In this document: piece by piece, positions 1 through 42,338 of the stretch | Layout: each line of letters begins with the position of its first letter | Position numbering within the stretch: the first letter of the stretch is position 1 | Origin: Clostridia bacterium | GTDB lineage: Bacteria > Bacillota > Clostridia > Oscillospirales > CAG-272 | Reading direction: 5' to 3' | Length of the DNA stretch: 42,338 bases | NCBI GenBank assembly: GCA_017467815.1 | Contig: JAFUKI010000165.1 | Span: forward strand, 1-42,338 | Notes under the pieces: model-generated | Database searches by the model: none | What the model was told of the DNA's origin: nothing | The model's input: only the letters and a program-made list of their open reading frames with translations | Position numbers and translations under genes: made by a program

Positions 1-1015
1 CAGCAGCCAGAGTACCGGATACAGTGGAAATCATGTTGGGAACATTCTTGTGCAGAATAACCAGTCTGTGGGTACCGGGGGTACGTGCCATGGAAACGGA
101 AGGATAGTTAACACTGTTCTTGATATTGCCGTTTTCCAGATAATCGATCAGTTCATGAGCCGCCATGACCGCACAGTTGTCTTCGCTTTCTTCCGTGGAA
201 GCGCCCAGATGGGGAATAGCCACGATACCCTTGGTATTGATCACTTCTTCTGTGGGGAAGTCTGTTACATAAGATGCAACGTGACCGTCTTCCAAAGCAG
301 CCTTCAGATCGGCAGCATTTACCAGATCGGCACGGCTGAGGTTTACAATACGTACACCGCGCTTCATCATGGCGATGGAAACGGTGTTGATCATATTCTT
401 GGTTTCCTTGGTAGCGGGAACGTGCAGGGTAATGTAATCACAGTTTGCAAAAATTTCTTCATAAGAAGAAGCCTTGCGGATGGAACGGGACAGATGCCAT
501 GCAGCTTCAATGGTAATGTACGGGTCGTAACCGATAACATTCATACCCAGGGATTTTGCAGTATTGGCAACCATACCGCCGATCGCACCCAGACCGATAA
601 CGCCGAGGGTTTTGCCTTCCAGTTCGCATCCTGCAAAAGCAGACTTGCCGGCTTCAACGGACTTGGCAACATTTTCCGTAAGGGTGTTTGCCCAGTTTAC
701 ACCGCCGACGATGTCACGGGATGCCATGAACAGAGCCGCGATGGTCAGTTCCTTAACGCCATTGGCATTGGCACCGGGGGTGTTGAATACTACGATACCG
801 TCTTCCGCACACTTGTCAACGGGAATATTGTTTACACCGGCACCGCAGCGTGCAATAGCCAGAAGTTCGGGATTCATTTCCATATCATGCATAGCAGCGG
901 AACGAACCATAATGGCTTCCGGTGCTTCCAGATTGGAGGAAATTTCATATTCAGATGCATCAAACTGCTGAATACCAACAGGAGCGATCTTATTGAGAAG
1001 TTTGATCTTAGTCAT
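1..1015 (-). CDS. serA: D-3-phosphoglycerate dehydrogenase, 3' end cut by window edge
   Basis: This enzyme oxidises 3-phosphoglycerate to 3-phosphohydroxypyruvate with NAD, the first step of serine synthesis. About 338 codons are visible and the frame stays open off the left edge. The N-terminus MTKIKLLNKIAP is typical of the short SerA form. A Rossmann motif GLGAIG lies near residues 141-146, the substrate-pocket Arg is in NLSR near 228, and the catalytic His is in PHLGAST near 269. The last visible residues (HRLVILHKNVPNM) look like the first strand of a C-terminal ACT domain, the usual serine-sensing module, so about 50 residues are probably missing. The gene lies 30 bp downstream of serC on the same strand, which implies one transcript. 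Confidence 0.95.
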   Translation of the reverse strand, partial: MTKIKLLNKIAPVGIQQFDASEYEISSNLEAPEAIMVRSAAMHDMEMNPELLAIARCGAGVNNIPVDKCAEDGIVVFNTPGANANGVKELTIAALFMASRDIVGGVNWANTLTENVAKSVEAGKSAFAGCELEGKTLGVIGLGAIGGMVANTAKSLGMNVIGYDPYITIEAAWHLSRSIRKASSYEEIFANCDYITLHVPATKETKNMINTVSIAMMKRGVRIVNLSRADLVNAADLKAALEDGHVASYVTDFPTEEVINTKGIVAIPHLGASTEESEDNCAVMAAHELIDYLENGNIKNSVNYPSVSMARTPGTHRLVILHKNVPNMISTVSGTLAA

Positions 1016-1045
1016 AATAGTACATCCTCTTAGCCGATGAGATTT

Positions 1046-2128
1046 TTATTTGGGGTTCTTTTCTGCGAAATCCTTCATGAAGGCGATGAGCGCTTCTACG
1101 CCTTCACGGGGCATTGCGTTGTAAATGGAAGCACGCATACCGCCAACGGAATGGTGACCCTTCAGATTCATAAGACCGGCCTTTTCCGCTTCCTTGGGGA
1201 ATTTCTTATCCAGTTCTTCATTGCCGGTAACAAAGGTAACATTCATCATGGAACGGTATTCCTTGGCTACGGGAGCAATGTAGTAATCCTGGCTGTCGAG
1301 GTAATCATACAGAAGAGCTGCTTTTTCTTCGTTTATCTTCTGCATAACTTCCAGACCGCCCATTTCCAGAATCCATTCGTATACAAGACCTGCCATGTAA
1401 ATGGAGTAGCAGGGAGGTGTGTTGTACATGGAACCATTGTCAGCCATCAGCTGCCAGTCGAGCATGGAAGGGGTTTCGGGACGCGCCTTGCCCAGCAGAT
1501 CTTCACGGACGATAACAACCGTCAGACCGGCGGGAGCCATGTTCTTCTGCGCACCGGCATAGATCACGCCGAACTTGGAAACATCAACAGGTTCGGAAAT
1601 AATGCAGGAAGACATATCTGCAACGAGAGGAATATCTCCTGTATCGGGCACAGCCGCATACTTGGTACCGTAAATGGTATTGTTGTAGCAGATGTGAACG
1701 TAATCCGCATCGGGACGGAAATCTTCCTTGGTGGTAGCGGGAATTACAGTGAAGTTCTGTTCCTTGGAAGAAGCAACAGCTTTTGCGTCACCGTATTTCT
1801 GCCCTTCCTTGTAAGCCTTGGTGGAGAACTGACCGGAAAGAATATAATCAGCCTTACCGGAAACCATCAGGTTCAGGGGAATAGCAGCAAACTGAGTGGA
1901 AGCACCGCCCTGGAGGAACAGTACCTTGTAGTTGTCGGGGATCTGCATCAATTTACGAAGATCTGCTTCAGCCTTCTGGATGATTGCTTCGTATGCAGGA
2001 GAACGATGACTCATCTCCATAACGGACATACCGGAAGTACCGTAACAAACAAGCTCGGAAGCGGCTTTTTCCAGTACGGGCAGCGGAAGCATAGAAGGAC
2101 CTGCAGAGAAATTATACACTCTGTTCAT
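1046..2128 (-). CDS. serC: Phosphoserine aminotransferase
   Basis: This PLP enzyme converts 3-phosphohydroxypyruvate and glutamate to phosphoserine and 2-oxoglutarate, acting right after SerA. The protein has 360 residues, the normal family length. It opens with MNRVYNFSAGPSMLP, has the phosphate-binding GGAST at 74-78, and the PLP Schiff-base Lys at about 195 in GAQKNMAPAG. The start is the ATG at 2128, preceded by AAGAGGT at good spacing. An in-frame start 20 codons upstream gives a leader that does not fit the family. The gene is first in a serC-serA operon driven by the promoter at 2223-2251. No serB phosphatase is linked. Confidence 0.96.
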   Translation of the reverse strand: MNRVYNFSAGPSMLPLPVLEKAASELVCYGTSGMSVMEMSHRSPAYEAIIQKAEADLRKLMQIPDNYKVLFLQGGASTQFAAIPLNLMVSGKADYILSGQFSTKAYKEGQKYGDAKAVASSKEQNFTVIPATTKEDFRPDADYVHICYNNTIYGTKYAAVPDTGDIPLVADMSSCIISEPVDVSKFGVIYAGAQKNMAPAGLTVVIVREDLLGKARPETPSMLDWQLMADNGSMYNTPPCYSIYMAGLVYEWILEMGGLEVMQKINEEKAALLYDYLDSQDYYIAPVAKEYRSMMNVTFVTGNEELDKKFPKEAEKAGLMNLKGHHSVGGMRASIYNAMPREGVEALIAFMKDFAEKNPK

Positions 2129-2222
2129 ATGTATTACCTCTTTTCTGATATTGGTAAAATGACAAATATTATACAGCATATGCAGCATGGAAAATACTTG
2201 TCAAAATAAAGTACATGGTATT

Positions 2223-2251
2223 ATTATACAATATCCTGCGAAACTTGTCAA
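2223..2251 (-). promoter_or_regulatory. Sigma-A promoter of serC-serA
   Basis: On the minus strand, TTGACA (2251-2246) and TATAAT (2228-2223) are separated by exactly 17 bp, a consensus match. The start of transcription should lie near 2216, leaving a leader of about 88 nt. A second TTGACA (2204-2199) and TATAAT (2173-2168) follow downstream, but 25 bp apart, so they should not form a working pair. The leader is too short for a T-box and I see no obvious riboswitch in it. Confidence 0.85.
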
Positions 2252-2330
2252 TGGTAAAAATGCATATTCAGGACAGAAAAATATTAATTTTTTCGAATAT
2301 AGAAAAAACATCATTACCGAATCGAAAATA

Positions 2331-2360
2331 TTGTAATTTCTCAGTCAAAGCGCATAAAAT
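2331..2360 (+). promoter_or_regulatory. Possible promoter of the DUF4349 lipoprotein operon
   Basis: The 318 bp between serC and the lipoprotein gene are very AT-rich. The best plus-strand candidate is TTGTAA (2331-2336), 18 bp, TAAAAT (2355-2360), about 87 bp before the lipoprotein ATG. It is weaker than the other promoters in the window. Apart from this and the serC promoter I see nothing else supportable in the gap. Confidence 0.4.
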
Positions 2361-2446
2361 TTCAAAAAAAATTGTTTTTTTCGGAACAATATTGGGATAA
2401 GCAGCGTCTAAACAGCATAAAAATCAGTTTCAAGGAGGAAAATTCC

Positions 2447-3475
2447 ATGAAATCGGCACTTATACTGCTCTTCACATTACTTCTCACCCTGACTTCCTGC
2501 GGCAGCGCACCCTACGACAAAGCAACGGATGAAATGTATCGCGGGGAAATGAATACTTATACATCCTCCGAAAACGGCTCCTTCGGTTTTCTCACCGGAA
2601 CATCATCCGATGTGATGGAAGATGCGGAAATGGAGGAAGTGAAGGATGCATACTATTCTTCAAGTGACCCTGCTGCCGGTACAGAACCTGCATCCGCAGC
2701 GGAAAACCGTAAGCTGATCCGCGAAGCCTATCTGAATATGGAAACCAAGGAATACGACACCATGCTGTCTTCCCTGGAAAAACAGGTGGCAGAAGCCGGC
2801 GGATATGTGCAAAGTGCCCAGACGGAAGGGAACCCGGAATACAGCAACCGCTGGATGCACTACGTACTGCGCATTCCGGAAAGCCGGTACGAACAGTTTC
2901 TGGAAAACGTAAATACCCTCGGCACAGTAACCTCCCGGAATGAAAACGTAACGGATATCACCCTGCATTATACCGACACAGAGAGCCGCATCAAAGCACT
3001 GGAAACGGAATACGCAACCCTGCTCACTATTCTGGAAAAGTGTGATACCCTGAACGACGTAATCACCGTGCAGTCCCGCATCACGGAAGTAACATACCAG
3101 CTGGAAAACTATAAATCCACCCTGCGTACCTACGACAACCAGGTTTCTTACTGTACCGTGCAGCTGACTGTCAGAGAAGTCCAGAAAATCACGGAATCCG
3201 AAAAGAACCTGACAACCGGAGAACGGATGGGCAGGGATATTCTGAACAACTGGTCCGATCTGGCGGACGATGCACTGGATTTTGTGGTCTGGTTTGTGTC
3301 CGCACTGCCGGCTCTGATCGTATGGGGCGTTATTGTTACGGTGATTGTACTCCTGATCCGCCGTTCTGTGAACAAACGTAAAATGAGAAAAAACACAATG
3401 GTGTCCGGCATGATGTACGATGTACAATCTGCTCCTGCGATGCCTGAGAATGATCATGCGGAAAACAAAAAATGA
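2447..3475 (+). CDS. DUF4349 family membrane-anchored lipoprotein
   Basis: The protein has 342 residues. Residues 1-18 are a lipoprotein signal ending in LTSC, with lipidation predicted at Cys18. A low-complexity, acidic linker leads to the DUF4349 region from about residue 85 (RKLIREAYLNMETKEYD) to about 245. This family has a periplasmic-type alpha/beta domain interrupted by a coiled coil, and here the helical stretch includes SRIKALETEYATLLTILEK. A transmembrane helix near 281-305 is followed by a basic tail (RRSVNKRKMRK). A protein with both a lipid anchor and a C-terminal helix would be held to the membrane at both ends. The biochemical role of DUF4349 is not known. The start at 2447 has AAGGAGG upstream. 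The stop overlaps the next ATG by 4 bp. Confidence 0.85.
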   Translation: MKSALILLFTLLLTLTSCGSAPYDKATDEMYRGEMNTYTSSENGSFGFLTGTSSDVMEDAEMEEVKDAYYSSSDPAAGTEPASAAENRKLIREAYLNMETKEYDTMLSSLEKQVAEAGGYVQSAQTEGNPEYSNRWMHYVLRIPESRYEQFLENVNTLGTVTSRNENVTDITLHYTDTESRIKALETEYATLLTILEKCDTLNDVITVQSRITEVTYQLENYKSTLRTYDNQVSYCTVQLTVREVQKITESEKNLTTGERMGRDILNNWSDLADDALDFVVWFVSALPALIVWGVIVTVIVLLIRRSVNKRKMRKNTMVSGMMYDVQSAPAMPENDHAENKK

Positions 3476-4152
3476 AAAAGAAACTTGCAAAGCGAATGTT
3501 GATTGTCCTGCTTCTGACCGGCTGCCTGCTGTGCGCCGCCTGCCTGCTCGTCAACCACCTGGTTGTCAGCCAGAACCGAGAATACATATATCCCTCCGGT
3601 ACATCCTATGATTCCTTGTCCCTTTCTGATGCAGACTGCATCCTCGTTCTCGGCGCAGGCGTCAGGGAAGACGGAACCCCCAGTCATATGCTGGAAGACC
3701 GTATCCTGACCGGGATAACCCTGTATGAAGAAAGCGGTACCAAATTGCTCATGAGCGGTGACCACGGCAGAGCGGACTACAATGAAGTAGGCTGTATGAA
3801 GGATTACGCCATCGACCGCGGCGTTCCGTCAGAAGATATTTTCATGGACCACGCAGGATTTTCCACCTATGACTCCCTGTATCGGGCAAGAGATGTGTTC
3901 GGGGCGAAAAAGGTGATTATCGTATCCCAGACCTATCACCTGTACCGCGCAGTAGCCATAGCCAGAAGCCTTGGACTGGAAGCTGTCGGCGTTTCTGCAG
4001 ATCTGCGCAGTTATATGGGTCAGCCGATCCGTGAAGTACGGGAAATCGCCGCACGGGTAAAGGATATGGCCATGACCGTATTCCAGCCGGAACCGAAATA
4101 TCTGGGTGAACCGGTATCCCTGACCGGCAGCGGTGACGTAACCAACGATTGA
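3472..4152 (+). CDS. SanA/YdcF-like DUF218 membrane protein
   Basis: The protein has 226 residues. One transmembrane helix at about 8-29 anchors a DUF218 domain at about 50-175, with DADCILVLGAGVREDGTPS and IIVSQTYHLYRAVAIA, both typical of the SanA branch (vancomycin high-temperature exclusion protein). SanA proteins affect envelope permeability; their reaction is not settled. The gene overlaps the DUF4349 lipoprotein in an ATGA junction, so the two are translationally coupled and probably serve the same envelope function. The operon ends at the hairpin at 4171-4220. Confidence 0.85.
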   Translation: MKKKLAKRMLIVLLLTGCLLCAACLLVNHLVVSQNREYIYPSGTSYDSLSLSDADCILVLGAGVREDGTPSHMLEDRILTGITLYEESGTKLLMSGDHGRADYNEVGCMKDYAIDRGVPSEDIFMDHAGFSTYDSLYRARDVFGAKKVIIVSQTYHLYRAVAIARSLGLEAVGVSADLRSYMGQPIREVREIAARVKDMAMTVFQPEPKYLGEPVSLTGSGDVTND

Positions 4153-4170
4153 TACTTAATAAAATAAAGG

Positions 4171-4220
4171 AAAAGGTATCCGTAAGGGCAGAGTGAACTG
4201 CGTTGTCGGATACCTTTTTT
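4171..4220. terminator. Bidirectional intrinsic terminator
   Basis: AAAAGGTATCCG (4171-4182) pairs perfectly with CGGATACCTTTT (4207-4218) and is followed by more T. The A-run on the left gives a T-tail on the minus strand too. It lies between the convergent DUF218 gene and XRE regulator and can serve both. Confidence 0.9.
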
Positions 4221-4236
4221 CCGGACTTATGCTGTT

Positions 4237-5298
4237 TTATCCCTGTATACGCTTCTCAATATCACTTAAATCCAGTGGCTTGAATGCATCCAGTTTTTTA
4301 TTATGATATTCCTTGGTGAAATAATCAATCATTTTCCGCATCTGTGCGTTGAAATCCCGAAGCTCAATGTTTTCATACGCATCAAAGTAAATATGCTTGG
4401 CTTTTGCAATCAGAGCGTCCAACTCCTCCGTGCGTCCCAGCCGGAATAAGCAGGCAGCAATTTCCAGAATCGTAATGGCATGATTCGCATGGGTACCGCC
4501 AATGGGATAGGCATCATAGCCCTGCTTGTCAGAATACATGAATCGCTCAATAACGTCCACACTTTCTCTGAAAGATGTCAGTGCATTTTCGTAGTCTCCC
4601 ATTTCAAAGTAACGAAGTGCTATAATTCTACAGGCAATAAAAAACTCCTGCCACTCAATATTCTTGAGAGCTTTTGCTTCTTTCATACCTTCCTCACCTT
4701 TGATACAGGTGGCAGAGAGACGCATTTTGTCCTGTATCATATACGGAAACATATACGGCAGGGATTCAATGATCTTTTTTATATCCTCATAATGATCCTG
4801 ATTCTTTTCCAGTTCCAGGTATTTGTAAATCTGGATTATATTCGACTTGGTTCTGCAGGTACAGAAAACATCCTGAGATGCGTGAATGATATGACTTCCC
4901 AGCTCAAATGCTTTGTTAATAAGCTCATCACCGCGATCCACATTGTAGGCATACAACTCAAACAATTCGGTTTTCAACTGTATGGAAGCAGGGTAGAGCT
5001 TCAATCCGTCCAACAGGACCTGTTCTGCCTTTTCAAAATTACTCCAGAAATACTTATTGGATTCCAGACGGATTTCCTCAATTTCCTTATCTACATTGTG
5101 AATATCAAAATCAAAAAGCTCATCAAGGGAAACTTTGAAAAACGAAGCAAGTACGGGAATCATGGTCATATCGGGATAAGAAGCTCCCATCTCCCACTTT
5201 GATACAGCCTGGGCAGAAATATTCAGCGCAGCAGCCAGCTGTTCCTGGGTAAGATTTCTGTTCCTGCGCAGTTCACGGATTTTGTTTCCAAGATTCAT
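4237..5298 (-). CDS. XRE-family transcriptional regulator with a helical C-terminal domain
   Basis: The protein has 353 residues. Residues 5-60 form a classic HTH_3 domain (LGNKIRELRRNRNLTQEQLA, then AQAVSKWEMG). The rest is helical with alternating aromatic and leucine residues, resembling TPR-like ligand or partner domains. The start at 5298 is chosen because AAAGGAG sits 8 nt upstream; the in-frame ATG at 5322 would place that site inside the gene. It is a single-gene unit with its own promoter. The target is unknown and no operator is evident. A peptide-sensing (RRNPP-like) role is possible from architecture alone, but I see no linked peptide gene. Confidence 0.85.
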   Translation of the reverse strand: MNLGNKIRELRRNRNLTQEQLAAALNISAQAVSKWEMGASYPDMTMIPVLASFFKVSLDELFDFDIHNVDKEIEEIRLESNKYFWSNFEKAEQVLLDGLKLYPASIQLKTELFELYAYNVDRGDELINKAFELGSHIIHASQDVFCTCRTKSNIIQIYKYLELEKNQDHYEDIKKIIESLPYMFPYMIQDKMRLSATCIKGEEGMKEAKALKNIEWQEFFIACRIIALRYFEMGDYENALTSFRESVDVIERFMYSDKQGYDAYPIGGTHANHAITILEIAACLFRLGRTEELDALIAKAKHIYFDAYENIELRDFNAQMRKMIDYFTKEYHNKKLDAFKPLDLSDIEKRIQG

Positions 5299-5346
5299 AG
5301 TATGATCTCCTTTCACTTTCATTCCGGAGGCGCCTTCCTTGATTTT

Positions 5347-5375
5347 ATTATATCCTATCCGACGAACAAAGTCAA
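5347..5375 (-). promoter_or_regulatory. Promoter of the XRE regulator
   Basis: TTGACT (5375-5370), 17 bp, TATAAT (5352-5347) on the minus strand, about 49 bp before the chosen ATG. Confidence 0.85.
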
Positions 5376-5445
5376 ACAACCCGTTCTTGCGAAATTCCAA
5401 CCAATGGTTGAGCCGATTGAGATTCGCAAAAAATCAAACAGATAG

Positions 5446-5489
5446 ACAACAGCCAGGGGACGACACCTTCGACATCCTCTGGCTGTTGT
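5446..5489 (-). terminator. Terminator-like hairpin after the alpha/beta hydrolase
   Basis: Arms 5446-5460 and 5475-5489 form a 15-bp stem with one mismatch. On the minus strand the tail is moderately T-rich (GTTTGATTTTTTG). It lies 42 bp past the hydrolase stop and before the regulator promoter region. Confidence 0.6.
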
Positions 5490-5530
5490 AAGAATATTTT
5501 TGAAAATGTGATACGTAGGCTTGGTACTCT

Positions 5531-6145
5531 TCACATAACTGCATTCATGAAACGGATCATGGGTTCTTCATATTCCGGCAGCCGGCTGATGGCAGTGTGA
5601 GGCGCATCCTGAAGGGTGACCAGCTCACAGGGAATACCGCGTTCCTGCAGCCCTGCATAAAAGGCTTCACAGTACGCATAGGGAACCGACTTGTCCGCTG
5701 TCCCGTGTATCAGAATCGTGGGCGGATATTTCTCAGGAACCTGTGCTCCCTTATAGGTACCCCACAGACAAACAAAAGCTTTATACGCCGGATACATACG
5801 GCAGGCATCAATCGCACCCATCGCACCGGCACTTCCGCCGCCAATGGAGATATTGGCGGGATCAATACCGAATTCATCCGCTTTGGAAACAATGAACTGA
5901 CGGGCAGTTTCTATATCCAGTGCGGCAATGGGGGCACATTCCGGATAGGACGGCCTGATTTCCTTCTGAAACAAACGATAGTCAATGGTGAAACATACAT
6001 AACCGTACTTCGCCAGTACATCGCACATGACATGGGGGTATCCGCTGTTCCGTGCACCGCCGGTAAATCCGCCTTCGTGGATAAAGATCAATGATCTGCC
6101 ATGGCGTGATACAAACCTCCAGGGATCGGTGATCAGTGACCACAA
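5531..6145 (-). CDS. Alpha/beta hydrolase (esterase-like), no credible start codon
   Basis: The visible 204 codons carry an intact catalytic core of the esterase/BD-FAE type. They include an oxyanion-hole segment IHEGGFTGG (HGGG with one change, near residue 22), the nucleophile elbow GGGSAGA (Ser near 105), an acid in HGTADKSVPY (Asp near 151) and a His in DAPHTA (near 183). The likely role is cleavage of a carboxylic ester. The 5' end is odd: the frame is open back to the TAA at 6221 but contains no ATG or GTG, only a TTG at 6145 without a ribosome site. The residues ahead of the oxyanion strand do not look like family sequence. The N-terminus may be lost or frameshifted, so this may be a decaying gene. 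It is last in the HAD-PHP-oxidoreductase cluster. Confidence 0.6.
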   Translation of the reverse strand: MWSLITDPWRFVSRHGRSLIFIHEGGFTGGARNSGYPHVMCDVLAKYGYVCFTIDYRLFQKEIRPSYPECAPIAALDIETARQFIVSKADEFGIDPANISIGGGSAGAMGAIDACRMYPAYKAFVCLWGTYKGAQVPEKYPPTILIHGTADKSVPYAYCEAFYAGLQERGIPCELVTLQDAPHTAISRLPEYEEPMIRFMNAVM

Positions 6146-6220
6146 AAAGTAATACCGCGCTGTCGGCGAAAATACCGACTTTGCTTTTCCATAACAAATG
6201 TCCGGCTTCAGAACAGCAAA

Positions 6221-7450
6221 TTACTTGCCGTGGTACATTCTTTTAACCTTTTCAAATACTTCATCCGGGATTTCGGGATCGCCGTAGATATTGTTGGGGA
6301 TATACTGATCACCTGCAATTTCCGGTAAGCAGCAGCGTGTATCGTTACGTTAAGGATCACGTTCTGCCTTGTTGCGCAGGTTGGGAAGCTTGATGGGCTT
6401 GTTGCCTTCTGTGATGGAAACAAAGCCGAGGGTACCGGGGATGCACATTTCCACAGCACTGTATACGTCAATGGAGCGTTCTCTTGCTACTTCGTCACCG
6501 AGAATGCTGCGGATGAAATAGTGGGTGGTGTAGAAGTCGCCGCCGCCATGACCGGAAGCCTTGCCTTCTTCGATAACGTGCTCGGGCAGATAGGATTCAC
6601 CCTTACCGCCGCCGTTTTTGCCAGGTTCTTCCACATATACATCCAGCTTGTCGCCCAGATCCTTCATAGCACCGAGGGTACCGTTCAGCTGATAGTTGGA
6701 AACATGGGTGGTGTGCTTCATGTTGAAATGCAGGCTCTTGAACATCGCGCCGTTTTCCAGAGTGATGATCTCCATACCCAGCGTACCGGAAGCCGTACCC
6801 AGTTCGCGCATGAAGGGCATATTGGGTGTTTCAAAACCGGTAACCTGCACGGGACGCAGACCGGTCATGTACAGAATGGGACCGATGGAGTGGGTGCAGT
6901 AGAACGTGGAGGGCATCAGATTCCGCCAGTGGTTGCGGATACCGTATGTAATACTGGGCCAGATGGAGGAACAGTCGTGAACGTATTCACCTTCGGCATA
7001 CATCAGTTCACCGATGTCACCGCGGCGATAACGCTGACGCATTTCCCAGCGGATGGGGGTAAAGCAGTAGTTTTCCGCATAGGCATAAATCTTGCCGGTG
7101 CGTTCCACACATTCGATCAGTTCAACCGCTTCCTTCATGGTGGCGCAGGTCAGACATTCGGTCATAACATGACGTCCGCTGTCCATCACGCGAATAGCAT
7201 AAGGAACGTGTTCGTTGGCATAGTTGGCAAGAATAACCGCATCCATATCATGCTGAATGAATTCATCAAAAGAATCATAGAAGGCAACATTGCCCAGACC
7301 GCGCTGATCGGCGTGCGCTTTGCAGTCATCAAGCAGTGCCTTGTTGAAATCACAGATTGCCACAAGTTCAACACAGGGGTCTTCAAGAGAAGAGTTAATG
7401 AAAGTACTGCCTCGTCTGGCACCCATTACGCCTACTTTTACCTTTTCCAT
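6221..7450 (-). pseudogene. Gfo/Idh/MocA-family oxidoreductase interrupted by an in-frame TAA
   Basis: The N-terminal Rossmann domain (VKVGVMGARRGSTFI) and the sugar-oxidoreductase-like C-terminal domain mark an NAD(P)-dependent Gfo/Idh/MocA protein, a family acting on sugars, inositols and relatives. Translation from ATG 7450 (GAGAGG upstream) stops after 366 residues at TAA 6352-6350. The same frame then continues for 42 codons of protein-like sequence (from RNDTRCCLPEIAGDQYIPNN to EVFEKVKRMYHGK) and ends at TAA 6223-6221, for about 409 positions in all. One base change is enough to explain the interruption. The usual EKP motif with its catalytic Lys reads ECLTC at residues 98-102, so the Lys is absent. 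The product may be a truncated but folded protein, a pseudogene or an assembly error. Confidence 0.75.
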
Positions 7451-7484
7451 AATCAATACCTCTCAAAAATTAAAATTACAGTCA

Positions 7485-7512
7485 ATTATACAGCATCAAC
7501 TGTTATAAACAA
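7485..7512 (-). promoter_or_regulatory. Possible promoter of the oxidoreductase gene
   Basis: TTGTTT (7512-7507), 16 bp, TATAAT (7490-7485) on the minus strand, in the 81-bp gap after the PHP gene. It would let the oxidoreductase be transcribed separately from the HAD-PHP pair. Confidence 0.55.
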
Positions 7513-7531
7513 AATCGGAAGGGAGAGAGAT

Positions 7532-8329
7532 TCAGATCCCATACTCCGTAAAACCGTCTTTTGTCAGCGTGACAAGAGAACGCACACCGAAAGAACGGCA
7601 GTATTCCACCGCATCCGCAAACCAGCAGTCCAGAAGTGCTGCTCTGTGGCAGTCGGAGGAGAGAATAAACTTTGCCTTATGTTCCGCCAGATATTTCATA
7701 ATAAAAGGGGACGGATAGGGAACGGATTTGATTCCTCTGGCAATAGCCCCCGTGTTGATTTCAAACAGATCACAGGATTCCATAACAGCCGCTGCCGCTT
7801 CCAGCGCATATCCGTTGTAAATCGGATTCTCGGCTTCCCGGAATTTGCAGACAACATCAAAATGCCCCACAATATCCGGACGGTGGATCTTTGCCATATC
7901 TATGACATTGCTGTAGTACGCCCTGGCGTATTGGTTCATATCTCCGTCGAACCATTTGTTGATGACCGCCTGCTGCAGAGCCGCGTCCGAATCCACAGAA
8001 GTCCATCCGCCGTAAGGGGTAGGAATAGCATGTACACTTCCGATGATGTAATCCAGTTCTGTATCCGGGCGGGAAGAGTATCTGTCAAGTTCCAGACCAG
8101 CAAAAACAGCGATCTGATCCGCATATTTATCCCGAAGTGTATGGATCGTATGTACATATTCGGTCATGGCATCTTTTTTCATGCAATAGGAGTGGTCAAA
8201 AGACATATAGCTGTGATCTGAAATACCGATGGCGGAAAAGTTTTTTTCTATCGCGGTAAGCACCAATTCCTCAATGGTGTTCTTTCCGTCCGAATACACG
8301 GAATGTGTATGAAAATTGGAAAATATCAT
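7532..8329 (-). CDS. PHP-domain phosphoesterase (histidinol-phosphatase-like)
   Basis: The protein has 265 residues. The first metal motif is FHTHSVYSDG near residues 6-15, followed by ISDHS, a Glu in GLELD, IIGSVH, and a late SSDCHR. This is the full set of metal ligands seen in HisK-type PHP phosphatases. The enzyme probably hydrolyses a phosphate monoester; histidinol phosphate is one candidate, but no other his genes are nearby, so another small phosphate is equally likely. The start is ATG 8329. A GTG three codons earlier overlaps the stop of the HAD gene, but the AGGTG ribosome site lies within that junction and fits the ATG. It is coupled to the upstream HAD gene. Confidence 0.85.
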   Translation of the reverse strand: MIFSNFHTHSVYSDGKNTIEELVLTAIEKNFSAIGISDHSYMSFDHSYCMKKDAMTEYVHTIHTLRDKYADQIAVFAGLELDRYSSRPDTELDYIIGSVHAIPTPYGGWTSVDSDAALQQAVINKWFDGDMNQYARAYYSNVIDMAKIHRPDIVGHFDVVCKFREAENPIYNGYALEAAAAVMESCDLFEINTGAIARGIKSVPYPSPFIMKYLAEHKAKFILSSDCHRAALLDCWFADAVEYCRSFGVRSLVTLTKDGFTEYGI

Positions 8330-8334
8330 AAAGT

Positions 8335-8970
8335 TCACCTCAGCAATAAAGGAAGATCACGAATAGAAGACAGCACAGCGGTACATTTTTCCGCCGGCAC
8401 GGTACCGAACCCGTAGGAGGCAAAGATAAACGGACATCCTGCATCTGCCGCAGCCATACAGTCCCCACCGGTATCTCCCACATACACAGGCTTCAAAAGC
8501 CCATGCTTCCGACAGATATACCGGATATTATCCGCTTTAGCCATCCCCATGTCACCGGAACTGATATAGTCCGTGATCAGATGCCCGAAACCGTGATAAG
8601 CCAGAAAAGCATCAATATACCCGGCTTGACAATTACTGATGATGAACAGAGGATACCGCTCTGCCAGTCCGGTGAGCACCTCACGAACATCCGCGTACAG
8701 GATTCCGCCCCGTTCTCTGAGCAGTCTGTTTTCTTCCCGGCAGGACTCCATAATCAGAGCATATCCTTCCTCAAAAGGCATATCCGGAAACAGAATGGAA
8801 GCCAGCTCCTCGTTGGTGTGACCCATATATTTCTGCACCGTATCCAGATCAATCTTATTCTGGATCTCCGGATGGTGGGACATAACGATCTGCCAGATAT
8901 CGGCGGTAACGGAAGTGGCGTCCCATAGCGTTCCGTCCAGATCAAACAATATGCTGTCGAATTGCGGCAT
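8335..8970 (-). CDS. HAD-superfamily hydrolase, phosphoglycolate-phosphatase-like
   Basis: The protein has 211 residues. Motif I is FDLDGTLWD (Asp10 nucleophile, Asp12), motif II the Ser in ISNCQAG, motif III the Lys in MAKADN, and motif IV VGDTGGDCMAAADAG. The helical cap between motifs I and II is of the subfamily IA type used by Gph-like enzymes. It is predicted to dephosphorylate a small metabolite in the cytoplasm. It is the first gene of a minus-strand operon, transcribed from 9024-9052, and its end overlaps the ribosome site of the PHP gene. Two small-molecule phosphatases plus an oxidoreductase suggest sugar or polyol phosphate handling, but the substrate cannot be read from the sequence. 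Confidence 0.85.
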   Translation of the reverse strand: MPQFDSILFDLDGTLWDATSVTADIWQIVMSHHPEIQNKIDLDTVQKYMGHTNEELASILFPDMPFEEGYALIMESCREENRLLRERGGILYADVREVLTGLAERYPLFIISNCQAGYIDAFLAYHGFGHLITDYISSGDMGMAKADNIRYICRKHGLLKPVYVGDTGGDCMAAADAGCPFIFASYGFGTVPAEKCTAVLSSIRDLPLLLR

Positions 8971-8994
8971 GATGTATTCCTGTAAAAAATAAAA

Positions 8995-9020
8995 ACTACA
9001 ATTTACGAGTAAACTGTAGT
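8995..9020. repeat. Inverted repeat at the transcription start of the HAD operon
   Basis: ACTACAATTTAC (8995-9006) and GTAAACTGTAGT (9009-9020) are inverted copies with one mismatch and a 2-bp centre. The repeat covers the predicted start of transcription near 9017, where a repressor operator would lie. On the minus strand it is followed by a T-rich run, so a weak leader terminator is an alternative. Confidence 0.55.
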
Positions 9021-9023
9021 TTC

Positions 9024-9052
9024 ATTATACACTAAATATTATCTAAAAGCAA
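9024..9052 (-). promoter_or_regulatory. Promoter of the HAD-PHP operon
   Basis: TTGCTT (9052-9047), 17 bp, TATAAT (9029-9024) on the minus strand. The inverted repeat at 8995-9020 lies directly downstream. Confidence 0.8.
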
Positions 9053-9108
9053 TAGAAAAAATCAGAATAAAACCATTATTTTTTCTTATACCGGGACACG
9101 CAAAAGAT

Positions 9109-9909
9109 TCATTCCGCCGCCCTGTTGGCGCTTTCGTCTCTTACCAGCAATTTCAGCGACCGGGAATTACGGGTAAGCATCAGCCGGTCATGGATTTTCC
9201 CAAGCATTATTCCATCCGCATACACTATGGCCTGCTCGGAACGTCCGGCAACACAAACGGTCAGCTCAGCAGTATCCGGTACCACATAAGGATGAATATC
9301 GGAAAAATGAGGGCAGATGGGGGTGATGACGAAGCAGGGAGAGTCCGGCAGAAGAATGGGACCGCCGGCAGAAAGATTATAGGAAGTGGAGCCTGTGGGG
9401 GTGGAAACGATCACTCCGTCCGCCCGACAGCTGGCAAGCTGACGACCATTGCACTGAACCGCCAGATCCACCGTTTCTCCAAAATATTCCTTTCCGAACA
9501 CCACATCATTCAAAGCAAAATGATGTTCACCGTTCAAATAAAAGGAAAGAAGTGTACGTTCCGCTGGGAGAAGGGGAGCGAAAACATTCTCATCCGCATT
9601 TTCCAGCGCAGAAATATCCAGAGCGCACAGATACCCCAGCCGCCCGCTGTTGATACCCACCAGAGGTTTGTCGTACAAGACCGCAATACAAGCCGCCTTC
9701 AGCACACAACCGTCCCCGCCGATGGAAACCACCAGATCACATTCGTCCGGTGTATGTACAGCATATCCGTCATTACCGAAAAGCAATTCGGAGTTTTCCG
9801 GAGAAAGAACGCAAAAAGCGCCGCATTTTTCCTCCAGAAGACGAATGCACTTGAGAGAAGCATCAATATAACGCTGGCTGGAGGTGTTGGGAAAGATAAA
9901 AAGTTTCAT
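9109..9909 (-). CDS. nadK: NAD kinase
   Basis: This enzyme phosphorylates NAD to NADP using ATP or polyphosphate. The protein has 266 residues, the short bacterial form. GGDG is at 64-67, NSGRLGYL near 87-94, LND near 133-135, and the NAD-binding block ADGVIVSTPTGSTSYNLSAGG begins at 163. All family-defining segments are present. The start at 9909 has TGGAG upstream. The gene follows the NimA-like flavoprotein and NfnAB on the same strand. Supplying NADP next to a transhydrogenase-like complex makes functional sense, although co-transcription across the 81-bp gap is only inferred. No clear promoter is visible in that gap. Confidence 0.95.
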   Translation of the reverse strand: MKLFIFPNTSSQRYIDASLKCIRLLEEKCGAFCVLSPENSELLFGNDGYAVHTPDECDLVVSIGGDGCVLKAACIAVLYDKPLVGINSGRLGYLCALDISALENADENVFAPLLPAERTLLSFYLNGEHHFALNDVVFGKEYFGETVDLAVQCNGRQLASCRADGVIVSTPTGSTSYNLSAGGPILLPDSPCFVITPICPHFSDIHPYVVPDTAELTVCVAGRSEQAIVYADGIMLGKIHDRLMLTRNSRSLKLLVRDESANRAAE

Positions 9910-9990
9910 ATAAAAACTCCAGAATAAAAGATTGATATACTTTAGGAGGAAAAACGGTTCAGATACAGCCGAAAACCGATACTGTCGGCA

Positions 9991-10467
9991 TCAGGATTCC
10001 GTAACCAGCTTACCGCAGATATGTTCCGGCGTAAGCTGCAGCAGGATCGTTCTGTGGGCGTGCTGTTCAATTTCGTTTCGGATATATTCTTCATCCGAAG
10101 TGAATTTATGGCTCAGTTTTGTCGTGACGGCAATAACCGTATCCAAATCTTCAATGACTCGTATCCTGCCGAAAACAATAACGCTTTTCACAACCAAAGC
10201 CCAGTCGCCGGTATTCCGGTATCCTTTGTCATAGGTACAGAAAGATACCTTGTCACACTTTTCCAGCGCATCCAGCCTGTGTCCGCCTTTGCCCGAATGA
10301 AAATAGATTTTTCCATCTTCATCATTGTACCAGTGATTCATGGGCATACCATAGGGATACCCATCATCCCCGATGACGGACAAAACGCCGCGGGTTTCTT
10401 GTTTCAGAACCTGAATACATTCTTCTCCGGAAATCTGCTTGTTCTTTCTCTGCAGTTCTCTGAACAT
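9991..10467 (-). CDS. NimA-like pyridoxamine 5'-phosphate oxidase family flavoprotein
   Basis: The protein has 158 residues of the small split-barrel FMN-binding fold. Typical segments are TRGVLSVIGDDGYPYGMPMNHWY near 25-47, IYFHSGKGGHRLDAL, and a late THE-like segment (TPEHICGK). Relatives include 5-nitroimidazole reductases (Nim), which turn the drug into an inactive amine, but most family members have other, unknown redox roles, so resistance should not be assumed. The start at 10467 has GGGAG upstream. It lies 60 bp after nfnB and may be co-transcribed with it. Confidence 0.8.
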   Translation of the reverse strand: MFRELQRKNKQISGEECIQVLKQETRGVLSVIGDDGYPYGMPMNHWYNDEDGKIYFHSGKGGHRLDALEKCDKVSFCTYDKGYRNTGDWALVVKSVIVFGRIRVIEDLDTVIAVTTKLSHKFTSDEEYIRNEIEQHAHRTILLQLTPEHICGKLVTES

Positions 10468-10527
10468 ACTATTCTCCCGACAGCATACACTGTCTGCTTT
10501 TCAATAATATCGGTTTCACAGAACGGC

Positions 10528-11937
10528 TTATTTCCCGGACAGATACCTGTCAATGGCATGAGCCGCGGTCTTGCCTGCACCCATGGCGGAAATCACGGTA
10601 GCCGCACCGGTTACAGCATCCCCGCCGGCATAAACGGAATCGTGGGAAGTAAGACCGTCTTCATTTACAATAATACCGCCTTTGGCATTTACTGCCAGCC
10701 CGGCAGTGGTGTTTTTGATCAGCGGATTGGGGGAAGTACCGATGGAGATCACCACAGTATCCACATCCAGCTCAAATTCGGAACCGGGAACGGGAACAGG
10801 ACGCCGTCTTCCTCTTTCGTCCGGTTCACCCAACTCCATCTTTATGCAGCGCATACCGGTAACAAAACCGTTCTTGGGATCACGCGGATCATTGGGATTG
10901 CTGTATCCCAGAATCTCAACCGGATCACTGAGCAGCAGAAAATCGATCCCTTCTTCTTCCGCGTGTTCCACTTCCTCCCGTCTGGCGGGCAGTTCTTCCA
11001 TGGAACGGCGATATACAATGTATACTTTTTCCGCACCGAGACGGAGGGCAGTTCTGGCAGCATCCATGGCAACATTACCGCCGCCGACAACCGCAACTCT
11101 GCCGCCTTTCATAATGGGCGTATCCGGATCATCGCGGTAGGCTTTCATCAGATTGCTGCGGGTCAGGAATTCGTTTGCGGAATAAACGCCCTTGAGCGAT
11201 TCGCCGGGAATACCCATAAAGTTGGGCAGACCGGCACCGGAACCGATGAATACCGCTTCAAATCCCATTTCAAACAGTTCATCCACCGTCAGTGTCTTGC
11301 CGATAACCACATTGGTTTCCACCTTGACACCCAGCGCTTTCAGTGTTTCCACTTCCTTGGCAACAATCGCCTTGGGCAGACGGAATTCGGGAATCCCATA
11401 GACAAGAACACCGCCGGCAGTGTGCAGAGCTTCAAAAACCGTTACATCATAACCCTTTTTCGCCAGATCACCGGCACAGGTAAGACCGGAAGGACCGGAA
11501 CCAACAATGGCTGCCTTATGTCCGTTGGATTCCGGAACCGCAACAGGGGCAGTATTGTGCTCGTTATGCCAGTCAGCCGCAAATCTTTCCAGACGACCGA
11601 TGCCGACAGGTTCAAATTTTATGCCGATGGTGCATTTGCTTTCACATTGGGTTTCCTGCGGACATACACGACCGCAGACAGCCGGCAGGGAAGTGGACTT
11701 GGAGAGTATCTGATAGGCACCTTCCACGTCGCCTTCTTTCAGACGGGAAATAAAATCCGGAATCTGAATATTCACGGGACAACCCGCAACACAGGGTTTG
11801 TTTTTGCAGTTCAGACAGCGCCGGGCTTCCGCGACGGCAGTTTCGTATGAATATCCCAGGGCAACTTCGTCAAAGTTGTGCGCTCTGACTTCGGGAGCCT
11901 GGGTGGGCATTTCGTGCTTTTTGGGATTGATTGCCAT
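10528..11937 (-). CDS. nfnB: NADH-dependent reduced ferredoxin:NADP+ oxidoreductase, large subunit (GltD-like)
   Basis: The protein has 469 residues, matching NfnB. The N-terminal domain holds two Cys groups for iron-sulfur clusters, at 41, 44, 49, 53 and at 88, 92, 98, 102. FAD binds at VGSGPSG (145-151) and NADPH at VGGGNVAMDAARTAL. With NfnA it couples NADPH formation to oxidation of NADH and reduced ferredoxin by electron bifurcation. A small subunit of glutamate synthase is the main alternative, but the adjacent NfnA-type partner and the lack of gltB favour Nfn. The start is ATG 11937 with GAGGAGG upstream, 13 bp after the nfnA stop. Longer in-frame starts lie inside nfnA and are not credible. 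Confidence 0.9.
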   Translation of the reverse strand: MAINPKKHEMPTQAPEVRAHNFDEVALGYSYETAVAEARRCLNCKNKPCVAGCPVNIQIPDFISRLKEGDVEGAYQILSKSTSLPAVCGRVCPQETQCESKCTIGIKFEPVGIGRLERFAADWHNEHNTAPVAVPESNGHKAAIVGSGPSGLTCAGDLAKKGYDVTVFEALHTAGGVLVYGIPEFRLPKAIVAKEVETLKALGVKVETNVVIGKTLTVDELFEMGFEAVFIGSGAGLPNFMGIPGESLKGVYSANEFLTRSNLMKAYRDDPDTPIMKGGRVAVVGGGNVAMDAARTALRLGAEKVYIVYRRSMEELPARREEVEHAEEEGIDFLLLSDPVEILGYSNPNDPRDPKNGFVTGMRCIKMELGEPDERGRRRPVPVPGSEFELDVDTVVISIGTSPNPLIKNTTAGLAVNAKGGIIVNEDGLTSHDSVYAGGDAVTGAATVISAMGAGKTAAHAIDRYLSGK

Positions 11938-11950
11938 ATTTGTGCCCTCC

Positions 11951-12799
11951 TCAGGACTTGGAAAACAGGTTGCAGGTCTCTTCGTAAGCGTGACGTTCAA
12001 AATTGGCATACATTCTGCCTCTGGACATCGCTTCGTCAAAATCCACTTCATAACCGTTGAAATCGGGACCATCCACACAGGCGAATTGGGTGATACGCTT
12101 GCCGTCACGGTTCAGTGTCAGCCGGCATCCGCCGCACATACCGGTACCGTCAATCATAATGGGATTCATGGAAACGGTTACGGGAATCCCAAAAGGTCTT
12201 GCCGTTTCAACCACGAATTTCATCATGATCAGAGGACCGATGGTGATGATCATATCGAACTTTTCACCCTTTTCCAGCATTTCTTTCAGGGGCATGGTCA
12301 CGTTGCCGTGACAACCCCAGGAGCCGTCATCCGTCATTTTGTAAAGGGTGTCGGAGCAGGCGGTGAATTCTTCTTCCAGAATCACCAGATCTTTATTCCG
12401 GAAACCGATGATGCCGGTAACTTCTGCCCCCAGCCTGTGAAATTCCTCAGCTACCGGAAGGGCGATGGCACAGCCTACACCGCCGCCGATGATGCAGACT
12501 TTACGGATACCATCCGTATGGGTGGGCATTCCGAGAGGACCGACAAAATCCTGAATAAACTGACCTTCTTCCTTATGGCTGAGCTTTTCTGTAGTACCGC
12601 CCACAACCTGGAAAATGATCTTTACAGTACCGTTTACCGCATCAGCCCCGGCGATGGTAAGAGGGATCCGTTCCCCTTCCTCATCCACACGAAGAATGAT
12701 AAACTGACCGGGTTTGGCTTTTCTGGCAACCAGAGGTGCTTCGATTTCCATTTGCGTAACGGTGGGATTCAAACATTTTTTATGAACAATTTTATACAT
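11951..12799 (-). CDS. nfnA: NADH-dependent reduced ferredoxin:NADP+ oxidoreductase, small subunit
   Basis: The protein has 282 residues of the ferredoxin-reductase/PyrK type. An N-terminal FAD-binding barrel contains RIPLTIA near 44-50. The NAD domain starts at VCIIGGGVGCAIALP (101-115). The C-terminal [2Fe-2S] site reads DGTGMCGGC then FACVDGP, with Asp218, Cys222, Cys225 and Cys241; an Asp plus three Cys is what is reported for NfnA. It forms the NADH-binding half of the bifurcating NfnAB complex. It is first in the operon, about 100 nt behind a strong promoter. The ribosome site is less clear than for its neighbours (AAGGA about 14 nt away). Confidence 0.9.
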   Translation of the reverse strand: MYKIVHKKCLNPTVTQMEIEAPLVARKAKPGQFIILRVDEEGERIPLTIAGADAVNGTVKIIFQVVGGTTEKLSHKEEGQFIQDFVGPLGMPTHTDGIRKVCIIGGGVGCAIALPVAEEFHRLGAEVTGIIGFRNKDLVILEEEFTACSDTLYKMTDDGSWGCHGNVTMPLKEMLEKGEKFDMIITIGPLIMMKFVVETARPFGIPVTVSMNPIMIDGTGMCGGCRLTLNRDGKRITQFACVDGPDFNGYEVDFDEAMSRGRMYANFERHAYEETCNLFSKS

Positions 12800-12906
12800 A
12801 TCCGTTTTGCATATCCTTTTTCCGCGTCTCGCTGACGGGAGAAACGTTGTTTGGCTGCTGTTGCTCCTGTATCAAAATATACAATACAAAATTATTGCGT
12901 GACATA

Positions 12907-12935
12907 ATTATAGCATAGTTGATAATTGATTGCAA
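12907..12935 (-). promoter_or_regulatory. Promoter of nfnAB
   Basis: TTGCAA (12935-12930), 17 bp, TATAAT (12912-12907) on the minus strand. It lies in the 354-bp divergent gap between nfnA and rpiB; with the rpiB promoter it is all I can support there. Confidence 0.85.
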
Positions 12936-13091
12936 TATACGGATTGGAAAAATGACAGGAGAAATTGAAGGGAATTTTGCATGAAATTTTAAAAAACGCG
13001 TAATGGAAGACTTCTGTAGAGCATAAGACCTGTGAATAACCGCAAAAGATGGAAAACCATAGTGAATTCAAAAAAATTCTTGAAAAAATAC

Positions 13092-13120
13092 TTTACTTTT
13101 CGGAAGTGATATGTTATAGT
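13092..13120 (+). promoter_or_regulatory. Promoter of rpiB-ROK operon
   Basis: TTTACT (13092-13097), 17 bp, TATAGT (13115-13120), about 34 bp before the rpiB ATG. Confidence 0.75.
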
Positions 13121-13153
13121 ATTAATGAAAAGTATGTATTAGGAGGAATTAGT

Positions 13154-13603
13154 ATGAAAATTGCTATTGCGAGTGACCACATCGGCTATCCGCTGAAAGA
13201 GCATATCAAGGAATACCTGGCTCCCAGAGGATATGAATTCATAGATGTAGGAACCAATTCTGAAGAACGCTGTAATTATCCCGAATTCGGTAAGAAAGCT
13301 GCCGACCTGGTAGCGGCGGGAACCTGTGAATTCGGTATCCTGATCTGCGGTACCGGTGTAGGCATTTCTCTTGCCGCTAATAAGGTACACGGTATTCGTG
13401 CCGTAGTCTGCAGTGAACCCTATACAGCTCGTCTCTGCCGTCAGCACAACAACGCCAACATGATCGCATTCGGCGCCCGTGTAATCGGCTCCGCAACGGC
13501 TGAAATGATCGTTGATGAATTCTTTGCCGCTGAATTTGAAGGCGGAAGACACCAGAAACGTATTGACATGATCGCCGCCATCGAAAACGGGGAGGAACTG
13601 TAA
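13154..13603 (+). CDS. rpiB: Ribose 5-phosphate isomerase B
   Basis: The protein has 149 residues. RpiB interconverts ribose 5-phosphate and ribulose 5-phosphate; close relatives also act on allose 6-phosphate. The N-terminal IASDHIGYPLK holds Asp8-His9, the catalytic Cys65 begins CGTGVGISLAANK, and HNNANM near 98-103 completes the site. The ATG at 13154 has AGGAGG at ideal spacing; an in-frame ATG 35 codons upstream lies on top of the promoter. The stop overlaps the ROK kinase start by 1 bp (TAATG), so the two proteins are coupled. Pairing with a sugar kinase raises the option of a dedicated hexose or pentose route rather than general pentose phosphate work. Confidence 0.93.
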   Translation: MKIAIASDHIGYPLKEHIKEYLAPRGYEFIDVGTNSEERCNYPEFGKKAADLVAAGTCEFGILICGTGVGISLAANKVHGIRAVVCSEPYTARLCRQHNNANMIAFGARVIGSATAEMIVDEFFAAEFEGGRHQKRIDMIAAIENGEEL

Positions 13604-14502
13604 TGATTCGTGTTGGTATCGACATCGGAGGAACAAAAGTAAACATCGGTCTGCTGGAAGAAAGCGGAAAAGTACTTGCCAAGGAAAATTTCCCGGTAGG
13701 CGACGCAACCGATATGCAGGTCTTTATTCCCAAGCTGCATGATGCCATCAAGCGTCTGGCAGAACAGGCCGGCGTAAAGGAAGCCGAAATCGGTTTCTGC
13801 GGTATCGGTGTTCCCGGTACTGTGTCCGCGGACAAACTTACCGTTGGCTGCGCACCGAATCTGGGCTGGATCGATCTTCCTCTCGGAAAGGCTTTCCGGG
13901 AATACACCGGCTACACCGTAAAACTGGTACAGGATGCAAAGGCTGCTGCCTGGGCTGAATACTGTGCCGGCGCCGGAAAGGGAAAGGATCTGATCTGCGT
14001 TACTCTCGGTACAGGCATCGGAACCGGACTTGTTCTGGACGGTAAGATCTACGAAGGCGCCCTGGGTACAGCCGGAGAAATGGGTCATATCCCGGTAAAG
14101 GTAAACGGAAGACCCTGTGCCTGCGGTAAAGTCGGCTGTCTGGAATGCTATGCCGCCGGTAAAGGACTTGGCTACACAGCAAAGGAACTGTACGGCGAAG
14201 ATGCCGATGCACGTACTCTGTTCGCAAAAGCCGCCGAAGGTGACAAAGCCGCTTCCGAAGCGCTGGATGAAGCCATTCTTCTGCTGGGTACAACATTTGT
14301 GGGTGCTGTGAATCTGCTGTCTCCTGCCTGCCTGCTGATCAGCGGCGGTATGTCCGAGAGAAAAACAGAATTTGCCGAACCCATCATGAATTTTGTGAAA
14401 GAGCACGCCTATGAAATTCCGGGAAGACCCCTGGAAGTGAAACTGGCAGCCCTTGGGTCTGATGCTCCCATGATCGGTGCAGCACTTCTGCCCACCGACT
14501 GA
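13603..14502 (+). CDS. ROK-family sugar kinase (glucokinase-like)
   Basis: The protein has 299 residues. ATP motif IDIGGTK is at 6-12, the catalytic Asp111 lies in QDAKAAA (usually NDANAAA), and GTGIGTG is near 136-142. The family zinc site is GEMGH (His162) with Cys172, Cys174, Cys179 and Cys182 in CACGKVGCLEC. It phosphorylates a sugar with ATP; glucose, allose and N-acetylmannosamine are known ROK substrates and the sequence does not decide between them. In E. coli a ROK kinase and RpiB both belong to allose use, so allose is a reasonable but untested candidate. No ROK repressor HTH domain is present. It is coupled to rpiB. Confidence 0.9.
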   Translation: MIRVGIDIGGTKVNIGLLEESGKVLAKENFPVGDATDMQVFIPKLHDAIKRLAEQAGVKEAEIGFCGIGVPGTVSADKLTVGCAPNLGWIDLPLGKAFREYTGYTVKLVQDAKAAAWAEYCAGAGKGKDLICVTLGTGIGTGLVLDGKIYEGALGTAGEMGHIPVKVNGRPCACGKVGCLECYAAGKGLGYTAKELYGEDADARTLFAKAAEGDKAASEALDEAILLLGTTFVGAVNLLSPACLLISGGMSERKTEFAEPIMNFVKEHAYEIPGRPLEVKLAALGSDAPMIGAALLPTD

Positions 14503-14542
14503 GGGACAGAAAAGCCATCCCATAAAATAATTATGTAAAAAA

Positions 14543-14560
14543 CGGCTGTACCGTCAGCCG
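14543..14560. other. Small hairpin ahead of the alcohol dehydrogenase
   Basis: CGGCTG (14543-14548) and CAGCCG (14555-14560) form a 6-bp stem, with T-run on the minus strand and A-run on the plus strand. On the plus strand it is not a terminator. It may protect the downstream transcript end. It lies in the 78-bp gap after the ROK gene. Confidence 0.4.
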
Positions 14561-14580
14561 AAAAATAAAAGGAGAATAAA

Positions 14581-15549
14581 ATGAAAGCAATTATTACAAC
14601 TGGTCCTATGACAAGTGAGATCCGTGAAGTTCCGGACGTGCAGGTTACTCCCGACACCATAAAGATCCGTCTGCAGTACGTTGGTGTATGCTTCTCTGAA
14701 CACTATGACTGGAAGCACTGCGACAAGGAGACCGCATTCGGTCACGAACCCATGGGTATCGTAGCTGAACTGGGCGAAAATGTTAAGGATAAGGGCTTTG
14801 CAGTTGGCGACCGTGTTGGTTGTCTGTTCGGCAACGGTCTGCCCGGCGCCGGCGTTATGTGCGAATACGCTCTGGTATATCCCGAAGACTGCGTAAAGCT
14901 GGCTGACAATGTTCGCAGCGAAGACGGCGCTCTGGAACCCCTCGGCTGTATGTTCAGCGCAATCAGCAAGGTTCGCGCTACCATGCCCGGCACCAGAATC
15001 TGCGTTGTTGGTTGTGGTTACATGGGTTGCGGTGCCATCAGCCTGCTGAAGCTCCGCGGCTTCCACGTTACCGCTGTTGATATCCGTGCTGAATCTCTGG
15101 AAAACGCTAAGTTCTACGGCGCTGACGAAGTTTACTATCCCGAAGAAGCACTGGCTAAGTTCGAAGGTGCCTTCCCGGTTGTTATGGAATGGGCAGAAAC
15201 CAACGAATCTCTTGACACCGCTATCCACCTGACTGCTGAATGCGGTCAGCTGTGTGTTGGTGCATACCACACCGGTGAAAAGCGTCTCGTAAACGTACAG
15301 CTGCTGGGTGTTCGTGCAATCGATATGCTGAATACACATCCCCGTGAATGGGATATGCTCCAGGACGGTATCAAGAACGCACACGACCTGATGGCAAACG
15401 GCTCCTGGAAGTTCACCAAGGTTCCCACCATGGTATACCCCATGAACCAGTTCGACAAGGCTCAGGCAGATCTGGAGACCAAGTATGGTACATATCTGAA
15501 GGCTCTGATCGACATGACCAAGCTGGACGGCGAACCCGTTCTGATGTAA
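14581..15549 (+). CDS. Zinc-dependent medium-chain alcohol/polyol dehydrogenase
   Basis: The protein has 322 residues. Catalytic zinc ligands are Cys37 (VGVCFSEHYD), His55-Glu56 (FGHEPMG) and Glu119 (GALEPLG). The nucleotide-binding motif is CVVGCGYMGCG near 141-151. The lobe with four closely spaced Cys for structural zinc is missing, which helps explain the short length. It oxidises or reduces an alcohol with NAD(P); given rpiB and the kinase upstream, a sugar alcohol or sugar phosphate is plausible. Codon use is strongly biased to GTT, GCT and CGT compared with its neighbours, suggesting high expression. The start has AAAGGAG upstream, and a clear terminator follows. Confidence 0.85.
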   Translation: MKAIITTGPMTSEIREVPDVQVTPDTIKIRLQYVGVCFSEHYDWKHCDKETAFGHEPMGIVAELGENVKDKGFAVGDRVGCLFGNGLPGAGVMCEYALVYPEDCVKLADNVRSEDGALEPLGCMFSAISKVRATMPGTRICVVGCGYMGCGAISLLKLRGFHVTAVDIRAESLENAKFYGADEVYYPEEALAKFEGAFPVVMEWAETNESLDTAIHLTAECGQLCVGAYHTGEKRLVNVQLLGVRAIDMLNTHPREWDMLQDGIKNAHDLMANGSWKFTKVPTMVYPMNQFDKAQADLETKYGTYLKALIDMTKLDGEPVLM

Positions 15550-15586
15550 TTCCGGTCAGATACATTAAAGCTGAAATTTCAATAAT

Positions 15587-15620
15587 AAAGGGCATGGATT
15601 TATTCCATGCCTTTTCCTTT
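15587..15620 (+). terminator. Intrinsic terminator of the rpiB-ROK-ADH unit
   Basis: GGCATGGA (15591-15598) pairs with TCCATGCC (15604-15611), extended by the A-run before and T-run after. The tail is TTTTCCTTTT. Confidence 0.85.
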
Positions 15621-15812
15621 TCGGCAATATGCTGAAAAAATTATCTGCAAAAATTCAAATATATGAATATTCTTTCGCATAAGTACAACTGTCACGTGAA
15701 TATTAATGCCGGAAGTGCAATTTTATGTCAAAAAAACTGCAGGATAGAACAGAAAAAATGTTGAAATTCAACTAACATAACAAAAATTAATGTACACATA
15801 ACGAATTCTATC

Positions 15813-15841
15813 TTGACATATGAATAGGGATACATTATAGT
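15813..15841 (+). promoter_or_regulatory. Strong promoter of the Liv-type ABC operon
   Basis: TTGACA (15813-15818), 17 bp, TATAGT (15836-15841), about 90 bp before the binding-protein ATG. The AT-rich stretch from 15621 to 15812 before it holds no gene that I can support; it contains the short palindrome TTGAAATTCAA at 15761-15771. Confidence 0.9.
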
Positions 15842-15850
15842 ATATATATC

Positions 15851-15901
15851 ATATGGGAAAATACAGGTTTCCCATATCTGCAGAACGGCTTTCCGTTTCT
15901 G
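15851..15901 (+). promoter_or_regulatory. Two-hairpin 5' leader of the binding-protein gene
   Basis: ATATGGGAAA (15851-15860) and TTTCCCATAT (15868-15877) are a perfect 10-bp inverted repeat starting about 3 nt after the predicted transcript start. CAGAACGG (15881-15888) then pairs with CCGTTTCTG (15893-15901) with one bulge. Neither is followed by a T-run, so these are not terminators. They could be a stability hairpin, an operator or a small regulatory leader. They match no riboswitch class I recognise. Confidence 0.6.
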
Positions 15902-15929
15902 TAAATTTATAAAAGTAGGTGTCATACAA

Positions 15930-17114
15930 ATGAAAAACATGAGAAAGATCCTATGTGCGGTTCTGGCTGTTGTAATGTGCACTGCCTGCGCTGCAATGTT
16001 TACCGGCTGCGGTGCCAAAGCGAGCCCTGACAAACTGTCCATCGGCGGTATCGGTCCCATCACCGGTGATGCTGCGATTTACGGTGCAGCCGTAAAGAAC
16101 GGTGCACAGATCGCTGTTGATGAGATTAATGCTCTCGGCGGACTCCAGATCGAACTGAACTTCCAGGACGACGTAAACGATGCCGAAAAGGGCGTAAATG
16201 CGTACAACAACCTGATGGACTGGGGTATGCAGATCCTGATGGGTACCGTGACCACCACACCCAGCGTATCCGTTTCCAGTGAAGCAAACGAAGACCGTGT
16301 GTTCATGCTCACGCCTTCCGCTTCTTCCACTGATGTTATCGGCGGTTTCCCGGATGCATCCGGCAATGTTAGTATCGCAAGAAAAGACAATGTATTCCAG
16401 CTGTGCTTCACCGACCCCAACCAGGGTATCGGCGCCGCTGAATATATCGCTGACCGCAAACTCGGCGAAAAGATCGCCATTATCTACAACAGCTCCGACG
16501 TATACTCCACCGGTATCTATGATATGTTCATGGTAACCGCAGAGGAACTGAATCTGGATGTTGTAAGCGTAACCAGCTTCACCAACGAAACGGCTACCGA
16601 CTTCAACGTACAGCTGAATGAAGCAAAGAATGCCGGCGCAGACCTGGTATTCCTTCCCATTTACTATACTCCCGCAACCCTGATGCTGAAGCAGGCGGAC
16701 GCTATGGGTTATGAACCCAGCTTCCTCGGCGTAGACGGCATGGATGGTATTCTGACTGTAGAAGGTTTCGACACTTCTCTGGCGGAAGGTCTGATGTTCA
16801 TGACTCCCTTCGCATCTGCCGAACATCCTGAATTTACCAATAAGTACGTAGAATCGTACGGTGTTGAACCCAACCAGTTCGCAGCTGACGCGTATGACTG
16901 TATCTACGCCATCTACGAAGCTTGCAAGATCGCAGGCATCGACGGTTCCACACCCGCAGCTGAAGCTTGCGAAAAGCTGATCGCTGTATTTACCGACCCC
17001 GAATTCAGCGTTGACGGTCTGACCGGTGCCGGTATGCAGTGGACTGCTGACGGTCTTGTATCCAAGATTCCTCAGGCAGTTGTTATCAAGGACGGCAAAT
17101 ATATTGGTATGTGA
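15930..17114 (+). CDS. livJ: ABC transporter substrate-binding lipoprotein, Liv family
   Basis: The protein has 394 residues. The lipoprotein signal ends at FTGC with Cys27. The mature part is a type I periplasmic-binding fold: LSIGGIGPITGDAAIYG, GAQIAVDEINALGG, then VFMLTPSASSTDV and a second lobe with KIAIIYNSSDVYSTG. This family captures branched-chain amino acids, and relatives capture other amino acids, urea or amides. The ligand cannot be fixed by eye. It is tethered outside the membrane and delivers to LivHM. It has the strongest promoter of the operon, and an attenuator follows, fitting the excess of binding protein over permease usual for such systems. Confidence 0.92.
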   Translation: MKNMRKILCAVLAVVMCTACAAMFTGCGAKASPDKLSIGGIGPITGDAAIYGAAVKNGAQIAVDEINALGGLQIELNFQDDVNDAEKGVNAYNNLMDWGMQILMGTVTTTPSVSVSSEANEDRVFMLTPSASSTDVIGGFPDASGNVSIARKDNVFQLCFTDPNQGIGAAEYIADRKLGEKIAIIYNSSDVYSTGIYDMFMVTAEELNLDVVSVTSFTNETATDFNVQLNEAKNAGADLVFLPIYYTPATLMLKQADAMGYEPSFLGVDGMDGILTVEGFDTSLAEGLMFMTPFASAEHPEFTNKYVESYGVEPNQFAADAYDCIYAIYEACKIAGIDGSTPAAEACEKLIAVFTDPEFSVDGLTGAGMQWTADGLVSKIPQAVVIKDGKYIGM

Positions 17115-17133
17115 TCCATGTGAATACAGACTG

Positions 17134-17163
17134 GAGAGGGTTGCAATACACCCTCTCTTGTTT
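17134..17163 (+). terminator. Attenuating terminator between binding protein and permease genes
   Basis: GAGAGGGT (17134-17141) pairs with ACCCTCTC (17150-17157), followed by TTGTTTTG. Partial stopping here would give more livJ message than livHMGF message. Confidence 0.8.
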
Positions 17164-17195
17164 TGATTACAAGAAAAACCTTCGGGAGGTCAACT

Positions 17196-18077
17196 GTGAC
17201 ATTTCTCAATTATCTGATCAACGGTATCAGCCTTGGCAGTGTGTATGCGATCATTGCGCTGGGCTATACAATGGTATACGGTATCGCCAAAATGCTGAAC
17301 TTCGCCCATGGGGACGTCATCATGGTGGGTGCCTACATATCCTTTATCATCACCTCAAAAATGGGACTGCCGGCAATCGTTTCCGTACTGGCAGCTGTGG
17401 TTGTATGTACTCTGCTGGGTATTTTCATCGAAAGACTGGCGTACAAACCCCTGCGTAACGCGACATCGCTTGCCGTACTGATTACCGCCATCGGCGTCAG
17501 CTACTTCCTGCAGAACAGCGCTCTTCTGATCTGGGGAAGCGATCCCAAATCCTTCAACTCCATCGTGGATTTCGATTCCATCAAGCTTTTTGACGGTCAG
17601 CTTGTCATCACCGCAGAAGCGATTGTAACAGTCTGCGCCTGCATCATCATCATGATCGCCCTGACCATTTTCACCGGGCACACCAAAATGGGCAAAGCAA
17701 TGCGCGCCGTGTCCGAAGACAAGGGTGCCGCCCAGCTGATGGGTATCAACGTAAACTCCACCATTTCCATGACATTTGCCATCGGCAGCGCACTTGCCGC
17801 CATTGCAGGTGTACTCCTTTGTTCCGCATACCCCACACTGCTGCCTACCACCGGTTCCATGCCCGGTATCAAAGCGTTCACCGCTGCGGTATTCGGCGGT
17901 ATCGGCTCCATTCCGGGGGCAATGATCGGCGGTATTCTGCTGGGTGTCATCGAAGTATTCGCCAGTGCTTATATTTCCGATAAACTGTCCAACGCCATCG
18001 TATTCGGCGTGCTGATCATCGTACTGCTGGTAAAACCCACCGGTCTTCTGGGCAGGAAGATCAACGAAAAGGTATAA
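17196..18077 (+). CDS. livH: Branched-chain amino acid-type ABC permease LivH
   Basis: The protein has 293 residues with about eight hydrophobic helices. The family opening FLNYLINGISLGSVYAIIAL is followed by the marker GIAKMLNFAHGDVIMVGAY, and near the end comes FGGIGSIPGAMIGG, the loop that contacts the ATPases. The start is GTG 17196, with GGGAGGT 6 nt upstream; an in-frame TTG eleven codons earlier has no ribosome site. It forms one half of the membrane channel with LivM. Confidence 0.93.
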   Translation: MTFLNYLINGISLGSVYAIIALGYTMVYGIAKMLNFAHGDVIMVGAYISFIITSKMGLPAIVSVLAAVVVCTLLGIFIERLAYKPLRNATSLAVLITAIGVSYFLQNSALLIWGSDPKSFNSIVDFDSIKLFDGQLVITAEAIVTVCACIIIMIALTIFTGHTKMGKAMRAVSEDKGAAQLMGINVNSTISMTFAIGSALAAIAGVLLCSAYPTLLPTTGSMPGIKAFTAAVFGGIGSIPGAMIGGILLGVIEVFASAYISDKLSNAIVFGVLIIVLLVKPTGLLGRKINEKV

Positions 18078-18089
18078 GGAGGCGCAGCT

Positions 18090-19160
18090 ATGAAAAAATG
18101 GAAAGCATTGTCGCCTCAGACAAGAAGCGACTTCATCACATACGGCATCGTCATTGCAGCATTCATCGTACTGCGCCTGCTTTCAGCATTTGGTATGCTG
18201 TCCAATTCACTGACCGGTCTGCTCGTTCCCCTGTGTGCCTATATCATCATGGCTGTGTCCCTGAATCTTACGGTCGGCGTACTTGGAGAACTGAGCCTTG
18301 GTCACGCCGGATTCATGAGTGTCGGCGCATTTTCCGGTGTTATCGCCTGTGCCGGTATGGAATCTTTTATTCCGAATCCCATTATCCGTCTTTTGATCGC
18401 GGTTGTGATCGGCGGTGTCCTGGCAGGCATTACCGGTTTCCTGATCGGTATTCCCGTACTGCGTCTCCGCGGTGACTATCTGGCAATCGTAACCCTGGCA
18501 TTCGGCGAAATCATCAAGAATATCATCAACTGCCTGTACATCGGTATCGACGGAGCCGGTCTGCATATCAGTCTGGTCAGCAGTGCTGAACTTGGTCTGA
18601 ACAGCGGACGTGTGGTCATCAACGGACCGGTAGGCGCTGTCGGCGTTCAGAAGATCTCCACATTCACCTTCAGCTTTGTACTGGTCATGATCACCCTGAT
18701 CGTTGTGCTGAACATCATGCGCAGCCGTACAGGACGTGCAATCATGGCAGTGCGTGACAACCGTATCGCCGCGGAATCCGTGGGTATCAGCATCACCAAG
18801 TATAAGATGATCGCCTTCATTACATCCGCCGTACTGGCAGGAGCAGCAGGCGTATTGTTTGCCATGAACTATACTTCTCTCAGTTCCAGCAAATTCGACT
18901 TCAACCAGTCCATCCTGATCCTGGTATTCGTCGTTCTCGGCGGACTGGGCAATATCCGCGGTTCCATCATCGCAACCGTGATCCTGTACCTGCTGCCGGA
19001 AATCCTCCGTCCCATTCAGGATTACCGTATGCTGATCTATTCCATCGTCCTGATCATCGTAATGCTGACGACCAACAGCGAAAAAGCAAAGCTGTATATT
19101 GGGAAAATCAAAGCCAGACTGACAAAAAAGAACGCGAAAGGTGGTGAACAAGGTGAGTAA
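18090..19160 (+). CDS. livM: Branched-chain amino acid-type ABC permease LivM
   Basis: The protein has 356 residues and is multi-helix. Family markers are LNLTVGVLGELSLGHAGFMS near 52-71, VLRLRGDYLAIVTLAFGEI near 123-141, and VLGGLGNIRGS near 288-298, the ATPase-contact loop. A charged C-terminal tail ends KGGEQGE. It pairs with LivH to form the pore. The ATG at 18090 has AAGGAGG upstream. Its end overlaps the start of livG by 8 bp. Confidence 0.93.
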   Translation: MKKWKALSPQTRSDFITYGIVIAAFIVLRLLSAFGMLSNSLTGLLVPLCAYIIMAVSLNLTVGVLGELSLGHAGFMSVGAFSGVIACAGMESFIPNPIIRLLIAVVIGGVLAGITGFLIGIPVLRLRGDYLAIVTLAFGEIIKNIINCLYIGIDGAGLHISLVSSAELGLNSGRVVINGPVGAVGVQKISTFTFSFVLVMITLIVVLNIMRSRTGRAIMAVRDNRIAAESVGISITKYKMIAFITSAVLAGAAGVLFAMNYTSLSSSKFDFNQSILILVFVVLGGLGNIRGSIIATVILYLLPEILRPIQDYRMLIYSIVLIIVMLTTNSEKAKLYIGKIKARLTKKNAKGGEQGE

Positions 19161-19983
19161 GTATGTACCGATTCCCAGTAACCGAATGCTGCTGGAACGA
19201 GATGTAGGCAAAGAACCCGTATTGGAGACCCACCACCTTGGCATCGACTTCGGGGGGCTTACAGCGGTGGATGATTTTGAGTTGACCATCGGAAAGACGG
19301 AAATCGCCGGTCTGATCGGACCCAACGGAGCAGGAAAGACAACGGTATTCAACCTGCTGACGAAAGTGTACCATCCCACAAGAGGGACCATTCTGCTGAA
19401 CGGCAAGGAAACCACCGGTATGGATACCGCAGCCATCAACCGTGCCGGTATCGCCAGAACCTTCCAGAACATCCGTCTCTTCGGCGCACAGACTGTAGAG
19501 GACAATGTGAAGATCGGACTCCATATGCACATGAAAACCAATATCTGGAGCGATATTTTTCGCCTGCCATCCTATTGGCGTGAAGAAAAAAAGGCACAGG
19601 AGACCGCACTGGAACTGCTGTCCATCTTTGATATGCAGGATCTGGCAAAGCACCAGGCAGGCTCTCTCCCTTACGGTGCCCAGCGTCGTCTGGAAATTGT
19701 CCGTGCACTGGCAACCAAACCCTGCCTTCTGTTATTGGACGAACCTGCCGCCGGTATGAATCCCTCGGAAACCGCAGAACTGATGGATATCATCCGCAAG
19801 ATCCGTGACGATTTCCACATTGCGGTTCTGCTGATCGAACATGATATGAACCTGGTAATGGGTATCTGCGAAGGTATCGTGGTGCTGAACTATGGTAAGA
19901 TCATCGCCAAGGGGACCCCGGAAGAAATCCAGTCCAATCCCGTTGTAATAGAAGCCTATCTGGGTAAGAAGGAGGAAGCGTGA
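19153..19983 (+). CDS. livG: ABC transporter ATP-binding protein LivG
   Basis: The protein has 276 residues. Walker A is GPNGAGKT at 56-63, the signature region reads LPYGAQRRLEI, Walker B is LLLLDEPAAG, and the switch His is in LLIEHDM. The longer insert after the Q-loop (MHMKTNIWSDIF) is typical of LivG as opposed to LivF. The GTG at 19153 is chosen over GTGs at 19141 and 19144 because AGGTGG sits 8 nt before it. An N-terminal extension of about 25 residues before the first strand is a little longer than usual. Confidence 0.92.
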   Translation: MSKYVPIPSNRMLLERDVGKEPVLETHHLGIDFGGLTAVDDFELTIGKTEIAGLIGPNGAGKTTVFNLLTKVYHPTRGTILLNGKETTGMDTAAINRAGIARTFQNIRLFGAQTVEDNVKIGLHMHMKTNIWSDIFRLPSYWREEKKAQETALELLSIFDMQDLAKHQAGSLPYGAQRRLEIVRALATKPCLLLLDEPAAGMNPSETAELMDIIRKIRDDFHIAVLLIEHDMNLVMGICEGIVVLNYGKIIAKGTPEEIQSNPVVIEAYLGKKEEA

Positions 19984-19984
19984 T

Positions 19985-20695
19985 ATGAGTACATTTCTGC
20001 ACGTGGAAAACATCAACGTATATTACGGTGCCATCCACGCAATCCAGGGCGTATCCTTTGACGTAAACGAAGGAGAGATCGTAACCCTGATCGGAGCAAA
20101 CGGCGCAGGGAAGAGTACCGTTCTGAAAACCGTCTCCGGGCTGCTTCGTCCGAAGATCGGCAGCATCACATTCGCCGGAGAAGATATCACCCAGACACCG
20201 CCCCACAAAATCGTGGAAAAAGGTCTGGCGCACGTACCGGAAGGCAGAAGGATCTTCCAGCAGATGACCGTAGAAGAAAATCTGGAAATGGGCGCCTATA
20301 CCCAGCCCCAGTCCGGCATCACCGCCGATCTGGAAATGGTGTTTGAACAGTTCCCGCGACTGAAGGAACGCCGCCGCCAGATAGCCGGAACCCTGTCCGG
20401 AGGGGAACAGCAGATGCTGGCAATGGGACGCGCACTGATGAGCCACCCGAAACTGCTGATGCTGGACGAACCTTCCATGGGTCTGGCACCGATATTGGTG
20501 GAACAGATTTTCGAGATTATCCGCACTCTGCATAAAAGCGGGACCACAATTCTGCTGGTGGAACAGAACGCCCAGATGGCACTGTCCGTAGCGGATCGCG
20601 CCTATGTACTGGAAACCGGTGAGATCACCTTAAGCGGTACCGGTGCGGAACTGGTAAAGAGTGATGAGATCCGCAAAGCATATTTGGGCGGTTAA
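19985..20695 (+). CDS. livF: ABC transporter ATP-binding protein LivF
   Basis: The protein has 236 residues, the usual LivF length. Walker A is GANGAGKS at 37-44, the signature TLSGGEQQMLAMGRAL, Walker B LLMLDEPSMGLAP, and the switch His position is replaced by Gln in LLVEQNAQ, as is normal for LivF. It forms the ATPase pair with LivG. The start lies 1 bp after the livG stop, with GGAGG upstream. Confidence 0.93.
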   Translation: MSTFLHVENINVYYGAIHAIQGVSFDVNEGEIVTLIGANGAGKSTVLKTVSGLLRPKIGSITFAGEDITQTPPHKIVEKGLAHVPEGRRIFQQMTVEENLEMGAYTQPQSGITADLEMVFEQFPRLKERRRQIAGTLSGGEQQMLAMGRALMSHPKLLMLDEPSMGLAPILVEQIFEIIRTLHKSGTTILLVEQNAQMALSVADRAYVLETGEITLSGTGAELVKSDEIRKAYLGG

Positions 20696-20705
20696 ATAAG
20701 CAATC

Positions 20706-20736
20706 AAATACTGCCTGCATCCGTGGGCAGTATTTT
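20706..20736 (+). terminator. Hairpin after livF
   Basis: AAATACTGCC (20706-20715) pairs with GGCAGTATTT (20726-20735), a perfect 10-bp stem with a short T-run (TTTT then GCATTT). It is probably a leaky terminator that lets some transcription reach the hydrolase gene 20 bp later. Confidence 0.65.
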
Positions 20737-20755
20737 GCATTTCAGGAGGAAGAAT

Positions 20756-21286
20756 ATGAAAAACGTACTGATTGTTGTAGATATGCAGACAGATTTTGTA
20801 AACGGCGCACTGGGAACAGCGGAAGCACAGGCAATCGTACCCGCTGTGGAAAAATACATCCGGGAAGCAAAAGCGGCAGGCACCGAAATCCTGTTTACCC
20901 GCGATACCCATAAAGAAGAGTATATGGAAACCAGAGAAGGCAAATATCTGCCGGTACCCCACTGTATTGCCGGTACCGATGGCTGGCAGATCATCCCGGA
21001 ACTCATCCCCTATACAAAGGATGCCGCGGTGATCGACAAACCCACCTTCGGAAGCGTGGAACTGATGCAGAAGCTGACGAAGGAAAACGCATCCGACCCC
21101 ATTGACCGTATAACACTGATCGGACTTTGCACGGACATCTGCGTTATATCCAATGCCATGCTGCTCAAAGCCGCCATGCCGGAAGTGGATATTGCCGTAG
21201 TATCCTCATGCTGTGCCGGCGTAACAGCGGAAAGTCATAAAAATGCACTGGAATCCATGAAAATGTGCCAGATCGAAGTACTGTAA
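20756..21286 (+). CDS. Nicotinamidase/isochorismatase-fold cysteine hydrolase
   Basis: The protein has 176 residues. The catalytic triad is Asp9 (VVDMQTDF), Lys95 (IDKPTFG) and Cys125 (GLCTDICV). Possible metal ligands of a PncA-like site are Asp50, His52 (RDTHKEEY) and His69 (PVPHC). With that site it may deaminate nicotinamide to nicotinate. Relatives cleave other amides or isochorismate, so the substrate is open. The start has AGGAGG upstream. It lies behind the Liv-type importer and may act on an imported amide, but the hairpin between them means the link is only suggestive. Confidence 0.82.
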   Translation: MKNVLIVVDMQTDFVNGALGTAEAQAIVPAVEKYIREAKAAGTEILFTRDTHKEEYMETREGKYLPVPHCIAGTDGWQIIPELIPYTKDAAVIDKPTFGSVELMQKLTKENASDPIDRITLIGLCTDICVISNAMLLKAAMPEVDIAVVSSCCAGVTAESHKNALESMKMCQIEVL

Positions 21287-21361
21287 ACAGAGAAAAAGAA
21301 AAAAACCACCCATACGGATAGCCCAAAAACGAAATATTTCTGTCACATTCCCCTTTTTCTG

Positions 21362-21436
21362 AAGCTTTTTGAAAAGAGAGAGGGGTGCAGGGGAGGGAGA
21401 AAGACTTTTTACAAAAAGTTTTTCTCCCTCCCCTGC
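21362..21436. repeat. Long-hairpin intergenic element, copy 1
   Basis: A lead-in CTTTTTGAAAAG (21365-21376) is followed by a hairpin with arms 21387-21410 and 21413-21436, 24 bp paired including one G-T, with a 2-nt loop. The tip (GACTTTTT against AAAAAGTT) matches copy 2 at 31631-31684, while the outer stem differs. It lies between the converging hydrolase gene and tRNA and is probably a two-way terminator. Confidence 0.8.
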
Positions 21437-21457
21437 AAAATACGACAACCCTATTTA

Positions 21458-21530
21458 AGCTGGTAGCCGGACTTGAACCGGCGACCTGTTGATTACGAAT
21501 CAACTGCTCTGCCAACTGAGCCATACCAGC
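21458..21530 (-). tRNA. tRNA-Thr, anticodon CGU
   Basis: The minus strand folds as a 73-nt cloverleaf. The acceptor arm is GCTGGTA with TACCAGC, the D arm is GCTC-AGTTGGCA-GAGC, the anticodon stem is GTTGA with TCAAC around the loop TTCGTAA (anticodon CGT, read CGU, for ACG), and the T arm is GCCGG-TTCAAGT-CCGGC. The discriminator base is T and CCA is not encoded. It has its own consensus promoter. Confidence 0.96.
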
Positions 21531-21550
21531 AAACGCTTTACAGCCTTTAT

Positions 21551-21579
21551 ATTATACAATAAAACGGAATTGTTGTCAA
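21551..21579 (-). promoter_or_regulatory. Promoter of tRNA-Thr
   Basis: TTGACA (21579-21574), 17 bp, TATAAT (21556-21551) on the minus strand, a perfect consensus about 20 bp before the tRNA. Confidence 0.92.
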
Positions 21580-21659
21580 GGCTTTCTTTCAGAAAAAATA
21601 AAACGTGCTTTGATATTCCATGAAAATCCCCAATCCGGCGCAAAAATTATGGATATCTG

Positions 21660-21688
21660 TTGATTTTTTCACAATTACACATTATAAT
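21660..21688 (+). promoter_or_regulatory. Promoter of the dCMP deaminase operon
   Basis: TTGATT (21660-21665), 17 bp, TATAAT (21683-21688). It is divergent from the tRNA promoter and 43 bp before the deaminase ATG. Confidence 0.85.
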
Positions 21689-21731
21689 AATATTGAATAC
21701 CTATATAACCGGGAAAGTGAGAGGCAATATT

Positions 21732-22229
21732 ATGGAACTGATCAAAAGAGTAAGTAAAGAAAACTATTATCTCGACATTGCACAAACCGTATCGGAACGC
21801 AGTACATGCCTCAGAAAACGGTTCGGTGCGATTATTGTAAAAAACGACAGTATCATCTCCACCGGTTATAACGGTGCCCCCAGAGGCCGTGCCAACTGTA
21901 ATGAACTTGGTTTCTGTCTCCGTGAGAAATTACAGATCCCCCGCGGTGAACGGTATGAACTGTGCCGCAGTGTGCATTCCGAAGCCAACGCCATTATTGC
22001 CGCATCCAGAGAAAATATGCTGGGCGCAACATTGTATATGTGCTGTACCGATCCCCGTGACGGACATATCATCGGCGGGACCAACTCCTGCATGATGTGC
22101 AAAAAGCTCATCATCAACGCCGGCATCAGTACGGTCATCATCCGGGAAACGGCAGATGAATATACCGTGATCGACACCCAGACCTGGATAGACGATGACG
22201 ACAGTCTTTCCGGCAAATTCGGATACTGA
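21732..22229 (+). CDS. dCMP deaminase-family zinc hydrolase
   Basis: The protein has 165 residues. The zinc site is made of His82 with catalytic Glu84 (VHSEANAI) and Cys120 with Cys123 (NSCMMCKK), where most relatives have PCxxC. The N-terminal GAIIVKNDSIISTGYNGAPRG is characteristic of the dCMP deaminase group. It converts dCMP to dUMP for thymidylate supply; a ComEB-like protein is the alternative name. The start at 21732 has GAGAGG upstream, and it is first in a housekeeping run. Confidence 0.88.
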   Translation: MELIKRVSKENYYLDIAQTVSERSTCLRKRFGAIIVKNDSIISTGYNGAPRGRANCNELGFCLREKLQIPRGERYELCRSVHSEANAIIAASRENMLGATLYMCCTDPRDGHIIGGTNSCMMCKKLIINAGISTVIIRETADEYTVIDTQTWIDDDDSLSGKFGY

Positions 22230-22245
22230 TAAAGGAACAAAAACA

Positions 22246-22863
22246 ATGAAAAAAGGAATTTGTGCGCTTCTGGCAGCCATCCTGCTGACCTCCTGCAGCG
22301 CCAGTCTTGTGAATCTCAAATATAAGGACGGCCAGCTGATCAATAAACGGCTGGATCTCGCCTACAACGCTGCTCCCGTCAATTATGAACCCGTTTCCGT
22401 GGGCAAACCCTACGCATACTACGGTGAGATCGATATGACCCTGTACGAGATCCCCGGTATGGATAAAAAACTGTGGCTGAGTCAGGAGAATATCGGCAGC
22501 GGAACGACCGTGTTCTACAGCGATACCATAACACTGCCCACCCTTTCGGAAATGCAGCCGGATTCCATATACGTCTGCGCGGGAGAAAATGTGACCATTT
22601 CCGTAGTAACCATCGACGACAAAGACCTGGTTGCGGAACTGATCAATCTCTTTGAAACCGGTAAGGAAACCACATGGCCGAATCTGGATACTGTGGATAC
22701 CTATGAGTTGAAATTCTACGGTGATACTTACCCCCACCTGTACTATAATCTGACATACGGCGAATTCTCCAGAGGCATATTCCTCTACGACCGTTATACC
22801 AAACGATGCGTGGAAATCGGCGATCTTCTGGAAGAATGGGTAGCTAATGAGTGGGAAGAATGA
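22246..22863 (+). CDS. Hypothetical lipoprotein
   Basis: The protein has 205 residues with a lipoprotein signal (KKGICALLAAILLTSCSAS). Lipidation is predicted at the Cys of LTSC near residue 17. The mature part is rich in Tyr, Asp and beta-strand patterns (YYGEIDMTLYEIP, TYELKFYGDTYPHLYYNL), suggesting a small extracellular beta domain. I do not recognise the family and assign no function. The start has AAAGGAA upstream. It sits between a deaminase and a phosphatase and overlaps an alternative upstream start of the latter. Confidence 0.8.
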   Translation: MKKGICALLAAILLTSCSASLVNLKYKDGQLINKRLDLAYNAAPVNYEPVSVGKPYAYYGEIDMTLYEIPGMDKKLWLSQENIGSGTTVFYSDTITLPTLSEMQPDSIYVCAGENVTISVVTIDDKDLVAELINLFETGKETTWPNLDTVDTYELKFYGDTYPHLYYNLTYGEFSRGIFLYDRYTKRCVEIGDLLEEWVANEWEE

Positions 22864-22870
22864 GGTCTGT

Positions 22871-23383
22871 ATGGAAACAGTTCTGGTAAACGAAAAACAA
22901 ACCGCACCGATGCAGACAGAGACGGAGAAGGAAGAGCACATCATCCTTTTTGTATGCACCGGTAATACCTGCCGCTCTCCCATGGCAGCCGCATTGTGGA
23001 ACGCCCGCTATACCGATACCCGCTGCCGCGCTGTTTCGGCAGGACTTGCAGCAGACGGATCCGGCATCTCCCCAAATGCAGCCGCCGCACTGCTCCAAAA
23101 AGGAATCCGTTCCGTACCGGGTAATGACTATCTGTCCCATGTATCCCATACCGTCAGCGCAGAGGATATGGAAAAAGCGGAGATCGTCTACGGGATCACC
23201 CAGCGTCACGCCATGCAGCTTCTGTTTGCATTTCCACAGTATGCCGCCAAGATTTCCGCATTGCCCAAAGACATTTCAGACCCCTATGGCGGTGATCTTG
23301 CCATCTACGAACAATGCCTTGACGATATAGAAACGGCTTTCGAAGAGCTGTTCACAACCCGTGGAGAAACCGACAATGACTGA
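22871..23383 (+). CDS. Low-molecular-weight phosphatase, possibly a protein-arginine phosphatase (YwlE-like)
   Basis: The protein has 170 residues. The P-loop CTGNTCRSP (Cys29, Arg35) is the low-molecular-weight phosphotyrosine phosphatase signature, and the general-acid Asp is in DISDPYGGD. The second residue of the loop is Thr in C-T-G-N-T-C-R, the pattern of YwlE, which removes phosphate from arginine placed by McsB; classic tyrosine phosphatases differ here. No mcsB or ctsR is in the window. An N-terminal extension of about 22 polar residues is unusual. The start is ATG 22871 with GAGGT upstream; ATG 22847 inside the lipoprotein gene is an alternative. Confidence 0.8.
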   Translation: METVLVNEKQTAPMQTETEKEEHIILFVCTGNTCRSPMAAALWNARYTDTRCRAVSAGLAADGSGISPNAAAALLQKGIRSVPGNDYLSHVSHTVSAEDMEKAEIVYGITQRHAMQLLFAFPQYAAKISALPKDISDPYGGDLAIYEQCLDDIETAFEELFTTRGETDND

Positions 23384-23840
23384 CATTCAGCTTCGTTTGT
23401 GTACAGAAATGGATCTGGACACCGTATATACAATCGAACAGCGCTCTTTCTCCACCCCCTGGTCCAGAGAAAGTTTTCAATCTGCCCTTACAGCCGTTGG
23501 CACGGAAATCTGGCTTCTGACCGACGAAAATGAAAAAATACGCGGCTTCGGCTGTGTTATGACCATTGCAGGTGACGGGGAAGTGCTGAACATTGCCGTG
23601 GATCCCGATTACCGCGGCATGGGATATGGGGATAAACTGCTCCTGGCATTACTGGATTCTGCTGTTCGAAACGAGGCAGAACAGGTTTTTCTGGAAGTCA
23701 GAGAATCCAATACCGCCGCCAGAAACCTTTATGAAAAACACGGTTTCCAACCCATCGGAATCCGGAAACGCTATTATTCAAACCCCACGGAGGACGCGGT
23801 CTGTATGTGCTGTGATCTGCAGAATCGCGGTAACAATTAG
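23376..23840 (+). CDS. rimI: Ribosomal protein bS18-alanine N-acetyltransferase-like GNAT
   Basis: The protein has 154 residues of the GNAT fold. The acetyl-CoA loop is VDPDYRGMGYGDKLL near 76-90, followed by VFLEVRESNTAARNLYEKHGF, the signature of RimI. RimI acetylates the N-terminal Ala of ribosomal protein S18. The ATG at 23376 overlaps the phosphatase gene by 8 bp and has GGAG upstream. RimI next to tsaD is a common arrangement, but tsaB and tsaE, which usually accompany it, are absent here. Confidence 0.9.
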   Translation: MTDIQLRLCTEMDLDTVYTIEQRSFSTPWSRESFQSALTAVGTEIWLLTDENEKIRGFGCVMTIAGDGEVLNIAVDPDYRGMGYGDKLLLALLDSAVRNEAEQVFLEVRESNTAARNLYEKHGFQPIGIRKRYYSNPTEDAVCMCCDLQNRGNN

Positions 23841-23849
23841 GAGATTATC

Positions 23850-24920
23850 ATGTTGATTTTTGCTATAGAAAGTTCCTGTGACGAAACAGCGGCGGCAATA
23901 CTGTCCGCAGAGGAGAATGAAAACGGACATTCTCTGAAACTGCTGTCCAATGTGGTTTCGTCCCAGATTGCCATACACGCTCTTTACGGGGGAGTTGTAC
24001 CCGAAATCGCAAGCCGCGCCCATTCTGAGGCGATCTCCGGTGTTGTCGCCCAGGCTTTTGCGGATGCCGGATGCACCCCTGCCGACATCGACGCCGTAGC
24101 CGTAACTTACGCACCGGGACTGATCGGCTCCCTTCTGGTAGGCGTCAGCTTTGCCAAGGCTTTTGCCTCCGTCAATCATCTGCCGCTGATCCCCGTCAAC
24201 CACATCGAAGCCCACGTAGCAGCGGCGTATCTCACCTATCCGGATCTGAAGCCGCCGTATCTGGCTCTGGTGGTGTCCGGTGGACATACATCCCTGTATG
24301 AAGTATCGGATTATAAAACATTCACAGAAATCGGCGGTACCCGTGACGATGCAGCCGGGGAAGCCTTTGATAAAGTAGGTCGTGTCATGGGACTTCCGTA
24401 TCCCGGCGGTGCGGCGATGGACAAACTGGCTGCCGAAGGATTCCGCTTCTACGATCCCAAGCAGAAGAAAGTCCTCCATTTCCCCTCACCGGCAACGCCT
24501 GACGATACGCTGGACTTTTCCTTCAGCGGACTGAAAACTGCTGTCATCAATCATATCCACACGACAAAGCAGCGTATGACTTCAGGCAATGAAGAAGATG
24601 TGGAACTTCCCGAAGAAACCAAAGCGGAGATCGCCGCGGCATTTACCCATTCCGTCACCGAAGGCATTGCCAAAAAACTGGATATGGCACTGTCCGGCGG
24701 AAACTACAATACAGTGGTCATGGCAGGCGGCGTTGCAGCCAATTCCCACCTGCGTGCCAAAGTCGAATCTGTGTGCGGAAAACATAATGTGTCCTTTGCG
24801 GTTCCGCCCCTGTCCCTGTGCGGAGACAATGCGGCAATGACGGCAGCCTGTGGATATCATCTGTACCGCTGCGGTGTACGGGCGGACGCATCCCTGAACG
24901 CTTTTGCCAATCTGGAATAA
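23850..24920 (+). CDS. tsaD: tRNA N6-threonylcarbamoyladenosine transferase
   Basis: The protein has 356 residues, slightly longer than usual. TsaD moves threonylcarbamoyl onto A37 of ANN-decoding tRNAs. It opens IFAIESSCDETAAAI, has the metal site HIEAH at 118-122, VSGGHTSLYEV, and the C-terminal CGDNAAM. The insert near 243-255 (TSGNEEDVELPEET) accounts for the extra length. AGGAG precedes ATG 23850, 9 bp after rimI. The complex partners TsaB and TsaE are presumably elsewhere. Confidence 0.95.
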   Translation: MLIFAIESSCDETAAAILSAEENENGHSLKLLSNVVSSQIAIHALYGGVVPEIASRAHSEAISGVVAQAFADAGCTPADIDAVAVTYAPGLIGSLLVGVSFAKAFASVNHLPLIPVNHIEAHVAAAYLTYPDLKPPYLALVVSGGHTSLYEVSDYKTFTEIGGTRDDAAGEAFDKVGRVMGLPYPGGAAMDKLAAEGFRFYDPKQKKVLHFPSPATPDDTLDFSFSGLKTAVINHIHTTKQRMTSGNEEDVELPEETKAEIAAAFTHSVTEGIAKKLDMALSGGNYNTVVMAGGVAANSHLRAKVESVCGKHNVSFAVPPLSLCGDNAAMTAACGYHLYRCGVRADASLNAFANLE

Positions 24921-24970
24921 ATACTATGTGTTTGCCGGAAAAGCGGTAAGCAGAAACGGAATTATATTGT

Positions 24971-25945
24971 ATGAAAATCACTCCATTATACGAAACCCGC
25001 GTCATTGTTGTACCCGGCAGTGAAGTCATTCCGAAACTGTCCACAGCGACCAGAGAAGAACTGGCTGTTCTGCTGGCAGTTCTGGCGGAACCGGAATTTG
25101 TTCCCGAAGAGCTGGCATCACGGCTGAATATCACGGAAAAGGTTCTCATGGACGCCATATCCATGTGGCAGAGAAGCGGCGTGCTGGCGATCTCCAATGA
25201 GACGGGTGCTGTACAGACTGCCTCTGCTGCAGCCGTGTCGGGAAATGAGAAAAAAGGCAAAACCCCCGTCAGAAATATCAAAACCCGGAAGGAACTGCCC
25301 CATTATTCTGCTTCCGATGCCGCCGACTACCTGGAAAAGCACGCCGAAGTCAAGAATCTGGTAGACTGCTGTCAGAATATCAGCGGCGAAATGTTCAGCA
25401 CGGCGGAAACCGAAATTATTATCGGTATGCACGATTACCTCGCCCTTCCGCCGGATTACATCATGCTCCTGTTCGCCCACGCGAAAAAGACCGGCAAGCG
25501 TTCCGTACGGTACGTAGAGAGCCTGGCAATCCGCTTTTTCGATGAAGGGGTACTGAATTATCAGGAACTGGAAGAACGGCTGAAAACTGTGGAAAAACTG
25601 GATGCAACGGAAGGATTTATCCGAGGGATATTTGGTCTGACAACCCGCGCACTGACTGCCAAGGAAAAGGCAATGGTGGAAAAATGGGTTATAACCATGC
25701 GGTATGAAAAAGAAATCCTCAGACGGGCGTACGAAATTACAGTGGACAATACCGGCAAACCTTCCATCCCCTATGCAAATGCGATTCTGGAAAATTGGTA
25801 CAAGGCAGGACTGAAGACCATAGAAGAAATCGACACAGCACTGGATGAATATAAAAAAGCCCATGAGAGTACACTGGACAACGGCGGCAGCTTTGATACG
25901 GATGATTTCTTTGAAGCAGCCCTGCGCCGTTCCTATGATACATAA
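24971..25945 (+). CDS. DnaD-domain replication initiation protein
   Basis: The protein has 324 residues. An N-terminal winged-helix region near 25-75 (EELASRLNITEKVLMDAISMWQ) is followed by a Lys-rich linker. Two tandem DnaB_2/DnaD-like domains follow, near 125-200 and 210-290; the second ends in SIPYANAILENWYKAG, matching the YxxxIL-W motif of DnaD/DnaB primosome proteins of Firmicutes. These proteins remodel DNA and help load the replicative helicase. It precedes the DnaC-like loader, which fits that role. The ribosome site is modest (GGAA). Confidence 0.88.
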   Translation: MKITPLYETRVIVVPGSEVIPKLSTATREELAVLLAVLAEPEFVPEELASRLNITEKVLMDAISMWQRSGVLAISNETGAVQTASAAAVSGNEKKGKTPVRNIKTRKELPHYSASDAADYLEKHAEVKNLVDCCQNISGEMFSTAETEIIIGMHDYLALPPDYIMLLFAHAKKTGKRSVRYVESLAIRFFDEGVLNYQELEERLKTVEKLDATEGFIRGIFGLTTRALTAKEKAMVEKWVITMRYEKEILRRAYEITVDNTGKPSIPYANAILENWYKAGLKTIEEIDTALDEYKKAHESTLDNGGSFDTDDFFEAALRRSYDT

Positions 25946-25952
25946 AAGGAAA

Positions 25953-26013
25953 TTCGTGTGAAAATACAGTAATCGAAACAGTAAGTATGTAAATAGCACT
26001 TGTTTTACACGAA
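25953..26013. repeat. Long-range inverted repeat between the DnaD-like and loader genes
   Basis: TTCGTGTGAAAA (25953-25964) pairs with TTTTACACGAA (26003-26013) with one bulged base. It may isolate the two genes or regulate read-through into the loader gene. Confidence 0.4.
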
Positions 26014-26020
26014 AAACATA

Positions 26021-26045
26021 AAAATCCCTTGGAAAGCGGGATTTT
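26021..26045 (+). terminator. Weak terminator after the DnaD-like gene
   Basis: AAAATCCC (26021-26028) pairs with GGGATTTT (26038-26045); the T-run is only four long. Some transcription probably continues into the loader gene. Confidence 0.55.
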
Positions 26046-26092
26046 CCATTACTATTTGTTCGTCGCTTAGATGCGGCAGATGGGAGATTGAC

Positions 26093-27067
26093 ATGGCATA
26101 CAGTCGGGAAAACATACAAAAGGTAAAAGCGCTTCTGGCGAAACGCCGTGCGGATAATGTAGCATTGCAGGCACAGCACAGCAGAGAAGCCGCAGCGAAG
26201 ATTCCCGGATTTGCAGCACTGGAAAACGAACTGTCCATGACGGGTACGAAAATCATGAGCGCGGCAATGTCCCATGCTCTCACCGAAGAAAAACTTGCCG
26301 AGATCCGCCTGCAGAACGAACTGCTCCGCCGGAAGAAGGGAGAACTGCTGAAACAGTACGGTTATCCGGAAAATTACGCAGACCTGCAGTATACCTGTGA
26401 AACCTGCTCCGATACCGGATACAACGGTATCAATATGTGCAGCTGTATGCGCCGTGAGCTGGTTCTGGCGGGGTTTGAAAGCTCCGGTCTTTCCGCACTG
26501 ATAAAAAAGCAGAGTTTCGAGACGTTTAGTCTTGACTTTTACAAAAATAATGATAAAATAAGAATGGAACATAATGTGGCTCAGCTGCGCCGTTTTGCGG
26601 AATCCTTTAACGGAACTTCCGGGGAAAGCTGGCTGCTGACAGGCGCAACGGGATTGGGTAAAACCCATATGTCCACCGCTGCCGCCAAATGTATTATTGA
26701 ACGTGGATATGATGTGATCTACGATAATGTACAGGAGATCTTCGCCGTATTTGAAGAAGAACGGTTCAGCGGCGGAGCAGGACTCCAGCACGAGAAGGGA
26801 AGAAGCGTTGAACAGATCCTGGAATGTGATCTGCTGATCATGGACGATCTGGGAACGGAATTCACCAACCAGTTCACCCTTTCCTGCCTGTACAATATCA
26901 TCAATACCCGCATCACACGCAGCAAATCCACAATCATCAATACCAACCTGACCCAAAGCGAATTAAGAAGCCGGTATACGGACCGTATCGCCAGCCGCTT
27001 ATTCGGGGAATATAAACCCCTTTTGTTCACGGGCGTGGATATCAGGGCACAAAAACTGCAAAAGTAA
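26093..27067 (+). CDS. DnaC/DnaI-type helicase loader ATPase
   Basis: The protein has 324 residues. A coiled-coil N-terminal region (to about 95) leads to a Cys cluster at 102, 105, 116 and 118 (CETCSDTG, CSC), a likely zinc site as in DnaI. The AAA+ core has Walker A GATGLGKT at 184-191, Walker B LLIMDDLGTE and an arginine-rich RIASRLFGEYKPL near the end. It loads the replicative helicase onto single-stranded DNA with the DnaD-like protein upstream. The start is ATG 26093 with GGGAG upstream; an earlier in-frame start runs across the terminator and is not used. Confidence 0.92.
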   Translation: MAYSRENIQKVKALLAKRRADNVALQAQHSREAAAKIPGFAALENELSMTGTKIMSAAMSHALTEEKLAEIRLQNELLRRKKGELLKQYGYPENYADLQYTCETCSDTGYNGINMCSCMRRELVLAGFESSGLSALIKKQSFETFSLDFYKNNDKIRMEHNVAQLRRFAESFNGTSGESWLLTGATGLGKTHMSTAAAKCIIERGYDVIYDNVQEIFAVFEEERFSGGAGLQHEKGRSVEQILECDLLIMDDLGTEFTNQFTLSCLYNIINTRITRSKSTIINTNLTQSELRSRYTDRIASRLFGEYKPLLFTGVDIRAQKLQK

Positions 27068-27104
27068 ATTTGCAGAATAATCATTTTCAAAGGAGAAAAT
27101 AAAA

Positions 27105-27965
27105 ATGAAAATTGGTGTAATGGTAGAATCTTTCCGCAGTGATTTCCGCACCGGTGTTGAAAAAGCAGCTGCTCTCGGTGCTGCCGGCATTCAGGCATAC
27201 GCAACTTTCGGTGAACTGGTTCCGGAAAACATGACTCCCGCCAAGATCAAGGAAACCCTGGACATCGTACACTCCCACGGCCTGGTATTTTCCGCGCTGT
27301 GCGGCGACTACGGCTGCGGCTTTGCCAATCCCGAAAAGAATGCGATTTACGTAGAAAAGTCCAAGAGAGTTTTGGATCTCTCCATCGAACTGGGCTGTAA
27401 GATCGTAACGACCCATATCGGTGTTGTTCCGGAAGAAGAAAATGAAAGAAAAGAGATCATGCGCAAAGCGTGCCGTGAGCTGGCTGAGTATGCCGACTCC
27501 GTAGGTGCCGCATTCGCTGTAGAAACCGGTCCCGAAAAGGGTAAGATACTGGGTGAATTCCTGGATTCTCTGGGCGCTCAGGGTGTGCGTGTAAACTTTG
27601 ACCCTGCCAACCTGGTAATGTGCGTAGACGATAGACCGGAAGAAGCTCTGAAGTACCTCGGTAAATACGTAGTACATACCCACGCAAAAGACGGTATCAT
27701 GCTGAAGAAGCGCATCGAAGCTAAGTTGGCTATCGGCGAAGAAGCAAAAGAACATGCTGCTCTTCTGGAAATGGGTCATAAGTACCTGGAACTGCCCCTG
27801 GGCGAAGGTGACGTAAACTTTGACGTATATCTCCCCGCACTGGCAGCAACCGGCTACGACGGATTCCTGACCATTGAACGTGAAGTAGGCGAGACTCCCG
27901 AAAAGGATATCGGCATGGCAGCAGACTTCCTGCGTGAAAAGATCGCGAAATTCAATCTCGGCTGA
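27105..27965 (+). CDS. Sugar phosphate isomerase/epimerase (xylose-isomerase-like TIM barrel)
   Basis: The protein has 286 residues of the AP-endonuclease-2 TIM-barrel type. Strand ends carry likely metal ligands: VTTHIGV, AVETGPEKG (Glu), VNFDPANL (Asp), VHTHAKDG (His and Asp) and LTIERE (Glu). This set is typical of divalent-metal sugar isomerases and epimerases such as the IolE/IolI and tagatose-epimerase groups. The substrate is unknown. Codon choice and a strong AAAGGAG site suggest good expression. It runs directly into the phosphodiesterase gene 14 bp later. Confidence 0.87.
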   Translation: MKIGVMVESFRSDFRTGVEKAAALGAAGIQAYATFGELVPENMTPAKIKETLDIVHSHGLVFSALCGDYGCGFANPEKNAIYVEKSKRVLDLSIELGCKIVTTHIGVVPEEENERKEIMRKACRELAEYADSVGAAFAVETGPEKGKILGEFLDSLGAQGVRVNFDPANLVMCVDDRPEEALKYLGKYVVHTHAKDGIMLKKRIEAKLAIGEEAKEHAALLEMGHKYLELPLGEGDVNFDVYLPALAATGYDGFLTIEREVGETPEKDIGMAADFLREKIAKFNLG

Positions 27966-27979
27966 TCGGGAGATGCTCC

Positions 27980-28519
27980 ATGAAAATATTGATCGCCTCC
28001 GACCTGCACGGTTCTGCCTGCTATACCAGAATGCTGGTGGACAATTTTCTGGCATCCGGTGCGGAACTGCTTGTCCTGCTGGGTGATATCCTGTATCACG
28101 GACCGCGCAACGATCTTCCAAGAGAATATGCGCCGAAAGCTGTGATTGAACTGCTGAATCCTCTGGCAGACAGGATCATCGCCGTGAGAGGAAACTGTGA
28201 ATCCGAAGTGGATCAGATGGTTCTGCAGTTTCCCGTAACTTCCGATTACGGCACGGTCTTTGCGGACGGTATGAAAATGTATCTGTCTCACGGCCACAGA
28301 GAGGTTCCCAAAATGCCCTCCGGCTCGATATATCTGACAGGTCATACCCACGTACCCCTGAAGGAAGATTGGGAAAACGGCTGTGTCCATCTGAATCCGG
28401 GTTCTGTTTCCATCCCTAAGGAGAATAGTCCTCACAGCTTCCTGATGTACGAAAACGGTGTATTCTCCTGGCGCAGAGTCAGAAACAATAAAGAATATAT
28501 GCAGTATGTCATCGGATGA
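27980..28519 (+). CDS. YfcE-like metallophosphodiesterase
   Basis: The protein has 179 residues with every calcineurin-like motif: SDLHG (Asp8, His10), LGDILYHGPRND, RGNCE, SHGHRE and TGHTHVP. YfcE of E. coli hydrolyses phosphodiesters with manganese; its natural substrate is unclear. The ATG at 27980 has GGGAG upstream, and the gene is probably co-transcribed with the sugar isomerase. Confidence 0.9.
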   Translation: MKILIASDLHGSACYTRMLVDNFLASGAELLVLLGDILYHGPRNDLPREYAPKAVIELLNPLADRIIAVRGNCESEVDQMVLQFPVTSDYGTVFADGMKMYLSHGHREVPKMPSGSIYLTGHTHVPLKEDWENGCVHLNPGSVSIPKENSPHSFLMYENGVFSWRRVRNNKEYMQYVIG

Positions 28520-28572
28520 TCGGTATATTGCCTGACCCTGACCACGGAAGCAACATTTATTATGCAGAAAAC

Positions 28573-28613
28573 AATGGGATCATGGTAGAATAGAAATGTT
28601 CCATGATCCCATT
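28573..28613. repeat. Perfect 13-bp inverted repeat ahead of the unclassified glycosidase
   Basis: AATGGGATCATGG (28573-28585) and CCATGATCCCATT (28601-28613) enclose 15 nt that contain a TAGAAT box. No T-run follows on the plus strand. It could be a factor-dependent terminator for the YfcE gene or an operator for the gene starting at 28647. Confidence 0.6.
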
Positions 28614-28646
28614 TCCCAATACGCAAAAGTTACTGAGAGGTAATCC

Positions 28647-30575
28647 ATGTATCTATATTCCATAAACCGACTGCTCAGCGAAAATTTTGACGAAATTGTA
28701 CAGGACGTCAGAGAACAAGTGGAACAAGGCGTTGCTACTGTGCCGTTGTTTCATATGTCTCTCGTACCGGAAGGGAATCCCGTGTACGACAAAGCATCCC
28801 ATATGTGTGAACTGTACGGCAGATTCAGAGATGCACTGAAACCCTACGGCATCAATCCGGGGATCCTGGTCCAATCCAGCCTCGGTCACGGATATGCTCT
28901 TGTCCCCAATCCCTTTCAGAAGTATGTGAATCTGTCGAACGGCAAGGAAATATTCTGCTGCTGCCCCGAGGATCCGGCATATATTGAGCATTTTTCCGGT
29001 GTCATGAAACAGCTTGCCATGGAACACCCGGCAGCTATTATGCTGGACGACGATTTCCGTATGACCGTACGGGATGGCCGCGGATGTGCCTGTCCAAGAC
29101 ATATGAAATTGTTCAATGAACGGACAGGTCTGAATATGACCAGGGAAGAACTTTGGGAATACATAAAATCCCATCCCTACGGCGATCCCATCACAGTGCA
29201 GTATCTGGAAACCCAGACAGGTTCTCTGGTAAAAGCAGCAGCCGCATTCCGCGCAGCTATCGACAGCGTGGATCCGACCATTCAGGGTATCAACTGTACC
29301 AGTGGACCGGAATGTGATTCCGTAATTTATACCAATCCGATTTTTGCCGGCAAGGGCAATCCTACCATTGTACGTGTACCCAATGGCAGCTACGCTCCTT
29401 TTTCCACCCGTTATTTCTCAGGCTGTATTAATATGGGTGCCAGAACCGCCGCAAAATTGAAAAAACACGGCATTGATGTCGTACTGGCAGAAACGGATAC
29501 CATTCCGTGGAACCGTTACGGCAAAAGCGCGCGATATCTTCATGCCCAATTCTCGGCATCCTTGGCGGAAGGTATGCAGGGAGCAAAGCACTGGCTGTCC
29601 AGACCAAGTATCGGCGAACAGGCCAGCGGCAGAGCCTACCGAAAGATTCTGTCTGAACATCGTAAATTCTACGAAAAACTGGCGGAATACGGACAGAATA
29701 TCAAATGGGTCGGTATCAACTCTCTGTCCCTTGAAAAAGGGTATACCGACTATAACCTGCCAGCCTATTATTTTGACTGCAACGAATGGATATCCTATCT
29801 CTTTGACCGTATAGGTATCCCCTTCTACTTCTCTGAGAACATGGAGGGAACCACCTTCGTGAACGACAGGATCATCGAATACCTGACGGACGACCAGATA
29901 GAACAGCTTTTTGAAACGTCTGTATTCTTCGATAATAAGACCGCAGAGGCTGTAATCAGTAGAGGTTTCGGTGATCGACTGGGCATCGACATGACGGACT
30001 GGGATCTTGGAAAAATATCTAATGAAGTATTCGGCGACGTAAAAGGTCCTATCTGTACCAAGCAGAAAAATGCCAAGCGCATCATTGTCAGCGATGATAG
30101 TGTAGAAACCCTTTCCTATAATTTCGTCTTAGAAAACGGTTGCAGAAAACTCCTGTCCCCTGCCGTAACCGTGAAGGAAAACAACGGAAAGTTGGCTGTG
30201 GCATACTGCGGTACCCCAGTGGCGATCTTTGATTATACGGAGGGATTTGCATTCCTGAACGAAACCAGAAAGAAGCAGTTCATATCTCTCCTGAAGCGTG
30301 CCGGCTGTCTGCCCGTGTATTATCCGGGAGACAATGAGATCTGCCTGCGCGCCGGTTACCTGCCGGACGGGAGAATGCTTGTGATGTCCGTCTGTATCGG
30401 TGTGGATCCCATGGATGAATACGATCTGTATCTGGAAAAGAAGCCGTCCTCTATCAGGATCCTGAACAGCGACGGAACGGAAACAGAAGTAGAATGGACA
30501 GAAAAAGAAGACGGGATGTATACGATAAAAGTAAGAGTGGAATGTATGTACCCGGTGGTGCTGCTGGTTGAATGA
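28647..30575 (+). CDS. Large cytoplasmic protein resembling an unclassified glycoside hydrolase
   Basis: The protein has 642 residues, with no signal peptide or transmembrane helix. Several segments look like beta-strand ends of a glycosidase TIM barrel: VPLFHMSLVPEGN, AIMLDDDFRM with three Asp, a Cys pair in CACPRH, VVLAETDTIPWNR with a Glu and Asp, and FYFSENMEG. A C-terminal part from about 480 (NAKRIIVSDDSVET, then VAIFDYTEGFAFLN) looks like a mixed alpha/beta domain. I cannot place it in a numbered GH family. It lies upstream of a LysR regulator and downstream of a sugar isomerase, which supports carbohydrate use. The ATG at 28647 has GAGAGGT upstream. Confidence 0.65.
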   Translation: MYLYSINRLLSENFDEIVQDVREQVEQGVATVPLFHMSLVPEGNPVYDKASHMCELYGRFRDALKPYGINPGILVQSSLGHGYALVPNPFQKYVNLSNGKEIFCCCPEDPAYIEHFSGVMKQLAMEHPAAIMLDDDFRMTVRDGRGCACPRHMKLFNERTGLNMTREELWEYIKSHPYGDPITVQYLETQTGSLVKAAAAFRAAIDSVDPTIQGINCTSGPECDSVIYTNPIFAGKGNPTIVRVPNGSYAPFSTRYFSGCINMGARTAAKLKKHGIDVVLAETDTIPWNRYGKSARYLHAQFSASLAEGMQGAKHWLSRPSIGEQASGRAYRKILSEHRKFYEKLAEYGQNIKWVGINSLSLEKGYTDYNLPAYYFDCNEWISYLFDRIGIPFYFSENMEGTTFVNDRIIEYLTDDQIEQLFETSVFFDNKTAEAVISRGFGDRLGIDMTDWDLGKISNEVFGDVKGPICTKQKNAKRIIVSDDSVETLSYNFVLENGCRKLLSPAVTVKENNGKLAVAYCGTPVAIFDYTEGFAFLNETRKKQFISLLKRAGCLPVYYPGDNEICLRAGYLPDGRMLVMSVCIGVDPMDEYDLYLEKKPSSIRILNSDGTETEVEWTEKEDGMYTIKVRVECMYPVVLLVE

Positions 30576-30637
30576 TCACTGGAACAGGCATGGATTTCGC
30601 CTGTATACCCTATATATATCAATAGGATGAGGACAAA

Positions 30638-31534
30638 ATGATCCGATATATTGCATTCTGTAAAATAGTGGAATACGGGAGTTTCACCAAAGCAGCTGAT
30701 GCCTTGGGCTACACGCAGGCTGCAGTAAGCCAGATGATCCGTTCCCTGGAGAGTGAGTATAAACTGACACTCATGACCCGTACCAGGACCGGCGTACACC
30801 TGACACCAGAAGGTGAGATCCTCTATCCATATATCCAAAAAACGGTGGCAGCCGCCAGATCTCTGCAGGATAAGGCAAGGGAAATTCTGGCAATGGACGC
30901 GGGAGAAATCCGTATCGGCGCCGTATCCAGCGTGTCCCAGCATATGCTCCCCCAGATGATCAAAAAATTCGGGATGGAGTTCCCCCACATCTGCTTCAGG
31001 CTGTATGAGGGGGACTATACCACCATGGGCGACTGGCTTCGCTCCGGCTATGTGGATTTCTGCTTCGCCGACCTCACCGCCATGCACGGTTTTCATACCA
31101 TCGTTCTGGCGAAGGATTCCTTTATGGCGGTTCTGCCGAAAGGACATCCCCTGTCCCGTAATATAGTAGTCCCCTTGACCGCACTGGCATCGGAACCGAT
31201 GATCGTTGCGGAAGAAGGGAATGTGAGTACCGTACTGAACACCCTGTCCTCCATCGGCATCAAACCAAATGTCCAGTATATCGTCCACGACGACAATACC
31301 ATCCTCGCCATGGTGGAACAAGGTCTGGGTTTCAGCATCCTTCCCGCAATGGTTCTGGATAAAACCAACTACAGCTTCACCGCTCTCCCCACAAACCCGG
31401 TGATAGAACGTCAGATCGGCATAGTATATCAGGAAATGGAACAAATGCCCCTCGCCTCCCAGCAATTCCTCCACTTCATGATCGAATCCCCCCACGAATA
31501 TATCACCGGCCATTACAGACATCCGTCCGAATAA
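30638..31534 (+). CDS. LysR-family transcriptional regulator
   Basis: The protein has 298 residues. The N-terminal winged helix-turn-helix (IAFCKIVEYGSFTKAADALG then TQAAVSQMIRSLE) is followed by a standard LysR effector domain (GEIRIGAVSSVSQHMLPQMI, ending in a short tail). Members usually control an adjacent or divergent gene. Here the neighbours run the same way, so the upstream glycosidase-like gene is the likeliest target, but this is inference. The start has GAGG upstream. A small hairpin (ACAGGC at 30584-30589 with GCCTGT at 30599-30604) lies in the 62-bp gap before it. Confidence 0.9.
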   Translation: MIRYIAFCKIVEYGSFTKAADALGYTQAAVSQMIRSLESEYKLTLMTRTRTGVHLTPEGEILYPYIQKTVAAARSLQDKAREILAMDAGEIRIGAVSSVSQHMLPQMIKKFGMEFPHICFRLYEGDYTTMGDWLRSGYVDFCFADLTAMHGFHTIVLAKDSFMAVLPKGHPLSRNIVVPLTALASEPMIVAEEGNVSTVLNTLSSIGIKPNVQYIVHDDNTILAMVEQGLGFSILPAMVLDKTNYSFTALPTNPVIERQIGIVYQEMEQMPLASQQFLHFMIESPHEYITGHYRHPSE

Positions 31535-31567
31535 ATACGGAGAATAACAGGAAAAAAGAAACAAAAA

Positions 31568-31627
31568 AACAACAGACAAAGTGCACCATTCACCCGAATC
31601 ACGCACAAAACTCTGTTGTTTTCTTTT
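31568..31627 (+). terminator. Probable terminator of the LysR gene
   Basis: AACAACAGA (31568-31576) pairs with TCTGTTGTT (31612-31620) across a long loop, with A-run before and TTCTTTTT after. It directly precedes the long-hairpin element. Confidence 0.6.
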
Positions 31628-31630
31628 TAT

Positions 31631-31684
31631 AAAGTTTTTTGAAAAGGGCGCGGGGAAGACTTTTTTCCAAAAAGTTTTCCCCGC
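31631..31684. repeat. Long-hairpin intergenic element, copy 2
   Basis: The lead-in TTTTTTGAAAAG (31635-31646) is followed by a hairpin with arms 31650-31665 and 31669-31684, 16 bp with one G-T and a 3-nt loop. Tip and lead-in match copy 1; the outer stem is GCGGGGAA rather than the longer purine stem of copy 1. It too lies between converging genes. Confidence 0.8.
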
Positions 31685-31711
31685 ATAAAAAATCCTGATT
31701 TCAACAGCCCC

Positions 31712-32035
31712 TCAGGAAGCCAGGTATCTTTCGAGCCAGATGATGCCGAGGTCCATGGCATTGCCGAGACCGTCTTCGATCGCCTGTTTTACGATACGTT
31801 TGTGGGAGGGGAGGGTAGTGTCTGTGTTCATCAACTGTACGACAACCTTGTCGGGTACGGACTGACCCTTGTAATCCTTGGTGGACATGATGATCATCTG
31901 GAGCATATATTTTTCATCCATACTGCCGTAGCAAATGATATTTTCTTCACGTACGAGAGGACGGTTGCGATACATAATAAAGCTGCCGTTCACTGTGGAT
32001 ACAATTTCTTTTTTATCGATATTCTTTTCCGCCAT
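31712..32035 (-). CDS. Small conserved-looking protein of unknown function
   Basis: The protein has 107 residues, with no signal or membrane segment. It mixes strand-like parts (SFIMYRNRPLVREENIICYGS, YMLQMIIMSTKDYKG, KVVVQLMNT) with a helical C-terminus (HKRIVKQAIEDGLGNAMDLGIIWLERYLAS). I do not recognise the family. It is a real gene by its near-consensus promoter, its AAAGGA ribosome site 8 nt before ATG 32035 and codon use like its neighbours. It is monocistronic and ends close to the long-hairpin element. Confidence 0.75.
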   Translation of the reverse strand: MAEKNIDKKEIVSTVNGSFIMYRNRPLVREENIICYGSMDEKYMLQMIIMSTKDYKGQSVPDKVVVQLMNTDTTLPSHKRIVKQAIEDGLGNAMDLGIIWLERYLAS

Positions 32036-32082
32036 ACTATACATCCTTTCAAAACATAATATGAAACACAATACTTAGTAAT

Positions 32083-32111
32083 ATTATACCGTATCGGAAA
32101 AGAATTGTCAA
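32083..32111 (-). promoter_or_regulatory. Promoter of the 107-residue protein
   Basis: TTGACA (32111-32106), 17 bp, TATAAT (32088-32083) on the minus strand, a perfect consensus about 48 bp before the ATG. Confidence 0.9.
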
Positions 32112-32132
32112 TATGAATAAGTCAGAATCGTT

Positions 32133-33284
32133 TCATAATAAAATTTTTTTACATTTTGAAACCGCATCCAATACCCGTGCCGCATCCCTGCCCGTATTGA
32201 ACATACCGAAGCTCAGACGGACAGTACCCGTATCCATACTGCCGAATTTTCTGTGAGCCAAAGGTGCACAGTGGTAACCGCTTCTCACGCAGATACCGCA
32301 TCTGTCCAGATAGGCAGCCGTATCTGCCGGAGAAATTCCGTCAATGACAAAGGAAATAATCCCCCCATCACCCCCACCGTACAGCGTCACACCACGGATG
32401 TTGTGCATTTCTTCCCACAACCATGAGCTGTGCCGGGAAATCTTCTGATACAGTTCCGGATGCCTGCTGACGAAGCGTATTCCTTCACATAACCCGGCAA
32501 TGGCGGGAACTGCAAGGGTACCGGCTTCCAGATGTTCCGGCAGATCTTCAGGCATATCCGGCGAGAGGGAAAGCACACCGCTGCCTCCCTGTGTCAAACT
32601 GCCGCATACCGGTGCGTGATCGGAAAAGGCAATAAGCCCCGTACCCATCGGTCCAAACAGTCCCTTGTGTCCCGGAACACAGACCGCAGTAACCCCTTCC
32701 ATGTCCGCATACACCGGAATATGCCCGGCACTCTGAGCGGCATCCACAATACATAACAAACCAAACTGCCTGCAGAACGCGGCAATCTCCGGCAGGGAAT
32801 CCGTAAGAGAGGATACATTGGACATATGGGTAACAACGACCATACGTGTATTCGGACGTATCCGTGAACGCAGTTCTGCCCATAATTCCGCACCGGATAA
32901 TCCGGCAGTATATACATCAAAAGAAATACCGGCATCTTGGGACAGTCTGTAAACCGGTCGGTAAACCGCATTGTGGGAAATATCGCTGATCAGCACATGA
33001 TCCCCCGGACGCAGATACCCTTTGATCACCGTGTTCAGCCCATGCGTGGCGTTCTGCGTGAACACGATCCTCTCCGGCTCGGTATGAAAAAATTCACCGG
33101 CAGCCTCTCTGCAGGAGTATACAGCATCCGCCGCACGGGCAGCCAGCGTATGAGAACCCCTCCCCGGATTTCCGCCGTAAGATACCATGCATTGCTGGAC
33201 AGCCTGCATCACACGCGGCGGTTTGGGAAAGCTGGTGGCAGCATTATCGAGATACAGTAAATGATTATTGGAAAAGCGGCTCAT
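32133..33284 (-). CDS. Aminotransferase class V, cysteine desulfurase/selenocysteine lyase-like
   Basis: The protein has 383 residues. It opens YLDNAATSFPKPP, has the PLP Lys at about 207 in VPGHKGLFGP, and a mobile catalytic Cys in SGYHCAPLAH near 347. This matches the desulfurase branch known from Enterococcus EF2568, distinct from the housekeeping NifS/IscS. Such enzymes release sulfur or selenium from cysteine or selenocysteine. It overlaps the DUF3343 gene by 4 bp (ATGA), so the two are coupled; that family has been proposed to carry Se or S. No selD or iscU is in the window, so the element cannot be decided. Confidence 0.88.
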   Translation of the reverse strand: MSRFSNNHLLYLDNAATSFPKPPRVMQAVQQCMVSYGGNPGRGSHTLAARAADAVYSCREAAGEFFHTEPERIVFTQNATHGLNTVIKGYLRPGDHVLISDISHNAVYRPVYRLSQDAGISFDVYTAGLSGAELWAELRSRIRPNTRMVVVTHMSNVSSLTDSLPEIAAFCRQFGLLCIVDAAQSAGHIPVYADMEGVTAVCVPGHKGLFGPMGTGLIAFSDHAPVCGSLTQGGSGVLSLSPDMPEDLPEHLEAGTLAVPAIAGLCEGIRFVSRHPELYQKISRHSSWLWEEMHNIRGVTLYGGGDGGIISFVIDGISPADTAAYLDRCGICVRSGYHCAPLAHRKFGSMDTGTVRLSFGMFNTGRDAARVLDAVSKCKKILL

Positions 33285-33517
33285 AGATAATATCCACCTT
33301 TTCCGATAATATCTCCGTGGAGAATATGGTGATCACCCAGAATATCCGCTGCCGCCGGACAGGACTCTCCCGATATCCTGAGCCCATAAGCACAGCCGTT
33401 TTTCGTCAGTGACGGATCAATGCTGACAATCACCGCACGGATACCAGCTTTTCCCAGTACCCGTTTTCCCTTGGCGGCATATGTCTGGGAACGCATAGCG
33501 ATAATACAATCGGTCAT
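33281..33517 (-). CDS. DUF3343 putative Se/S carrier-like protein
   Basis: The protein has 78 residues. The family features are a short strand at the start (DCIIAMRSQTYAAKGKRVL), then AVIVSIDPSLTKNGCAYGLRI with a conserved Cys, and a second Cys in GESCPAAADIL. This small ferredoxin-like fold is annotated as a putative Se/S carrier and is repeatedly found beside a class V aminotransferase. The start is ATG 33517 with AAGGAAGG upstream. Role as a carrier is proposed in the family, not proven. Confidence 0.78.
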   Translation of the reverse strand: MTDCIIAMRSQTYAAKGKRVLGKAGIRAVIVSIDPSLTKNGCAYGLRISGESCPAAADILGDHHILHGDIIGKGGYYL

Positions 33518-33604
33518 GACAACCCTTCCTTTCCATTGTTTTAGACATCTCACCGATTACAGAGTATGCAGAAAGGATACCGGGTGTGCAGAGACATAAA
33601 AGAA

Positions 33605-33633
33605 TTGACAAAGATAAGAAAAAACAGTATAAT
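33605..33633 (+). promoter_or_regulatory. Promoter of the RNA methyltransferase gene
   Basis: TTGACA (33605-33610), 17 bp, TATAAT (33628-33633), a perfect consensus about 35 bp before the chosen ATG. Confidence 0.92.
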
Positions 33634-33668
33634 TAAAGTAACATCAAAAGAGGGTTATGGAGGACTAC

Positions 33669-35003
33669 ATGAAACCGGGAGACAGAGCGGAACTGCGTAT
33701 AACAGATATGAACGGAGAAGGCTGCGGGATCGGCAGACATGGCGGCATAGTTGTGTTTGTCCGTGACACAGTAACCGGGGATACTTGCCTGGCAGAGATC
33801 ACCGAAGTGCGCAAGAACTATGCTCTGGCGGAATGTGTTTCCCTGATCGAAGCCTCTCCGTACCGCCGGGAACCGGATTGTCCCGTATATACGGAATGCG
33901 GAGGCTGTACTCTGTCGCACGTTACTGCGGAAACGGAACTGGAACTGAAAAAGAATATGGTACAGCAGGCACTCCGCAGGGAAGGACTGACGGATATCCG
34001 GGTGGAAGATGTCCTGTACAGCAGCCGGACGGGCTACAGAAACAAAGTGATCTACCACTTCGATAAAACCGGCACATTGGGTTACTATTCCCAGAAAAGC
34101 CGCCGGATCCAGCCGGAAAGCATCCGCTGCCTGCTGAATCCCCCGATCTGCACCGAAATTCTGCAGGCAACGGAAAAATACATCCGGAATACCCCTGCTT
34201 TTCCCACGCTTCCCCTGCGTTCCCTGTATATCCGAACCAATCATACAGGCGAAGCCGCAGTTTCCGTGATTACGGAATCCTCATGCGGCAAAAGAGAAAA
34301 AGCAGTATTGGCGGAATACGCCGCATACCTGAATGAAACCTGTCCCGGAAAGATCACCGGCGTCCTGCACGGAAAAGAGAACAAGGGTAAATACGCAGTG
34401 CCGGCATACACAGTTATATGGAGGGATCGTTATGTATACGATACCTTCGGGGAACTGCAGCTGCGTATATCCCCGGAAGGATTTTATCAGGTGAACCACG
34501 ACGGCGCCGCTCTGCTGGCAGAAACCGTATTGGATTTTGCGGGTGAAACGAGAATAACCCATGCGGCGGACTTATATTGCGGCAGCGGTTTCTTCGGCTT
34601 GCTGCTGGCAAAAAAATACCCGGAAATTTCCGTAACCGGCATTGAAATCAACCCGGATTCCATCAGGGATGCAGAATACAACCGGAAAACGAACCGACTG
34701 GACAACATGGCATTTTTCTGCGGCAACGCAGCGGACTACCGGAAAAATACCGCGAATCTGCCGGAATTCGTGATCGTAGACCCACCCAGAGCCGGGATGT
34801 CGGAACGGATGCGGGAAGAATTATGTGAACTTTGCGCGGAGAGAATCGCGTATGTCTCCTGCAATCCCATCACCCTGGCACGGGATCTGCGGATGCTGAT
34901 TGAACGGGGGTATTGCGCAGCGAAGGTAACACCGGTGGATATGTTTCCCGGAACGGGGCATATTGAATCTGTCGTGTGTTTATATAGGGAAAAGATCGAC
35001 TAA
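33669..35003 (+). CDS. rlmD: 23S rRNA (uracil-C5)-methyltransferase, RlmD/RumA family
   Basis: The protein has 444 residues. An N-terminal TRAM domain (to about 60) is followed by the [4Fe-4S]-type Cys set CPVYTECGGC near 70-79, an RNA-binding central domain, the SAM motif DLYCGSGFFGLLLA near 302-315, DPPRAGM, and the catalytic Cys in YVSCNPITLARDL. It methylates U at C5 in 23S rRNA; whether the target is 747, 1939 or both (RlmCD) cannot be told. The start is ATG 33669 with GGAGG 5 nt upstream; ATG 33657 overlaps that site and has poor spacing of its own. Confidence 0.9.
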   Translation: MKPGDRAELRITDMNGEGCGIGRHGGIVVFVRDTVTGDTCLAEITEVRKNYALAECVSLIEASPYRREPDCPVYTECGGCTLSHVTAETELELKKNMVQQALRREGLTDIRVEDVLYSSRTGYRNKVIYHFDKTGTLGYYSQKSRRIQPESIRCLLNPPICTEILQATEKYIRNTPAFPTLPLRSLYIRTNHTGEAAVSVITESSCGKREKAVLAEYAAYLNETCPGKITGVLHGKENKGKYAVPAYTVIWRDRYVYDTFGELQLRISPEGFYQVNHDGAALLAETVLDFAGETRITHAADLYCGSGFFGLLLAKKYPEISVTGIEINPDSIRDAEYNRKTNRLDNMAFFCGNAADYRKNTANLPEFVIVDPPRAGMSERMREELCELCAERIAYVSCNPITLARDLRMLIERGYCAAKVTPVDMFPGTGHIESVVCLYREKID

Positions 35004-35073
35004 TTGCATTCGTAACATACCATCGCCCCACCTCCAATCCCTTCCTTTCCCAAACATACTTACATCAAATCCC

Positions 35074-35102
35074 TTGCAAATCAACACAAGGTATGGTATA
35101 AT
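35074..35102 (+). promoter_or_regulatory. Promoter of the SDR gene
   Basis: TTGCAA (35074-35079), 17 bp, TATAAT (35097-35102), about 48 bp before the ATG. Confidence 0.85.
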
Positions 35103-35149
35103 CATCATAGATATACAAAATAATCGACAACAAAAGGAGAAACAGGACC

Positions 35150-35965
35150 ATGAAAAGCGTATGCGTGATAACAGGCGGCGGAAGCGGAATGGGGCTTGCT
35201 GCCGCAAAATTCATGCCTAAAGACAAGATTATCGTTGTTACAGGAAGAACATTGTCCAAGCTGGAAAAAGCCGTACAGGAACTGGAAGCACTGGGATATG
35301 AGGCGTATGCCAAAACCTGCGATACTTCCAAGCGTGACGAGGTAAAAGCACTGGCTGAATATGCCGCAAGCCTCGGCGAAATCAAGAACGTGATCCACTC
35401 CGCCGGTCTCTCCCCCGCAATGGCAAAACCCGAACAGTTGATGCGCGTCAACGCCCTGGGTACCGTTTATGTAAACCAGGAATTCTCCAAACTCATGCCC
35501 GAAGGAAGCGTGATCGTGGATATTTCTTCCAATTCCGCATATATGCTGCCGGATTTCCTCGCCAATAAGAAAACATTCGCTCTTGCAGAAACCAACGAAG
35601 AACTGTTCCTCAAGAAATCCCTCAAGATGAGCAAAATGCTCAAGGATGAATACAAATCCTCCGGTCTGGCATACGGTATCTCCAAGAAGTTCGTCATCTG
35701 GTATGCCGCAAAATGTGCCTGTGAATACGGCAAAAAGAAAATCCGCGTAGTTTCTCTCAGCCCCGGACTCATCGCTACCGATATGGGCAACCTGGAAGCG
35801 AAAGAAGGCGCTGTGCTGCTGGAAACCACCGCTGAAAAACGTATGGGCAAACCCGAAGAACTTGGATACGCGATTGCAACCGTAGCGGATGAACGTAACG
35901 GCTATCTTGCCGGTGTGGACATCCTCTGCGACGGCGGCAGTGTAATCGGCAAACAGTTCAAATAA
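35150..35965 (+). CDS. Short-chain dehydrogenase/reductase
   Basis: The protein has 271 residues. The cofactor motif is TGGGSGMG at 8-15, and TGR near 31-33 suggests NADP preference. The catalytic set is Ser in ISSNSAYM (near 126-127) with Tyr175 and Lys179 in YGISK. An insert between the Ser and the Tyr (LPDFLANKKTFALAETNEEL) is longer than in classic members. The substrate is unknown; an alcohol, keto-steroid or sugar is possible. The gene is a single unit with its own promoter and terminator. Confidence 0.88.
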   Translation: MKSVCVITGGGSGMGLAAAKFMPKDKIIVVTGRTLSKLEKAVQELEALGYEAYAKTCDTSKRDEVKALAEYAASLGEIKNVIHSAGLSPAMAKPEQLMRVNALGTVYVNQEFSKLMPEGSVIVDISSNSAYMLPDFLANKKTFALAETNEELFLKKSLKMSKMLKDEYKSSGLAYGISKKFVIWYAAKCACEYGKKKIRVVSLSPGLIATDMGNLEAKEGAVLLETTAEKRMGKPEELGYAIATVADERNGYLAGVDILCDGGSVIGKQFK

Positions 35966-35986
35966 TACAAAACCGAAAAGACTCTG

Positions 35987-36022
35987 AACTCCTCACCGCC
36001 GGGAATGGTAGTGAGGAGTTTT
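35987..36022 (+). terminator. Intrinsic terminator of the SDR gene
   Basis: AACTCCTCAC (35987-35996) pairs perfectly with GTGAGGAGTT (36011-36020), then TT and GC. Confidence 0.85.
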
Positions 36023-36054
36023 GCTGTAAACAGGAAAACAAAAAGGGGAACACC

Positions 36055-36648
36055 ATGAAAGTCTACGATATATCCCAGGAAATATTCACCTGCACCGTCT
36101 ACCCCGGCGACCCGATTCCCCGGAAAGAAACGCTGAACGCCATCGAAAAGGGCGATATGTACAACCTCTCCGCCTTCTCCATGTGTGCCCACAACGGTAC
36201 CCATATCGACACACCCAATCATTTTTTCGCAGACGGCAAAACAGTCGACAGAATCCCACTGTCCAAACTGGTAGGATGGGCATACGTAACCGAGCATGAA
36301 GGAATCGTCACCGCAGAAGATGCAGAGAACATAATAAAACAAGCCGCCGTGCATAACGAACAGTCTGCCGGACGTATATTGATAAAAGGGAACGCAGTCG
36401 TATCCGAAGAAGCGGCTGAAGTATTCTCCGGAGCCGGTATTGACCTGATCGGCAACGAATCCCAGAGCGTCGGACCGGAAGAAGCGCCCATGGCAGTACA
36501 CAAGATCCTTCTCGCTGCGGATGTGATTCTTCTGGAAGGCATCCGTCTAAAGGAGGTTCCGACAGGCGTATATCTTCTGAACGCCGCCCCGCTGTTGTTA
36601 GGCGGTATGGAAGGCGCACCATGCCGTGCGATACTTGTGGAATTCTGA
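36055..36648 (+). CDS. Cyclase-family metal hydrolase (kynurenine-formamidase-like)
   Basis: The protein has 197 residues. The metal motif HNGTHIDTPNHF gives His46, His50, Asp52 and His56, the hallmark of the Cyclase family (PF04199), which includes bacterial kynurenine formamidase KynB and isatin hydrolase. The C-terminal PTGVYLLNAAPLLLGGMEGAPCRAIL is also typical. It probably hydrolyses an amide or ester of a small acid. No tryptophan-degradation genes are linked, so KynB activity is not assumed. The ATG at 36055 has AAGGGG upstream. Confidence 0.85.
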   Translation: MKVYDISQEIFTCTVYPGDPIPRKETLNAIEKGDMYNLSAFSMCAHNGTHIDTPNHFFADGKTVDRIPLSKLVGWAYVTEHEGIVTAEDAENIIKQAAVHNEQSAGRILIKGNAVVSEEAAEVFSGAGIDLIGNESQSVGPEEAPMAVHKILLAADVILLEGIRLKEVPTGVYLLNAAPLLLGGMEGAPCRAILVEF

Positions 36649-36707
36649 AGAAATTTCAATATTAACCGTTTGGACATAAAAGTATAATTCTCTTCAGCAC
36701 CATTTTA

Positions 36708-36716
36708 TGGTATAAT
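36708..36716 (+). promoter_or_regulatory. Extended -10 promoter of the beta-CASP RNase gene
   Basis: TGGTATAAT (36708-36716) is an extended -10 element with only a weak -35 (TTCTCT at 36688-36693). The predicted leader is about 100 nt and contains a small hairpin (GCCGC at 36789-36793 with GCGGC at 36800-36804) just before the ribosome site. Confidence 0.6.
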
Positions 36717-36822
36717 AACTATGGAGAGACATTGACAGAAATTTAAGAAACCGAAATAGTGAGCTGCTTGCTTCACACGATTGGATTCGCCGCAAAAACG
36801 CGGCATACAGGGAGGTGTTTGA

Positions 36823-38442
36823 ATGAAAATACAGTTTATCGGCGCAACCCACGAAGTAACGGGAAGCTGTACGCTCCTGGAAGTGAACAACAGATATTAT
36901 CTGGTGGACTGCGGTATGGAACAGGGGAAGGATGTTTTTCAAAATATCGTTTTGCCCATCCCGGCACCGCAGATCGAAGCTGTATTTGTGACCCATGCCC
37001 ACATCGACCATTCCGGTATGCTGCCCAAACTGTACAAAGACGGCTTCCGTGGAACGATCTACGCCACGGATGTAACCTGCGATCTGTGCAATATCATGCT
37101 CCGTGACTCGGCATATATCCAGGAGTCCGAAGCAAAATGGCGATCCCGCAAAGCAGAACGTGCCGGTCTTGAAACATGGGAACCGGTTTATACCATGCAG
37201 GACGCCCTCGGCGCAATCTCCCAGTTCCGCAGATGCAGTTACGGAGAAATCATTTACCCGGCGGAAGGGATCGAGCTTCGGTTTACCGATATCGGCCACC
37301 TTCTCGGTTCTGCCTGCATCGAACTATGGCTCACCGAAGGAAATACACAGAAGAAAATCGTATTCAGCGGAGACGTGGGAAATACGGGTCAGCGCATTAT
37401 CCGGGATCCCGGTCAGGTGGAAGAAACCGATTATCTGGTCATCGAATCCACCTACGGCAACCGCCTCCATGATGCCGACCGCGGGAATGTAGTCGGGGAA
37501 TTGGCAGAATACATCCAGAAGGCAATGGATCGCGGCGGAAACGTGGTGATTCCTTCCTTTGCCGTAGGACGTACCCAGGAAATGCTGTACGCCATCCGGG
37601 AAATCAAGCAGAACGGACTTGTAAAAGGACATGACCATTTCCCGGTATATGTGGACAGCCCCCTTGCCGCAGAAGCCGCCGCCATTTTCATGCAGTGTAA
37701 TCCCGTGTGCTTTGATGAAGAAACACTGGAACTGATCGACCGCGGCATCAATCCCATTTGGTTTGAAGATCTGCGCATATCGGTCACGTCCGAGGATTCC
37801 AAACAGATCAATTTCAATACCGAACCGAAGGTCATCATTTCCGCCAGCGGTATGTGCGAAGCGGGACGCATCCGCCACCATCTGAAGCATAACTTATGGA
37901 AGGAAAACAGCATTATCCTGTTCGTCGGTTATCAGGCAGAAGGTTCCCTTGGCAGACGGCTGCTGAATGGAGAAAAGTATGTCTCCCTGTTCGGGGAAGA
38001 TATTACCGTAAATGCGGAAATCTGCTCGCTCCACGGTACCAGCGGTCATGCAGACAGAGACGGACTAATCCGCTGGCTGAAAGGGTATACTAAGAAACCG
38101 GAGCTGGTATTTGTCAACCACGGCGATGACACAGCCTGCGAAGATTTCAAGAATCTGCTGACGGAAATGGGGTATCGTGCCGAAGCACCCTACAGCGGCA
38201 CGGAATACGACCTGACCACGGGCAGAATGACAATATATACCGAGGGAAAGACCATAGACAGAGTACAATCCTTCAAAGGAAACACCCGTGCGGAAATGAT
38301 CTACCGGGAACTGGTAGCCGAAGCGGAAAAACTGCTCACACTGGTGAAAGGCAGGAGAGGGAAAACCAACAAAGACAACGCCAAGCTCACTGCACAGATC
38401 AGAGAGCTTTGTGATAAATGGAAAAATTATAAAGGGGAATAA
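36823..38442 (+). CDS. MBL-fold beta-CASP RNA exonuclease-like protein
   Basis: The protein has 539 residues. Metallo-beta-lactamase motif THAHIDHSG gives His58, His60, Asp62 and His63; GHLLGSA and SGDVGNTG follow. The beta-CASP domain has DSPLAAEA and ISASGMCEAGRIRHHL, and the late RMMBL part has LHGTSGHAD. This is the Ysh1/CPSF-like group of bacterial RNA-processing enzymes, related to but distinct from RNase J. A predicted role is RNA cleavage in the cytoplasm. GGAGGTG precedes the ATG. It lies 2 bp before the LOG gene, so the two share a transcript. Confidence 0.88.
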   Translation: MKIQFIGATHEVTGSCTLLEVNNRYYLVDCGMEQGKDVFQNIVLPIPAPQIEAVFVTHAHIDHSGMLPKLYKDGFRGTIYATDVTCDLCNIMLRDSAYIQESEAKWRSRKAERAGLETWEPVYTMQDALGAISQFRRCSYGEIIYPAEGIELRFTDIGHLLGSACIELWLTEGNTQKKIVFSGDVGNTGQRIIRDPGQVEETDYLVIESTYGNRLHDADRGNVVGELAEYIQKAMDRGGNVVIPSFAVGRTQEMLYAIREIKQNGLVKGHDHFPVYVDSPLAAEAAAIFMQCNPVCFDEETLELIDRGINPIWFEDLRISVTSEDSKQINFNTEPKVIISASGMCEAGRIRHHLKHNLWKENSIILFVGYQAEGSLGRRLLNGEKYVSLFGEDITVNAEICSLHGTSGHADRDGLIRWLKGYTKKPELVFVNHGDDTACEDFKNLLTEMGYRAEAPYSGTEYDLTTGRMTIYTEGKTIDRVQSFKGNTRAEMIYRELVAEAEKLLTLVKGRRGKTNKDNAKLTAQIRELCDKWKNYKGE

Positions 38443-38444
38443 AA

Positions 38445-39026
38445 ATGAGAATATGCGTATACGGTGCAGCATCGCCCACAATCGACAAAGAATATTTTGA
38501 AAAAGTAGAATACATGGGCAGCGAAATGGCAAAGAGAGGTCACTCCCTGGTATTCGGCGGAGGCGGAAACGGACTGATGGGTGCAGCCGCAAGAGGTGTG
38601 CGTGCAGAAGGCGGCTATATCATGGGCGTTATTCCGAAATTTTTCGATGAAGAAAATGTAGAAGCCATCTGTGATTTCTGTGATGAACTGATTATGCCCG
38701 ATACCATGCGCCAGCGCAAGCAGATCATGGAAGACAATGCGGACGCCTTCATCGTAGTACCGGGCGGTATCGGCACTTACGAGGAATTCTTTGAGATTCT
38801 GACCCTGAAACAGCTTTGCCGCCACAATAAGCCCATCGCCATTTACAATATCAAAAATTATTACGCTGAGCTGATCGAAACCATGGAAAAAGCCATGTAA
38901 AAGAACTTCATCCGCGGCAACTGCCGTGAACTGTATATGGCAACGGACGATCTGGAAGAACTGTTTGCCTACGTGGAAGCTCCTGTACAGCCGATTCATA
39001 CCGTAAAGGAACTGAAAGACGGCTGA
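38445..39026 (+). pseudogene. LOG-family (TIGR00730) gene interrupted by an in-frame TAA
   Basis: The frame encodes a Rossmann-like LOG protein: CVYGAAS, VFGGGGNGLMGAAARG, then MRQRKQIMEDNADAFIVVPGGIGTYEE with the PGGxGTxxE motif at 106-114. The family releases the sugar phosphate from nucleoside 5'-monophosphates (cytokinin-type LOG in plants; in bacteria often a general nucleotide hydrolase). Translation from ATG 38445 ends after 151 residues at TAA 38898-38900. The same frame then continues for 41 codons of good family-like sequence (KNFIRGNCRELYMATDDLEEL, ending KELKDG) to TGA 39024-39026. The missing part forms the last helices of the family, so the short product is probably impaired. 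One substitution explains the stop. Confidence 0.8.
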
Positions 39027-39063
39027 TTTCCCGATCTCAGCAGCAGTAAAAAGGAAAAACAGT

Positions 39064-39852
39064 ATGAAAAAACTCATTGCGTCCGATTACGACGGTACTC
39101 TGAATCAGGGTGGGATCCCGGAACATGTGGCTGAGGCTATAGAAAGATTCCGCGCAACAGGTCATCTGTTCGGCGTATCCACAGGACGGAGCAGAAGAGA
39201 CAGCTTTGAACTGTTCCGCGCAGAGGGCAGATTCACATTTGATTTTGTCATCGCCCTGAACGGTGCCCAGATATATGACGGGGAGGGGAATCTTCTGTTT
39301 GATGTACCCATCCAAATGGACACACCCGTCGGAAATACCACCCTTGCCAAAGCACTTGCTTACCGCATGGGAGAACTGGGCTGTACGTATATCGGCTTTT
39401 CCATCGGCAATACCAGGCAGTCCGTATCCCCGAAACAGGAGAACGGAAAAGTACGGTTTACAGCGGAAGAAGAACAGATCCTTTCCGACATGACAATATG
39501 CCATATGCTGAATACATTCCTGCCGGAAATTTCCATGGCGGAAAGGATTACCCAAACACTGCAGGAAGAATTCGGGACATATGTCAATCCCATGCAGAAC
39601 GGTGTGTGTATCGACATACCTGTCTGCGGAATGGACAAAGCGGTAGGTATTGCACGATATGCCGCCATGATGGGGGTTGAGGAGAACAATATCTGGACAG
39701 CAGGGGACAATTATAACGATATCCCCATGCTAAAACGCTACATCGGCTGTGCCATGGAATGCGGCTGTGATGCGGCTAAAGCGGAAGCGAAATACATCTG
39801 CCGGGATGTAGCGGATGTAGCGAAACTGGCTATGTCAGAAACCCAAAGATAA
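39064..39852 (+). CDS. Cof-type HAD phosphatase
   Basis: The protein has 262 residues. Motif I is SDYDGTL (Asp8, Asp10), motif II the Thr in STGRS, a cap of the C2 type lies near 85-185, and motif IV is TAGDNYNDIPML. Cof-type enzymes dephosphorylate sugar phosphates, pyridoxal phosphate or flavin nucleotides, and often accept several substrates. The ATG has AAAAGGA upstream. It is 37 bp after the broken LOG gene and 13 bp before the GH106-like gene, suggesting one transcript from the RNase promoter. Confidence 0.88.
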   Translation: MKKLIASDYDGTLNQGGIPEHVAEAIERFRATGHLFGVSTGRSRRDSFELFRAEGRFTFDFVIALNGAQIYDGEGNLLFDVPIQMDTPVGNTTLAKALAYRMGELGCTYIGFSIGNTRQSVSPKQENGKVRFTAEEEQILSDMTICHMLNTFLPEISMAERITQTLQEEFGTYVNPMQNGVCIDIPVCGMDKAVGIARYAAMMGVEENNIWTAGDNYNDIPMLKRYIGCAMECGCDAAKAEAKYICRDVADVAKLAMSETQR

Positions 39853-39865
39853 CAACGAGGGAAAC

Positions 39866-42338
39866 ATGAACATTCTGGAAAAGATCAATGAAAAAGCACC
39901 GTCCTACGGTTCACTGCCGTTCTGGAGCTGGAATGACAAACTGGAAGAAGGGGAACTGCGCAGACAGATCCGCCGTATGAAGGAGATGGGCATGAACGGC
40001 TTTTTCATGCACGCCAGAGGAGGACTGGAAACGGAATATCTTTCCGAGGACTGGTTCAACTGCGTAAATGCCTGCGTGGATGAAGCGAAGAAGCTGGGGA
40101 TGGAAGCCTGGGCATATGACGAAAACGGCTGGCCTTCCGGATTTGCCGGCGGAAAACTTCTGCAGGATAAAAAGAACTTCGCAGTAGGTCTGAAGGAAGA
40201 AACCGTAACGGAATTTCCCCAGGACGAGGATACCGTTGCCGTGTATACCAAAAAGGAAGACGGCTCCTATAACTGGGTTACAGAACCGGTGGAGGGATGC
40301 GGGGAATATCTGCGCATTTACCGCCACTACGATTCCGCATACGTGGACGTCCTGGACGCTTCCATCACAAAGGAATTTCTGCATCTGACCCACGAGGAAT
40401 ATAAAAAAGCCTGCGGTGAGGAATTCGGAAAAACCATGCCGGGCTTCTTCACCGATGAACCCCAGTATTTCCGCTGGGGACATACATATTCCAACACATT
40501 GCCGAAGGTATTCAAGGAAACCTACGGCTACGAAATCTATCCCGGCCTGCCTGCCATATTCGAACAGAATGTACCGGGCGGCGGAAAATTCCGTTTCGAT
40601 TATTATAAACTCATCCACGAATTGTTTATCAATAACTGGGTAAAAGTCGTGTACGAATGGTGCGAAGAAAACAACGTACAGCTCACCGGTCATGCTGTGG
40701 AAGAATTTTCCCTTGGCGGGCAGATGATGTGCTGCGGCGGTGTCATGCCTTTCTACGAATACCAGCATATCCCGGGCATCGACTATCTCGGACGGTTTGT
40801 AAGCGTAGATATCGGTGCAAAACAGCTTGGTTCCGCCTGTGCACAGCTGGGAAAGAAAAAGGCACTTTCCGAAATGTTTGCTTGCTGCGGCTGGGACGTT
40901 TCTCCCACTGAGCTGAAGAAGATCGCAGATATGCAGTATGCAAACGGTGTAAACCTGATGTGCCAGCATCTCTATCCCTATTCCGAGAGAGGGCAGAGAA
41001 AACGCGACTACCCCCTTCACTATTCCGAACACAATCCCTGGCAGGACGCCATGATCCCCTTCGACTGGCATTACAACCGTCTGGGAGCGGCATTGGCAGA
41101 AGGAGAGGAATATGCTCCTGTACTGGTGATCCATCCCATCCACGGCGTATATATGCAGTACAAAAAAGGGGAAAACTGGCATCAGGAAGCCGAGCATCAC
41201 TTCTATCATCTGACCCTGCTTCTCAGCGAAAATCAGATTCCCTATCACTACGGGGATGAAAATATGATGAAGAGAATGGCATCCGTGGAAGGGGACAAAA
41301 TCAAACTGGGACTATGTACCTATGACACCGTCATCATCCCCTTTACCTATTCTCTGGACCACGAAACCGCAGAAATGCTGAAAACCTATATGGCAAATGG
41401 CGGTAAGGTCTGGCTGTACAACGATGTTCCCGCCCATATCGACGGAGAGATCGCCGACAACAGCTGGCTGCAGTCCAACATCACATTTGACGACATTCTC
41501 GCCAAGCGCGATGTCAGAATCACCGCAGACGGCAAAAATGTTCCTGCACTGCGGAAGATGACAAAGAAACTGGAAGACGGTTCTTCACTGATCTACATCA
41601 CCAACATCACCACAGAAGAGTACAACGACGTAAAAATCGGCATTCCAGAAGGAAAAACCATTGCGGAGATTGATCTGGACACCATGGAATTAAAGCCCGT
41701 ACACGGCGAAATCTGCCCGAAATGCGGCGGAAGAATCGTATATCTGCGCTTTGAGGATGCCCAGTCCCACCTGCTGCTGGTGAACGGTGAAGGAAAAGAA
41801 CTCCTCCCCGGAAAACCTGCCGCGGCCCACAAATATATCCCCGTACCGGAAAAAGCAGAACTTGCCAGGAAACCGGAAAACATGATGACCCTCGACGTAG
41901 TATCCCTGTCCAAAGACGGTGTTCAGTATGATGAACCTCTGAGTATTTACGGTGTAAAGGACAATCTGCTCAGAGAACGCTATAACGGCAGAGTCTGGCT
42001 GAAATACACCTTTACCGCAGAGGAAAACTTCCACACCGACAACCTGCGTCTGGTGCTGGAACCCATGGGTCAGGACAGCGTAACCGTCAACGGCACTGCA
42101 GTACATCCCGATAAGGAAAACTGGTGGTTCGACCGCACCTTCTCCGCCGTGGACATTGCCTCCCTGATCAAACCCGGCGAAAATGAAGTAATCGTGTCTT
42201 TGAACCATTACCAGAGAGACTACGTCTACTACGTTCTCTACGCCGGTGTATCCGAAGCTCTGCGGAACTGTCTGGTATTCGATACAGAGATCGAAGCAGC
42301 ATACCTGACCGGTGACTTCGCCGTACACTGCGACGGTA
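39866..42338 (+). CDS. GH106-like glycoside hydrolase (alpha-L-rhamnosidase-type), 3' end outside window
   Basis: 824 codons are visible and the frame is open at the edge. The start PFWSWNDKLEEGELRRQIRRM and GMNGFFMHARGGL are typical of the GH106/rhamnosidase-like group. Barrel segments include WAYDENGWPSGFAGG, PGFFTDEPQYF, LTGHAVEEFSLGG and LSEMFACCGWDVS, giving several candidate acidic catalytic residues. From about residue 690 a beta-rich, galactose-binding-like domain follows (VWLKYTFTAEENFHTDNLRLVLEP). There is no signal peptide, so it should act on imported oligosaccharides. GAGGG precedes the ATG. Members of this group are usually around 1000 residues, so about a fifth is missing here. 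Confidence 0.85.
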   Translation, partial: MNILEKINEKAPSYGSLPFWSWNDKLEEGELRRQIRRMKEMGMNGFFMHARGGLETEYLSEDWFNCVNACVDEAKKLGMEAWAYDENGWPSGFAGGKLLQDKKNFAVGLKEETVTEFPQDEDTVAVYTKKEDGSYNWVTEPVEGCGEYLRIYRHYDSAYVDVLDASITKEFLHLTHEEYKKACGEEFGKTMPGFFTDEPQYFRWGHTYSNTLPKVFKETYGYEIYPGLPAIFEQNVPGGGKFRFDYYKLIHELFINNWVKVVYEWCEENNVQLTGHAVEEFSLGGQMMCCGGVMPFYEYQHIPGIDYLGRFVSVDIGAKQLGSACAQLGKKKALSEMFACCGWDVSPTELKKIADMQYANGVNLMCQHLYPYSERGQRKRDYPLHYSEHNPWQDAMIPFDWHYNRLGAALAEGEEYAPVLVIHPIHGVYMQYKKGENWHQEAEHHFYHLTLLLSENQIPYHYGDENMMKRMASVEGDKIKLGLCTYDTVIIPFTYSLDHETAEMLKTYMANGGKVWLYNDVPAHIDGEIADNSWLQSNITFDDILAKRDVRITADGKNVPALRKMTKKLEDGSSLIYITNITTEEYNDVKIGIPEGKTIAEIDLDTMELKPVHGEICPKCGGRIVYLRFEDAQSHLLLVNGEGKELLPGKPAAAHKYIPVPEKAELARKPENMMTLDVVSLSKDGVQYDEPLSIYGVKDNLLRERYNGRVWLKYTFTAEENFHTDNLRLVLEPMGQDSVTVNGTAVHPDKENWWFDRTFSAVDIASLIKPGENEVIVSLNHYQRDYVYYVLYAGVSEALRNCLVFDTEIEAAYLTGDFAVHCDG

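Follow-up and report, generated by a model that had tools for sequence, protein, structure and literature searches.

What is the long hairpin that lies between two convergent genes in the window, the 42,338-nucleotide stretch of Clostridia DNA analysed here, and what, if anything, does it do for the genes beside it? An earlier note had described a near-perfect hairpin with a 2-nt loop (copy 1), preceded by a short lead-in, and a second copy in which tip and lead-in recur on an outer stem that differs in sequence but is still self-complementary. Both descriptions hold. The arms of copy 1 are 25 nt each, 96% complementary and separated by 2 nt, and a 101-nt stretch folds at −59 kcal/mol compared with −26.4 kcal/mol for shuffled sequence (z −9.85; none of 200 shuffles equalled it). 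The lead-in of copy 1, CTTTTTGAAAAG, starts at 21365, and that of copy 2 reads AAGTTTTTTGAAAAG. Both copies sit between convergent genes as described, copy 1 between an isochorismatase-family ORF (+) and tRNA-Thr (−), and copy 2 between a LysR-type regulator (+) and a 107-aa ORF (−). An Rfam search gave tRNA as its only match above the gathering threshold, with weak matches below it, for example to microRNA hairpins. A plasmid search with 8 kb around the element returned weak gene-level matches, mostly to ABC-transporter genes.

The two hairpins belong to a family that this gut Clostridia genome carries in more than 100 copies (assembly of 3.0 Mb, 91% complete, 177 contigs). We counted 169 occurrences of the tip pattern CTTTTTN1-6AAAAAG in these 3.0 Mb and 21 of its reversed control; for the lead-in AGTTTTTTGAAAAG, the exact occurrences number 71, with 0 for its control. 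With copy 1 as query, blastn gave 74 matches, and roughly half of these repeat, on the opposite strand, a place that had already matched. A covariance model, the kind of scan that the earlier note had proposed for finding more copies, was built from 17 diverse copies and gave 160 matches at E ≤ 0.001, with both strands counted at some places; no fewer than 19 of these duplicate, on the other strand, a palindrome already matched, which leaves about 140 places or fewer, and because the count comes from the best 150 candidates scored, the total may be low. In two tandem regions, L083 (C10:13876-14120) and L089 (C105:22330-22565), copies form inverted pairs with similar outer ends (TGTCGCA...TAATTTT) and a common spacer, AATATTTCTGTTGCAAA, and these look like a composite repeat unit.

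That the stem itself is kept had been argued from the two copies alone, and the larger set bears this out. Across 17 copies, 12 of 22 stem pairs are changed on both sides (38 cells), a result that none of 500 shuffles produced. Unpaired cells in the 17 long-stem copies are only A.C mismatches, which occupy two neighbouring positions beside the crossing described below, 9 at one and 8 at the other, with one mismatch in every copy (17/17). An A.C mismatch on the sense strand is a G.T wobble on the template strand, and among 79 distinct stems there are 76 G.T wobbles on the template strand versus 17 on the sense strand.

The unit extends past the hairpin. We took as gene-sense the direction in which the complement of the lead-in follows the hairpin, which is the minus strand of the window for both copies. 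Read this way, each copy consists of a purine arm (P), the tip, a pyrimidine arm (Y), a short linker and a third segment, M. M is the mirror of Y and thus the parallel complement of P, and it is antiparallel-complementary to neither arm; examples of P and M are GGGGAGGGAGAAAA / CCCCTCCCTCTTTT, GGGGGAGGAAAA / CCCCCTCCTTTT and GGGGGAGGAAGAAAA / CCCCCTCCTTCTTTT. The lead-in of copy 1, which had been given on the plus strand, falls within M and the segment that continues it. With the third strand to the left of the hairpin, the unit of copy 1 spans about 21350-21437 (Table 1). This third strand, to which the lead-in belongs, and the fixed orientation reported below are additions to the earlier description. 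In this genome, M can alternatively pair in a second hairpin, H1.

Table 1. Positions of the two elements, their parts and their neighbours in the window, with the alignment columns of the stem mismatch.
Feature	Position	Strand	Basis
Copy 1, purine arm P and 5′ half of the tip, gene-sense TGCAGGGGAGGGAGAAAAACTTTTT	21413..21437	−	inverted repeat
Copy 1, pyrimidine arm Y, Watson-Crick partner of P	21386..21410	−	inverted repeat, fold, P-Y covariation over 17 copies
Copy 1, putative third strand M, gene-sense CCCCTCTCTCTTTTC, parallel complement of P	21371..21385	−	own versus permuted M (66 distinct pairs), ortholog swap, other genera
Copy 1, continuation of the putative third strand matching the tip, gene-sense AAAAAGCTT	21362..21370	−	tip covariation, other genera
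Copy 1, second hairpin H1 with M as 5′ arm (alternative pairing), no T-tract	21350..21385	−	fold
Copy 1, covariance-model match	21362-21434	−	E 2.6e-22
tRNA-Thr (CGT), gene preceding copy 1, 20 nt away	21458..21530	−	ARAGORN, Rfam tRNA
Convergent isochorismatase-family gene on the opposite side of copy 1 from tRNA-Thr	20756..21286	+	Pfam PF00857, E 4.1e-35
Copy 2, P-tip-Y hairpin, gene-sense GCGGGGAAAACTTTTTGGAAAAAAGTCTTCCCCGC	31650..31684	−	
Copy 2, putative third strand M, gene-sense GCCCTTTTC	31641..31649	−	
AAAAAACTTT after M of copy 2	31631-31640	−	
107-aa ORF, no Pfam match, stop codon 27 nt ahead of copy 2	31712..32035	−	
A.C mismatch positions	alignment A2, columns 16/34 and 17/33		long stems, this genome

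The match between M and P is specific to each copy. Among 66 distinct pairs the P-M match was 0.68, compared with 0.45 (sd 0.018) when M was permuted, and the lengths of P and M rise together (rho 0.81). When parallel complementarity was set against antiparallel, direct and reversed relations, it was the best description of 82 of the 86 copies here and of most copies in four congeners. A match of this kind could be a statistical by-product, arising when P arms that start with G-runs and M segments that start with C-runs are inherited among related copies. The permuted baseline is indeed high, 0.42-0.61, with G-runs facing C-runs, and copies within one genome are related, a kinship that inflates the significance of permutation within the genome. 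However, the difference between a copy's own M and that of another survives permutation among copies of equal P length (the observed match was reached in 0 of 5000), swapping between orthologues and extension to further genera, and the tip covaries as well even though it is no purine tract. We consider a by-product very improbable. To our knowledge, no replication or repair process makes parallel complements. Watson-Crick pairing neither makes nor needs a parallel match of M to P, and a third strand in the major groove of the P-Y stem would. On sequence evidence, the three consecutive arms fit the triplet rules and would place the family among intrastrand triplex motifs (PIT/TM) in the broad sense.

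About 20 copies carry a second small palindrome (approximately GAAGATTTGCGNAGCAATTCTTC or GAGATTTGCGNAGCAATTCTC) inserted in the linker or the lower stem, among them L084 (C12:8925 on), L096, L108, L113, L116 and L128, as well as L168 and L170 in the congener G017. These insertions leave the P-Y-M match intact, as if a repeat had landed within a repeat.

Comparison with relatives allowed the copy-specific match to be followed at the same gene. Orthologues of element-bearing genes in four congeners, deposited as Oscillospiraceae or Clostridia bacterium MAGs, often have an element at the same place with a different stem. Behind a ROK-family gene, for example, P and M are GGGGGAGGAAAA/CCCCCTCCTTTT in G000, GGGGAGGGAAGAAA/CCCCTCCCTTCTTT in G017 and GAGGGGAACTTTTG/CTCCCCTCAAAACC in G012, and Spo0A has an element in G000, G004, G012 and G022. 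We exchanged M between orthologous elements that were intact and had different P, which gave 22 species pairs from 9 genes. A copy's own M was the better match in 20 of these, with 2 ties and none worse; with one pair per gene, it was better in 8 of 9. G001 and G015 mostly have a plain terminator at those orthologous gene ends.

The family is also present in many other genera. The covariance model matched 51 of the 118 genomes searched, which represent 36 of the 84 genera, with at most the best ~41 candidates scanned per genome. Use of the exact lead-in as a measure of distribution had pointed to a few congeners and was abandoned; it misleads because the anchor letters change with the tip. For a fresh test we used 40 copies from seven further genomes (two congeners, the rest from other genera), with M left unpaired in the model. 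Own M scored 25.0 compared with 17.8 for permuted M (sd 0.54, maximum 19.9), and the parallel relation was best in 37 copies. In these genomes the covariation of P and M continues through the tip, with M following changes such as TTTCTG/AAAGAC, TTTTCG/AAAAGC and CCTTTTCTG/CCAAAAGAC. Among the matches listed, a pattern scan of named genomes returned mostly Clostridia MAGs, many of them from animal guts, and a scan of viral contigs for the exact pattern found none. Also among the matches listed are single ones in Desulfobacterales, Deltaproteobacteria and Lentisphaerae MAGs (L244, L285, L271, L256), mostly with the same P-Y-M layout, which may reflect contamination or a wide distribution. One rabbit-gut Clostridia MAG has four tandem copies with a 163-bp period (L272, 2437-2974), and other rabbit-gut loci (L215, L216, L220, L229, L292) have the element beside other G/C-rich hairpins (GCGGGGGCTTCGCCCCCGCGCCCCC, CGCGGCTTCGCCGCG). 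The GCGGGGGCTTCGCCCCCGCGCCCCC hairpin in rabbit-gut MAGs is also followed by a C-run, a possible third strand.

The position and direction of the elements behind genes are fixed. Genes around the copies, on draft or metagenome assemblies, were called with a purpose-written simple dicodon caller. By this measure, 57 of 85 copies start within 45 nt past a sense stop codon, where 7.5 (sd 2.7) would be expected at random intergenic places, and when the orientation was flipped at the same places only 1 of 81 lay within 45 nt of a stop. The median distance from stop codon to copy is 21 nt for copies facing a gene end. Copy 1 counts as an exception in this tally, as the gene preceding it is a tRNA. 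The seven further genomes behave similarly, with an open frame of at least 85 codons ending no more than 60 nt ahead of the hairpin in 29 of 40 copies (median 15 nt). In rabbit-gut MAGs, the distance to the stop codon is often hundreds of nucleotides. Convergent placement, which the earlier note had taken from the two copies, does not extend to the family: the contexts in view are 49 tandem, 32 convergent and 2 divergent. We dropped convergence alone as a test, since the consistent pattern is the short distance to a single gene.

The same note had suggested a specialised two-way terminator, a reading that loses its footing when orientation is tied to the preceding gene and no canonical terminator is called at the copy 1 hairpin. 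Ordinary intrinsic termination, possibly in both directions, could still be proposed, with the hairpin or H1 stopping transcription and the M-P match a by-product. The elements are placed where terminators sit, and in this genome 23 of 67 copies have at least 6 T in the 10 positions after H1. At copy 1, however, the G+C-rich hairpin directly followed by a T-tract that characterizes Rho-independent terminators was not found, and minimal copies in relatives lack both the 3′ arm of H1 and the T-tract. Nor does termination call for an M that follows P. Separate canonical terminators also stand behind some copies: in the stretch behind the elements one was called in the sense direction at 15 of 87 copies and in the antisense direction at 1 of 87. 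Of the 15, a few correspond to H1 of the element and the others lie farther downstream, so at least some copies are located between a stop codon and a terminator. On the tRNA-Thr strand past copy 1 we observed a terminator-like site (21303-21324, −), a 9-pair stem followed by a T-run, and since this lies beyond the element, copy 1 is probably inside the tRNA-Thr transcript unit. Because minimal copies do without the second hairpin and the T-tract, and ordinary terminators can follow, termination fails as a general explanation, and we think it quite unlikely to account for the family. The minimal copies likewise rule out H1 as the main function.

Another explanation, which the earlier note had offered as a small mobile repeat, is that this is a mobile or gene-converted repeat, REP/REPIN-like or MITE-like, which inserts or survives only behind genes. 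Each genome has many similar copies with species-specific stems, copy number is uneven among congeners, and inverted pairs occur in some tandem regions. At IF2, one congener (G022) looks empty beside another (G012) and keeps a downstream terminator like that of G012; this is a possible empty site whose exact junctions cannot be set. Against mobility, several elements recur, with different stems, behind the same orthologous genes in up to five species, and the third strand and the orientation are left unexplained. We asked whether REP-type transposases accompany the family: four PF01797 (Y1-transposase) matches were found in this incomplete assembly, and their loci had no match to the tip or the lead-in, which rules out a REP/RAYT link through these genes. 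The inverted pairs were also considered as composite transposons, and this was set aside for the many pairs that lie between convergent genes, where each of the two genes has its own copy; some pairs in tandem regions do not fit that account. We regard mobility as possible in part but a mobile origin as unlikely to account for the family, though less so than a terminator.

We favor a different explanation, with odds that we place slightly above even: the family would be a gene-end element of three strands, forming an alternate-strand intrastrand triplex behind genes. The order is a stop codon or tRNA end, about 20 nt, P, the tip (C-TTTTT-loop-AAAAA-G), Y, a short linker and M. P and Y would form the hairpin, and M would run from the base of the stem toward the tip alongside P, binding it as a triple helix. 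Near the tip, at the C-G pair or pairs, M would cross over, leaving the purines of P and continuing on those of the other arm. Such a triplex may form during or after transcription of the gene and affect the polymerase, the template strand or the end of the transcript. The orientation and tight spacing lead us to infer that it exists in vivo and influences either transcription of the preceding gene or the resulting transcript. Its role would most likely be that of a 3′ boundary, located upstream of the ordinary terminator, which would hold back RNA polymerase, keep the template strand open once the gene is finished, or protect the end of the transcript.

Which strand would fold is suggested by the letters themselves. 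Where P is A, M is T or A (164 and 19 times in this genome, 193 and 30 in the further set), and where P is G, M is C or T. On the template strand these read as A.A-T or T.A-T and as G.G-C or A.G-C; three of the four are standard triplets of the purine motif, according to the rules given in PMC4666352. T.A-T, which stands where P and M are both A, is an allowed triplet of this motif. These letter statistics, with the polarity of the wobbles, lead us to lean toward the template DNA strand folding as a purine-purine-pyrimidine triplex. At the tip, the A and G letters of M match purines of the other arm. A third strand is known to change from one strand to the other by matching such purines, and the rule holds here on either strand. 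Two features sit less well. The C's at the crossing are matched by C's (C to C 46 times, in equal or nearly equal number), against the triplex code, and 27-31 cells with P=G and M=T fit either strand poorly. Also speaking against the three-strand reading are the alternative pairing of M in H1, the long distances to stop codons in rabbit-gut MAGs and the absence of terminator, promoter or polymerase effects for the related PIT elements.

The main alternative to template DNA folding is a triplex in the sense transcript. An RNA triplex in the 3′ UTR, with C+.G-C and U.A-U triplets along P and then A.A-U and G.G-C at the tip, would block 3′-5′ exonucleases or help the polymerase release. The fixed gene orientation and the 15-21 nt spacing from the stop codon would suit it, as would the downstream sense terminators (15 of 87, against 1 antisense), which put some copies within the transcript, and the sense strand also satisfies the triplex letter code along P and at the tip. 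In contrast, P=A with M=A forms no standard triplet on the sense strand, where A:A is non-standard under general triplet rules, and all 17 long stems have an A.C mismatch on that strand. The RNA form would further need runs of protonated C, and C+.G-C runs are unfavorable at neutral pH. Purine-motif triplexes, in turn, are said to exclude RNA third strands, according to the title of a reference in PMC4666352. Each strand thus has a weak side, and we rate the transcript triplex as a possibility with clearly less than an even chance. In either case, the strict orientation to genes points to an involvement of transcription.

A literature search for triplexes in bacterial terminators or 3′ UTRs found nothing relevant among the papers searched. 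Whether intrastrand triplexes have any function in bacterial cells has been a question since the description of the PIT elements, whose near-identical copies gave no means of telling conserved features from the rest. In the present family the three strands differ in sequence and remain matched, both between orthologous genes and between genera, in a fixed place and direction. The family therefore offers a way to test by comparison whether triplexes are conserved, along with a natural set of variants in which changes are compensated, and a gene-end signal of these gut bacteria may have passed as ordinary terminators or repeats. We put at about even the chance of the broader proposal that a selected triple helix marks many gene 3′ ends across a bacterial family, with stem and third strand having co-evolved over many genera as an alternate-strand triplex, and that it would be a 3′-end device unlike known terminators.

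The closest known elements are the PIT/BoxC/TMECO repeats (Hoyne & Maher 2002; Holder et al. 2015, PMC4666352), which likewise have three matched arms on a single strand, dispersed intergenic copies in bacteria and uneven copy number between close relatives. As described in PMC4666352, they have the order Y-R-R, 9-nt arms, a conserved sequence (consensus CCCTCNCCC N3-6 GGGNGAGGG N3 GGGNGAGGG) and intergenic positions without strand bias, and earlier work cited there saw no terminator, promoter or polymerase effect in vivo. Here the arms run R-Y-Y on the sense strand and R-R-Y on the template, vary in length and sequence yet stay matched, and at the tip the match switches to the other arm. The elements have a fixed orientation and spacing relative to the preceding gene (57/85 versus 1/81), and the long tip exceeds the 1-6 nt loop limit that PMC4666352 gives for the TMECO search program. 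The family differs in the two features we tested, arm order and absence of orientation bias, and so it is no TMECO, although by its sequence it appears to share the intrastrand-triplex principle. Like REP, BIME and REPIN sequences, the elements are dispersed palindromes at gene ends, sometimes in inverted pairs, but their orientation to the gene is fixed, they have a third strand, and no gene of the Y1/RAYT type was found linked to them. With Rho-independent terminators they share a stable hairpin 10-35 nt behind the stop codon; unlike these, they do not require a T-tract, conserve the third strand and have ordinary terminators behind some copies. Finally, ENE-type RNA triplexes, which occur at the 3′ ends of viral and eukaryotic RNAs, hold an A-rich tail, mostly through U.A-U triplets. 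The proposed structure would resemble them as a major-groove triplex near an RNA 3′ end and would differ in matching a whole hairpin arm, G-C pairs included, in bacteria.

Follow-up and report, generated by a model that had tools for sequence, protein, structure and literature searches.

A premature in-frame TAA in a LOG-family gene of a draft Clostridia genome, probably a single-base consensus error

The window, that is, the whole 42,338-nucleotide stretch of DNA that was analysed, is contig C156 of genome G000, a draft assembly of a Clostridia bacterium comprising 177 contigs and 2.99 Mb and estimated at 90.66% complete. Towards its right-hand end lies a gene of the LOG family that is interrupted by an in-frame TAA, and an oxidoreductase gene on the other strand, some 32 kb away, carries a companion lesion. 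The features concerned are given below, where the sister is the sister-species genome G017.

7450-6221, minus strand: GFO/IDH/MocA oxidoreductase gene with the companion lesion; its homologous tail is 42 residues long
6352-6350, minus strand: premature in-frame TAA of the oxidoreductase gene; the sister codon encodes Tyr
36823-38442, plus strand: beta-CASP metallo-beta-lactamase nuclease gene, the intact upstream neighbour of the LOG gene, in synteny with the sister
38445-38900, plus strand: LOG-family (TIGR00730 / PF03641) gene up to the premature TAA, 151 aa
38898-38900, plus strand: premature in-frame TAA of the LOG gene; the sister codon encodes Glu, and a sense codon is found in 89 of 89 distinct homologous sequences
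38901-39026, plus strand: LOG C-terminus, 41 in-frame codons followed by a normal TGA (39024-39026), with similarity to relatives kept
39064-39852, plus strand: HAD-type hydrolase (PF08282) gene, the intact downstream neighbour of the LOG gene, in synteny with the sister

Translation of positions 38445 to 39026 gives 151 residues, the TAA and 41 further residues ahead of the TGA, or 193 codons in all. The 151-residue part retains the GGGxGLMG-like, MRQRK and PGGxGTxxE motifs. Scores against the family profiles place the protein in the LOG family. Adding the tail raises them, from 155.2 to 163.7 bits for TIGR00730 (cut-off 96.35) and from 107.3 to 121.2 bits for PF03641, with matches that extend to residues 178 and 176, respectively, of the 193. 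Since the TIGR00730 score increases with the tail and the match reaches residue 178, the 41 codons after the TAA can be read as the C-terminus of the same protein. This bears out the preliminary description, which had proposed a TAA followed by 41 codons of LOG C-terminus and a normal TGA; the gain in both profile scores and an intact gene in the sister agree with it. With the stop passed over, the predicted protein is a whole-length match to the LOG family (TIGR00730; PF03641, 'possible lysine decarboxylase'; cytokinin riboside 5'-monophosphate phosphoribohydrolase type), and solved LOG-type structures match it over at most residues 2-179. It differs from that family in that the assembled frame ends at residue 151 and in that the cytokinin-specific equivalog NF058542 scores 134.8 bits with the tail against a curated cut-off of 300; because of this low score, the substrate is left unassigned.

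Comparison with relatives indicates how isolated the stop is. Gene order is common to the window and the sister across most of 6.2-39.8 kb, at roughly 75-85% DNA identity, and the sister LOG protein is 94% identical across all 193 residues and has no stop. The LOG sequence on sister contig C1 is identical to that of MAG contig SVTO01000008.1 (isolate SIG697). None of 89 distinct homologues (91 loci, all covering the codon, the genome's own paralogue included) has a stop at the position of the TAA; the residues found there are Glu in 23, Lys in 22, Asp in 13 and others in 31. Relative to the sister, dN/dS is 0.037 before the stop and 0.107 after it, the numbers for the tail being small, and neither a second lesion nor a frameshift was seen in the LOG gene. 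Because the differences from the sister are mostly silent on both sides of the stop, the lesion must be either very young or not real. The TAA is best explained, from these sequence comparisons, as a one-base nonsense change private to this assembly, probably without any decoding function, in a gene that otherwise appears normal. An intact LOG paralogue encoding a 175-residue protein lies on contig C73 of the same genome; a TGA flagged inside it proved to be the ordinary end of that protein, which the alignment had overrun.

The companion lesion follows the same pattern. The sister oxidoreductase is 88% identical across 409 residues and has no stop, and the codon replaced by TAA encodes Tyr in 8, Trp in 12 and Phe in 1 of the 21 homologues that cover it, with a stop in none of them (24 of the 29 fetched homologous loci were compared). 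Against the sister, dN/dS is 0.107 before and 0.143 after the stop, again with small numbers for the tail. The lesion at 6350 had been likened to the one in the LOG gene, and it is indeed of the same type: an in-frame TAA, a homologous tail and no stop in the sister. A comparison with related strains had been proposed; the comparison with relatives made here finds both stops private to this assembly (0/89 for LOG and 0/21 for the oxidoreductase), with Glu and Tyr as the respective sister residues.

Conserved coding sequence beyond an in-frame stop is a feature shared with programmed read-through and stop reassignment, but neither explanation is supported here. General reassignment of TAA had been considered unlikely, and this judgment holds: TAA is the commonest normal terminator, ending 163 of 332 long ORFs (at least 250 aa) sampled from the genome as compared with 145 for TGA and 24 for TAG, and the residues lost differ, being Glu or mixed in the LOG gene and Tyr, Trp or Phe in the oxidoreductase. 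Programmed read-through is not supported either, the stop being kept in 0/89 LOG and 0/21 oxidoreductase homologues. Low-level natural read-through of TAA, which would yield some full-length protein in the strain, could draw on the conserved tails of both genes, though a recent mutation or an error would leave the tails equally conserved. Against it stand the lack of any homologue that keeps the stop, the different sister residues (Glu and Tyr), the role of TAA as the commonest normal stop, and the tRNA genes: no stop anticodon (TTA, CTA or TCA) occurs among the 45 decoded from 46 places, the 46th, on contig C64, being undecoded by ARAGORN. The tRNA set is incomplete, as is the genome, and contains no Phe (GAA) or Ile (GAT) tRNA among the 45. 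Rare read-through, one of the options left standing in the preliminary description, accordingly finds no support and is very improbable. The broader idea that the lineage tolerates scattered in-frame stops, with a few ribosomes passing them so that LOG and the similarly interrupted smc are still made in part at full length, is just as far-fetched. Real stops that ribosomes did pass would come as a surprise, but nothing here points in that direction. As an unrelated observation on the tRNA genes, the draft contains two copies of a tRNA-Leu(TAG)-tRNA-Gly(CCC) pair, at 5864-6025 on contig C61 and at 40114-40285 on contig C36.

Whether such lesions are in excess was assessed in a 685 kb sample of the genome (23% of it) and a 438 kb sample of the sister. 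For the orthologue comparison, alignments of at least 65% identity in which most differences fell at third codon positions were used. In the direction from the genome to the sister, 178 HSPs covering 55,935 codons contained two stops judged to lie inside genes, and these are the two window lesions; 9,286 of the codons are in the window and the other 46,649, elsewhere in the genome, hold no such lesion. The reverse direction (187 HSPs, 56,686 codons) gave no stop judged to lie inside a gene. These counts depend on calls made by eye. Apart from the two window lesions, all of the 28 stops listed for the genome were set aside in this way. Of these, 24 were no more than 30 codons away from where an alignment ended, and the other two, both on locus L158 (67 and 72 codons in), immediately preceded a Met that looks like the start of the following gene. 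The 21 stops listed for the sister were set aside likewise: 17 were similarly close (30 codons) to the end of an alignment, and four fell in a single antisense-looking frame of locus L220.

A stricter scan based on codon usage returned 28 candidates in the 685 kb of the genome and 16 in the 438 kb of the sister. Five of the 28 were judged to be lesions or possible lesions, in LOG, the oxidoreductase, smc, an InlB-type repeat protein and a candidate on contig C1 of the genome; the other 23 and all 16 from the sister were judged by eye to be gene boundaries or non-coding, some calls being uncertain (for example, L206 14973 in the genome and L226 8458 in the sister). The scan recovered 333 of 664 stops introduced in silico in the genome and 240 of 446 in the sister, a sensitivity of about 50%, and at that sensitivity no clear nonsense lesion was found in the 438 kb of the sister. 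The probability of finding no lesion in the sister at the rate of the genome is 0.04-0.08, which is borderline. Four homology-supported lesions and one candidate, as against none clear in the sister, therefore amount to a modest excess, and if the sample is fair the genome as a whole may hold perhaps a few dozen. Frameshifts are not in excess, with two split pairs in each of the two genomes. Two other gauges were abandoned: a loose codon-usage scan that lacked an opposite-strand check was too noisy (at least 184 raw candidates in the genome and at least 114 in other relatives), and ABC-transporter domains, with 62 matches in the genome and 51 in the sister, offered too few bases to be informative, no stop being found inside the matches listed.

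Two lesions in 42 kb had been called more than expected, and this stands in part. Given the lesion rate in the rest of the genome sample, a fixed stretch of 42 kb would contain two with p = 0.008-0.017; however, the window was singled out for its lesions, and a 3 Mb genome contains about 70 such stretches. A genome-wide scan had been suggested; on the 685 kb sample, scanning added the smc and InlB-type lesions and the modest excess over the sister. The 46,649 orthologous codons outside the window yielded none.

Beyond the window, the most telling of the lesions is in smc on contig C35 (L151 16283, minus strand), where one TAA lies inside a 1215-codon frame and the sister has Glu in a stop-free frame of 1207 codons. 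Nineteen relatives, counting the sister, matched the 247-residue stretch of smc that was searched; no stop was listed there for any of them, though some of their frames are partial. The InlB-type repeat protein, a large one on contig C150 (L112 4604, plus strand), contains a TAG, and the better-matching repeats of relatives have Glu or Thr in its place. The C1 candidate (L098 5284, plus strand) is a possible in-frame TAA in an unassigned protein, to which none of the 19 other genomes searched gave a match. Other relatives were covered by a first version of the scan at 79 loci (685 kb), which were picked for holding the LOG gene and are not a random sample; of 25 candidates, one was judged a clear lesion, an in-frame TAA in the beta-CASP nuclease gene upstream of LOG (L069 3602, plus strand; MAG of isolate RGIG8645).

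These observations leave two main readings of the LOG stop. The more probable one, at a probability of about 0.62, is a single-base consensus error, the wrong base presumably lying in the assembly and not in the cell. An error of this kind in a draft, metagenome-type assembly would create the TAA, which would then be one of perhaps a few dozen similar errors scattered through the genome. Sequencing error was among the options that the preliminary description had left standing, and it becomes the leading one here. It is favored by the confinement of the stop to this assembly, by the youth that the mostly silent differences imply for any lesion, by the 177-contig state of the draft, by the occurrence of the same kind of lesion in other genes without an excess of frameshifts, and by the fit of the four supported lesions to the G-to-T / C-to-A class considered below; against it count the small number of sites behind that last argument, the borderline excess over the sister and the absence of lesions from the 46,649 orthologous codons outside the window. 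The main rival is a real, very recent nonsense mutation, by which the strain, or a fraction of its cells, would make a 151-residue LOG protein as decay of the gene begins. Gene loss commonly begins with a one-base nonsense change, and LOG is dispensable in principle; since an intact paralogue is also present on contig C73, a real loss would be tolerated. The similar stop in the beta-CASP gene of one relative (L069) also speaks for a real allele. What weighs most heavily between the two is smc. Bacteria that lose it are severely impaired, which makes a true fixed nonsense allele there unlikely and favors a wrong base, and the presence of the same type of stop in smc, which is hard to accept in a living cell, shifts the balance for LOG towards error as well. 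The lack of any second lesion or frameshift in LOG and the mostly silent differences from the sister likewise tell against a real mutation. A recent real allele is thus possible, though clearly less probable than a consensus error.

A further variant of the real-mutation reading is a mutator history of the G-to-T type, in which failed repair of oxidized guanine would have raised the number of nonsense mutations in the lineage. In its favor, each of the four supported lesions is compatible with the G-to-T / C-to-A class, which makes up 38% of one-step nonsense opportunities. With four sites (0.38 to the fourth power is about 0.02) this is suggestive only, three being assigned by the sister codon and the InlB-type site by the Glu that the best-matching repeat in a relative carries, Thr also being frequent in those repeats. 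Amino-acid-changing differences from the sister lean the same way, 370 against 308 (p = 0.019), and in conserved surroundings 102 against 87 (p = 0.31). Since silent differences are skewed too, with the genome leaning towards A+T relative to the sister, the pooled test does not settle the question, and the directional excess is neither large nor clean. No match to the MutM family (TIGR00577) was found in the genome, which would fit a mutator, but the same is true of all 10 genomes of the genus searched, among them the sister, which showed no clear lesion; matches were present in 8 of 14 control genomes. Because it extends to all ten, the absence of MutM is not peculiar to this genome. MutY scores 295.9 bits, which exceeds the cut-off, and carries no stop; nine of the 10 genus genomes, this one included, have a stop-free MutY that scores above the cut-off. 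No loss of a repair gene peculiar to the genome was therefore found for MutY or MutM, and a mutator history, which had also been put forward at the outset, gains no support and is highly unlikely. The G-to-T / C-to-A class also arises from oxidative damage of DNA outside the cell (PMC12390751), and in that way fits a consensus error.

The closest known counterpart of a consensus error is the interruption of genes by sequencing or assembly errors in metagenome-assembled genomes, which likewise gives premature stops with conserved flanks in unrelated, scattered genes. Truncated predicted proteins serve as an error measure for such genomes (IDEEL; PMC6785717). That source concerns indels of long-read assemblies, whereas here single bases are substituted and frameshifts show no excess. 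Programmed read-through and stop reassignment differ from the present case in that here the stop is not kept, no single residue is specified, no decoded tRNA matches and TAA is a normal terminator. The LOG stop itself carries little biological weight; it serves as a warning that single-base nonsense errors in draft metagenome assemblies can mimic pseudogenes or recoding. Such errors can be suspected cheaply when a close sister species is compared and a gene that can hardly be dispensed with shows the same lesion.

Two minor observations concern the surroundings of the LOG gene. The beta-CASP nuclease at 36823-38442, whose gene adjoins LOG in the sister as well, gives strong matches that fall below the cut-offs of NF045584 (382 of 800 bits) and of the archaeal aCPSF1 family TIGR03675 (294 of 580 bits). 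Further upstream, about 2.1 kb of the window (28518-30625), including a 642-aa ORF at 28647-30575, is absent at the equivalent place of the sister contig.
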